In this document: one piece after another, positions 1 to 40,986 of the stretch | How positions within the stretch are numbered: the first letter of the stretch is position 1 | How the letters are laid out: every line of letters begins with the position of its first letter | NCBI GenBank assembly: GCA_025350815.1 | Contig: JANXXE010000062.1 | Coordinates: 1 to 40,986 of the forward strand | Direction: 5' to 3' | Source: Myxococcales bacterium | GTDB taxonomy: Bacteria > Myxococcota_A > Polyangia > Fen-1088 | DNA length: 40,986 nucleotides | Made by a program: the position numbers and the translations under genes | Notes under the pieces: generated by a model | The model's input: only the letters and a program-made list of their open reading frames with translations | Databases searched by the model: none | Told to the model about the DNA's origin: nothing

Positions 1-40
1 AACCCTGGTGCCGGTGTGGCCGGGCGCCAACTGGTTCGAA
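1..40. repeat. left arm of 40-bp perfect inverted repeat (nuoC fold-back)
   Basis: These 40 bases are the exact reverse complement of 116-155. They encode the nuoC stretch [12 protein letters not shown] in the plus direction, while 116-155 encodes it in the minus direction. The arm begins at the window edge, so the repeat may extend beyond it. The inner end of both arms is the 6-bp palindrome TTCGAA. Confidence 0.95.
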
Positions 41-121
41 CGCGAGGCCTACGATCTATACGGCGTGCGTTTCAAGGGTCACCCGGATCTGCGTCGCATA
101 TTGATGTATCCCGAGTTCGAA
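2..121 (+). pseudogene. nuoC: inverted fragment of nuoC (40 codons)
   Basis: Read on the plus strand this gives 40 codons of a typical NuoC core, including [12 protein letters not shown] and [15 protein letters not shown], the conserved signature region of the 30-kDa complex I subunit. The first 13 codons duplicate the end of the minus-strand nuoC piece; the other 27 are the missing continuation. The frame then runs into the reverse complement of nuoC and becomes nonsense. It has no start codon of its own and is not a gene. It is best explained as the next part of nuoC in flipped orientation, from a template-switch chimera, an assembly error at a contig end, or less likely a real small inversion. 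Confidence 0.85.
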
Positions 122-155
122 CCAGTTGGCGCCCGGCCACACCGGCACCAGGGTT
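116..155. repeat. right arm of 40-bp perfect inverted repeat (nuoC fold-back)
   Basis: Exact reverse complement of 1-40, separated from it by a 75-base loop (41-115). The loop translates in the plus direction as the natural continuation of NuoC, so loop and left arm are an inverted copy of what should follow this arm on the minus strand. Confidence 0.95.
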
Positions 156-451
156 TCGATGTTGGCGTCATCCTCGGAAACGCCGCCGTACAGGCGGACC
201 CTGTGCTTCTTCGCGACGGAATAGACGTGCAACACGACGTCGAAGCGCGGCTCGGTGCTGAAGCGATCGACGCACGTCAGATCGGTAAACATGTTCATGT
301 CCGTCGCCGGATCGTCGCGCAGGAAGCGGGCGACCGTCTGCCAGGCATCCCGCCGTACCCGTGCCCATTCGTTGCCATGCTGCGAGCCGGTCTGCAGGAT
401 CTCGCCGGCGCCGAACTTCTGGCCCAGCCGATCAAGAATAAGCTGCGCCAT
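116..451 (-). CDS. nuoC: NADH-quinone oxidoreductase subunit C, N-terminal part, interrupted
   Basis: NuoC is the 30-kDa subunit of the peripheral arm of respiratory complex I. The first 112 residues are normal for the family: an N-terminal region, a TDLTCVDR stretch at about 56-63 and the start of the signature [12 protein letters not shown] at 101-112. After residue 112 the sequence switches strand and the remaining minus-strand codons (to about 56) are nonsense. The proper continuation, REAYDLYG onward, lies on the plus strand at 41-121. The ATG shares one base with the nuoB stop (TAATG), so the two are translationally coupled. The gene is real, but its 3' part is missing or scrambled at the window edge. 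Confidence 0.9.
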
Positions 452-981
452 TATCCTTTGGCCGCCGCTGTCGAACGAATGGAGGCCAGAGGTACGTCGA
501 AGCCCTTCTCGGCCTTGAGGGTGATCTGGCTGTGTCCTTCACCGCGCTGAATGCGGTCCATCAGCATCATCAGGCCGTCCAGCACCTGTTCGGGGCGCGG
601 CGGGCAGCCGGGGATGTAGACGTCGACGGGCACGCACTGATCGGCGCCCGGCATGGTCGAATAGTTCTGGTAGAAGCCGCCCGTCGAAGCGCAGACGCCG
701 AAGGCGATGACCCACTTCGGCTCGCACATCTGATCGTAGATACGGCGAAGGGCCGGTCCCTGGCGTTCCGTGATGGTGCCAACGATGAACAACAGGTCGG
801 CCTGCCGGGGTGAAAAACGCGGGAACTCGGCGCCGAAGCGCGCAAGATCGTATTTCGGCGCGGCCGTCGACATGAATTCCATCCCACAGCACGCCGTCAC
901 GAAGGGATAGCCGAACAGCGAGAACTTCTGCGCCCACTTGATGGCCTCGTACAGCCGTCCCGTGTAGATCTCAAGACCCAT
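451..981 (-). CDS. nuoB: NADH-quinone oxidoreductase subunit B
   Basis: NuoB (PSST, 20-kDa subunit) holds the terminal 4Fe-4S cluster N2, which hands electrons to quinone at the junction of the peripheral and membrane arms of complex I. The 176-residue protein has the expected ligands: the tandem Cys31-Cys32 in TACCGMEFM, Cys97 in FGVCAST and Cys126 in [17 protein letters not shown], near residue 68, is also typical. Full length for the family. It lies six bases downstream of nuoA and overlaps nuoC by one base, as in a standard nuoABC operon. The C-terminal tail after about residue 155 is poorly conserved, as usual. Confidence 0.97.
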
Positions 982-987
982 GGATTG

Positions 988-1389
988 CTACTCCCATCCG
1001 ATGGCGCGCTTGCGCCACACGTAGGCCAGCGCCACGACGAGAACGGCCATGAACACCATGACGCCGCCGAGACCGAAGAAGGACACGCCCGCGGTACAGA
1101 CCCCGTCCTGCAGAGGTCCAAGGCACGACAACTTTCGGTAGTTGACCGCCCACGGGTACAGGAAGGCGGCCTCGATGTCGAAGACCAGGAACATGATCGC
1201 GACCTGGTAGAACTTGACCGAGAAGCGGGCGCGCGGACTTCCGATGACGTCGGAGCCCGCCTCGTAGGGGATCTGTTTCGCCTTGGTGGGGCGGTGCGGG
1301 CCGACGTGCTGGGCCACCATGGTCAGCAGCAGCGCCATGCCGACCCCGGCCAGAATGGCGAGCGTTGCGGCGATGTAATCGGAGGTCAT
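988..1389 (-). CDS. nuoA: NADH-quinone oxidoreductase subunit A
   Basis: NuoA is a small membrane subunit of complex I near the quinone site. The 133-residue product has three hydrophobic segments (about 5-27, 62-80 and 102-122) and the family signature around residues 42-80: YEAG, then ARFSVKFY, then FDIEAAFLYPW. The usual YECG motif reads YEAG here, so the loop Cys is replaced by Ala. It is the first gene of the nuo operon; a sigma70-like promoter lies about 50 bases upstream on the same strand. No clear Shine-Dalgarno sequence precedes the ATG. The divergent neighbour is the DsbA-like gene. Confidence 0.95.
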   Translation of the reverse strand: MTSDYIAATLAILAGVGMALLLTMVAQHVGPHRPTKAKQIPYEAGSDVIGSPRARFSVKFYQVAIMFLVFDIEAAFLYPWAVNYRKLSCLGPLQDGVCTAGVSFFGLGGVMVFMAVLVVALAYVWRKRAIGWE

Positions 1390-1435
1390 GTGTGCGCCGG
1401 AGGCAGTCCACCCCAGGGTGACGCCGGCGACGGGA

Positions 1436-1464
1436 TTTATAGTGGTTACCGGTCCCTACGTCAA
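1436..1464 (-). promoter_or_regulatory. sigma70-like promoter for the nuo operon
   Basis: On the minus strand TTGACG (1459-1464) is followed after exactly 17 bases by TATAAA (1436-1441). Both boxes match the housekeeping consensus at five of six positions. The predicted start near 1429 gives a leader of about 40 nucleotides before the nuoA ATG at 1389. Confidence 0.7.
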
Positions 1465-1506
1465 TTCCGAAACGGCCCGCGCGCGCCGCCGGCGACGCGA
1501 CCATGT

Positions 1507-1535
1507 TTGACTTAAGGTGAATGCGTTTCTATACC
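1507..1535 (+). promoter_or_regulatory. sigma70-like promoter for the DsbA-like gene
   Basis: TTGACT (1507-1512) is followed after 17 bases by TATACC (1530-1535). It diverges from the nuo promoter, with about 70 bases between the two -10 to -35 blocks. The expected start near 1542 falls only a few bases before the ATG at 1546, so the mRNA would be nearly leaderless, or translation may begin at the second ATG at 1555. Confidence 0.6.
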
Positions 1536-1545
1536 TTGGCACCTG

Positions 1546-2493
1546 ATGCGGGCCATGCCGAGACGATCATCCGTGCGCGGGACCTTGAACTTCTTGCTGC
1601 TGCTGGCAGCGGCGTGCGCCAAGAACACCTCTGACATTTCGGCTGCCAACGCCGCACCCACCACGGCGGCGGCGCCCGCTGCCACCGCTGCCGCCGGTGC
1701 CACCGCTGCGCCCGCGGCGCCCACCGAGGACAGCACGCCGCCGCCCGGCGTGGATATGTCCAAGCTGGACGAATTCGAGCGCAAGGTCTTCTTCCGCATC
1801 GTCAACAAGGAGCCATCGGCCTGCGGCAAGGCGCACAGCCTAATCTTTTCGGCGAAGAACGATCGGGCGTGCCGCAAGTCCCTGTATGCGGTGAAGTACG
1901 TCGCGCGCATGGTGGATTCGGGCTACACCGATTCCGAGGTTGGCGAGGCCCTGAGACAGCGTTTTTCGGGGGCGCCGCCGAAGAAGATCGACGTCGCGGA
2001 CGCACCGTTCAAGGGCAATCCCAGCGCACCTGTTGTGCTGATCGAATTCGTCGACTACGAGTGCCCTCACTGCAAACGGGTGCAGCCGGTGATGCGCCAG
2101 GTGGTCGACGAGTTCAAGAGCGAGGTGAAGGTGTATTTCAAGCACTACCCGCTTGGCGGTCACACCAATTCGCGTCTGGCGGCCGAGGCCGCCGTGGCGG
2201 CGCAGAAGCAGGGCAAGTTCTGGCCCTACAACGAAAAGATCTGGGCCAACGCTGATAGCCTGACGCCCGCGGCACTGGAGCAGTTTGCCAAAGACGTCGG
2301 CCTCGACGTCGCCAAGTGGCGAAAGGATCTTGAGTCGGCGGAGGTCAAAGGCCGCGTTGAAAAGGACCATGCCGAGGGCGGTGCCCTGGGCCTGCAGTCG
2401 ACGCCGACCATCTACCTGAACGGGCGCGAATACACGGACCATCGGGACATCGAAAGCCTGCGCGACTGGATCAACGAAGAGCTGGGTCGCTAG
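1546..2493 (+). CDS. DsbA-family thiol oxidoreductase, probable lipoprotein
   Basis: A 315-residue exported thioredoxin-fold protein. The N-terminus is a basic, hydrophobic signal with Cys24 after LLLLAAA, a plausible though imperfect lipobox. Residues 30-68 are an Ala/Pro/Thr-rich spacer and about 70-145 a helical region. The thioredoxin domain spans about 148-312, with active site C173-P-H-C176 in VDYECPHC and a cis-Pro loop TPT at 286-288. Family members with such N-terminal extensions are periplasmic disulfide or cytochrome-maturation oxidoreductases; the actual substrate is unknown. ATG 1546 sits directly behind a promoter-like element; ATG 1555 is an alternative start. The next gene, a putative outer-membrane protein, follows on the same strand after 79 bases. 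Confidence 0.85.
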   Translation: MRAMPRRSSVRGTLNFLLLLAAACAKNTSDISAANAAPTTAAAPAATAAAGATAAPAAPTEDSTPPPGVDMSKLDEFERKVFFRIVNKEPSACGKAHSLIFSAKNDRACRKSLYAVKYVARMVDSGYTDSEVGEALRQRFSGAPPKKIDVADAPFKGNPSAPVVLIEFVDYECPHCKRVQPVMRQVVDEFKSEVKVYFKHYPLGGHTNSRLAAEAAVAAQKQGKFWPYNEKIWANADSLTPAALEQFAKDVGLDVAKWRKDLESAEVKGRVEKDHAEGGALGLQSTPTIYLNGREYTDHRDIESLRDWINEELGR

Positions 2494-2572
2494 TTCCGCA
2501 CGACGCCGCGCGCCATTACGACGAGCTGCGTTTTAGTGTCTGACTCAACCCGCCGAAGGTGTGGGGAGCAAC

Positions 2573-4591
2573 ATGAGAACGCAGAGCGCCATCTTCGCTG
2601 CACTGGGATTTTGGGCCGCCGTCGCCTCGACCGGCATTGCAGCTGCGCAAGGGAATCAGACCTCGCCACCGCCGGCAGCACCGACCCCGCCGCCGGCACC
2701 ACCGACGCCGCCACCGGCCGCCGCACCGATTCCCGATCCGACGCCAGCCACGCCGAAGACGCCTGCCGCGGAGGCCCCACCGGCCGCGCCACCGACGGCT
2801 GCGTCCCCCGCAACGGCCCCGGCGCCCGCATCCACTAGCGAGCCTCCGTCGGCGGCCCCGCCCTCCGCAGAAAATCTGCCCTCGCAGGGCGGTGCCGAGG
2901 ACGCCTGGGCGCGTCCGTTCTTCATCAAGGGCGACCTTTCCAACTTTGCGCTGCGACCGCTGACCCGCCGCAACTTCATTGGCGTCGGCGGTGGTATCAG
3001 CGCCCTGCCCCGCGACGCGAACACCGCGCTGAATTCGTTCTTTCTTACCGTCGAGCCGCAACTGGACGTCAGCAACCCGAAGTACAACTGGAAGCTGGGC
3101 CTCGGAGCGCCGCTGCAGTTCGAGTTGCTGGATACCCGCGGGGCGTTTGAGGTCTGCGTGGGCAAGGCCCGTGCCTCGAAGACGGCCGGCGGGACCGAAG
3201 CCACCATCGGTGCGGAGACCGCCCAGTGCGTCGGCCAGCAGAAGGATCGGGCGACACAGAACCTCGGCAAGCTTCGCCGTGCGGACTGGGACCAGGCGTC
3301 TGACTTCGCGAAATTGATCCGTTACGCGGTGGTCGGCGGACAAGAACAGCCGTTTTATCTAAATCTGAGCCGCCTTTACGACCAGTCACTGGGCCACGGC
3401 ACCGTCATCCGCCAGTACAACCCGAACATCGACTACAACGTCGCGCGCCTGGGCACCGTGATGGATTTCAATCGCTCGGCCATCGGCATCCAGGGCATGG
3501 CGAACGATCTGGTGCGGCCGGATGTGATCGGCATGATGCTGTTCGTGCGGCCTTTCCGGCCGTTTTCCGAAAGCATTTTCTGGCGCAGCCTGTCCGCTGG
3601 ATTCTCCTGGGCCCACGGGGTCAATCAGCCGCGCACCCTGCTATACGAGCCCGGCCTGTTCACGCCATCGTTCGACCAGCCGATTCCACGCGTCGGTGAC
3701 AACCTGAATCTGGTCGGCGGCAAGTTCGCGCAGATGGACGTCATGGGCGTCGATCTCGAGGCCAAGGTGCTGCGCACGAACGAATCTGACCTGAAGGTTT
3801 ACCTCGACTACCAAAAGATGCGTGAGCACGGCCAGGGCTTCACGCTGGGCACGCTGGGTCGCTTCAGCTACGGCAGGCCGGCGTGGCGGGCCGTCAGGAC
3901 GCGGGCCGAAGTAAGTCTGTTCGACGCGGACTACATGCCCAATTTCTTCGACAGCTTCCACGACATCTTCCAGTACCAGTACCTGCCCGTCGGCTACAAA
4001 GGATCCAACGGTCTGACGTACCACCCGACGAAGGTGGCGTACCTGGAGGCAAGCCATGGCGGGCGCCGGCGCGTCGGCGGGTACTTCGAGCTGACCCATT
4101 CGTTCCTGAACTACATGACCGTCGGCGCGTCGATTCGCGGCTGGGCGCCCGTGGGTGCCCCGGTGGACCCGGCGTTCGTTCTGCCGTCGTTTCCCGACTT
4201 GAACAAGGCGTGTACGGATGACGGCAAGGGGGATCTCACGTGCCCGTCGAAGATCTCGTTGAGCAAGGAGCAAGGATTCACCGCGCTGAAGTTCCATGCC
4301 GAACTTCCGTTCCGACGCTTCTTGCAGGCATTCGCGTCATACGAGCTTTTCTCGACGACGTCGGAAAAGTCCTTGGGCCTGTTCAAGTTCAACGGCGACA
4401 ACGAGGTGTTCTTCTCGGGCGCGCGTCTGATGCTGTTGCCGATCCTTTTCGTGCAGGCCGAGGCGCGCAAGTACTTCTTCCTGCAGCGGCTGTCGAACAT
4501 CGACCTGCAGACGCTGTCGCTGCAGCAGGACCAGACCTTCCATTCGAACTGGACGTTCTCGGTGAACGTCTTCGTCGGCTACGAATTCTGA
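2573..4591 (+). CDS. putative outer-membrane beta-barrel protein with Pro-rich N-terminal linker
   Basis: I do not recognise a named family. The 672-residue product starts with a clear signal peptide (hydrophobic 5-22, cleavage after AAAQ), then a low-complexity Pro/Ala linker to about residue 100. The rest is rich in alternating aromatic/polar segments and ends in Phe after NVFVGYE, the classical C-terminal signal for the outer-membrane assembly machinery. A barrel or porin-like protein is therefore inferred. ATG 2573 is chosen over an in-frame GTG at 2561 because GGGGAG (2563-2568) is well placed as its ribosome-binding site. Downstream it meets a small convergent gene after only nine bases, leaving no room for a terminator. 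Confidence 0.75.
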   Translation: MRTQSAIFAALGFWAAVASTGIAAAQGNQTSPPPAAPTPPPAPPTPPPAAAPIPDPTPATPKTPAAEAPPAAPPTAASPATAPAPASTSEPPSAAPPSAENLPSQGGAEDAWARPFFIKGDLSNFALRPLTRRNFIGVGGGISALPRDANTALNSFFLTVEPQLDVSNPKYNWKLGLGAPLQFELLDTRGAFEVCVGKARASKTAGGTEATIGAETAQCVGQQKDRATQNLGKLRRADWDQASDFAKLIRYAVVGGQEQPFYLNLSRLYDQSLGHGTVIRQYNPNIDYNVARLGTVMDFNRSAIGIQGMANDLVRPDVIGMMLFVRPFRPFSESIFWRSLSAGFSWAHGVNQPRTLLYEPGLFTPSFDQPIPRVGDNLNLVGGKFAQMDVMGVDLEAKVLRTNESDLKVYLDYQKMREHGQGFTLGTLGRFSYGRPAWRAVRTRAEVSLFDADYMPNFFDSFHDIFQYQYLPVGYKGSNGLTYHPTKVAYLEASHGGRRRVGGYFELTHSFLNYMTVGASIRGWAPVGAPVDPAFVLPSFPDLNKACTDDGKGDLTCPSKISLSKEQGFTALKFHAELPFRRFLQAFASYELFSTTSEKSLGLFKFNGDNEVFFSGARLMLLPILFVQAEARKYFFLQRLSNIDLQTLSLQQDQTFHSNWTFSVNVFVGYEF

Positions 4592-4600
4592 TTCGCGCGA

Positions 4601-4771
4601 CTACGACGCGCGCCGTTCGGCCGTCGGAAGTTCGGTCATGGTGACGTGGCGAATCGCGAACTGGTTGTCGCCGTATCTGGCCAGCGCCCAGTCCATGGCG
4701 TCCTCCAGGTTCTCGAAGATGGCGGTCGGCAGGTCGCGTCCGTCCGGAACGATGGCGAAGCAGCAGTTCAC
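4601..4771 (-). CDS. small hypothetical protein (56 aa)
   Basis: Family unknown. GTG at 4769-4771 is the preferred start because AGGAGG lies five bases upstream; an in-frame TTG at 4795 would add eight residues. The product contains CCFAIVPDG near its start, a Leu/Ala-rich helix at about 20-34 (ENLEDAMDWALARYG) and an acidic/Thr-rich C-terminal part. No signal peptide or membrane segment is visible. It is convergent with the outer-membrane gene and divergent from the Nudix gene. The strong ribosome-binding site argues for a real gene; the small size keeps confidence moderate. Confidence 0.5.
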   Translation of the reverse strand: MNCCFAIVPDGRDLPTAIFENLEDAMDWALARYGDNQFAIRHVTMTELPTAERRAS

Positions 4772-4798
4772 GAGCACCTCCTGGCCGACGCCCAACTC

Positions 4799-4810
4799 GA
4801 TCGGCCGATC
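4799..4810. promoter_or_regulatory. 12-bp perfect palindrome, possible operator
   Basis: GATCGGCCGATC lies in the 132-base divergent gap between the small hypothetical gene (start 4771) and the Nudix gene (start 4904). It could be a regulator site for either gene, but palindromes of this kind also arise by chance in GC-rich DNA. Confidence 0.2.
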
Positions 4811-4903
4811 ACAACTACCACGACGCGCGCGATCGTGTCACCGAATGCCGGCGCTGTTCCGCGGGGCATTGGCTTGACGCGTTGGCCGCAGTAGAAACAC
4901 AAG

Positions 4904-5464
4904 ATGACTGATCGCCTGCTGGCCCAGACACCCTATCTGCGTTTCATCGACCGCGACGGCTGGGCCTTTGTCGAGCGACCGAACGGCGGCAGCGTGGTCG
5001 CAATTGTCGCCCTGACCGACGATCACAAGATCGTTCTGGTCGAGCAATTTCGGATTCCGCTAGGGCGCGAGGTGGTCGAGCTGCCCGCCGGTCTGGTGGG
5101 TGACGAGGCGGTCGGCGAGGCCGCCATCGCCGCGGCCGTTCGGGAGCTACGCGAGGAGACAGGTTACGAAGCGGCACGGATGGAGCTACTGGTAACGTGC
5201 CCGACTTCTGTCGGAACGACCTCCGAAATGGTGACGCTGTTCCTGGCAACGGGGCTGAAGAAGGTGGCTGCGGGTGGCGGCGTGGGCGACGAAAACATCC
5301 GCGTCTGCGAGATCCCGCTTCGACAACTTCATGAGTGGCTGCGCGGTCGCGAGGCCGCCGGCCTGCTGGTGGCCGCGAAGCTGTACGCCGGGCTGTTCTT
5401 CATCGCCGACCGCGTCCCCTGGGCCGGGCGACCGCCGGCGGCGGCTACTGGTACAGAAAGATAA
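4904..5464 (+). CDS. Nudix hydrolase, ADP-ribose pyrophosphatase-like
   Basis: A 186-residue cytosolic protein with a complete Nudix box: G, five residues, E, seven residues, then RELREETGY (about residues 66-88), the Mg-binding catalytic motif. The N-terminal region containing VAIVALTDDHKIVLVEQFR and LPAGLVGDE resembles the ADP-ribose/ADP-sugar pyrophosphatase branch, which cleaves nucleoside diphosphate sugars to nucleoside monophosphate and sugar phosphate. The exact substrate cannot be read from the sequence. The 3' end overlaps the convergent OmpA-like gene by 20 bases. A TTGACG box at 4874-4879 precedes it but has no matching -10. Confidence 0.9.
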   Translation: MTDRLLAQTPYLRFIDRDGWAFVERPNGGSVVAIVALTDDHKIVLVEQFRIPLGREVVELPAGLVGDEAVGEAAIAAAVRELREETGYEAARMELLVTCPTSVGTTSEMVTLFLATGLKKVAAGGGVGDENIRVCEIPLRQLHEWLRGREAAGLLVAAKLYAGLFFIADRVPWAGRPPAAATGTER

Positions 5465-6632
5465 TCTCGATGCGGTTGTTGCGGGCCCGGCCGGCCACGG
5501 TGCGGTTGTCCGAGATGGCTTCCGCCCCACCCTGACCACTGACGAGCATGCGTTTGGCGTCCGCACCGCGCAGGACGAGGGCCGAGTAAACCGACTGCGA
5601 ACGCGCAAGCGAAATGGCCAGAAGTTCGCTGGCCCGGCCACGTGTGTCCGTATAGCCGACGATCTGAACGGGAAACGAGGCGTACTTCTTCAACAGAGCC
5701 GCGATGCCTTCGAGGATGGCGTCACGACCGGGCGCGATGATCGTGTCACGCTTGATGAAGAGCTCGCTGCAAGGAATGGGTAACACCAAGCGCTGCAAAG
5801 AGCCCCGAATATCCCGCCGCACCACCACATTCGGGATGGCGGCGGCGTCACGCGACAAAGCCTCGGCCAGCGCCTTGTTCTCGGCCCCCTGGGCCTCCTG
5901 CGCGTAGATCGGTTTTGCCATCACCGTGGCCTCTTCGGCCTTCGCCCGGGCCATGTCGGCGCTGGTTTCGGCGGCGCGGAAATTGCCCTGGGCAAATTCC
6001 TGCTGCGCACGCGCCAGCATGTCGAGCGCGGCGCTGTAGGGTCGTGCGGCGTGCGTACCGGCCTTTACGGTGTCGGCGGTCTTGATCGCCAGCTCGACCT
6101 CGGAAATCTTCTCGCCGACGGTGGCCTTCTGGCGTTCCGCCGCCAGTTGTTCGGCCATTGTTTGCTTGTCGGCGGACGCCTTCTGCTGGGCGGCGTTCAA
6201 CTGTTCGGCCAGTTTCTCGCGCTCGGCCGCGGCGTCGTTGAGCTGCTTGATAAGCGCCACCTCGTTGTTCAGGGCGTTGAGATCCCGCTGCAGGCGCAGC
6301 TGTTCGTCGGTGGCGGCGGTCAGTTGCTCGTCCGCGACGGCCATTCGCTTCTTTGCAATGTCCTGTTCGGCCAGGGCCAGTGCGTGCTTGAGCTTGATCT
6401 GTCCGACCAGGGCCGAATAGCGAGAATCGTCCAGATCGTTGCTTTGCCACTGGTCGCGCGAAACCGCCAGCAGGCGATCCGCGCTCAACACCAGATCGGG
6501 CGCGCGCTTGCTGGCAGCCGCTGCCGCCGGATCGCTGCGCAGCTTCTCGAAAGCCTCCAGTTCGGGCGGCTTGGGCGGGGTCGAACAGGCACCGACCAGC
6601 AGCAATGCGGCGAACAGGGCAAGAGTTCTCAT
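5445..6632 (-). CDS. OmpA-family peptidoglycan-binding lipoprotein with long coiled coil
   Basis: The 395-residue product has a lipoprotein signal ending LLLVGAC (Cys16), so it is probably anchored in the outer membrane. Residues about 85-250 are a long Ala/Glu/Gln/Lys-rich coiled coil; the first part resembles the DUF4398 regions often found in such proteins. About 275-395 form an OmpA/MotB-like peptidoglycan-binding domain with VGYTDTRG and LARSQSVYSALVLRG near 335-365 and the closing NRRIEI-like ARNNRIEII. It overlaps the upstream helical-protein gene by four bases (ATGA), so the two are coupled and probably work together in envelope structure. The 3' end overlaps the Nudix gene by 20 bases. 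Confidence 0.88.
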   Translation of the reverse strand: MRTLALFAALLLVGACSTPPKPPELEAFEKLRSDPAAAAASKRAPDLVLSADRLLAVSRDQWQSNDLDDSRYSALVGQIKLKHALALAEQDIAKKRMAVADEQLTAATDEQLRLQRDLNALNNEVALIKQLNDAAAEREKLAEQLNAAQQKASADKQTMAEQLAAERQKATVGEKISEVELAIKTADTVKAGTHAARPYSAALDMLARAQQEFAQGNFRAAETSADMARAKAEEATVMAKPIYAQEAQGAENKALAEALSRDAAAIPNVVVRRDIRGSLQRLVLPIPCSELFIKRDTIIAPGRDAILEGIAALLKKYASFPVQIVGYTDTRGRASELLAISLARSQSVYSALVLRGADAKRMLVSGQGGAEAISDNRTVAGRARNNRIEIIFLYQ

Positions 6633-7054
6633 TTCCTCCCCTTGGCCCCCAGCGCCGCCTTTTGAATGGTGGCCGCCTCGATCGCCTTCTTGGTTTCGTC
6701 GATCTTGGCGCGCGTGCGCTTGAGCGCCTTTTCGCGTTCCGCGGCCTGGGCGCTCAACTGCGAAGCCACGATGCGCTGGCGGACCATATCCGCCTGGGCG
6801 TCGCAGCGGTCAAGCACGGCACGAACCTCGTCGTAATGTTGCTGCGAGCGCTGCTTCCACGCCTCGTCCAGCCACACGCGCAGGAAGGTGATCTCGTCCG
6901 TGACAGCCTTGTGCTCATCCAGGGCCTCAAGATCCTTGGCCCCCTGGCGCGCGCGATCAATCATGTTCTGCAGATCGTCGGCCTCGCCCGCGAAGGCGTT
7001 CGACCACCCACCAAGGGTTACCACCAACAGGATGACTGAGCCCACGCGGATCAT
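6629..7054 (-). CDS. exported helical (coiled-coil) protein, partner of the OmpA-like lipoprotein
   Basis: Family not recognised. The 141-residue product begins with a signal peptide (MIRVGSVILLVVTLGG, cleavage near FAGEA at about 22-23), so it should reach the periplasm. The mature part is almost entirely charged helix and coiled coil with one Cys (in LDRCDAQ) and ends in a Lys/Ala-rich tail. Its stop overlaps the start of the OmpA-like gene by four bases (ATGA), indicating coupled expression. Proteins pairing a coiled coil with an OmpA-like lipoprotein often span the periplasm, but this is inference. Confidence 0.75.
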   Translation of the reverse strand: MIRVGSVILLVVTLGGWSNAFAGEADDLQNMIDRARQGAKDLEALDEHKAVTDEITFLRVWLDEAWKQRSQQHYDEVRAVLDRCDAQADMVRQRIVASQLSAQAAEREKALKRTRAKIDETKKAIEAATIQKAALGAKGRK

Positions 7055-7064
7055 GCGCCCAGAA

Positions 7065-7094
7065 AGTATGCACTTCCGATGGTGACTGCAACAA
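7065..7094 (-). promoter_or_regulatory. possible promoter for the coiled-coil/OmpA-like pair
   Basis: On the minus strand TTGTTG (7089-7094), 18 bases and CATACT (7065-7070) form a weak sigma70-like pair. The predicted start is only about four bases before the ATG at 7054. The match is poor and could be chance. Confidence 0.25.
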
Positions 7095-7132
7095 GAAGCT
7101 TGGTCTATCGAGGCTGCTGTCGAACGCCCAGC

Positions 7133-7161
7133 TTGCGGCCATGAGGCGAGACAGGTATAAG
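7133..7161 (+). promoter_or_regulatory. sigma70-like promoter for tRNA-His
   Basis: TTGCGG (7133-7138), 17 bases, TATAAG (7156-7161). The predicted start near 7168 is about ten bases before the mature tRNA 5' end at 7178, a normal arrangement for a tRNA gene. Confidence 0.55.
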
Positions 7162-7177
7162 CGCGGCCTGCCCGAGT

Positions 7178-7251
7178 GGTGGCCGTAGCTCAACTGGTAG
7201 AGCGCCTGACTGTGGCTCAGGAGGTCGCGGGTTCAACCCCCGTCGGTCACC
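7178..7251 (+). tRNA. tRNA-His (anticodon GTG)
   Basis: A complete cloverleaf can be drawn. The acceptor stem GTGGCCG (7179-7185) pairs with CGGTCAC (7244-7250); D arm GCTC/GAGC; anticodon stem CCTGA/TCAGG (7205-7209, 7217-7221) with loop CTGTGGC and anticodon GTG at 7212-7214; T arm GCGGG-TTCAACC-CCCGT. The extra G-1 at 7178 opposite C73 at 7251 is the hallmark of bacterial tRNA-His. The terminal CCA is not fully encoded (the following bases are CAA), so it must be added after transcription. The next gene starts four bases after the tRNA. Confidence 0.96.
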
Positions 7252-7255
7252 CAAC

Positions 7256-8521
7256 TTGACGCGACGATTGCGAACGTTGGTCGTCCGCTCGCGAATCGCC
7301 GCGCCTGCTGCCGCGGTGTCTGCGTGGCTGGACCGACCCGGCGCGCCCGACAGGCTGCTGCCGCCGTGGGAAAGCGCCGACGGCAAACCGCAGGCCTGGT
7401 CGTACGTGCCGCAGGTGATTGCGGATGGGGAAGACGCAAGCCTGCTGCAGGACGCGATTGAATACCGGCCCGGGTGGTTGGGCACGCGCCTTCCCGTGCG
7501 GCTGTTGCGCCGGGTTGTCTATCGACACCAGATCCTGGCTGCAGATCTAAGGCGACACGCGGGAACGACGCCCCGTCGCATCCTGTTGAGCGGGGCCTCG
7601 GGCCTGCTGGGCCGGACGCTGGCCGCATTTCTTTGTACCGGCGGACACAGGGTCGTGCGCCTGGTGCGCAGGCGCGCCGCTGCCGGCGGGGAAATCACCT
7701 GGGATCCCGCTGCGGGAAAGCTGGACCCGCGCGATCTTGAAGGCCTCGATGCGGCGGTGCACCTGTCGGGCGAAAACATCGGCGGTGGCCGCTGGACCCC
7801 GGCGCGCAAACAAGCCATTCGCGACAGCCGCGTGCGCACGACAGAGCTGCTGGCGCGCAGCCTGGCCGAACTTGCGGCGCCCCCGCGCGTGTTCATCAGC
7901 GCCTCGGCCGTCGGGATCTACGGCGCACACGGAGACGAGCCCGTAGACGAGGACAGTGCGGCCGGCACGGGCTTTCTGTCGGAAGTCGCGACGGCCTGGG
8001 AGGGCGCGGCGGCACCAGCGGCGGACCGGGGCATTCGCGTCGCCCACCTGCGACTGGGCGTCGTGCTGTCGCCGCACGGTGGCGCCCTGTCGGTCATGCT
8101 GCCGGTGTTCCGCATGGGCGCAGGCGGGCGCATGGGCGCAGGCACGCAGATCATGAGCTGGGTGACCGTCGACGATGTGCTGGGTGCTGCACACAAGGTG
8201 CTGTTCGACGACCGACTATCAGGTGCCGTCAACGTCGCTGCGCCCGGCGCCGCCAGCAACGCGGAATTCACGCGGACCCTGGGAAATGCGCTGGGGCGCC
8301 CCACCCTGTTTCCGGTGCCCGCGGGATTCATCAAGCTGGGCCTGGGCGAGATGGGACAGGCGCTGCTGCTGGACGGCGTGCGCGCGGTGCCGCGGCGCCT
8401 GCAGGCGGCAGGGTACGAGTTTGCGTGGCCGATGCTGGCGCCCGCGCTGAAACACATGCTGGGGCGCGGATCGCTGCCGGCGGTGCGGCCGACTGATCGG
8501 GGTGCCGAGGTCGACCTGTAG
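7256..8521 (+). CDS. TIGR01777-family NAD(P)-dependent epimerase (SDR) with shortened SRPBCC-like N-terminus
   Basis: An extended short-chain dehydrogenase/epimerase of 421 residues. The Rossmann loop GASGLLG is at 113-119; HLSGENIGGGRW (about 168-179), typical of TIGR01777 proteins, and SASAVGIYG (about 217-225) follow; the conserved FPVPAGFIKLGLGEM segment lies near 355. The first 100 residues look like an SRPBCC (START-like) domain with its middle missing: the opening RSRIAAPAAAVSAW and the closing DASLLQDAIEY are present, but about 50 residues usually between them are absent. No ATG is available near the start; TTG 7256 is used here, with TTG 7268 or 7274 as alternatives. The substrate of this family is unknown. 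Probably co-transcribed with the tRNA. Confidence 0.85.
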   Translation: MTRRLRTLVVRSRIAAPAAAVSAWLDRPGAPDRLLPPWESADGKPQAWSYVPQVIADGEDASLLQDAIEYRPGWLGTRLPVRLLRRVVYRHQILAADLRRHAGTTPRRILLSGASGLLGRTLAAFLCTGGHRVVRLVRRRAAAGGEITWDPAAGKLDPRDLEGLDAAVHLSGENIGGGRWTPARKQAIRDSRVRTTELLARSLAELAAPPRVFISASAVGIYGAHGDEPVDEDSAAGTGFLSEVATAWEGAAAPAADRGIRVAHLRLGVVLSPHGGALSVMLPVFRMGAGGRMGAGTQIMSWVTVDDVLGAAHKVLFDDRLSGAVNVAAPGAASNAEFTRTLGNALGRPTLFPVPAGFIKLGLGEMGQALLLDGVRAVPRRLQAAGYEFAWPMLAPALKHMLGRGSLPAVRPTDRGAEVDL

Positions 8522-8576
8522 CCTTGACCCGCGGCGTGCGTCTGGCGATGCGGGCGGCTATCATGCGCGGCCCACG

Positions 8577-9776
8577 ATGGCGTTTTTTGGAATCACACTG
8601 ACCGATGCGACGCAGGCGCGGCTCGACGAGGGCGCGCCGGTGTTGCAGATAGACGAGCTGAAGGTTGCGAACCTTGAACCGGGCCGGCCAATCAAGCTTA
8701 TTGACCGGCACGCGCAGACCGTGGCCTGTGGCATCGCCGATCCCGAAAACGGGGTCCTGCGTTTGCTGTCCCGGGGCGCCCTGCGCGCACTGGACGCCGC
8801 CTTCTTCCGCCGGCGCGTCGAGGCCGCCGTGGCACTGCGACGAGCGGCCGGATTAACGGCTGGCGACGGGGCCGGCGCCTACCGCCTGGTCAACGGCGAG
8901 GGCGACGGGCTGTCCGGATTCACGGTGGATATCTACGGTGAATACGCGGTGGTGTGCGTCCCGAGTCGCGCGCTGCTGCCCTTCGGGCGGCTGATAGCCG
9001 AGGCGGCGGCCGCCGTGACGGGCCTGCCCGCTACAGTGAAAGGCGTGGTCATCAAGGTGCGCGGCAAAGACCCGCAGGATCGGACTTCCAAAGATGAGGT
9101 CATCGGCGAGGGTCCGCCGGAAAAGTTGGTCGTACACGAACTGGGTGTTCCCTTCGAACTGCACCTTCTGGGTTCACTGAACGTGGGCCTGTTCACCGAC
9201 ATGCGCGAGCAACGCCGGGGCATCGGTCGATTCGTCGCCGGCCGGCGCGTGCTGAACACCTTCGCCTATACTGGCGCGCTGTCGGTGGCGGCGGCCCGGG
9301 CGGGCGCCACGGCCGTCACCAGCGTTGACCTGTCCTCCGGCGTGCTGAGCTGGGCGAAAGAGAATTTCCGGCTGTCGGGCCTTGATCCCAACGACGCGCG
9401 CTTTCGCTTCGAAACGTCGGACGTGCGCCGGTTCATGGAGAAGGAAAAGGAAAAAGGCGTCGTCTACGACACCATAATCATGGATCCCCCGACGGTGTCG
9501 GCCGCGCGCGCCTCGCAGTGGTCGATGAAGAAGGACTATCCCGACCTCATCGCCCTGGCCGTCAGCCTGCTGCCGGCCACCGGCGGCATCGTGTGGGCGT
9601 CGGCGAATACCCGTCGGGGCCCGGACATTCTTGACCACCTGCGGGAAGGCATGCGCCGCGCGGGGCGCACGGCTGCTGTTTTGGAACTGGCGGGTCTGCC
9701 GCCGGACTATCCGACGCCGCCTGACTGGCCCGAGGCGCGCTACCTGGAGATCTGCCAGGTTTACGTCGGCGGCTGA
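8577..9776 (+). CDS. class I SAM-dependent rRNA methyltransferase, RlmI-like (m5C)
   Basis: The 399-residue protein matches the RlmI/YccW family, which methylates a cytosine in 23S rRNA. An N-terminal PUA-like RNA-binding part covers about 1-75. YRLVNGEGDGLSGFTVDIYG (about 102-121) is the family signature. The methyltransferase core has motif I VLNTFAYTGALSV (about 225-237), an acidic SVDLSSGVL and motif IV IIMDPPT (about 301-307). E. coli RlmI is about the same length. ATG 8577 is chosen over an in-frame upstream start at 8502 because the family begins here. Its stop abuts the last codon of the convergent motB gene with no spacer. Confidence 0.88.
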   Translation: MAFFGITLTDATQARLDEGAPVLQIDELKVANLEPGRPIKLIDRHAQTVACGIADPENGVLRLLSRGALRALDAAFFRRRVEAAVALRRAAGLTAGDGAGAYRLVNGEGDGLSGFTVDIYGEYAVVCVPSRALLPFGRLIAEAAAAVTGLPATVKGVVIKVRGKDPQDRTSKDEVIGEGPPEKLVVHELGVPFELHLLGSLNVGLFTDMREQRRGIGRFVAGRRVLNTFAYTGALSVAAARAGATAVTSVDLSSGVLSWAKENFRLSGLDPNDARFRFETSDVRRFMEKEKEKGVVYDTIIMDPPTVSAARASQWSMKKDYPDLIALAVSLLPATGGIVWASANTRRGPDILDHLREGMRRAGRTAAVLELAGLPPDYPTPPDWPEARYLEICQVYVGG

Positions 9777-10571
9777 CTACTGGCCGAGGGTATCGAGCGG
9801 CTCGCCCGCGGTCACTTCGACCACCATTTCGATGCGGCGGTTGGCCTCGCGGCCCACGCTGGTTTCGTTGTCACCGACGGGGCGACTGGAACCAAATCCA
9901 CTGGCGGACAGCATCTTGCCGTCAAAATGAAAGGCGCCCTGCACGTAGGCCGCAACGGCCGCGGCGCGCGATGCGGATAGTTCCCAGTTGTCGCGGAATT
10001 TCGTATTCGTCAGCCGCCGATCATCGGTGTGGCCATCGATTCGCAAAGGCTTGCCGATGGCCGTCAGCTCGGCGGAAATCACGTCGAGAACCGGGATCAT
10101 TTCGGGCCGGATGGCCGCCTGCGAGGGATCGAAGAAATGCGAGGCAGACAGGCGCACGATCAGACGGCGCCCTTCGGTCTCGATCTGCACGGGTGAATTG
10201 TCTGGGCGGTACTGCAGAAACTGCCGCAGGCGCACCTGGATCTTCTTGCGCAAGGATTCGATGATGCGGCGATCTTGCGGACCGATGCGCGGCACGCGAT
10301 CGCTGTAGATGGCGGCCGGCGGGCAGCCAGAATCCGTCGGTGGGCCCTTGAAAATGGGCAACTCGCCGATGCCGCCGCTGCCCTTGAAGTGCATGGCGAA
10401 CTTGATGGCCTTCTCCAGGTCGACCAGCTTCTTGTTGTCGATGCGGCTGGTGGCGTACAGCAAGACGAAAAAGGCGAACAGCAAGGTGATGAAGTCGGCG
10501 TACGACACCAGCCAGCGGTCGAGGTTCTCCCTTTCTTCGGGGGCGTCGCGTCGGTTGCCGCCGGGGCGCAC
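9777..10571 (-). CDS. motB: flagellar motor stator protein MotB
   Basis: MotB anchors the proton-driven stator to peptidoglycan. The 264-residue protein has a short basic cytoplasmic tail and one membrane helix (about 20-42, WLVSYADFITLLFAFFVLLYA) with the proton-carrying Asp26. The periplasmic OmpA-like domain at about 130-255 includes DGHTDDRRL, LSASRAAAVAAY and ANRRIEMVVEV. It lies four bases after motA and is the last gene of the long flagellar run. Its stop codon directly abuts the stop of the convergent methyltransferase gene, so there is no room for a terminator hairpin outside coding sequence. Confidence 0.95.
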   Translation of the reverse strand: MRPGGNRRDAPEERENLDRWLVSYADFITLLFAFFVLLYATSRIDNKKLVDLEKAIKFAMHFKGSGGIGELPIFKGPPTDSGCPPAAIYSDRVPRIGPQDRRIIESLRKKIQVRLRQFLQYRPDNSPVQIETEGRRLIVRLSASHFFDPSQAAIRPEMIPVLDVISAELTAIGKPLRIDGHTDDRRLTNTKFRDNWELSASRAAAVAAYVQGAFHFDGKMLSASGFGSSRPVGDNETSVGREANRRIEMVVEVTAGEPLDTLGQ

Positions 10572-10574
10572 GGT

Positions 10575-11342
10575 CTAGCCCGCCGCGCCCGCGAGCTTTC
10601 GCCCGCCCGCATAGGCCTGCAGCTTGTCTTCCAGAACCCGCGGATTGAGGCCAGCCTGGATGGACAGGACGCCCTCGGCGATCAAAACCTTGCGCTGTTT
10701 TTCGATGCTGAGCTTGCGTTTGAGCTTGTTGGCGATGGGCAGGAACACGAGGTTCGCCAGGCCCACGCCGTACACCGTCGACACGAACGCCGTCGCGATG
10801 CCGCTGCCCAACCGCGACGGATCAGTCAGGTGATCCATGACGTGCATCAGGCCCAGCACCGCGCCCAGGATGCCGATGGTCGGCGAGAAGCCGCCCGCCG
10901 ATTCAAAGACCCGCGCCGCCACGATGCCGTCGTCGTATTCTTGATAGATCTGCGTTTCCAGAGAATCGCGGGCGATCGCCGCGTCGACGCCATCAACCAG
11001 GAAGCCAATCGCGCGCTTGAGGAAAGCGTCGTTGATGCGGTCCAGTTGCTGCTCAAGGGCCAGCACGCCGTCGCGTCGGGCGATGCCGGCAAAATCGACG
11101 ATCTGGGCAATGATTTCATCCAGGTCGCTTTTCTTTTCGATAAAGGCCTCGCGCGCCATGCGCAGCCCGCGGATGAAATCCTGCCGCGGCAGCGCCACTG
11201 CAACCGCGCCGAACGTGCCGCCCAGGACGATCATGGCCGCCGTCAACTGAAGCAACTGCAGGGGATTTCCGCCCTCGACGGTGTGACCCACCAGAATGCA
11301 TCCGACAGCAAAGATGATTCCGATGACTGATGTGGTGTCCAT
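10575..11342 (-). CDS. motA: flagellar motor stator protein MotA
   Basis: MotA forms the proton channel with MotB and pushes on FliG. The 255-residue protein has four hydrophobic segments: about 4-20, 30-50, 150-172 and 182-205. The conserved FSPTIGILGAVLGLMHVM holds the functional Pro of the third helix. The cytoplasmic loop (55-145) carries the charged residues expected to touch FliG. It lies 11 bases downstream of flbD and four upstream of motB, in the usual flbD-motA-motB order. Length is typical. Confidence 0.95.
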   Translation of the reverse strand: MDTTSVIGIIFAVGCILVGHTVEGGNPLQLLQLTAAMIVLGGTFGAVAVALPRQDFIRGLRMAREAFIEKKSDLDEIIAQIVDFAGIARRDGVLALEQQLDRINDAFLKRAIGFLVDGVDAAIARDSLETQIYQEYDDGIVAARVFESAGGFSPTIGILGAVLGLMHVMDHLTDPSRLGSGIATAFVSTVYGVGLANLVFLPIANKLKRKLSIEKQRKVLIAEGVLSIQAGLNPRVLEDKLQAYAGGRKLAGAAG

Positions 11343-11353
11343 GGGTTCCTCGC

Positions 11354-11614
11354 CTACTTGTCCTTACGATCGGCAGATTCCGGGGAAAACACGAACGGCA
11401 CGCCGCCCGACTGGAAACCCGGCCCCTGCAACACCCGGTGGCGGAAGGCGATCGCGCGCTCGACCACGTCCTGCACCGATTCCCGCACCATGATGCGATC
11501 CCCGGTGGTCAGGGTGACCACCGTGTCGGGTGTCCTTTCGACGGTCACGACAAGGTCGGTGTTGATGACGACCTCCCGTCCGTCAAGTCGCGTTAGCAGA
11601 ATCATGCGATTCAT
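11354..11614 (-). CDS. flbD: flagellar FlbD/SwrD-family protein
   Basis: The 86-residue protein begins MILLTRLDGREVVINTDLV, the signature of the small FlbD family found in flagellar operons between flgE and motA; B. subtilis SwrD belongs here and raises motor power. Residues 1-60 form the conserved part; the remainder is a variable tail. This is not the response regulator also called FlbD in Caulobacter. It lies 18 bases after flgE and 11 before motA, the classic position for this family. Confidence 0.88.
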   Translation of the reverse strand: MNRMILLTRLDGREVVINTDLVVTVERTPDTVVTLTTGDRIMVRESVQDVVERAIAFRHRVLQGPGFQSGGVPFVFSPESADRKDK

Positions 11615-11632
11615 TCCTGCGGTGTCTTATGG

Positions 11633-12922
11633 CTACCGCTTGAGGTTCATCAGCTCGGCCAGCAAGTTGTCCGCCGTGCTCAAGGTCTTGGCGTTCGCCT
11701 GGAAGCCGCGCTGGGCGGCGATCATGCGCACGAATTCGGAGGACATATCCACGTTGGATTGTTCAAGCGCACCGGCCACGACCGACCCGTAGCCACCTGT
11801 ACCCGGAGTGCCAATTGTCGGCGTACCGGCGTCAATGGTGCCCACGTACAGGTTGCCACCGACGCGTTCCATCTTTTCTTCCGCGGTGAACTTCGCGATC
11901 CCGATTTGACCAATGACCCGTTCATGGCCGTTGGTGAAAGCCCCAATCATCTGACCCTGCGTGTTGACCGAGACTGACGCCAGATCACCCGACGGATAGC
12001 CGTCCTGGCCCATGAAGCTGGACACCGAGGGATTCGCGAACTGGGTCAACCCATCGAGCCCGGTGCCGCCGGCCGCCGTGGATGTACCGAAGTTCAACGT
12101 GAGGGGTTGCGGCGCCGTCGCCCCCAGGGGACTGAAGGTGCCCGGCCCCGGAATGACGCCCGTCAACTGGCCGTTTGTACCGAAAGTGATATTGCCGGAG
12201 GCGATTTCCGTCGGCGTTCCCGCGACCCCGCCGTTCAGGCCGCCCCCGTCGGTCAGCGAATGGTATTCCCACGCCCCGTTGCCGGTGCGTCGAAAATAGG
12301 TGTCCACCTGGTGTGCGCGCCCCAGCGAGTCGTAGACAGCGACGCTTGTTGCGTAATTGCTGGTGGTCGTCGGGGTGGCGACGTTGAAGGCGCCGACGAT
12401 CGGGGCGTCGGCCTGAAGGTTCGCCCGCATGGTGACGGTCGATGTGGCCAGCGGCGCACTGGACGAGGTGCCAATCTGAAGGTCGCCCAGTGCCGTTCCC
12501 ACCTTGCCCGTGGCGTCCGCGGCGAATCCCTGCACCTTGAGCCCGTAGAGATTCGTCAGGAAGCCATCCTTGTCCAGAGTGAACTGGCCGTTGCGCGTGT
12601 AGTAGCGCGCCGTACGCCCGTTGAACGCCCCCTGCACCATGAACAGACCGTTGCCGTCGATGGCCACGTCGGTGGCGCGCGCGGTTGTCAGCAGCGAGCC
12701 CTGCGTGATGATCCGCTGCACCGCCTGCACGCGCGTGCCGAGGCCCACCTGCGCGGGCCCCTGACCGAGGATCGTTCTGGCCAATTGATCCTGAAACACC
12801 GCGCGGCTGGACTTGAAGCCGATGGTGCTGGCGTTGGCGATATTGTCGCCGATGACAGACAGTTCGAGGCTGTTGGCGTCGAGGCCGCCTGCACCGGTGT
12901 TGAGAGCTGACAGAAGACTCAT
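11633..12922 (-). CDS. flgE: flagellar hook protein FlgE
   Basis: FlgE polymerises into the hook. The 429-residue product opens with the rod/hook signature: ALNTGAGGLDANSLELSVIGDNIANASTIGFK lies at about 5-36. The D1-type DGNGLFMV region is near residue 90, the variable outer domain covers about 145-330, and the C-terminal helical signature EQSNVDMSSEFVRMIAAQRGFQANAKTL is at about 388-415. ATG 12922 is chosen because GGAG lies seven bases upstream and the family starts at this Met; the frame stays open for a further 73 codons upstream, but that stretch overlaps flgD and is not conserved. It overlaps flgD by four bases (ATGA). Confidence 0.96.
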   Translation of the reverse strand: MSLLSALNTGAGGLDANSLELSVIGDNIANASTIGFKSSRAVFQDQLARTILGQGPAQVGLGTRVQAVQRIITQGSLLTTARATDVAIDGNGLFMVQGAFNGRTARYYTRNGQFTLDKDGFLTNLYGLKVQGFAADATGKVGTALGDLQIGTSSSAPLATSTVTMRANLQADAPIVGAFNVATPTTTSNYATSVAVYDSLGRAHQVDTYFRRTGNGAWEYHSLTDGGGLNGGVAGTPTEIASGNITFGTNGQLTGVIPGPGTFSPLGATAPQPLTLNFGTSTAAGGTGLDGLTQFANPSVSSFMGQDGYPSGDLASVSVNTQGQMIGAFTNGHERVIGQIGIAKFTAEEKMERVGGNLYVGTIDAGTPTIGTPGTGGYGSVVAGALEQSNVDMSSEFVRMIAAQRGFQANAKTLSTADNLLAELMNLKR

Positions 12923-13599
12923 GGTGTACTCCTTTGATTGATCTCCACGATTTCGGACATCTTGATTTTGCTGCCGTTGATCAACAGCTCGGGATAGCCG
13001 TTCTGGAACGAAACGCCGTTGACCAGACCCGTGCTGCGCATGGTCGTCTCGACGGTCTTGCCCTTGCTGTCGGCGGCGGTGACTTTCAATTGATAGTCGC
13101 CCGCGGCGACGCGCGCGCCGTTGTCGTCGCGTCCGTCCCACTGGAAGGTGAAATCGCCCTTGTGCTGGGCGCCGATTTGCAGCGTGCGCACAGTCTTGCC
13201 CTGACCGTCGACGATGTTCACCGCGACCGTGTCGGCGTCGGCGGAAAGGCTGCCGCTGGCCAGGGCCGCGCCGTCCGCCCCCAGTGCCAGCTTGTCGGTC
13301 TTGAACGTCGCTTCTTTGCCGACGAAGGTCGTGGCCGCCGTCTGGCTGGTCGACGTCTGCGCAACCAGCAACGAATCAAGACGCTCGTTGACGGTGTTGA
13401 GCTGTTCCAGCGATGAGAACTGTGCCAGCTGGGCAACAAATGCCTGGCTGTCCATCGGCGTGGTGGGGTCCTGATTGCCTAGCTGCGCGAGCAGCAGCTT
13501 GACGAATTCGTCCTTGCCCATCGTGGCGTTGCCCACCCGGTTGTTGCTGGCAATCCCGGGGCCCTGGGCGGAATCGTTCAGGATCTGTGTGGCTTGCAT
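12919..13599 (-). CDS. flgD: flagellar hook assembly scaffold protein FlgD
   Basis: FlgD caps the growing hook during assembly. The 226-residue product has the N-terminal conserved segment MGKDEFVKLLLAQLGNQDPTTPMDSQAFVAQLAQFSSLEQL at about 27-67, a central beta domain including FQWDGRDDNGARVAAGDY (about 150-168) as in FlgD Ig-like domains, and a C-terminal VNGVSFQNGYPELLINGSKIKMSEIVEI. It overlaps flgE by four bases and follows fliK after ten bases. Length is typical. Confidence 0.95.
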   Translation of the reverse strand: MQATQILNDSAQGPGIASNNRVGNATMGKDEFVKLLLAQLGNQDPTTPMDSQAFVAQLAQFSSLEQLNTVNERLDSLLVAQTSTSQTAATTFVGKEATFKTDKLALGADGAALASGSLSADADTVAVNIVDGQGKTVRTLQIGAQHKGDFTFQWDGRDDNGARVAAGDYQLKVTAADSKGKTVETTMRSTGLVNGVSFQNGYPELLINGSKIKMSEIVEINQRSTP

Positions 13600-13609
13600 C
13601 GCGGACTCC

Positions 13610-14806
13610 TCAGGCAGTGACGTGAAGGCGGCGCTTGCCCGTGTGGTGTTTGTGGGTCGGCGTCATGGACTGTGAATTCTTGGTCAGTGCAGGAGACGTG
13701 CCGATGGCGACAGGCGAAGGAAGCGGCGGCTCTTTGTTTGCGTCGCCACGCGGATCACCCCCCGAGGCCTGCCCACCCAAGGCGAAACTGCCCAGTGACA
13801 ACCCTTCTTGCGACAACGCCGCCTTGAGCTCAGGCACACGCGCGTCGACCAGGTGGGCCGCGGTTCCTTCGACGCGCACGTCCGTCTTGCCGTCGTGTAC
13901 ACGAAGATAAAGCGACAGATCGCCGGCAGCGCCGGCATCCAACGAGATTTGTGCCTCGCCCGCCGACATCGACACACGCGCGCCCAGACTCGCGATCAGC
14001 GGATCCAAATCGGGCAGGGGCAAGGGCGCGGGCGTCGTCGACGGGGCCCGCGCGGGGGCATCGACGTCAGCCGGGCCGAAGGTACCGTCGCTGGCGGCCA
14101 GGACCGGCATTTGTTCAGTCCCTTGGCGGTGACGACTTCGGGATTCGCCGCCGCCCGTACCGGGTGGGTGTTCCTTCGTCTCCAGAGAAATCTGCCGCGT
14201 CACCTCGCGTGCCGAAGGATCGAACGACGAATCCGCCTTCGCCTGAGCGCCCTTGCGAGGACGCGGTTGCGCGTCCAGGCCGGTCTTGCCATGTCCCAGC
14301 GACGAGGCAGCCGAGAAAGCCTCGTGCGCCGTCCGGGCGACGCTGGCCAATGTCTTGTCGAGGGAGCCGCGCAGGTCGTGCACCACGCCCTCCTCGGCGC
14401 CGGTGACCGGCCGGCCGCCACGCGCGCCCTTGCTGCGCCCCGCTGCACCGCCACTCGCCCCGGAATCGCCAGGCTCCAACTGGCCGTCGACAGGCTGGGG
14501 CGCCCCAAAAAGCAGCGCCGCGGTGAAATCGTCGGCGCGGCGCTTGCTGCCCTGGACGGTCTTGTCATCCGCGCGGTGATCCGCCCCTGTGGCTGAACGC
14601 GCCGTGCGACCCGGTCTTGCTGCCGCCGCGCCGACAAGCCGCGGCTTGAGTCCCGCCTTTCCCTGTACGTGCCGCGCCGTCGAAGCGATTGCCTCGACCA
14701 GCGACTTGCCGAACATTTCGCTGGCTGACTCGACAGTGGGTCCGGGCATCTCTGGCGCCGCCGACTGGGACACCGAAGACACTGTGTCTGGCTGATCCGT
14801 TCTCAT
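13610..14806 (-). CDS. fliK: FliK-like flagellar hook-length control protein
   Basis: The 398-residue protein is low-complexity, rich in Ala, Gly, Arg, Ser and Pro over residues 1-270, as expected for the disordered ruler part of FliK. The C-terminal part, about 285-345, holds the FliK-type core: ISLDAGAAGDLSLYLRVHDGKTDVRVEG followed by ELKAALSQEGLSLGSFAL, resembling the hook-length control (Flg_hook) domain that switches the export substrate. Sequence identity is weak, so the call leans on position between the MotE-like gene and flgD, where fliK normally sits. It overlaps the upstream gene by four bases. Confidence 0.75.
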   Translation of the reverse strand: MRTDQPDTVSSVSQSAAPEMPGPTVESASEMFGKSLVEAIASTARHVQGKAGLKPRLVGAAAARPGRTARSATGADHRADDKTVQGSKRRADDFTAALLFGAPQPVDGQLEPGDSGASGGAAGRSKGARGGRPVTGAEEGVVHDLRGSLDKTLASVARTAHEAFSAASSLGHGKTGLDAQPRPRKGAQAKADSSFDPSAREVTRQISLETKEHPPGTGGGESRSRHRQGTEQMPVLAASDGTFGPADVDAPARAPSTTPAPLPLPDLDPLIASLGARVSMSAGEAQISLDAGAAGDLSLYLRVHDGKTDVRVEGTAAHLVDARVPELKAALSQEGLSLGSFALGGQASGGDPRGDANKEPPLPSPVAIGTSPALTKNSQSMTPTHKHHTGKRRLHVTA

Positions 14807-15492
14807 TTCTTGCCCCCCGCTTTCGGTTGTCTCGAAGCGATTTCCGCTGCGACCTCGGCCGCGACTTCAGGTTTCATCTGGCCCATCACCGCCCCCGCAT
14901 CGGCGGGCGGCATTCGTTGCATGAGGTCGGCCCCCAGCGTCCTCGACAGGCGGGACACGATGGGCGCCGCCTGTTCGGGCCGCATCCCGCGCATGGCCTT
15001 GGCCAGGACATCCAACGGCATCTTGCCGGGCCCGGGTTTCGGCGCCAGGGCCGGATCCCATTCGGGGCTTGATTCATCGACGGGCGTGCCCTTGGCGGCC
15101 ACCACCTTGCGCAGTAGATCTTCGAGGCGCGCGGTGTTCTTGCGCAGCTCTTCGCGGGCGGTGGCGACGGCCGTGGCGCTTTCGTCCAGATGCGTGCGTT
15201 CCTTCTTGAGCGATTCCTTTTCGACTTCGGCCGGCGATCGGCGTAGCTCGTCACGAAACGCGCCGATCGTCAGCGACGAAGCCGGTGTCGACTCGTCCCG
15301 CTGCGCGGACGCAAAACCTGGCACCCGGGTACGCGGCGTCGCCACCGATGGCACAGTCGGCGCGGGCACCGAGGGCGCGCGTGCCTGGGGCACCGAGGGC
15401 GGCGTCGGGCTTTGTGGCGCGACGGCATCGGCCGCGGACGCAGGCAACGCCCACGAAAGGCCCACCAGTACAAGACCGCTAAGCCTGCGCAT
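14803..15492 (-). CDS. MotE-like (MgtE-N-type) flagellar protein in the usual fliJ position
   Basis: A 229-residue exported or membrane-tethered protein: signal-like hydrophobic N-terminus (about 3-20, ending ALPASAADA), a Pro/Ala/Val-rich spacer to about 70, a coiled coil at about 80-130 (EVEKESLKKERTHLDESA onward) and an MgtE-N/MotE-like repeat domain at about 155-222 (AKAMRGMRPEQAAPIVSRL, then QRMPPADAGAVMGQM). MotE is a periplasmic chaperone of the MotC/MotB system in rhizobia; its exact role here is unknown. It overlaps fliI by 14 bases and fliK by four, so it is firmly inside the operon. fliJ, usually found between fliI and fliK, is not present; a very diverged FliJ with an added domain is the alternative. 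Confidence 0.7.
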   Translation of the reverse strand: MRRLSGLVLVGLSWALPASAADAVAPQSPTPPSVPQARAPSVPAPTVPSVATPRTRVPGFASAQRDESTPASSLTIGAFRDELRRSPAEVEKESLKKERTHLDESATAVATAREELRKNTARLEDLLRKVVAAKGTPVDESSPEWDPALAPKPGPGKMPLDVLAKAMRGMRPEQAAPIVSRLSRTLGADLMQRMPPADAGAVMGQMKPEVAAEVAAEIASRQPKAGGKK

Positions 15493-16819
15493 GGGTGTCC
15501 TCCGACGCAGGCATTAGCTGTGTCAGCCGCGCCAACGTGTCGTCCAGCTTGTAGCGTTCGGTCAGTTCCTGGCGAAACAGCGCGTTGATTTTATGAACCA
15601 CCTTCAAGGCGCGGTCGAGGCGCGGGTTGCTGCCGGGCATGTAGGCCCCGACCTCGACGAGATCGGCCGAATCACGATAGGTGGCCAGGATGTCGCGTAC
15701 CTCGGCGGCGACACGACGGTGTTCCGGCTGGACCACGTCGGTCATCACGCGGCTGACGCTGGCCAGGATGTCGATGGCGGGAAAGTGTCCCGCGTTGGCC
15801 AGCTTCCGCGACAGCACGATGTGGCCGTCCAGGGTCGCGCGCGCGGCGTCCGCCACCGGATCGCTAAGATCGTCGCCCTCCACGAGAATCGTGTACATCG
15901 CGGTCACGCTGCCCTGGCCGACGCTGTTGCCGGCCCGTTCGACCAGGCGGGGCAACAAGGCGAACACCGACGGTGGGTAGCCACGCGACGTGGGCGGCTC
16001 ACCGGCCGCGAGACCAATTTCCCGCTGTGCCATCGCGACGCGCGTCAGGGAATCAACCAACAACAGGACCTTCTTGCCGCGCGATCGAAAGTATTCGGCG
16101 ACAGCGGTCGCAGCCATGACGGCGCGCACGCGAACCAGGGGTGGCTCGTCTGCTGTGGCGACCACCACCACCGACCGCGCCAAGCCCGGCCCCAGATCCC
16201 GCTCCACGAACTCGCGCACCTCGCGGCCGCGCTCGCCAATGAGGCCCACCACCACCACGTCTGCGCTGGCACTTCGGGCCAGCATTCCCAGAAGGACGCT
16301 CTTGCCCACGCCCGGCCCCGCCATGATGCCGAGCCGTTGGCCCTCGCCACAGGTCAGGCAGCCGTCGAGCGCGCGGATGCCCAGCACCAGCGGCCGGCGT
16401 ATGCGCTGGCGGGTCATGGCGGGCGGCGGCGGCGCGTTCAGCAGCGCCCGTTCGGCCAGCATCGGCATCGGCTTGTCGTCGAGGGGACGCAGGCCCGCAT
16501 CGACCACCCGACCGAGCAAAGCCTCGCCGACAGCAATCTCCGCCGCGCGCGAGCGTGGTACGACGGCGCAGCCCTCGCCCACCCCGTTCACCTCTCCGAA
16601 CGGCATCAACAGCGCATGCGAGCCGGTGAACCCCACGACCTCGGCGCCGATCACCTTGCCGTTGCTGGCGCGAATCTCACAGGCCGTCCCAACGGTGACC
16701 TGCGGCAGCGTCGCCTCAATCATGATGCCCGACGCGCGGGTCACGCGCCCCGCCAGCACCGTCGTCTCCGCACCGGCCAGCGCCTGGCGAATCCGCGGGA
16801 CATCCAGAAGCCGACTCAT
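15479..16819 (-). CDS. fliI: flagellum-specific ATP synthase / export ATPase FliI
   Basis: FliI is the cytoplasmic ATPase of the flagellar type III export apparatus. The 446-residue product has Walker A AGPGVGKS at 167-174, LIGERGREVREF at about 195-206, Walker B KKVLLLVDSLTRVA near 250-260, and the AQREIGLAAGEPPTSRGYPPSVF segment characteristic of FliI and SctN. ATG 16819 is chosen because it overlaps the fliH stop by four bases and matches the family start; the frame is open 71 codons further upstream but only within fliH. Its 3' end overlaps the MotE-like gene by 14 bases. Confidence 0.96.
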   Translation of the reverse strand: MSRLLDVPRIRQALAGAETTVLAGRVTRASGIMIEATLPQVTVGTACEIRASNGKVIGAEVVGFTGSHALLMPFGEVNGVGEGCAVVPRSRAAEIAVGEALLGRVVDAGLRPLDDKPMPMLAERALLNAPPPPAMTRQRIRRPLVLGIRALDGCLTCGEGQRLGIMAGPGVGKSVLLGMLARSASADVVVVGLIGERGREVREFVERDLGPGLARSVVVVATADEPPLVRVRAVMAATAVAEYFRSRGKKVLLLVDSLTRVAMAQREIGLAAGEPPTSRGYPPSVFALLPRLVERAGNSVGQGSVTAMYTILVEGDDLSDPVADAARATLDGHIVLSRKLANAGHFPAIDILASVSRVMTDVVQPEHRRVAAEVRDILATYRDSADLVEVGAYMPGSNPRLDRALKVVHKINALFRQELTERYKLDDTLARLTQLMPASEDTHAQA

Positions 16820-17502
16820 CGATCCATCCCCGCGACCGTCTCGGCCAGGATCCTTCGCAACTCGTCCATGCGGGTGTCCATGCGCCCATCCACGACGCCG
16901 AAGTCCGCTTCGACCACACAGTCGCCCGTCGACAGCGAAGGATCGGCGTGGACATCCACCTGCGCCATCGCGATGCCGGGCAGGCCCTTGGGGCCGCCGG
17001 CCGCCTCGACCCGGGCAGCGTCGTCGGGGCACAGGTGAATGGTGACGCGGCGGCTTTCACCCGCGCGGCGCACGACCGACCGAATCATCCCGAACAGGGG
17101 TTCGATGTCGGCCGTCAGTTCGGTCTCGACGATTCGGCGCGCGACCAGCAGCGCAACCTCAAGCGCGTCCGACCGCACCTGCTCGGCCAGGCGTTCGGTG
17201 GTCAGGCGCATGGCGCCGACGGCGGCCGCAATGCGCTCGGCAAATTCGATGGCGCCAGGTGGCGGCCCGGCCGGCTCCGCGGGCACAGGCGACTGGGCGA
17301 CGGTCGGTTCTGCGCTGGCCATCTCCGGCGGCTGACGGGCGTACTCGGCGGCGCGCGGCAAGGCCTTTGCACCCACTTCCTGGAAGACCACACCTTCGGG
17401 TGCCCGGCGGGCCTTGGCCTCCAGCAAGAACAGTGGCTCGCGGGGGGCGCGGCCGGACGAAAAGGGCGGCGCGAACGACTGGGCTCCAGAATACAGTGCC
17501 AT
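16816..17502 (-). CDS. fliH: flagellar export regulator FliH
   Basis: FliH is the stator-like partner and regulator of FliI. The 228-residue protein has a Pro/Ala-rich N-terminus (1-85), a helical middle (about 86-135) and a C-terminal domain with VALLVARRIVETELTADIEPLFGMIRSVVRR (about 115-145), then VTIHLCPDDAARV and DCVVEADFGVVDGRMDTRMDELRRIL, which corresponds to the conserved FliH/YscL/V-ATPase subunit E-like end. It lies three bases after fliG and overlaps fliI by four. Length is typical. Confidence 0.9.
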   Translation of the reverse strand: MALYSGAQSFAPPFSSGRAPREPLFLLEAKARRAPEGVVFQEVGAKALPRAAEYARQPPEMASAEPTVAQSPVPAEPAGPPPGAIEFAERIAAAVGAMRLTTERLAEQVRSDALEVALLVARRIVETELTADIEPLFGMIRSVVRRAGESRRVTIHLCPDDAARVEAAGGPKGLPGIAMAQVDVHADPSLSTGDCVVEADFGVVDGRMDTRMDELRRILAETVAGMDR

Positions 17503-17505
17503 CGT

Positions 17506-18537
17506 CTAGACCATCTTCTCCGCCGGCCCAACCAGCGTCACGCGCCCCTGCTCTGCCAGCGTGAAGGCGATCTTGACCAGTTCGGCCTGCGCCTCGTCCA
17601 CGGCGGCCAGCTTTGTCGGGCCCATGGCACCGATGTCGTCGGCCAGCATCTGGGCTCCGCGGGAGGACATGTTCTTGAAGATCTTGTCCCTCACTGTCGA
17701 CGGTGCGGCCTTCAAGGCGACCGCCAGACGGCTGGTGTCGACCTCACGCAGGAACGTCTGCACGTCGCGGTCGGACAGATTCACCAGATCGTCGAAGGTG
17801 AACAGGCGCGAGCGCAATTCGGCCGCCAGGTCGGGGTCATCCTTTTCGATCGATTGAACGGCTTCGGTCTGCTGACCGACCGGCGACCGGCGCAGCAGAT
17901 CAATCGCGGCACTTTTACCGTCGAGCTGACGCATGCCACTCGACGCCGACGCCCGCAACTCGACCGCCAGCGCTTGGGCCACCTCGCGCAGCACCTCGGG
18001 CGACACAGACTCCAGCGTGGCCAGGCGGCCCAATACCGGTCCACGGATGTAGTCCGGCAGTCGCCTCATGACGTCTGTTGCGCGAAGACGATCCATGGCG
18101 CCCAGCACCAGGGCCACCGTCTGCGGCTGCTCGCGCGACAGCACCATCGCCAGCGCATCCGAATCAGCCTGGGCGATGGGACCCAGCAGATCTTCGGCCG
18201 AGCTCGGCGTACCGATTCCATCGAACGCGCGGCGTGCTTTCTCGGCGCCCAGTACCTGGGTCACCACCTCACGCAACAAAGTGTCCCCGGCCGCCGCGTC
18301 GCCGCCCACGGCCTCAAGAGCGATCACGAACTCACGCAAAGCCTCCGGGACTGTCGCCCCCGCCTGCCGCAAACCCTTGGCGCCCAGGGCAATCCGCCGC
18401 ACGGTGCTTTCGTCCAGGTGGCGAAAGACCTGCGCGGCGGAGTTCGGCCCCAGACCGACCAGCACCGCCGCCGCCCGCACGGCGCCCGGACCGGGTTTCG
18501 GGGCGCCCTCCTGGGTCTCGTTATCTGGTTCGGCCAC
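17506..18537 (-). CDS. fliG: flagellar motor switch protein FliG
   Basis: FliG forms the upper C ring and receives torque from MotA. The 343-residue product shows the three FliG domains: an N-terminal domain for FliF binding (about 18-110), a middle domain with the EHPQT-type motif as REQPQTVALVLG (about 134-145), and a C-terminal torque domain (about 240-335) with FDDLVNLSDRDVQTFLREVD and DKIFKNMSSRGAQMLADDI, which keeps the alternating charged residues of the torque helix. It overlaps fliF by 17 bases and lies three bases before fliH. The N-terminal 17 residues are a non-conserved acidic tail. Confidence 0.96.
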   Translation of the reverse strand: MAEPDNETQEGAPKPGPGAVRAAAVLVGLGPNSAAQVFRHLDESTVRRIALGAKGLRQAGATVPEALREFVIALEAVGGDAAAGDTLLREVVTQVLGAEKARRAFDGIGTPSSAEDLLGPIAQADSDALAMVLSREQPQTVALVLGAMDRLRATDVMRRLPDYIRGPVLGRLATLESVSPEVLREVAQALAVELRASASSGMRQLDGKSAAIDLLRRSPVGQQTEAVQSIEKDDPDLAAELRSRLFTFDDLVNLSDRDVQTFLREVDTSRLAVALKAAPSTVRDKIFKNMSSRGAQMLADDIGAMGPTKLAAVDEAQAELVKIAFTLAEQGRVTLVGPAEKMV

Positions 18538-20134
18538 TTTGCGCGCCCTCCCGTTTTTCGTAATCGGAATCGATCCACGCCTTCAGCACGTGTGCGGCCC
18601 GCGCCGGATCATCGGCAGCAACGGTGCGGGCGCGGTCACGCACGCCCAAGTTGGGATCCGCCAGCACGGGCATCGCGCCGGGCGGCGGCAACAGACGCGC
18701 GGCATCGGCACGGCCCATCGCGGCCTCCAGATCGCCCACCCGTGAGCCCGGCGTCAGCAGGGTCACGCTGTCCGACGATAGTGCTCGTGACCGGCGCAGC
18801 CGGCGGCCGACTCCCGTTGCCACAACCAGCAGCAGGACAAACATCGCACCCGCCAGGATGGTGCTGTACGGAACACTGGGCAGCGCCGCATACCACGGCG
18901 ATTCGACCACCGGTTTGTCGTCGCGGCGAAAGGGCGCGCTGGATATCTCGAAATGGTCGCCGCGAGCCGCGTCGAAGCCGACCGCGCTTTTGGCCAGTTC
19001 CGCCAACCGCGCCATTTCAGCGGCGGGCCGCGCCACCCCGTTGACGCCATCGATCAGCACGGCCACCGACAATCGCTTGAGCCGGGGCGCACGCAAGATC
19101 GAATGTGTGGTCGTCTTCGAGATCTCGAAGTTCTTGACGTCGTCGTCGCGCGACAGCGAGCCACGCGTCGTGACCTGCGCCCCGCCAGTCGCGGGACCGA
19201 GCGGCTGATTCGCAGCGGCACCTGCGACACCGACGGGGGTCGGGCCGTCTTGCAGCGTCTGCTCGGTGGTGCGGCGCAGGCTGCGCAGAACGCTCGATTC
19301 GGGATCGTAGGCGTCAGCGGTACTTTCCACCTCGGCGGCGTCCATGAGCGCGGTCACCTTCGCAACCACCGCGCCCGAACCCACCGCGGCCTCCAGAAGC
19401 TCGGTCACGCGCGTCTCCAGACCCTGCTCGGTGCTGCGCTGCTCGGACACCGCCTTGGCGCTGGCGGAATCCTTGCCAGCCAGAACTGCGCCGCGACCGT
19501 CGACCACCGTGACCGAATCGGCATCCAGACCCGCCACCGCCGAGGCGACCAGGTGACGCACACCAGCCAGTTCCCGCTCGTTCAACTGCCGTCCCGGCTG
19601 AAGGTTCGCCACCACCGCCGCCGCCGCCCGCCGGTCGTCGTCGCGATATAGGCCCTTTTCCGACAGCGTGATGTGCACGCGCGCCGATCGGATGGCCGCC
19701 AGCTTGCCGATGGTGCGTCCAAGCTCGCCTTCCAGGGCGCGCCGCAAATTCACCCGCTGCGTGAACTCCGAGACACCCATGTCGCCGCGATCGAAGATCT
19801 CGAAGCCGACGCCCCCGCCGCGTGGCAGGCCCGACGACGCCAACAGCAGGCGCGTGTCGTAAACCTGCGACGCCGGCACAGCCAGGGCCGCGCCGCCCGC
19901 CTCCATCCGAAAGGGAATCCCGGCTGCCTTCAACTGCGAGGCGGCCTCGGCGCTGTCCTCGGCACTGAGATTCGTGAACGCGTACTGATACCCGGCGCCG
20001 GCCCCCGTCACCCCCCACAGCAGCGCCGCCAGCAGCACCAGGGCCCCGAAGCCCAGGATGCTGAAGCGCACCAGCGACGACAACGCGGCGAATTTTGTAC
20101 TCAGCTCTCGCAATTGTTTGAGCAGGGGTTCCAT
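18521..20134 (-). CDS. fliF: flagellar MS-ring protein FliF
   Basis: FliF builds the membrane MS ring. The 537-residue product has a first membrane helix at about 24-44, ring-building motifs YAFTNLSAEDSAEAASQLKAAGIPF at about 50-75 and SGLPRGGGVGFEIFDRGDMGVSEFTQRVN at about 100-128, then RAARVHI-like IRSARVHITLSEKGLY (about 147-162). A second membrane helix lies at about 425-447. The C-terminal tail VRDRARTVAADDPARAAHVLKAWI (about 500-523) is the FliG-binding segment. It is four bases after fliE and overlaps fliG by 17. Full length for the family. Confidence 0.96.
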   Translation of the reverse strand: MEPLLKQLRELSTKFAALSSLVRFSILGFGALVLLAALLWGVTGAGAGYQYAFTNLSAEDSAEAASQLKAAGIPFRMEAGGAALAVPASQVYDTRLLLASSGLPRGGGVGFEIFDRGDMGVSEFTQRVNLRRALEGELGRTIGKLAAIRSARVHITLSEKGLYRDDDRRAAAAVVANLQPGRQLNERELAGVRHLVASAVAGLDADSVTVVDGRGAVLAGKDSASAKAVSEQRSTEQGLETRVTELLEAAVGSGAVVAKVTALMDAAEVESTADAYDPESSVLRSLRRTTEQTLQDGPTPVGVAGAAANQPLGPATGGAQVTTRGSLSRDDDVKNFEISKTTTHSILRAPRLKRLSVAVLIDGVNGVARPAAEMARLAELAKSAVGFDAARGDHFEISSAPFRRDDKPVVESPWYAALPSVPYSTILAGAMFVLLLVVATGVGRRLRRSRALSSDSVTLLTPGSRVGDLEAAMGRADAARLLPPPGAMPVLADPNLGVRDRARTVAADDPARAAHVLKAWIDSDYEKREGAQSGRTR

Positions 20135-20137
20135 CGG

Positions 20138-20443
20138 TTACACGCCCATCCGCATGATTTCCTGATAAGCCTCGACCAGCTTGTTGCGAACCTTGGTCGC
20201 CAGACGCAGCCCGATGTCCGCCTTTTCGAGGGACAGCGCCATTTCGTGCAGGTTGCCGCCGCCCAGCGCCACGGCCGAGACTTCCTTGTCAGCGTCGACG
20301 TGAAGCTGATCCAGCGACGCGACCGCCTTGCCCAGGCTGGCTTGAAAAGATTCACCGCCGACCGTCGGATTGACGGTGATCTCGCGTGCCGACAATTCGG
20401 GACTGACAACCGTGAGGGGCGCAATGGCGTTTTCGATGGGCAT
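20138..20443 (-). CDS. fliE: flagellar hook-basal body protein FliE
   Basis: FliE links the MS ring to the rod. The 101-residue protein carries the family's C-terminal signature: ADIGLRLATKVRNKLVEAYQEIMRMGV at about 75-101, preceded by FQASLGKAVASLDQLHVDADK. Length is typical. It sits between flgC (nine bases) and fliF (three bases), the common flgB-flgC-fliE-fliF order. Confidence 0.94.
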   Translation of the reverse strand: MPIENAIAPLTVVSPELSAREITVNPTVGGESFQASLGKAVASLDQLHVDADKEVSAVALGGGNLHEMALSLEKADIGLRLATKVRNKLVEAYQEIMRMGV

Positions 20444-20452
20444 GTTTCAACC

Positions 20453-20875
20453 TCAGCGCGCGATGTCCAGCCCCCGCAGGGCCATGCTTTTCAGCGTCTC
20501 GACGGCGGTGCTGTTGGCTTCGTACGCGCGCGACGCCGCCATCAGATTCACGACCTCATAGATGGGGTTGACGTTAGGAAAGGTGACGAACCCTTCGGCG
20601 TCAGCGTCGGGGTGGCCCGGGCTGTACACGCGCCGGCCGGGACCCGGATCAGACACGATCTGCTGCACGGCAACCGAAGCGGGCGCGTCCGGCGATCCCG
20701 GCAACATGTCTTGAAACGGCACCGCCTCGATCACCGGATCCAGGCGCTTGTAGGGCCCGCCTGACGCCGTTCGCGTGGTCTCGGCGTTCGCCAGGTTGGA
20801 CGTGGCCACGTTGACGCGCGTGCGTTCCACCGACAGACCGGCGCCGCTGATTCGCATTGCTGAGAAGAAGTCCAT
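20453..20875 (-). CDS. flgC: flagellar proximal rod protein FlgC
   Basis: A rod protein of 140 residues with the N-terminal rod signature (FSAMRISGAGLSVERTRVNVATSNLANAET, about 4-33) and the C-terminal FVTFPNVNPIYEVVNLMAASRAYEANSTAVETLKSM (about 96-131), which is diagnostic of FlgC. It is 18 bases after flgB and nine before fliE. Length is typical. Confidence 0.95.
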   Translation of the reverse strand: MDFFSAMRISGAGLSVERTRVNVATSNLANAETTRTASGGPYKRLDPVIEAVPFQDMLPGSPDAPASVAVQQIVSDPGPGRRVYSPGHPDADAEGFVTFPNVNPIYEVVNLMAASRAYEANSTAVETLKSMALRGLDIAR

Positions 20876-20893
20876 GATTCATTCCTCCTTCGC

Positions 20894-21331
20894 TCAACCC
20901 TGACCGTCGCTGGCGGCGTAACGCAGCATTGCCAGCTTCTTGCTGGCGGCCTTGGCACTGGCACCGTACTGAAGGGCGTTTTCGGCCATCTCGGCCATCG
21001 TTCGATCCAGATCCACTTGGTTCTGATCCAGGCTTGGGGCCACGCCGCCTGCCTGAACCACACGCACCCCGCGCAGGTTGTCCGCGTGGCCGCCCTCGAC
21101 CGCTGTCCCCACGGAGCCGCCGTTGATGTCGAAGTGTTCGGCGTCCGTGCGCCGCAGGTCACTGGCGCCGGCAGCGGACGCTTCGCTCATCGCTGCGTTG
21201 AAATCGACGTCCTTCGGCTTGTAGCCGGGCGTGTCCAGGTTCGCCAAATTGCCGGCCAGGACGCCGTGGCGCAAAAGACGCACATCCAGCGATCGCTCCA
21301 CCCGCGTCAGAACAGCGTCGAAAAGTTTCAT
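20894..21331 (-). CDS. flgB: flagellar proximal rod protein FlgB
   Basis: A 145-residue rod protein starting MKLFDAVLTRVERSLDVRLLRHGVLAGNLANLDTPGYKPKDVDF, the FlgB signature, and ending in a helical segment (VDLDRTMAEMAENALQYGASAKAASKKLAMLRYA) that packs in the rod. ATG 21331 is selected because GAGGAG lies six bases upstream; the frame is open further upstream but only within the previous gene. The ten-base gap to the sigma54 activator 2 gene suggests co-transcription. Length is typical. Confidence 0.95.
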   Translation of the reverse strand: MKLFDAVLTRVERSLDVRLLRHGVLAGNLANLDTPGYKPKDVDFNAAMSEASAAGASDLRRTDAEHFDINGGSVGTAVEGGHADNLRGVRVVQAGGVAPSLDQNQVDLDRTMAEMAENALQYGASAKAASKKLAMLRYAASDGQG

Positions 21332-21341
21332 CGCTGACTCC

Positions 21342-22427
21342 TCATGCTGCGTGTTCTTGCGAGGAACGTGCCACGGCCGCATCCGGCCCCCCGTCGTCGA
21401 CAGGGTCCTCGCTGCCCTGTTCCCGCCACAGCCGCAGTTTGTTGCGCAGCGTCCGCAAGCTGATGCCCAGCAAGCGCGCGGCGTGTGTGCGATTGCCACT
21501 GACCCGGCGCAAAGCTTCGTTGATCGCGATTCGTTCCAGCGCCACAAGATCGAGGGGAAGGCCGGCCGGCAGCAGTTCGGCGCCGGGCGCAACATCAGCC
21601 GCGACCTCGACGACGGGCGCCGACACCGGTCCACGGCGCGTCAGGTTCAGCCCGCCGAGGTGACGGACGTCGAGGACCGCCTCGCGGCAGCGCACCATCA
21701 CCCGTTCCAGCAAGTTGCCCAGTTCCCGCACGTTGCCGGGGTATCCGTAACCGCACAGCATCGCCCGCGCCTCGTCGGACAGCGCAGGGGCGGGGCGGCC
21801 CATTTCCTGGGAAAACCGGCCAAGAAAGTACCGGGCCAGCTCTGGAATGTCTTCAGCGCGCTCACGCAGGGGCGGCAGCACGATGGGAAAGACGCACAGT
21901 CGGTAGTACAGGTCGGCGCGAAATTCCCGAGCCGCCACCATCTCCAGAAGATCGCGGTTCGAGGTGGCGATGACCCGCACGTCGACGGGTTGCGGGCGCG
22001 TCCCGCCGACGCGATCCACTTCGCGTTCCTGCAGAACGCGCAACAGCTTTGCCTGCAGGGGCAGCGGCATTTCGGAAATCTCGTCGAGCAGCAATGTGCC
22101 CCCGTCCGCCTGCTCTATCTTGCCCAGGCGCTTTTCCGACGCCCCGGTGAACGCGCCCCGCTCGTGACCGAAAAGCTCGCTTTCCAGCAATTCCGACGGC
22201 AGGGCTGCGCAGTTGACTGGCACCCAGGGCCCCTGGGCGCGGCTTGACCGTCGGTGAATGTGCCGGGCCAACACTTCCTTGCCCGTGCCGCTTTCCCCCA
22301 GCAGCATCACCGTGGTGTTCGTGTCGGCGACGTCCTCCGCAGATTCGAGGACGGCCCGCATCGCTTCACTGACGTAGACCGGCGACGAAGGACGCGCCAG
22401 CCGCGCGGTTTCGCAGGCCACCTTCAC
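21342..22427 (-). CDS. sigma54-dependent transcriptional activator 2, no receiver domain
   Basis: The 361-residue protein is an AAA+ bacterial enhancer-binding protein that would open sigma54 promoters. Walker A GESGTGKE is at 44-51, the sigma54-contacting GAFTGA at 91-96, Walker B GTLLLDEI at about 112-119 and arginine fingers in [12 protein letters not shown] Fis-type helix-turn-helix follows at about 315-345 ([25 protein letters not shown]). Only about 20 residues precede the AAA+ core, so there is no receiver or other sensor. GTG 22427 is chosen because it overlaps the upstream stop as GTGA. Being next to flgB it is probably the flagellar regulator (FlrC/FlgR-like role), by context. Confidence 0.9.
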
Positions 22428-23818
22428 GGGCGTTCTTTCTGCGAGGTCGCGCTCGCCATTTCGGGCATGCCGTTGTCTTCGAGCACGGCCCGCGCCCGCT
22501 TCAGGGCCGCCGACGCCGCCTCCAGATCCGAGCCAATCGCCTGCACGGCTGCGGCCGGTGCTTCCTTGACCTGCCTGGATTCGTCGTCGATCGCTCCAGT
22601 GTTCAGCAGACTGCGCTTCACACTGGCCCATCGGGGGCTGTTCGGCGCCTGGCCCATTCGCGAGCGAATGAACTCGAAGATGACGCGCGCACGCGCCGGA
22701 TCCTTGCCGGCCAGAAACAGTTCGGCGGCGCGCAGCAAATGATCGTCGAGCGATGCGGCGGCCACGTCGGGCGCGACGGCCGCCAGCAACTTGGCACCGA
22801 ACACCGGCGCACCAAGACGCGCGGACGCCTCCGCCCCGGCTTCGGCCAACTCGATGTGAAACAGGCCCTTGTCGCGATCAGGAAGCGCCAGATAGACCTC
22901 CATCGCGAGATCGCTGTCGCGCGGGACCGTGTGGCGCAACGCCGACAGGACGATGCGGCGGCACAGTGTCTGGCCGCCCCCCTGACACAGGCTTTTTTCC
23001 TGGTCGGCTTTCAAGGCCTCCAGCAGAACCGCCAAGGATTTGTCGAAGTGCCCCAGATACGCCTCGATTCGCGCCCGGCGCAAGGTCAGATCATCGCGCA
23101 GCGGCGGCGGAAGGTCAGCGACATGCGGATCCAGAACCGGAAACTGTCCGAAGCACGCAACACTGAACTCGCACAGTCGCGCCCCGGCGACGCGGCCGTA
23201 GGGGCCGGAACGCCCCGCGCGCTGGTACCAGCCGATGGCCGTCGCCGGATCCAGCGCTATCAGCGCCAGATCCCCCAGTCGCACGGCCGCCGCCTGCCGC
23301 TCGGGCGTCTCCAGGGCCTTGCGAAACTGCTCGGCCGCCTCGATCCATTTTCCCGCCGCGAACGCGCATTCCGCCTGACCGGCGACGGTCGTGCCCGGGC
23401 ACGCGCCGCCAAGGCCCGCGCGCGGAGGGTCGTAGATCACGCGGGGGGGACCGTCGGGACCGTCGCGCCAGGGAACGCCCCGCAGCTCGTAGATGTCGAG
23501 GAAGGTCTTGCCCTTGTCGACACTGAGACGCGCGTCGATCTGCCGGCTCTTGCACGAGAACTCGACCCGATCTGCCTTTGCGACCGCCGTCGGGCAGATC
23601 GATCCCAACGATCCTGCGATCTTCGCGGCAACCATGGCGGCGTCCTTGCCGACTGCCAGCGCCAGCCGGCTGTCGAGCGGCGTCAGTTCCAGGGCGGGCG
23701 CGCTGACCGTTGCGGGAATCGCGATACGTTCGACCACGGCCGCCGTCGCCAGCGTCGCTGACGGGGCGGACTGGTCGGCAGCAGCGGCCAACGCCATGAA
23801 TGTGGCGATCCAGAACAC
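22424..23818 (-). CDS. exported repeat (TPR-like) protein between two sigma54 activators
   Basis: Function unknown. The 464-residue product starts with a hydrophobic segment ([13 protein letters not shown], cleavage near AAADQ), so it is probably periplasmic. Residues about 35-125 form a mixed domain with the Cys pair [17 protein letters not shown]; the remainder consists of Ala/Leu-rich helical pairs resembling TPR or Sel1-like repeats, e.g. [17 protein letters not shown] (about 154-170) and [17 protein letters not shown] 23818 has GAGG five bases upstream; ATG 23797 is an alternative. It overlaps the next activator by four bases (GTGA), so it is co-expressed with it. A role in flagellar assembly or checkpoint sensing is only inference from context. 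Confidence 0.7.
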
Positions 23819-23830
23819 GCTTGCCTCTAT

Positions 23831-23846
23831 TGCAGCCCGCGTGCCG
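23831..23846 (-). promoter_or_regulatory. sigma54-like -24/-12 element, weak
   Basis: On the minus strand CGGCAC, five bases, CTGCA: the invariant GG and GC are exactly ten bases apart as in TGGCAC-N5-TTGCA, with two other mismatches. The start it predicts (about 23820) is only two bases before the GTG of the exported repeat protein and would exclude its ribosome-binding site, so it may be chance. Confidence 0.25.
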
Positions 23847-23847
23847 A

Positions 23848-23866
23848 CCGAGATCGCCCGAGATCG
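23848..23866. repeat. 9-bp direct repeat with 10-bp period
   Basis: CCGAGATCG at 23848-23856 and again at 23858-23866. The 10-bp period places both copies on the same DNA face, as in a paired regulator site. It lies in the 99-base gap between activator 1 and the exported repeat protein, beside the weak sigma54-like element. Confidence 0.35.
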
Positions 23867-23917
23867 TGTGCCCTGGGGACGGCCCGACTGCGGCCTTCCG
23901 TCACAGGCGTGGCGCGC

Positions 23918-25063
23918 TCACTCGGCGGGCGCGTCGGGATTTCGACGCCGCAACTTCTCGACCAGGGTGGTGCGGCCCATCCCCAACAGCTTGGCCGCCT
24001 CCTTCTTGTTGCTGCCCGTCTGCGCGAGGGCGGCGTCGAGGTAGGCATTTTCCAACTGGCGCAGCATGGTGGGCAGATCGATCGGCAACGAAATAGCAAA
24101 ACCGGGCAATGGCGTCGGCGTGGCCGGCATTGTCAGGGGTGCGCTGACCAGTTCGTCACTGATGCCCGCCGACAACACGACGGGCGCGGGCGTCGATATC
24201 TCCTGCGCGTAGGCGACCGCCGGGATCAAGGCCGGCACCGCAGCGACGCTGTCTGTCTGGATCTGGATCTGGGCGGTCGGGCGCAAGATGGGCGGCAGGT
24301 CCGACAGGCGAATGACCGGTCCCTCCACGCACACAGATAGACGTTCGACCAAGTTCTCCAACTCGCGCACGTTCCCGGGCCATGCGTAGCTTTCAAGGCA
24401 GGCCAGTGCCGCCGCCTCGATGGGACGCGTCTCGCCCCGGCGTGCCCAGAAGTGCGCGAACAGAACCGAAATGTCCTCGGGCCGCTCGCGCAGCGCCGGA
24501 ATTCTGATCGGGCAGACGTGCAGCCGGTAATACAGATCGCTGCGGAAACGGCCCAGGCGCACCTCCTCGGCGAGATCCCGGTGGGTCGCGGCGATGAGAC
24601 GAAAATTGGCGGTAGTGGACTCCGAGCTGCCGACCGGCTCGTAGGTGCGTTCTTGCAGCAGGCGCAGGATCTTCACCTGCAACGACAGTGGCAGCTCGCC
24701 GATTTCGTCCAGCAACAAGGTCCCGCCCTCGGCCATCGCCACGCGGCCGCGACGGGGCGCCACGGCGCCGGTGAAGGCCCCCTTGACGTACCCGAACAGC
24801 TCGCTTTCCAGCAATGATTCCGGAATCGCGCCGCAGTTCACGGGCACGAACGGTCGGCCCACGCGCGTGCTGTTCGCGTGGACGAAACGCGCCATGACTT
24901 CCTTGCCGGTACCGGTCTCGCCGCCCAGCAGGACAGTCGCTTCACTGGCGGCGATGCGGGTGCATGTGCGACGAAGGTCGGCCAGCGGGGATCGCGGCGC
25001 ATGAACCAAGGCGGCGCCGGCGCCTTCCGCGGTACCGGCCAGTTGTATGGAAGATAACCCCAT
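23918..25063 (-). CDS. sigma54-dependent transcriptional activator 1, no receiver domain
   Basis: A 381-residue AAA+ enhancer-binding protein. Walker A GETGTGKE at 48-55, GAFTGA at 95-100, Walker B GTLLLDEI near 118 and [10 protein letters not shown] are intact, so it should activate sigma54 RNA polymerase. About 75 Pro/Ala/Val-rich residues link the AAA+ core to a Fis-type helix-turn-helix ([23 protein letters not shown]) at about 353-375. Like activator 2 it lacks a receiver domain; only about 35 residues precede the AAA+ core. ATG 25063 is chosen because the upstream open frame carries no homologous sequence and overlaps a promoter-like region. It follows the histidine kinase gene by 91 bases. 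Confidence 0.9.
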
Positions 25064-25086
25064 TGCCAGAATCCATCGGCGGGGTT

Positions 25087-25132
25087 CTGACGGACTTGAG
25101 CCAATATCCTGACAGCGCGCGCGAACCGTCAG
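25087..25132. repeat. nested inverted repeats upstream of activator 1, possible operator
   Basis: CTGACGG (25087-25093) and CCGTCAG (25126-25132) form a perfect 7-bp inverted pair. Inside it CCTGAC (25108-25113) and GTCAGG (25128-25133) form a second pair. Three copies of a TGACRG-like half-site thus cluster in the gap between the kinase and activator 1, overlapping the predicted promoter. Confidence 0.4.
25103..25132 (-). promoter_or_regulatory. sigma70-like promoter for activator 1
   Basis: On the minus strand CTGACG (25127-25132), 18 bases, GATATT (25103-25108), each matching four of six consensus bases. It lies within the nested inverted repeats, so binding there could block or tune it. 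Expected leader is about 35 bases to ATG 25063. Confidence 0.35.
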
Positions 25133-25154
25133 GAAACGGTCCCAGCGTCGGAGT

Positions 25155-26684
25155 CTAGGGGTTGCGCAAGGCCCTGCGGACCTCGTGGACCAGCCGGGCC
25201 ATGGTGAAGGGCTTGGCCACCAGAGCCTGTCCCGCGGACAGGACGCCACGGTGCACAATGGCGTCGTCGGCGTGGCCCGACATATAGAGGATTCGCATCT
25301 CGGGTCGCAGCGGGGCCAGGCGTGCCGCCACCTGCGGGCCGTTCATCTGGGGCATGACAACGTCGGCCAACAGCAGGTCGATGCGACCGGCGAACGATTC
25401 GCCAATCTCGAGGGCGGCCTGCACCGAATCGGCCTCCAGGACCCGGTAGCCCTGTTCCCGCAGCGCCGCGAGCACCAGCTCTCGGACGGCCGTCTCGTCC
25501 TCAACCAGCAGCACGGTCTCGGGACCGGCCGCTTCCTGCCTCGGCCCCGGCACAGTCGAGTGCGCCGGACGCATGCGCCCGGGAACCGCGGCCTGCGGCA
25601 ACAGGACCTCGAAAACCGCACCACGGTCCTGCGGACTGTCGACGCTGATGCGCCCCTGCATTCTTGTGACGGCCGCATGGACGCTGGCCAGCCGCAGTCC
25701 CGCATCAGTCTCGCTGACTCCGTCAACGGCGAAGGGCTCGAACATCTTGTCGCGCGCAGCGGTGCCCAGCCCGGGTCCGTCGTCGCCCAGCCGCAAACGG
25801 ACCCAAGAATCTTCCCGACCGTCAGGTGAATCGCCGTTCGACAGCTCGATGGCGACCCGCGCCCCATCGGGCGTCCTGTCCCGCGCGAACGCGACCAGAT
25901 TCATGATGGCCTGCTCGACCTGTCCCTGGTCGGCACTGATCTGCGCCAGCCCCGGGGCCGTCTTCACGATCAACTCACCGCCCTGCCCCAGCAGCCGACG
26001 CAAGACCGGCTCAACACCCGACACGACAGCGCCCAGATCCAGGATCTGCGGAGACAAGGTCTGGCGACGGCCCAGCGCCATCAGCTGCTGCGTCAGCGCA
26101 GTCGCCTTCTGCGCCGCGGTCACGATCTGACCCAGATCCTTGCGCCGGCCGTCGTCGGGGGCAAGACCGGCGAGAATGACGTGCGCGTAGCCAGAAATAG
26201 CCGTCAGAAGATTGTTGAAATCGTGGGCTATGCCGCCTGCGAGGCGCGCCACCGCTTCCATCCTTTGCGCCTGACGAAGTTCGTCCTCCTTGACCCGCAG
26301 CGCTTCCGTCGCACGGCGACTCTCCGTCAGATCGTAGGCGACGCCCACCACGCCGGTGATGCGGCCGTCGGGGTCGCGAAGCGGCTCGAGGTGGCAACGG
26401 TAGAAATGGCCCCCGAAGTCGGTCTCGTAGCTGACGCTTTGCCCGGACAACGACTGACGGTGGGCAGCGATGATCTTCGCCCGTACCCCCTGTGAATCGG
26501 CCAGAAAATCCTCCAGCGTCGAGCCCACGACCTGGCCTGGCTGCCAACCGGCACCGGCGAGGCCAGCACCGCCGGACCAAGTGTAGCGCAAGTCCGCGTC
26601 GACTGACCAAACAACCGCCGGCAGGTGGTCCAGCAGCCGCCGCAACGCCGCTTGGTCTTGTTGAACCGTTACAGCCGCCGTCAT
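25155..26684 (-). CDS. soluble hybrid PAS-histidine kinase with C-terminal receiver; degenerate ATP-binding domain
   Basis: The 509-residue protein has no membrane segment. A PAS domain spans about 14-122 ([17 protein letters not shown] opening). The H-box [10 protein letters not shown] has phospho-acceptor His154. The ATPase domain runs about 255-365: the G1 box DDGPGLG is intact, but the N-box reads NLVAFARD, with Phe266 where the Mg-binding Asn is expected, and the G2 box reads AGLRLAS instead of GLGLS, with Arg331 replacing Gly. The receiver (about 391-509) keeps Asp441 in LLLADVVMP and Lys491. The kinase may thus be weak, inactive or a phosphatase, passing signals by its receiver. ATG 26684 follows a GAGG-type site. 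It may regulate the flagellar genes that follow. Confidence 0.88.
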
Positions 26685-26757
26685 CGCATCACCTCGCCTG
26701 TCACCCTGACTGCCCACCTTGTCAACCTGCGCGGCATGGTAGCCTGGTGCCGTCTCG

Positions 26758-27924
26758 ATGCCAAGACGGCGCTGGTCGCTAGACGCATACCCCCGGCTTC
26801 TGTTGGCCGGACTTTTGGCCGGACTTTTGGCCGGAGTTTGGGCGGCGGGTTGCCACGGCGAGCCCATCCCGCCCCCCGGCAGCGGGTCCGACGCGCATCC
26901 CGCCGAAGACACCACGACAACCGACGCGACACCGGCCATCCTCGCCGTCGACTTCACCGCTGGGCAGTGCACGCAAATCGACCTCGCGGTGCCCCAGTGC
27001 AGCGGCCACGCCCCACTGACCGTGTCGTTCGTGCCAATTCACCCGGTCGGCATCAACCGCTACCTCTGGGATTTCGGCGACGCGACGGCAAAGTCGTCGG
27101 AACCAACACCCGTTCACACGTACAGCATCCCCGGCTCGTACGACGTCACGCTGGTGGGCGCGGGGGCGACCGGGACAGTCTCGAAGGTTCGGCCCGCCTT
27201 CGTCGTAGTCACAGTAAATGATCTGGGTGATCCCTGTGACGTGGACACGCAATGCAGGGCTGGCCTGTCGTGCGTGTGTGGTTCTGCCGGCAAGTGCCCG
27301 GCCGCGTTCGCCCGCGGAATCTGCGCGGCGACCTGCAGCGACAAACCGTGTGGGGACGCCGCCGTATGCGCCGACCTCACGTTGTCCGCCACGAACCCCG
27401 AGCCCTGGCAGCAGCCGCTGTGCCTGCGACCGTGCGCGCGCGACAAAGACTGCGGGCCCGGCCTCCGCTGCCGCGACGTGCCCGCCCGCAACCCGGCAGG
27501 TTCCTGGGTCAAGGCGTGTTTTGCCGAGACGCCCGGATCGCCGGGGACGTCGTGCCGGGGCGCCAACGGCCAGCTTCGCCACGATCTGTGCATCACCGGC
27601 CTGTGCGCAAACTTCGGCGCCAACGGACTGTGCTCACTCGACTGCGGGGTGGCCAGCTGCCCGCCGGGCCTGGGCTGCGCGGATCTCAACACCGGGCAGA
27701 AGATCTGCTTGCGCCCCTGTGACGCCGCGTTCGCCTGCGACGGCGACGGCCTGCTGGCCTGCGTGCCCGCCGACGGCATGGGACCGCTGGGGTTCCGGAT
27801 CCCGGGCGACGGCACCATGGCCAAGTACTGTTTTGCCAGGACCTGCGATCCCGGAGCCGCGACTTGCGGCGCGGTCGGCGTGTGTACCGAGGCGCGCGGC
27901 GGCGCCCAGTGCGTGCGCAAGTAG
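26758..27924 (+). CDS. PKD-domain, Cys-rich surface lipoprotein
   Basis: A 388-residue exported protein of unknown function. The signal sequence contains the repeated AGLLAGLLAG and ends WAAGC, so Cys32 is the probable lipidated residue. A PKD-like domain lies at about 65-152, with the core YLWDFGDA and HTYSIPGSYDVTLVG. Residues 153-388 form four to five Cys-rich modules with many paired Cys (CDVDTQCRAGLSCVC, CARDKDCGPGLRCRD, CSLDCGVASCPPGLGC), probably disulfide bonded. Such lipoproteins are common in myxobacteria. It is divergent from the kinase, with 73 bases between, and convergent with the permease-protease gene after nine bases. Confidence 0.8.
   Translation: MPRRRWSLDAYPRLLLAGLLAGLLAGVWAAGCHGEPIPPPGSGSDAHPAEDTTTTDATPAILAVDFTAGQCTQIDLAVPQCSGHAPLTVSFVPIHPVGINRYLWDFGDATAKSSEPTPVHTYSIPGSYDVTLVGAGATGTVSKVRPAFVVVTVNDLGDPCDVDTQCRAGLSCVCGSAGKCPAAFARGICAATCSDKPCGDAAVCADLTLSATNPEPWQQPLCLRPCARDKDCGPGLRCRDVPARNPAGSWVKACFAETPGSPGTSCRGANGQLRHDLCITGLCANFGANGLCSLDCGVASCPPGLGCADLNTGQKICLRPCDAAFACDGDGLLACVPADGMGPLGFRIPGDGTMAKYCFARTCDPGAATCGAVGVCTEARGGAQCVRK
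26805..26828 (+). repeat. 12-bp tandem repeat inside a signal peptide
   Basis: GGCCGGACTTTT occurs twice in a row (26805-26816, 26817-26828) and starts a third, diverged copy (GGCCGGAGTTTG). It codes the repeating LAGL units of the lipoprotein's hydrophobic signal core, so slippage would change the signal length by four residues and keep the frame. Confidence 0.85.
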
Positions 27925-27933
27925 CCTGAAGTT

Positions 27934-30093
27934 TCAGCTTCCGACGCGAACCAAGGCGGCAGCAACACCGACGATTGCCAGCCGCGTGAGCCACGCCGCG
28001 GACAGTCTGCCCGTCCCCGCGCGAACCAGCCCCGCAACAACATGGGTGGTGACGAAGGCCAGCGACGCCTCGCCGCGTCCGGCTGCCACGGACAGCAGCG
28101 TGGCGCCCACGAACGCGAGCACACGACCGTATCCGTCGTCTGCCAAAGCCCGCTGGATGATGCCGCGGAAGACCACTTCCTCGACGGTCACCGTCAGAAC
28201 GCCGAAAACGATCGACATCACAGGGGACGGCCCATGCCAATCCGATGACACGTCCTGCCCGCCGGACAGCCGCAAGAGTGCCGTCGCCCCCAAAGCCGCG
28301 CCAACGGCCAGGCCCAGGGCCGGCCACCACCCCATGCGTGCCTTGTCACGCGGGCGACGGGCGACATACAACGCCGCGCACACACCAACGAGCGCCAGGA
28401 ACGCGAGATCGACCCAGACGGCCGCCTCGGGCGTGGCAGTGGTTCGGGGCACGTTGAGGGCGGCGCGGTGGCCGAGGAATAGCAAGATGGCCAGCGACGC
28501 GCCGGCGCCCGGGGTCATCAGACGTTGGCGTCGGTCGACCTGACTGTCTGGATCGAAGGCGTCCGCCGCGCGCCGAATCCCCGTCGACCAGTAAAGACCC
28601 GTCGCCAGCAGATACAGCGCGACCCCGCGCCAGCGCGACACACCCGTGTCCGTCAGCACGACGTTGTAGAGCCCAGCCACCAGCAAGTACAGGTACACCA
28701 CCGACGGCGACAGGGTGCTGCGTGCCTCGTCGGTGAAGTCGGCGGCCCCACACGCCATGGCCACTGCCAACCAGGAAATCGCAACAGCACCCAGCAGCAC
28801 GAGACCGCCCAGCAGCAGCGTCTCGGGTGACGCGGCGACGTCGCCCGCCAGGCCAAGGCCGAGGAAGGTCACGCCACCCATGCCACCGATGACCAGCGAC
28901 CAGAACAGCGCCCGCGCGGCCATCAAACGGCCAAGCGGCGTCGGCGCCGACCGCAGAATCCAAAACGCCCGACGTTCAGCCTCCATATGCGCAAGCGGCC
29001 CGAAGGTTGCCGCGTAGGCCGCCAGCGAAAACGCCACCAGGCCAACGTGGTGGGCATCCGCCGTCGACCAGCCCCAGCCGGCGCTGCCAAACACCTGCAC
29101 CCCAACGAACACCAGAGGCATCGCGATGAGGCGCAGCAGGCGCGACCGATCGCGCGTCAGATGCCGCCAGTCCTTGCCAAAGGGTCCGATCGATCGCCGC
29201 CGCGTTCCCGCGGCAACAGCCCGTGCGGCCTCAGCCCAGGGCGCGCCCGCTTGCTCCCAGCCGCCCCGGGCCGCCAGCGCCACCGCGAACATCGCCAGCG
29301 CCGTGGCCACCACGGACAACGACACCACCGCGCCCAGCGCAAGCAAGCCCGCGCCGGCACCACCCGCCGAAAGCGCCACCAGCGGCGCCACAATGGCCCA
29401 GGCTGGACTGCGCGCGATGACGCCCGTCCATGGCATCAGGTGATCGACGGCCGCCACGGGCTGCCTGAGGACCCAGGTCGCCACCATCCACAATCCCGCC
29501 ATCGCCAGTGCGGCCAGGGTGGCGGAAAGTGCCCAGGCGGTTCGACGCCGACGCGGTTTCACCAGGCGCACCACGATGATCTGCCCGGCCTGGGCCACGG
29601 CCGACACCGCGATCTGAACCGCAACTGACGTGGCGACAGCCATCCCCACGCCAGGCGCGCCCAGGTTCCAGCCCAGCGCGCCCGCGACCAACGCCGGCAC
29701 CAGAAACAGCGCATCGAAAAAATCGGTGGCGGCTCCGGCCAGACTGCGCGCCAACACCAGGTTGGACAGTGCGATGGGTTTGGTCAGGAAGAATTCGTTT
29801 TCCCCCGACCCCGCCACCACCGCGTCGTTGCTGGCCATCTTGCCGAACACGCTGGCGGTCACGATCGCCCCGCAAACAGCGGCAAGGGCCGCGCCCTGAA
29901 CCGCACGCCCGGCGACAGCCGCGATGGTGTCAAGCGCGGTCCACAAAAGGCCCGTGTACGCGACCGGTGTCGCAAGGACAAACAGCCAAACCAGGCGCAG
30001 CGATTTTCCGCGCGGTGATCGCCACGCAGTATTCCACATCGAACGCAGACGGAACCGCACCAGCAGACGCACCAAATGCAACGTCGAGCCCAC
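27934..30093 (-). CDS. ABC-2 type permease fused to a CPBP-family intramembrane protease domain
   Basis: A 719-residue polytopic membrane protein. Residues about 1-530 are an ABC-2-like permease with some ten hydrophobic segments and a cytosolic Arg-rich loop (about 295-320). The C-terminal part, about 545-719, is a CPBP (CAAX/Abi) domain: EEVVFRG begins at Glu638 and the second motif His is His684 in FVTTHVVAG. The third CPBP motif, usually with His and Asn, reads WLTRLAIVG here, so one catalytic element may be missing. The start is GTG 30093. With the ATPase gene 66 bases upstream it forms a probable two-component ABC exporter; the substrate is unknown. CPBP-ABC fusions are known from other bacteria. 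Confidence 0.85.
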   Translation of the reverse strand: MGSTLHLVRLLVRFRLRSMWNTAWRSPRGKSLRLVWLFVLATPVAYTGLLWTALDTIAAVAGRAVQGAALAAVCGAIVTASVFGKMASNDAVVAGSGENEFFLTKPIALSNLVLARSLAGAATDFFDALFLVPALVAGALGWNLGAPGVGMAVATSVAVQIAVSAVAQAGQIIVVRLVKPRRRRTAWALSATLAALAMAGLWMVATWVLRQPVAAVDHLMPWTGVIARSPAWAIVAPLVALSAGGAGAGLLALGAVVSLSVVATALAMFAVALAARGGWEQAGAPWAEAARAVAAGTRRRSIGPFGKDWRHLTRDRSRLLRLIAMPLVFVGVQVFGSAGWGWSTADAHHVGLVAFSLAAYAATFGPLAHMEAERRAFWILRSAPTPLGRLMAARALFWSLVIGGMGGVTFLGLGLAGDVAASPETLLLGGLVLLGAVAISWLAVAMACGAADFTDEARSTLSPSVVYLYLLVAGLYNVVLTDTGVSRWRGVALYLLATGLYWSTGIRRAADAFDPDSQVDRRQRLMTPGAGASLAILLFLGHRAALNVPRTTATPEAAVWVDLAFLALVGVCAALYVARRPRDKARMGWWPALGLAVGAALGATALLRLSGGQDVSSDWHGPSPVMSIVFGVLTVTVEEVVFRGIIQRALADDGYGRVLAFVGATLLSVAAGRGEASLAFVTTHVVAGLVRAGTGRLSAAWLTRLAIVGVAAALVRVGS

Positions 30094-30097
30094 GTCG

Positions 30098-30151
30098 CTA
30101 GACCTTGCGCCCGCTGCCGTCGGTGCCGTCCGTGCCGTCGGTGCCGTCCAT
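30098..30151 (-). CDS. possible 17-residue peptide, DGT repeats
   Basis: Between the ABC ATPase stop and the permease start an ATG opens a frame of 17 codons: Met, three DGT units, then DGSGRKV and a TAG. It consists mostly of a 9-bp tandem repeat. It has no strong ribosome-binding site and may be only repeat DNA between coupled genes. Confidence 0.2.
   Translation of the reverse strand: MDGTDGTDGTDGSGRKV
30114..30149. repeat. 9-bp tandem repeat, four units, between ABC ATPase and permease genes
   Basis: Four consecutive near-identical units of pattern GTGCCGTCS: 30114-30122, 30123-30131, 30132-30140, 30141-30149. The first unit starts CTG rather than GTG. This is the only tandem repeat in the gap between the two exporter genes and is likely prone to copy-number change. 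Confidence 0.85.
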
Positions 30152-30159
30152 GCCCGCCC

Positions 30160-30885
30160 CTACGTTTCGGTGACCTTGAGAAACAGATCTTCGAGGCTGC
30201 TGTCCGGCGACGCGGCGTAGCGGGCGCGCAAATCGGCGGGCGTGCCCACCGCTTGCAGGACGCCTTGCCGGATGATGGCGACCCGCCGGCACACCCGTTC
30301 GGCCGTTTCCAGCAGGTGCGTGGACAAGAATATCGTCCGGCCCCCGGCCGCCAGGTCGACGATGATGTCGCGCATGTCGCGCGCCCCGCGCGGATCCAGA
30401 CCGTTGGTCGGCTCGTCGAGGATCAGCACCCGCGGTTCGTGAATCAGCGCAGCGGCCAGCGCCAGCCGCTTGCGCATCCCGTGCGAGTAACTCACCGTGA
30501 AGGTGTCCGCGTCCGCGCCCAATCCAAAACGTTCGATCCCCGCGTCCGCACGCCGACGGGCCTCGGTCTTGCTGAACCCGTGCAGCCCGGCGACGAATTC
30601 GAGCAATTCGGCCCCCGAAAGATAGGGATACAGGAAAGGCTCGTCGGGCAGGTAGCCGATGTCGCGCTTGAGGGCGACCGAGTCGCTATGGCAGTCGCGG
30701 CCAAGCACCGTGGCGCGTCCCTCCGTCGGCTTCAGCAGACCCATCAGCAGCCGGATGGTCGTGGTCTTGCCCGAGCCATTCGGCCCGAGGAATCCCACCA
30801 CCTCGCCCGCCTCCACCCGAAGTGACAGGGCATTGAGCGCGACCTTGTCGCCGAAGCGTTTGGTCAGGCCGAAGGTCTCGATCAA
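30160..30885 (-). CDS. ABC transporter ATP-binding protein
   Basis: The 241-residue ATPase has Walker A GPNGSGKT at 34-41, the signature region SYSHG at 132-136 (a variant of LSGGQ), Walker B VLILDEPTNGLDP from about 153 and the H-loop STHLLE near 185. LMGLLKPTEGRATVLG and the domain size match ABC-2 exporter ATPases of the CcmA/NatA type. TTG 30885 is preferred as start because it overlaps the upstream gene's stop as TTGA and the conserved sequence begins here (IETFGLTKRFG); an upstream ATG at 31011 would lie wholly within the radical-SAM gene. The partner is the permease-CPBP protein downstream. The ATPase drives export of an unknown substrate. Confidence 0.9.
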   Translation of the reverse strand: MIETFGLTKRFGDKVALNALSLRVEAGEVVGFLGPNGSGKTTTIRLLMGLLKPTEGRATVLGRDCHSDSVALKRDIGYLPDEPFLYPYLSGAELLEFVAGLHGFSKTEARRRADAGIERFGLGADADTFTVSYSHGMRKRLALAAALIHEPRVLILDEPTNGLDPRGARDMRDIIVDLAAGGRTIFLSTHLLETAERVCRRVAIIRQGVLQAVGTPADLRARYAASPDSSLEDLFLKVTET

Positions 30886-33728
30886 GCGATCGCGTCGGAG
30901 GCGTTGTCGCCAAAGGCGGACACAGGCGCGGACACGCGGGCCCCCAGGCGGGTGGTTTGCGCGCGACGAAGAGACGGCAGGTCCAGGGGATCGAGCAGAT
31001 CCTGTCCCCACAGGCCAAGGCGAGCGACCTCGGCATCCACCGCCGCGGGACCCAGCAGCGCCTGCAACACCTCGATGGGGCGCGCACTGCCCTCGGTGCT
31101 GATGGTGATGCCAAAAACCATCACGCGACCCGGCGTCCAGCCCAGTTCCCGCTGCAAGCGCCCCAGCAATGCGTCCGTCGGCAAGTCCACCGAGGCGAGC
31201 GACCGTCTGACATCCACCGTGCGCCCAAGCGACACCTTGCTGGCTTCATCCGACGGCGGGCGCACCACCGACAGGGGCAGACCCGAGGCAAAGGTGACAA
31301 TGGCTGTGTCCGGCGAAAGACCGATCGGTAGTTCGACCGCGAACTGCGACGACGCCAGCACCCGACCCAGCGTCGGATCGCTGTCCTCGAGGGCCGCCGC
31401 GGTCAGAAATTCGATGCCACGCAAGGTCACCGCGTTCAGACGCTGCAGCAGATCGGCCGGGTCCGCGCGCTCGGACAGCGTCACATCCAGAATCTCACCC
31501 AGCGACGGCGTGCCCAGGCCCAGCGCCGGACCGAAGCTGAACTCGGCCTTCGGGTGAAAGCCCGACGAATAGAACAGTTCGAAACCCGCGCGCCGGAAGA
31601 TGCGCGGCAGGTGGCGAATCAGATCCAGATGTCCAAGGTACGCCACCCGACCCAGCTTGGTGTAACGCAGGCGAAACCGCTGCCGCTGTCCCTGAACGAA
31701 ACTGGTGGCCGGCCGGGGTTGCGCCTTACGATCGCGCACGGCACCGGCTTCCGGCCGCGCGCCAGGCCCCGCCGACGGGGGCGGCGTCCACGCGTTCATA
31801 CGCCGCAGGTAATACAGGCGTTCTTCCTTCATGCCGTCCAGATCGCAGGCCACGCCGCAGTCGTAACAAACCAGCTTCTGCGCGGCGCCCGCCTCAGCGT
31901 CGGTCACGTTGGTGTGGTGCAGAAGCTGCTTGTACGGCTTGCCACACGGCGGCGACAAACGATCCTTCAGCGCCTGCCGGTATTCCTGCAGCAGGAACCC
32001 CGGTTCAAGACCAATGTCCAGGTGATCCCAGGGCAGCCGCGCCGTGACCGGAATCGTCCCCAGATACCGCGCGGGCGAAAACCCCGTCGCATCGACCAAC
32101 TCGTCGATGGCCTGATCCCAAAGATCCATGCGTAGGACATCGTCCCAGCCGTCGAAGCGACAGCCCAGGCGAAAGGCCCGCTCCAACAAATCCGCCACCG
32201 CGCGATCCCCGCGCGAGAAGATCCCTTCCAGGTGCGACTGATGGTTCTCGTGCATCTTCAGTTCGACGCGCAGGCGACGCGCGTCCTGCCCCAGCAATTC
32301 CTGCTTGTGCTGGGTCGCCGCCTCGGTGTCCATCGCCGCCCACTGAAACGGCGTGTGCGGTTTGGGGACGTGCGTCGACACGGATGCTGTGACCTTGGCG
32401 GCCTTCAGATACCGACGGCCAATCTCCTGCACGCGGGCCGCCGTCTCGACGATGCCGCGCACGTCGGCGTCTTCTTCGGTTGGCAGGCCAATCATGAAAT
32501 ACAGCTTCATGCGCTGAAAACCGCGCCCGAACACGCGGTGCGCGGATTCGATGATGTCTTCTTCCGTGACGTTCTTGGTGATGACGTCGCGCATGCGCTG
32601 CGTGCCCGCCTCGGGCGCGAAGGTCAACCCCTGCGCCTTCATGGTCGCCATGTCCGCCAGCAAGTCATCGTTCAGGCCGTACGCGCGCAGAGACGACACC
32701 GACATCGACACCTTTTCATCGCGCAGCTTGGCCATCGCCGCCTTCACCAGCGGCGTCACGCAGGAATAGTCCGCCGTCGACAGGGACGTCAGAGACGTCT
32801 CGTCGTAGCCACCCTTCTTCACCCCTGATACAACCGCGTCGATCACAGCGACGGGATCCCGCTCGCGCACCGGGCGGTAAATCATTCCGGCCTGGCAGAA
32901 GCGGCACCCCTCGGTGCAACCGCGCGCGATCTCGATCGCCATGCGATCGAAGATGGCCTCGGCATAGGGCAGCGGCGAATCATCGGGAAACGGAAACTTG
33001 TTCAGATCGGCCACCCAGACGCGTTTTGGCCGGCGCGGTACGCGCGGATCCAGCGGTTCGCCGACGACGATGAAGCCTGTCTCGGCATCGCGCAGGGTCG
33101 CGTACAGCTCGGGCACGTACAGTGGATAGCGGGCGGCCAGACGAATCAGACGTTCGCGACGCGGAACACCCGCGCGGCGCATTTCTGCGAATTCCAGGCA
33201 CAGCGGCGGCAGCGCATCCTCCGCCTCTCCGATGAAGAAGGCGTCGATGAAGGGGGCCATCGGCTCGGGATGCGTGGCCGTGGGACCACCGCAAATAATC
33301 AAGGGCGCCTCGTCGCCGCGGTCGGATGCGCGCAGCGGGATCGACGACAGGTCCAGAATGTTCAGGACGTTCGTGTACGTCAGTTCGTATTGCAGCGAAA
33401 ACCCGACGACGTCGAAGGTGGCCAGCGGGGCCGCCGATTCCAGCGTCAGCACCGGCAGCGATCTCGCGCGCAATTCGCCTTCCATGTCGGCCCACGGCGC
33501 GAAGGCCCGTTCGGCGGCGATGCCGGGCGTCTTGTTCAGCACCGAATACAAGATCTTCGTGCCAAGGTGGGACATGCCTATCTCGTAGACGTCGGGAAAC
33601 GCCAGACAGACGCGGGCGGAAACCGCGGACAAATCCTTGCGCACTTCCTGAAATTCGCCCCCGATGTAACGGGACGGCTTCTCGACATCCGCGAGGAAGT
33701 CGGCATACGGATGACGCGGCGACGACAT
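30882..33728 (-). CDS. B12-binding-type radical SAM protein (TIGR03960) fused to DUF2344 (TIGR03936)
   Basis: A 948-residue cytosolic protein of unknown reaction. Residues about 1-230 form the cobalamin-binding-like N-terminal domain (VCLAFPDVYEIGMSHLGTKILY, then ICGGPTATHPEP). The radical-SAM centre CTEGCRFC has Cys271, Cys275 and Cys278, which bind a 4Fe-4S cluster and S-adenosylmethionine. A Cys motif CYDCGVACDLDGM lies before the junction. Residues about 683-948 are a DUF2344 domain (RFRLRYTKLGRVAYLGHLDL onward). Many bacteria have both parts fused in this way, often near ribonuclease G and ribosomal genes; here the neighbours differ. The stop overlaps the ABC ATPase start by four bases. 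Confidence 0.9.
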   Translation of the reverse strand: MSSPRHPYADFLADVEKPSRYIGGEFQEVRKDLSAVSARVCLAFPDVYEIGMSHLGTKILYSVLNKTPGIAAERAFAPWADMEGELRARSLPVLTLESAAPLATFDVVGFSLQYELTYTNVLNILDLSSIPLRASDRGDEAPLIICGGPTATHPEPMAPFIDAFFIGEAEDALPPLCLEFAEMRRAGVPRRERLIRLAARYPLYVPELYATLRDAETGFIVVGEPLDPRVPRRPKRVWVADLNKFPFPDDSPLPYAEAIFDRMAIEIARGCTEGCRFCQAGMIYRPVRERDPVAVIDAVVSGVKKGGYDETSLTSLSTADYSCVTPLVKAAMAKLRDEKVSMSVSSLRAYGLNDDLLADMATMKAQGLTFAPEAGTQRMRDVITKNVTEEDIIESAHRVFGRGFQRMKLYFMIGLPTEEDADVRGIVETAARVQEIGRRYLKAAKVTASVSTHVPKPHTPFQWAAMDTEAATQHKQELLGQDARRLRVELKMHENHQSHLEGIFSRGDRAVADLLERAFRLGCRFDGWDDVLRMDLWDQAIDELVDATGFSPARYLGTIPVTARLPWDHLDIGLEPGFLLQEYRQALKDRLSPPCGKPYKQLLHHTNVTDAEAGAAQKLVCYDCGVACDLDGMKEERLYYLRRMNAWTPPPSAGPGARPEAGAVRDRKAQPRPATSFVQGQRQRFRLRYTKLGRVAYLGHLDLIRHLPRIFRRAGFELFYSSGFHPKAEFSFGPALGLGTPSLGEILDVTLSERADPADLLQRLNAVTLRGIEFLTAAALEDSDPTLGRVLASSQFAVELPIGLSPDTAIVTFASGLPLSVVRPPSDEASKVSLGRTVDVRRSLASVDLPTDALLGRLQRELGWTPGRVMVFGITISTEGSARPIEVLQALLGPAAVDAEVARLGLWGQDLLDPLDLPSLRRAQTTRLGARVSAPVSAFGDNASDAIA

Positions 33729-33771
33729 GCGCGGCCGAGTGTAACAGAGGCGCCGGCAGTGCCGACTGCGG

Positions 33772-35439
33772 CTACAGGCTTCCCTGAAAAATCAGGGGGA
33801 AGGCCATCGAATACTCTTCATTGCTGGCGGGGAAGCGCCAGCGCTTGACGTTTTCCTTGATGCAGCTGCTGACCGGGCTGAACTCCGGCGGCGCACTGAC
33901 CGAAACGCCCTTCACCATGCCTGAGATGCCGATCGAAACGGTGACATCCAGGCGCCCGGCGCGCAGACGCTCGTCCCGTTTCAGGGCGCGCTCGTAGCAG
34001 ACCTTCAGCCCCTGCTGATTCTCTTTCTTCTTCACGACGGCGCTCATCTGCGACTGCGACACCGCCTCGCCGACCGGGGCGTGGGCCGCGCTGGCGACGA
34101 TCTTGCGCTCGGGCTCGGCGAACCGGCGCGCGTCCAGTTGCTTCGGGATCGCGGCCACCGCCGGCGGCGGTTGCACCTTCGCCGGGGCCGCAGGGGGCGG
34201 CGCAACGGGCGGGGGCGCCAGCGCCACCGGGGCCTTGGGGCCACCCTTGACCGCGCGTCGGGGCGGCTCGTGCTTGGCCATCTTCACAGCCCGGGGCGGC
34301 TGTGCGACGTCCGGTGGCGGCGGTGCGACCACAGGTGCCGGTGCGGGTGGCACCCCGACGGCGGCGCGGAATCGCTGCGTGGCCTCGGCGCGGGCCTGCG
34401 CCTCGATCTCTTCGGGCTTCAGCACGGCCTTCGCGGTGGTCGTCGACGGCGTTGCGACGCGGGTGGGTGCCTTGTCGGGGCCCGACACCTTGATGACGAC
34501 GAGGGCGATGAGCAGCAGCACGACCGCACCGCCCACCGCCACGAATTTCAGCGCGGGATTGACGGAGAACAGCCCCGCCACCCGCATAATCTGCGATTGG
34601 CCGGCCGGCAGTGGCCGAAGGACGGGCGCTGTCATGGTCATGGGGGCCACGGCTGCGACCGGCGGCGCGGATAGAACCGGGGCCGGCGCCAGTGCTCCCC
34701 CGGGAACAAAACCATGCCCGTTGGCGAAAGCCGGCGCCTCGCTTGCCAGGGGCACCAGGCCATTGTCTGTTCGTGGCACCGGCGCGTACGAGCCCGCCGG
34801 TCCTGGGGTTAACGGAAACGCGCCACCCTGAACCTGCGGAGCCACAGCGCCCGGGGCAAACAACATGCCTGCGTCCAACGGTTGAAGTTGGGTCGGTTCA
34901 GGTTCAGCGAACGGGGCCATCGCCGCCTGCGCAACGGGCCCGCGGGCGCTGGCTTCGCGAGCCCGCGTCTGTGGCACGGGCGCTGCCGGCGGCGCAACGG
35001 GGCGCGGCGGTGGACGCGGCGGCACGGTCTGCGCACGTTGCTTCCTCAGTTCCTGAACGACGGGCGCAACGTCCTTCAGGCTCTTCCAGCCGTCGAAATC
35101 CTCGCGCCAGATGTGGACGTCTTCGTCCTTCCGAAGGGCAATGATTCGCCTGCCCAGGTCTGCAAGCTCGAACGGTCCCTGCTGCGCACCGTCGATCGCG
35201 AAATACCATTCAACGGGGCGGGCGGGCGCAGGGGGCCTCGCCCTGGCTGCGGCCGGCGGTGACGCCTTCGCCCCGCTGGCCTCCGAAGCCACCGCCGGCC
35301 GCCTTTCCGGGCCGAGGGCCATTTCCCGGACCGTGATGACGTTTTCACAGGTCTTGCAGCGGATCTTCAGGATCTTCTGCCTGACCTTTTCGTCGGCGAT
35401 CGAATAACGGGTCTGGCAGCGGTCGCAGACGAACTTCAT
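33772..35439 (-). CDS. AgmX-like zinc-ribbon / GYF / TonB-like membrane protein
   Basis: The 555-residue protein has an N-terminal zinc ribbon of the MJ0042 type (Cys5, Cys8, Cys28, Cys31), a GYF_2-type domain at about 77-125 (EWYFAIDGAQQGPFELADL, WREDFDGWKSL), a long Pro/Ala-rich linker, one membrane helix at about 299-318, a second Pro/Ala-rich periplasmic stretch and a C-terminal TonB-like AgmX/PglI domain at about 450-555 (LKVCYERALKRDERLRAGRLDVTVSIG). In Myxococcus such proteins act in adventurous gliding motility; whether this one does is unknown. It lies 43 bases before the radical-SAM gene and 62 bases after the kinase gene. Confidence 0.85.
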   Translation of the reverse strand: MKFVCDRCQTRYSIADEKVRQKILKIRCKTCENVITVREMALGPERRPAVASEASGAKASPPAAARARPPAPARPVEWYFAIDGAQQGPFELADLGRRIIALRKDEDVHIWREDFDGWKSLKDVAPVVQELRKQRAQTVPPRPPPRPVAPPAAPVPQTRAREASARGPVAQAAMAPFAEPEPTQLQPLDAGMLFAPGAVAPQVQGGAFPLTPGPAGSYAPVPRTDNGLVPLASEAPAFANGHGFVPGGALAPAPVLSAPPVAAVAPMTMTAPVLRPLPAGQSQIMRVAGLFSVNPALKFVAVGGAVVLLLIALVVIKVSGPDKAPTRVATPSTTTAKAVLKPEEIEAQARAEATQRFRAAVGVPPAPAPVVAPPPPDVAQPPRAVKMAKHEPPRRAVKGGPKAPVALAPPPVAPPPAAPAKVQPPPAVAAIPKQLDARRFAEPERKIVASAAHAPVGEAVSQSQMSAVVKKKENQQGLKVCYERALKRDERLRAGRLDVTVSIGISGMVKGVSVSAPPEFSPVSSCIKENVKRWRFPASNEEYSMAFPLIFQGSL

Positions 35440-35501
35440 CCGTATTTTCCGGAAACTCGCACGTTCAACCTAACACAGGGTTCGGCGGATCGCGGCACAA
35501 A

Positions 35502-36854
35502 TCAAGTCCTTGCGAGGGCTAGAAGCAAGCCTGCCCCCAGGGCGGCGGCCAGTACCAGGCCCCACACCAGGCGCGATTTCCGGGGTACCACCACATCGGC
35601 GTCCTCTGTGGCTTTGGGCGCGGTGGCAGCGGTCGGCGCCTGCGGGGCAGCGGGGCTGGCGCCTTTCGCCTCGGGCGCATCGGTCTGCCGGGCCACGTCG
35701 GCATCCGGGGCGGCGGCTCGGCGCAGGGGGCCGCTGGCCTTGAGGATCTGCGCCAAGGCAGCCCCCGCGGGCAGCAACGGCCGCCGATCAAAGTCCAGTT
35801 CGTCGTCGGCCCCGGCGTCGCTTCCCTCGTCGTCGTCAGCCAGAAACGCCCGCGCGCGCCGGGCCCCTTTCGGCGAGACCTCCGCCTGTGGCGAGAACAG
35901 CTCGTGAACATACGCGGCCAGGTGGCGGTAGGCCGTCCGCACCTCGAGACCGTCGAGATACGTCTCCAAATCGGATGCCAGGTCAGAGCCCGACTGGTAA
36001 CGATCGTCGGGCCGTTTCTCCAGCGCCTTCATGACGATGAGCTCGAGATCGCGGGGATAGGCGCGGTCGACGTAGGTGGGCGGCGGCGGTGTCTCCTCGA
36101 CAATCCGGCGCATTACCCCCTCGGCCGGCCCGCGCCACAGCCGCTTGCGCAGTGTCAGCTCATACAGAATGGTGCCCAGCGAAAAAATGTCCGACCGCCC
36201 GTCCAGCGGACGCCCCGTGATCTGCTCGGGCGACATGTAGGACACCTTGCCGGGACGCGCGCCCGCCTCTTCCCGGATGTTGCGGCCCTGCTGCGCGATG
36301 CCGAAATCGATGATCTTGGTGTGTCCGGCGAAATCCACGATCAGGTTCGACGGCGAGATATCCCGGTGCACGATGTCGAGCGGCCGGCCGCCGGCATCAA
36401 GCGCGCCCTGCATGTGGCCGAGGCCCCACGCCGCCTGCCCAACGATGAACGCCACGTGGGCGATCGACATCGGCAGCGACACCTCGATGCCCCGGCGAAC
36501 CAGCTCGGTCAGCGTCTTGCCGGGAATGAACTGCATCGCGATGTAGTGGACGCCGGCCTCTTCGCCGACCTCGTAGACGTCGACGACATTCGGATGATTG
36601 ATCTGCGCGGCGAGGCGTGCCTCGTCGAGGAACATGGCCAGCACGCGCGGATCGGTGACGTAACGGGCCTGCAAGGTCTTCAACACCAGTTCCTTGACGA
36701 ACCCCCCCTGCCCTTCTTGTCGCGCCAGGAAGATCTCGGCCATACCGCCCGTCGCCAGGTGTTCCAGCAAGGTATAGCGGCCGAGCTGCTGGCCCTTCAG
36801 ATTCTTGCCCGGCGAGATCATCATCGGCACGGGCGTATCACCGTCCCCCGCCAT
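35502..36854 (-). CDS. membrane-anchored Ser/Thr protein kinase
   Basis: A 450-residue eukaryotic-type kinase. The nucleotide loop is ATGGMAEIF (34-42), with the first Gly of GxGxxG replaced. Catalytic residues are present: Lys59 (VLK), Glu78, His-Arg-Asp at 163-165 with Asn170, and Asp-Phe-Gly at 183-185; the activation segment ends SYMSPEQ. The region 320-425 is a low-complexity, acidic then Ala-rich linker, and residues about 430-447 form a single C-terminal membrane helix, so the catalytic domain faces the cytosol. No extracellular sensor domain is present. It lies one base after sco1, so both may be co-expressed. Targets are unknown; the adjacent AgmX-like protein is a candidate. Confidence 0.92.
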   Translation of the reverse strand: MAGDGDTPVPMMISPGKNLKGQQLGRYTLLEHLATGGMAEIFLARQEGQGGFVKELVLKTLQARYVTDPRVLAMFLDEARLAAQINHPNVVDVYEVGEEAGVHYIAMQFIPGKTLTELVRRGIEVSLPMSIAHVAFIVGQAAWGLGHMQGALDAGGRPLDIVHRDISPSNLIVDFAGHTKIIDFGIAQQGRNIREEAGARPGKVSYMSPEQITGRPLDGRSDIFSLGTILYELTLRKRLWRGPAEGVMRRIVEETPPPPTYVDRAYPRDLELIVMKALEKRPDDRYQSGSDLASDLETYLDGLEVRTAYRHLAAYVHELFSPQAEVSPKGARRARAFLADDDEGSDAGADDELDFDRRPLLPAGAALAQILKASGPLRRAAAPDADVARQTDAPEAKGASPAAPQAPTAATAPKATEDADVVVPRKSRLVWGLVLAAALGAGLLLALART

Positions 36855-36855
36855 C

Positions 36856-37539
36856 CTAATCGCCCCGGTTGATCAGCATGGCAGCGTCGTGCAGGACCCT
36901 GTCCGCCACATCTGTATCCGACGAATTGTAATAACCGCGAATGCGTTGCTGTTGATCCAGCAATACGAAATGCGTGCCGTGAAAGATGCTGGCGAAATCG
37001 CTGTCGCCGACTGGTCCGCCCATGCTGATCTTCAGGCCATCGACGACGGTCTTTTCGAGCTGATGAAAGGGCCCGGTCAGAAACTTCCACATCCGTGGAC
37101 TGGCGCGAAAACGCCGGCCATAGTCCGCCAGCCGCTCGGGCGTGTCGTAGTCGGGGTCCACGCTGAGCGAGACCAGGCGAAACCCCTGTTCGATCCCGCG
37201 CGCGCGCTTCTGAATCTGCGCCATGGTCGCGGTGATTGTCGGACAGATCGTCGGACAGCGCGTGAAAATGAACCCCGCCATCCACACGTACCCTTTGAGC
37301 TCGGCCGATCCGAAGGGGCGACCTTCCTGATCGGTCAGGTTGAACGGCGGCAAGATCCCCAACACCGGCAATGGCGGCGTCACCGCCCGACGCACCTGGT
37401 TCAGCACCGGCACCGTGAATCCCAGCGCCACGAAGACCACCCAGAACAGCGGCCTGCCCGCCAGGCGATGCACCCGCTGCTGCAGGCGCGCCCCAAACCC
37501 CGCCCGCGCATGGGCGTCCAGCGGCACCGAAACCGACAT
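36856..37539 (-). CDS. sco1: SCO1/SenC-family copper chaperone for cytochrome oxidase
   Basis: A 227-residue thioredoxin-fold protein with a single N-terminal membrane helix (PLFWVVFVALGFTVPVL, about 30-47). Copper ligands are in place: the FTRCPTICP motif gives CxxxC near residue 109-113, and a distal conserved His lies in GTHFVLLD. SCO proteins deliver copper to the CuA centre of subunit II, which fits the oxidase genes just across the divergent gap. ATG 37539 is chosen because it precedes the membrane anchor at a typical distance; an in-frame ATG at 37614 would add 25 residues. Its stop is one base before the kinase start. Confidence 0.92.
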   Translation of the reverse strand: MSVSVPLDAHARAGFGARLQQRVHRLAGRPLFWVVFVALGFTVPVLNQVRRAVTPPLPVLGILPPFNLTDQEGRPFGSAELKGYVWMAGFIFTRCPTICPTITATMAQIQKRARGIEQGFRLVSLSVDPDYDTPERLADYGRRFRASPRMWKFLTGPFHQLEKTVVDGLKISMGGPVGDSDFASIFHGTHFVLLDQQQRIRGYYNSSDTDVADRVLHDAAMLINRGD

Positions 37540-37592
37540 CGGAGGGCAAACTAGCACAACGGGGCCCGGGCGCGCGTTGCCAGCGCCGAACC

Positions 37593-37622
37593 TTGCGGCC
37601 CTCGCGCTGCGCATGCTATGGC
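37593..37622 (+). promoter_or_regulatory. possible promoter of the cox operon
   Basis: TTGCGG (37593-37598), 18 bases, then TGC-TATGGC with TATGGC at 37617-37622, an extended -10 form. The -35 hexamer equals that of the tRNA-His promoter. It precedes the subunit III starts at 37639 or 37699. The -10 match is only three of six. Confidence 0.3.
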
Positions 37623-37638
37623 AGCATGAGCCCCGTCA

Positions 37639-38316
37639 GTGACGTCCTTGGCCCCCCATCGATCCCCCGCGCAGCACCCGGCGGCGCAGCACCCAGCGAT
37701 GATTGATTGGCCCGCTGATCGCTTCATGGGCAAGGCGTCGGCGTTGAAGCTGGGGATGTGGATCTTTCTGGTGTCGGACGCCCTGTCCTTCGGGGGGCTG
37801 TTGCTGACCTACGGAGTGCTGCGCGGTGGCGCGTCGGCCTGGTGGTCAGCCGGCGAGCCGCCGCTGGGCATCGCATTCACCGCCGGCCTGACCTTCCTGC
37901 TGATCTGTTCGAGCCTCACGATGGTGATGGCCGTTGCGGCCGCGCGCGAAGGCAATCGCCGGCAGATGTTGCTGTTCCTGGGCCTGACGATCCTCGGCGG
38001 CATTGGGTTTCTTACCGGTCAGTTCAACGAATATTTCGGCATCGGGCACCCGGGCCTCATCAAGGAAGGCCTGGTCTTCGGGCACTCGCACCGCGCGACG
38101 ACCTTCTTTCTCATCACCGGATTTCACGGGCTGCATGTGTTCTCGGGCGTGACGTACCTGACGGTGGTCTTCGTGCGCACGGCACTGGGCAAGTACGACG
38201 GCGGCAACCACAACGCCATCGAGGTCTCGGGTCTGTTCTGGCACTTCGTCGATCTCGTCTGGATCCTTGTCTTCACCTTCGTCTATCTGGTTCCCTGCAC
38301 ACCGGGGGCCGCCTGA
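37639..38316 (+). CDS. cytochrome c oxidase subunit III
   Basis: A 225-residue membrane protein of the heme-copper oxidase subunit III family. Five to six hydrophobic segments are visible from KLGMWIFLVSDALSFGGLLLTYG onward; the family core HRATTFFLITGFHGLHVFSGVTYLTVVF and the end NHNAIEVSGLFWHFVDLVWILVFTFVYL with its conserved WHFVDLVW are clear. The start is uncertain: GTG 37639 gives a Pro/His-rich, non-conserved N-terminus, while ATG 37699 (MIDWPADRFMG) starts just before the first helix. Neither has a good ribosome-binding site. Its stop overlaps the subunit IV start by one base (TGATG), so it is coupled. Confidence 0.9.
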   Translation: MTSLAPHRSPAQHPAAQHPAMIDWPADRFMGKASALKLGMWIFLVSDALSFGGLLLTYGVLRGGASAWWSAGEPPLGIAFTAGLTFLLICSSLTMVMAVAAAREGNRRQMLLFLGLTILGGIGFLTGQFNEYFGIGHPGLIKEGLVFGHSHRATTFFLITGFHGLHVFSGVTYLTVVFVRTALGKYDGGNHNAIEVSGLFWHFVDLVWILVFTFVYLVPCTPGAA

Positions 38317-38597
38317 TGACAGCCTCGCGCAGACCGTACCTGCTGGTGTTCCTGGCGCTGGTGGTGTTGACGGCGCTGGAACTGGGCGTTGTGTACGTCC
38401 CGGGCATCAGCCACGGGTTGCTGGTGTCCGCGTTGATCCTGCTGGCCCTGGCCAAGGCGGGGCTGGTGCTGATGCAGTTCATGCACCTGGGTCACGAAAC
38501 CCGAGCGCTGAAATTGACCGTGATTGTGCCCTTCGCCCTGCCGGCGCTGTACGCCTTCGTCCTGATCAGCGAGGCCGGGTGGAGGTTGCTGCGGTGA
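38316..38597 (+). CDS. cytochrome c oxidase subunit IV family protein
   Basis: A 93-residue protein with three hydrophobic segments (about 8-25, 33-52, 66-88). The middle part, KAGLVLMQFMHLGHE, is the signature of the bacterial subunit IV family (KAxxVxxxFMHL). It overlaps subunit III by one base and the next small gene by four (GTGA). The small subunit is thought to stabilise the oxidase. Length fits the family. Confidence 0.85.
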   Translation: MTASRRPYLLVFLALVVLTALELGVVYVPGISHGLLVSALILLALAKAGLVLMQFMHLGHETRALKLTVIVPFALPALYAFVLISEAGWRLLR

Positions 38598-38791
38598 CGC
38601 GCGCCGCCCTGGCAGCGGCCGCGGTGTTCCTGGCCAGCCGGATGGCCGAGGCTTGCCCGGCGTGCGCGACACGGGAGGCAGCAGGCCTTGGCACCTACGC
38701 GCTGGTCGGCGCGATGATCGCGGTGCCCTACATTGTGTCGGTCGTCGCCATCCGGGTCATTCGCGGCCTCGACGGGGACCCACGGGTCTGA
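38594..38791 (+). CDS. small exported membrane protein with CPAC motif
   Basis: A 65-residue protein in the oxidase operon; I do not know a family name. GTG 38594 overlaps the subunit IV stop as GTGA. The N-terminus is signal-like (AALAAAAVFLASRMAEA), followed by CPAC and then a second hydrophobic segment (TYALVGAMIAVPYIVSVVAIRVI, about 34-56). If the signal is cleaved after AEA, the mature protein starts at the Cys pair, which could bind copper or form a disulfide. Only two bases separate it from subunit II, so it is tightly co-expressed. A role in metal delivery or assembly is inference. Confidence 0.65.
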   Translation: MTRAALAAAAVFLASRMAEACPACATREAAGLGTYALVGAMIAVPYIVSVVAIRVIRGLDGDPRV

Positions 38792-38793
38792 CC

Positions 38794-39552
38794 ATGCTGT
38801 CGTCTCTGTGGGCCTTGCCGCGCGACGTGTCCGTCGATGGGTGGCGCGTCGACTGGCTGATGCAGATCACGACGGTCTTCGTGTTGATCATGTTCGCCGC
38901 AACGGTCGTCTGGATTCTTTGGGCCTGTGTGCGCCACGGGCCGCGCCACCTGGCGCACTATGACCTCGGCAACGCAAAATCAGCGGTGATCAAGGCGACG
39001 TGCCTGTCGGCCGTCATCTTCGGCGTCGTGGACGGCAACCTGCTGGTCAATGGGCTCGGCGATCTAAATGCGGCGTTCTGGAATTTCGACAAGGCCAACG
39101 CCAGCCCCCGGGCCGTGCGCATCGAGATCAACGCCCACCAGTGGGCGTGGGACGCGCGCTATGCAGGGCCCGACGGCAAGTTCAACACGGCGGACGACAT
39201 CGTCACGCTGAATGACATCCGCGTGCCGCTGCACGTGCCGGTGGTCATCCAGCTGGGCGCCACGGACGTTATTCATTGTTTCTCGCTGCCCAATCTGCGC
39301 GTCAAACAGGACGCCGTGCCGGGAATGATCAACCGCCTGTGGTTTGCGGCCAAGGAAGCCGGCGTCTTCGACATCGCGTGCGCGCAGCACTGCGGCGTGC
39401 ACCACTACAAGATGCGCGGACAACTGACTGTCCTCGACGAGGCGGCCTACCGCGCCTGGGAAGCCAATGCCTCGGACCTGTCCGCGCACGCATGGGATCC
39501 CGACGACAAGACCGCCCACTGGGGCTGGGACTGGGAACGCCGCAACAACTAA
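38794..39552 (+). CDS. cytochrome c oxidase subunit II (CuA)
   Basis: Subunit II takes electrons from cytochrome c through its CuA centre. The 252-residue protein has two membrane helices (about 22-46 and 63-85) and a periplasmic cupredoxin domain. CuA ligands: His161 in DVIHCFSLPN; Cys196 and Cys200, His204 and Met207 in CAQHCGVHHYKM. The Glu normally at the third position of this motif is Gln198; it binds copper through its backbone, so function is likely kept. There is no fused cytochrome c domain. ATG 38794 starts the conserved part. It lies 18 bases before subunit I. Confidence 0.95.
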   Translation: MLSSLWALPRDVSVDGWRVDWLMQITTVFVLIMFAATVVWILWACVRHGPRHLAHYDLGNAKSAVIKATCLSAVIFGVVDGNLLVNGLGDLNAAFWNFDKANASPRAVRIEINAHQWAWDARYAGPDGKFNTADDIVTLNDIRVPLHVPVVIQLGATDVIHCFSLPNLRVKQDAVPGMINRLWFAAKEAGVFDIACAQHCGVHHYKMRGQLTVLDEAAYRAWEANASDLSAHAWDPDDKTAHWGWDWERRNN

Positions 39553-39570
39553 TTTAGGCCGCACTAAACA

Positions 39571-40986
39571 ATGGACCTGCAACCGATACACCCGCCGCCC
39601 ACGTCCTTCCTGCGCAGGTACGTCTTTTCGACCGACCACAAGGTCATCGCCAAGCAGTTCCTGTGGACCGGTCTGATGTTCCTGCTGTTCGGCGGCTTGC
39701 TGGCGATGCTGATCCGGTGGCAGTGGGCCTACCCCGGGCACAAGGTCCCGGTGCTGGGCGAGACGCTGTTTCATCGGTCGTCCGGCGTGATCAACCCGGC
39801 GGCCTACAACACCATGTTCACGATGCATGGGCTGATCATGATCTTTTTCGCGATTACCCCGGTCCTCATCGGCGCGTTCGGAAATCTGATCATTCCGCTG
39901 ATGATTGGCGCGCGCGACATGGCGTTTCCGAAGCTGAACATGCTGTCGTTCTGGACCTTCAGCCTGTCGCTGTGCCTGATCACCGCTTCGTTCGGCGTGC
40001 AACTGGGCTCGGCCTCCGCGGGCTGGACGACCTACCCGCCGCTATCGACCAAGATCGGCACACCCGGCGCGGGGCAAACGCTGGTGGTGGCCGCCATCTT
40101 TTTCACGGGCGTCGCCACCATCATGGGCGCCATTAACTACGTCACCACCGTCATCCGTCTGCGCGCGCCCGGTATGGGCTACATGCGCATGCCTCTGTCA
40201 GTTTGGGGGATGTGGCTGACGGCGATTCTGAATGTGCTGTTCGTGCCGGTGCTGGGCGCGGCGGCCCTGTTGTTGTTCCTGGACCGCGTCTTCGGGACGC
40301 AATTCTTCATTGCGGGCGCGGCGTCCGTGCGCGGCGGCGGCGACCCGATCCTGTTCCAGCACCTTTTCTGGATCTTCGGCCACCCGGAGGTCTACATCCT
40401 GATCCTGCCGGCCTGGGGTTTCGTCAGCGACATGGTCAGTTTTTTCTCGCGCAAACCGGCCTACTGGTATCGCGGCTCGGTCTACGCGATGTGCGCCATC
40501 ACCGTGCTGTCCGCCGTCGTCTACGGCCACCACATGTTCACCACCGGGATGAACCCGATGCTGGGCAAGGCGTTCATGGTGCTGACCCTGATCATCAGCG
40601 CGCCCGCCGAGTTGCTGTTTCTGAACTGGCTGCACACCATCTGGAAGGGTTCGATCCGCCTGACAGTGCCGATGCTGTTCGCGCTGGGGACCATCTTCGT
40701 CTTCGGTCTCGGCGGCCTGACGGGCATCTTCCTCGGCACCATCTCGACGGACATCTACCTGCACGACACCATGTTCGTCGTCGGTCACTTCCATCTGACC
40801 ATGGCCGCCGCTTCGTTCCTTGGCAGCTTTGCAGCCATCTACTTCTGGTTCCCGAAGATGTTCGGCCGCACCATGAACGAGAGCTTGTCGAAGGCGCACA
40901 GCTGGCTGTCCCTCATCTTCATTACCCTGGTGTTTACGGGGCAGATGGTGGCGGGCTGGGCAGGTCATCAGCGCCGCCTCTTCGAC
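39571..40986 (+). CDS. cytochrome c oxidase subunit I, truncated by the window edge
   Basis: Subunit I carries heme a and the heme a3/CuB oxygen-reduction site. 472 codons are present without a stop and the gene continues beyond the window. Ligands: His86 and His408 for heme a, His406 for heme a3, and His271, His320 and His321 for CuB; Tyr275 in HPEVY is the cross-linked Tyr. D-pathway residues Asn105, Asp116 (ARDMAFP), Asn123 and Glu273 are present. The K-pathway is different: where most A-type oxidases have PTGxK, this protein has PAELL, so Thr is Ala346 and Lys is Leu349, with Glu347 between. All other core motifs are normal. Confidence 0.95.
   Translation, partial: MDLQPIHPPPTSFLRRYVFSTDHKVIAKQFLWTGLMFLLFGGLLAMLIRWQWAYPGHKVPVLGETLFHRSSGVINPAAYNTMFTMHGLIMIFFAITPVLIGAFGNLIIPLMIGARDMAFPKLNMLSFWTFSLSLCLITASFGVQLGSASAGWTTYPPLSTKIGTPGAGQTLVVAAIFFTGVATIMGAINYVTTVIRLRAPGMGYMRMPLSVWGMWLTAILNVLFVPVLGAAALLLFLDRVFGTQFFIAGAASVRGGGDPILFQHLFWIFGHPEVYILILPAWGFVSDMVSFFSRKPAYWYRGSVYAMCAITVLSAVVYGHHMFTTGMNPMLGKAFMVLTLIISAPAELLFLNWLHTIWKGSIRLTVPMLFALGTIFVFGLGGLTGIFLGTISTDIYLHDTMFVVGHFHLTMAAASFLGSFAAIYFWFPKMFGRTMNESLSKAHSWLSLIFITLVFTGQMVAGWAGHQRRLFD

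Follow-up and report, generated by a model that had tools for sequence, protein, structure and literature searches.

A CckA-type hybrid histidine kinase with a degenerate ATP site, found so far in one genome beside flagellar genes

What can a hybrid histidine kinase still do once its ATP site is damaged, and does one encoded next to flagellar genes belong to a flagellar circuit? Both questions are raised by a gene in the window, the whole 40,986-nucleotide stretch of DNA from a Myxococcales bacterium analyzed here (Table 1). A sequence-only reading had noted Phe266 in place of the N-box Asn and Arg331 in place of a G2-box Gly, with His154, the G1 box, and Asp441 and Lys491 of the receiver retained. 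It had suggested a phosphatase, a scaffold, or a receiver-based switch. Each of these residues is where that reading placed it, and a lost ATP site combined with kept phospho-acceptors would indeed point to a pseudokinase (phosphatase, sink, or scaffold), as we call the protein below.

Table 1. Features of the pseudokinase and its neighborhood (window positions)
Feature	Residues	Positions	Strand	Remarks
Activator 2 ORF		21342..22631	minus	second receiverless sigma54 activator; true start probably further in
sigma54-like -24/-12 site		21358-21373	minus	just upstream of flgB
Gene between the two activators		22424-23818	minus	no Pfam match
sigma54-like -24/-12 site		23831-23846	minus	upstream of the gene after activator 1
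Activator 1		23918..25063	minus	receiverless sigma54 activator with AAA+ and Fis-type HTH; directly downstream of the pseudokinase gene
Slot before activator 1		25064-26757		occupied by different genes by lineage
Hybrid histidine pseudokinase ORF		25155..26684	minus	ATG to TAG, 509 aa
PAS domain	~16-124
DHp domain	~144-210
H-box core HDFNN	154-158	26211..26225	minus	phospho-acceptor His154 (presumed), D155/N158
Degenerate CA domain	~251-366
Degenerate N-box NLVAFARDR	262-270	25875..25901	minus	N266F, A270R
F-box end, ATP lid, and G2 box	315-334	25683..25742	minus	degenerate; low-confidence lid in model
Intact receiver (REC)	389-505	25170..25520	minus	D441, K491 present
sigma70-like site		26764-26736		consensus match only
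PKD-domain gene		26758..27924	plus	divergent, far side of the pseudokinase slot

The ATP site and the phospho-acceptor domains

Pfam matches above the cut-off to PAS, HisKA, HATPase_c, and Response_reg all lie in one chain, and the last three together identify a hybrid histidine kinase. The residues in question stand in the contexts GGIAHDFNN (H154), NLVAFARDR (F266), DAGLRLASV (R331), LLLADVVMP (D441), and ALVAKPFTM (K491), and the G1 box is intact (D301, G303, and G305). All five HDFNN columns are invariant in an alignment of 42 rows; we take His154 to be the phospho-acceptor and D155 and N158 to be the pair of a phosphatase-type motif. Given this H-box, and given CckA as the best sequence match to the DHp-CA part among solved structures (PDB 5idj and 5idm; E 4e-34, with 35% identity in the structure match), the protein is a CckA-type (HDFNN) hybrid. 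CckA likewise has an HDFNN H-box and a C-terminal REC; however, it is an active kinase/phosphatase with an intact ATP site, whereas the site here is degenerate. CckA-like control by c-di-GMP was considered and is not supported, as H336 aligns with what is presumably CckA Y514, a position worked out by counting from CckA H322.

The damage to the ATP site is real and had been understated. Ten further departures (A270R, M271T, M306L, F319A, T320V, T321D, K322G, G325E, G327D, and T328A) fall in nucleotide-motif columns with a conservation of at least 70% across 112 homologs. In other homologous ORFs, position 266 is Asn in 121 of 122, the remaining one being gapped, and position 331 is Gly in all 122. 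We also searched 4522 ORFs from 227 loci with a profile of the homologs' transmitter region; both N266 and G331 are kept in 185/185 other CA-complete transmitter ORFs. The two exceptions among the 187 CA-complete rows are both the window gene itself, present in two copies; the set was cleared of exact duplicate ORFs alone, and some genes may therefore be counted twice. Both homolog sets were gathered by similarity to the pseudokinase and thus are not random samples. Compensating frameshifts were rejected as a cause because no canonical motif appears in either of the other frames over codons 245-350. The protein thus lacks the N-box Asn and G2 glycines expected together in an active kinase, and with the N-box Asn, the ATP lid, and the G2 box lost, ATP-driven autophosphorylation is very unlikely.

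Distribution of divergence along the protein

Divergence was counted as departures at columns for which 112 homologs show a conservation of at least 70%. In the CA domain, 25 of 57 such columns have changed (mean of the others, 10%; maximum, 37.5%), which makes the pseudokinase the worst of 113. In the DHp, 6 of 29 have changed, against a mean of 12% (13th worst), and in the REC only 2 of 31, against a mean of 13% (87th of 112 counting from the worst). At columns conserved at the 95% level the corresponding counts are 7/26, 2/9, and 0/9, the DHp figure comparing with a mean of 3% in the others and ranking eighth worst; by these counts the DHp is mildly affected too. The end branch of the pseudokinase measures 0.56 in a tree of DHp plus REC (median, 0.44; 46th of 132) and 1.33 in a tree of CA columns (median, 0.30; second longest). 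The tree gives the pseudokinase no supported placement, with no supported smallest set containing it.

Within the CA domain, departures are as frequent inside the nucleotide motifs (12/27 columns) as outside them (13/30; Fisher P = 1), and this want of any significant concentration in motifs speaks against a purely targeted loss. The changes do differ in kind: those in the motifs are radical (mean BLOSUM62 score, -1.1), those elsewhere in the domain mild (+0.15). The excess over homologs differs as well, 44% against a mean of 4% in the motifs and 43% against 16% outside. Of the 33 hydrophobic CA columns, 31 are still hydrophobic, the two exceptions being N-box residues 270 and 271. To judge from these patterns, the CA fold looks kept and the nucleotide pocket lost. 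An AlphaFold2 model run without a control gave CA block means of 76 to 93, except for residues 321-330, at 64; its input was 41 canonical homologs, and the predicted CA may be pulled to their fold.

GC3 is 0.78 to 0.79 in the PAS, DHp, and CA domains and 0.86 in the REC, with 0.78 to 0.82 in eight neighboring genes; lower values are confined to the first 15 residues (0.60) and the 19-residue linker (0.68). In codon use and hydrophobic core, then, the sequence looks like that of a living gene. The protein offers a clear natural case of a hybrid kinase in which divergence is far greater in the ATP domain than in the domains that carry the phospho-acceptors, a pattern that bears on the origin of pseudokinases in two-component networks.

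The neighborhood and its counterparts in relatives

The pseudokinase gene is followed on the same strand, after a gap of 91 bases in which no terminator-like site was found, by activator 1, then by a gene with no Pfam match, activator 2, and the flagellar genes. Of the latter, fliF and fliG were called by Pfam and flgB by a weak rod-protein match; flgC is presumably among them as well. The sequence-only reading had pointed to nearby activators that lack receivers, and Pfam indeed finds none in either sigma54 activator. No partner receiver gene adjoining the pseudokinase was seen among the window ORFs searched with Pfam.

Several smaller features of this stretch can be recorded here. The gene between the two activators is 38 to 45% identical in 10 relatives. 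The sigma54-like site near flgB has a counterpart at the matching place in 9 of 10 family relatives (the contig of the tenth stops before flgB), and the site upstream of the gene after activator 1 has one in all 10. These sites are supported by matching position across relatives only, because the sigma54 pattern occurs 16 times in the whole window against 20 expected, which is not above chance, and a site on the other strand in one relative scored 19, equal to some of those reported. The sigma70-like site was found once, against 0.1 expected by shuffles.

Activator 1 is carried by 10 of 17 other family genomes at 63 to 67% identity; in the other 7, neither an activator 1 ortholog nor fliF was seen. 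The part matched in seven relatives has no receiver by Pfam. In the stretches examined, flgC or fliF follows in 9 of these 10 genomes, the contig of the tenth (G003) ending inside activator 2. Activator 2 stands beside activator 1 in four of the 10, and these four also have the PKD gene at the far side. By contrast, tblastn (E of ≤0.01) of the region before activator 1, taken to a length of up to 5 kb and to 1157 bases on one contig, found no match to the pseudokinase in any of the 10. The slot that the pseudokinase fills holds instead an FHA gene in six, a MinD/ParA-type gene in three, and an exonuclease gene in one; the FHA assignment comes from Pfam in three and from tblastn in all six, and PilZ was recognized in two of the three MinD/ParA-type genes. 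We note this turnover by lineage in loci L198 to L207 as an observation in itself.

The tblastn search of the slot is not very sensitive, and it missed a distant HEINN-type PAS hybrid kinase: five of the six loci with an FHA gene carry one, 1.3 to 3.4 kb from activator 1 on its upstream side. This kinase has intact N and G boxes, is about 25% identical to the pseudokinase by blastp, and is no ortholog of it. It nevertheless shows that the window is not alone in having a sensor kinase near activator 1. Membership of the pseudokinase in a conserved flagellar circuit, as its setting had suggested, was not borne out: the 10 family genomes with activator 1 lack a close counterpart of the kinase there and have other genes in its place, so that adjacency is no proof of such a circuit. 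Activator 1 shows no sign of acceleration in this genome, with identity to relatives outside genus g7 of 0.695 (n = 4) against 0.717 among those relatives (n = 5), compared with 0.659 and 0.708 for FliF (n = 3 each). The flagellar link looks weak, and the locus tempers any inference that flagellar adjacency places a kinase in a conserved flagellar circuit.

An ortholog sharing F266 and R331 was found neither among 58 other relatives (E of ≤1e-30, up to 25 of the listed candidates scored per genome) nor among 316 other genomes of the class (E of ≤1e-90, best four first-look candidates per genome) or 376 other genomes drawn evenly from the phylum (E of ≤1e-95, best four first-look candidates per genome); the three genome sets overlap. 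Among the candidates scored, the best full-length match is 43% identical, and partial matches in the class-genome search reach 48% (L227, residues 132-506). The conservation of Phe266 and Arg331 that the sequence-only reading had proposed to check consequently has no ortholog for comparison, and paralogs carry Asn and Gly. Within its own genome the pseudokinase best matches a hybrid HDFNN kinase on C41 that has normal N and G boxes and to which it is 41% identical across residues 124-509; no further HDFNN hybrid was seen among the 30 of 42 own-genome matches examined.

Precedents and competing explanations

By analogy, the nearest functional precedent would be RetS of Pseudomonas aeruginosa, described as a hybrid with a degenerate HATPase, a DHp, and a receiver (PMC5992135). 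In that account, the RetS HATPase lacks G-boxes and RetS cannot autophosphorylate; its REC2 receives phosphate from GacS, which RetS also dephosphorylates (PMC5992135). The two are not identical in build. The pseudokinase has an HDFNN-type DHp and a PAS input, and it has lost G2 and the lid but kept G1, whereas RetS is described as lacking its G-boxes; it has a single Response_reg match, whereas at least two receivers, with REC2 as the acceptor, are reported for RetS; and it has no known GacS-like partner.

NifL is not known to have a receiver, nor is ChpT, a two-domain phosphotransferase without PAS, known to have one of its own, whereas the pseudokinase has both PAS and receiver. ChpT likewise joins a DHp dimer to a Bergerat-type domain with no function in ATP use, and neither ATP nor ADP was seen in crystals grown with them, according to its structural description (PMC3433190). 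NifL resembles the pseudokinase in having PAS and DHp/GHKL domains and in the adjacency of its gene to that of a receiverless sigma54 activator (PMC12998174). DivL is described as keeping the histidine kinase fold for a purpose other than kinase activity, with Tyr550 where the phospho-acceptor His would be (PMC4211667), whereas the pseudokinase keeps His154 and a fused receiver. The ChrS pseudokinase is reported to have arisen in laboratory evolution (PMC9491836). As described in these sources, DivL, ChrS, ChpT, and NifL illustrate further ways in which a dead kinase core can be put to use.

The reading that we prefer, tentatively and at somewhat under even confidence, is that this protein is a CckA-type hybrid pseudokinase, seen in one genome so far, that drains phosphate from a partner kinase or dephosphorylates it as RetS does. 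It would pair with or meet an active kinase under the control of its PAS domain, and the partner's phosphoryl group would pass to D441, the partner's receiver would be dephosphorylated, or both; the HDFNN hybrid on C41 is a candidate partner. The loss of catalysis, the sink or phosphatase action, and the partner are what we infer from sequence. His154, D155/N158, and the well-kept receiver favor this RetS-like reading over NifL-like or ChpT-like ones. Against it, the equal share of departures in and outside the CA motifs is what general relaxation would give, the DHp shows some change of its own, and phosphatase action of the CckA type may need a nucleotide-bound CA domain. If correct, the protein is apparently a private example of an already known kind, with a few members described before.

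Decay is a serious rival: with no ortholog found, a pseudokinase state held under constraint is hard to tell from selection that has relaxed in a single genome. An acquired or lineage-specific kinase would be losing function, its ATP domain being relaxed already and the rest undamaged as yet. The confinement to a single genome (no ortholog among candidates scored in 316 other class genomes), the changes at 13 of 30 conserved CA columns outside the motifs, and the change in the DHp are all consistent with it. Still, we consider it unlikely, as the frame is intact, GC3 in all four domains is like that of the neighbors, the hydrophobic CA columns are largely kept, and the REC is nearer to consensus than in most homologs, whereas uniform decay would hit the REC too. 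A still-active kinase with an unusual but working ATP site is very doubtful. N262, D269, D301, G303, G305, and G329 are retained and HATPase_c is still recognized at 52.8 bits, but N266, G327, G331, and the TTK of the lid are lost together, a state for which the CA-complete ORFs offer no parallel at N266 or G331.

Among schemes that dispense with kinase activity, the pseudokinase might bind the receiverless activator 1, encoded directly downstream, at its AAA+ domain and control it as NifL controls NifA, without phosphotransfer. The same-strand adjacency across a short gap fits this, as does the NifL-NifA structure 9qq6_A among fold matches (rank 22), and five g7 relatives have the distant intact hybrid kinase upstream of activator 1. 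In NifL, moreover, no phosphotransferase activity is described, and the GHKL/DHp part contacts the AAA+ domain of NifA (PMC12998174). We nevertheless hold such control to be improbable, since nothing closely related to the kinase was found beside activator 1 in 10 relatives, activator 1 is not accelerated here, the well-kept receiver would have no role, and NifL inhibition is described as depending on nucleotide status (PMC12998174), whereas the pocket here looks lost. A variant in which the pseudokinase was placed before an existing flagellar activator and acts on it directly, with the receiver as an extra phosphorylation-controlled input, is more doubtful still; if true, a receiverless flagellar cascade would here have a switch that is specific to the lineage and works without phosphotransfer. 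A little less probable than plain NifL-like control is a ChpT-like role, in which His154 would receive phosphate in trans from another receiver and hand it on, the dead CA domain being structural. The kept His154 and DHp core suit this role, and ChpT is reported to have an atypical Bergerat domain and to be unable to autophosphorylate (PMC3433190), but the pseudokinase has a fused, well-conserved receiver of its own and no partner receiver gene was seen beside it.

A minor observation concerns genus g7 (L198, L199, L201, L202, and L203), in which the FHA gene stands directly before the receiverless activator. Beyond it lie a Ser/Thr-kinase-like ORF, recognized when L199, L201, L202, and L203 were translated, and the intact HEINN-type hybrid kinase. 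From this arrangement of genes, it is possible that the activator in g7 is under phosphothreonine control.
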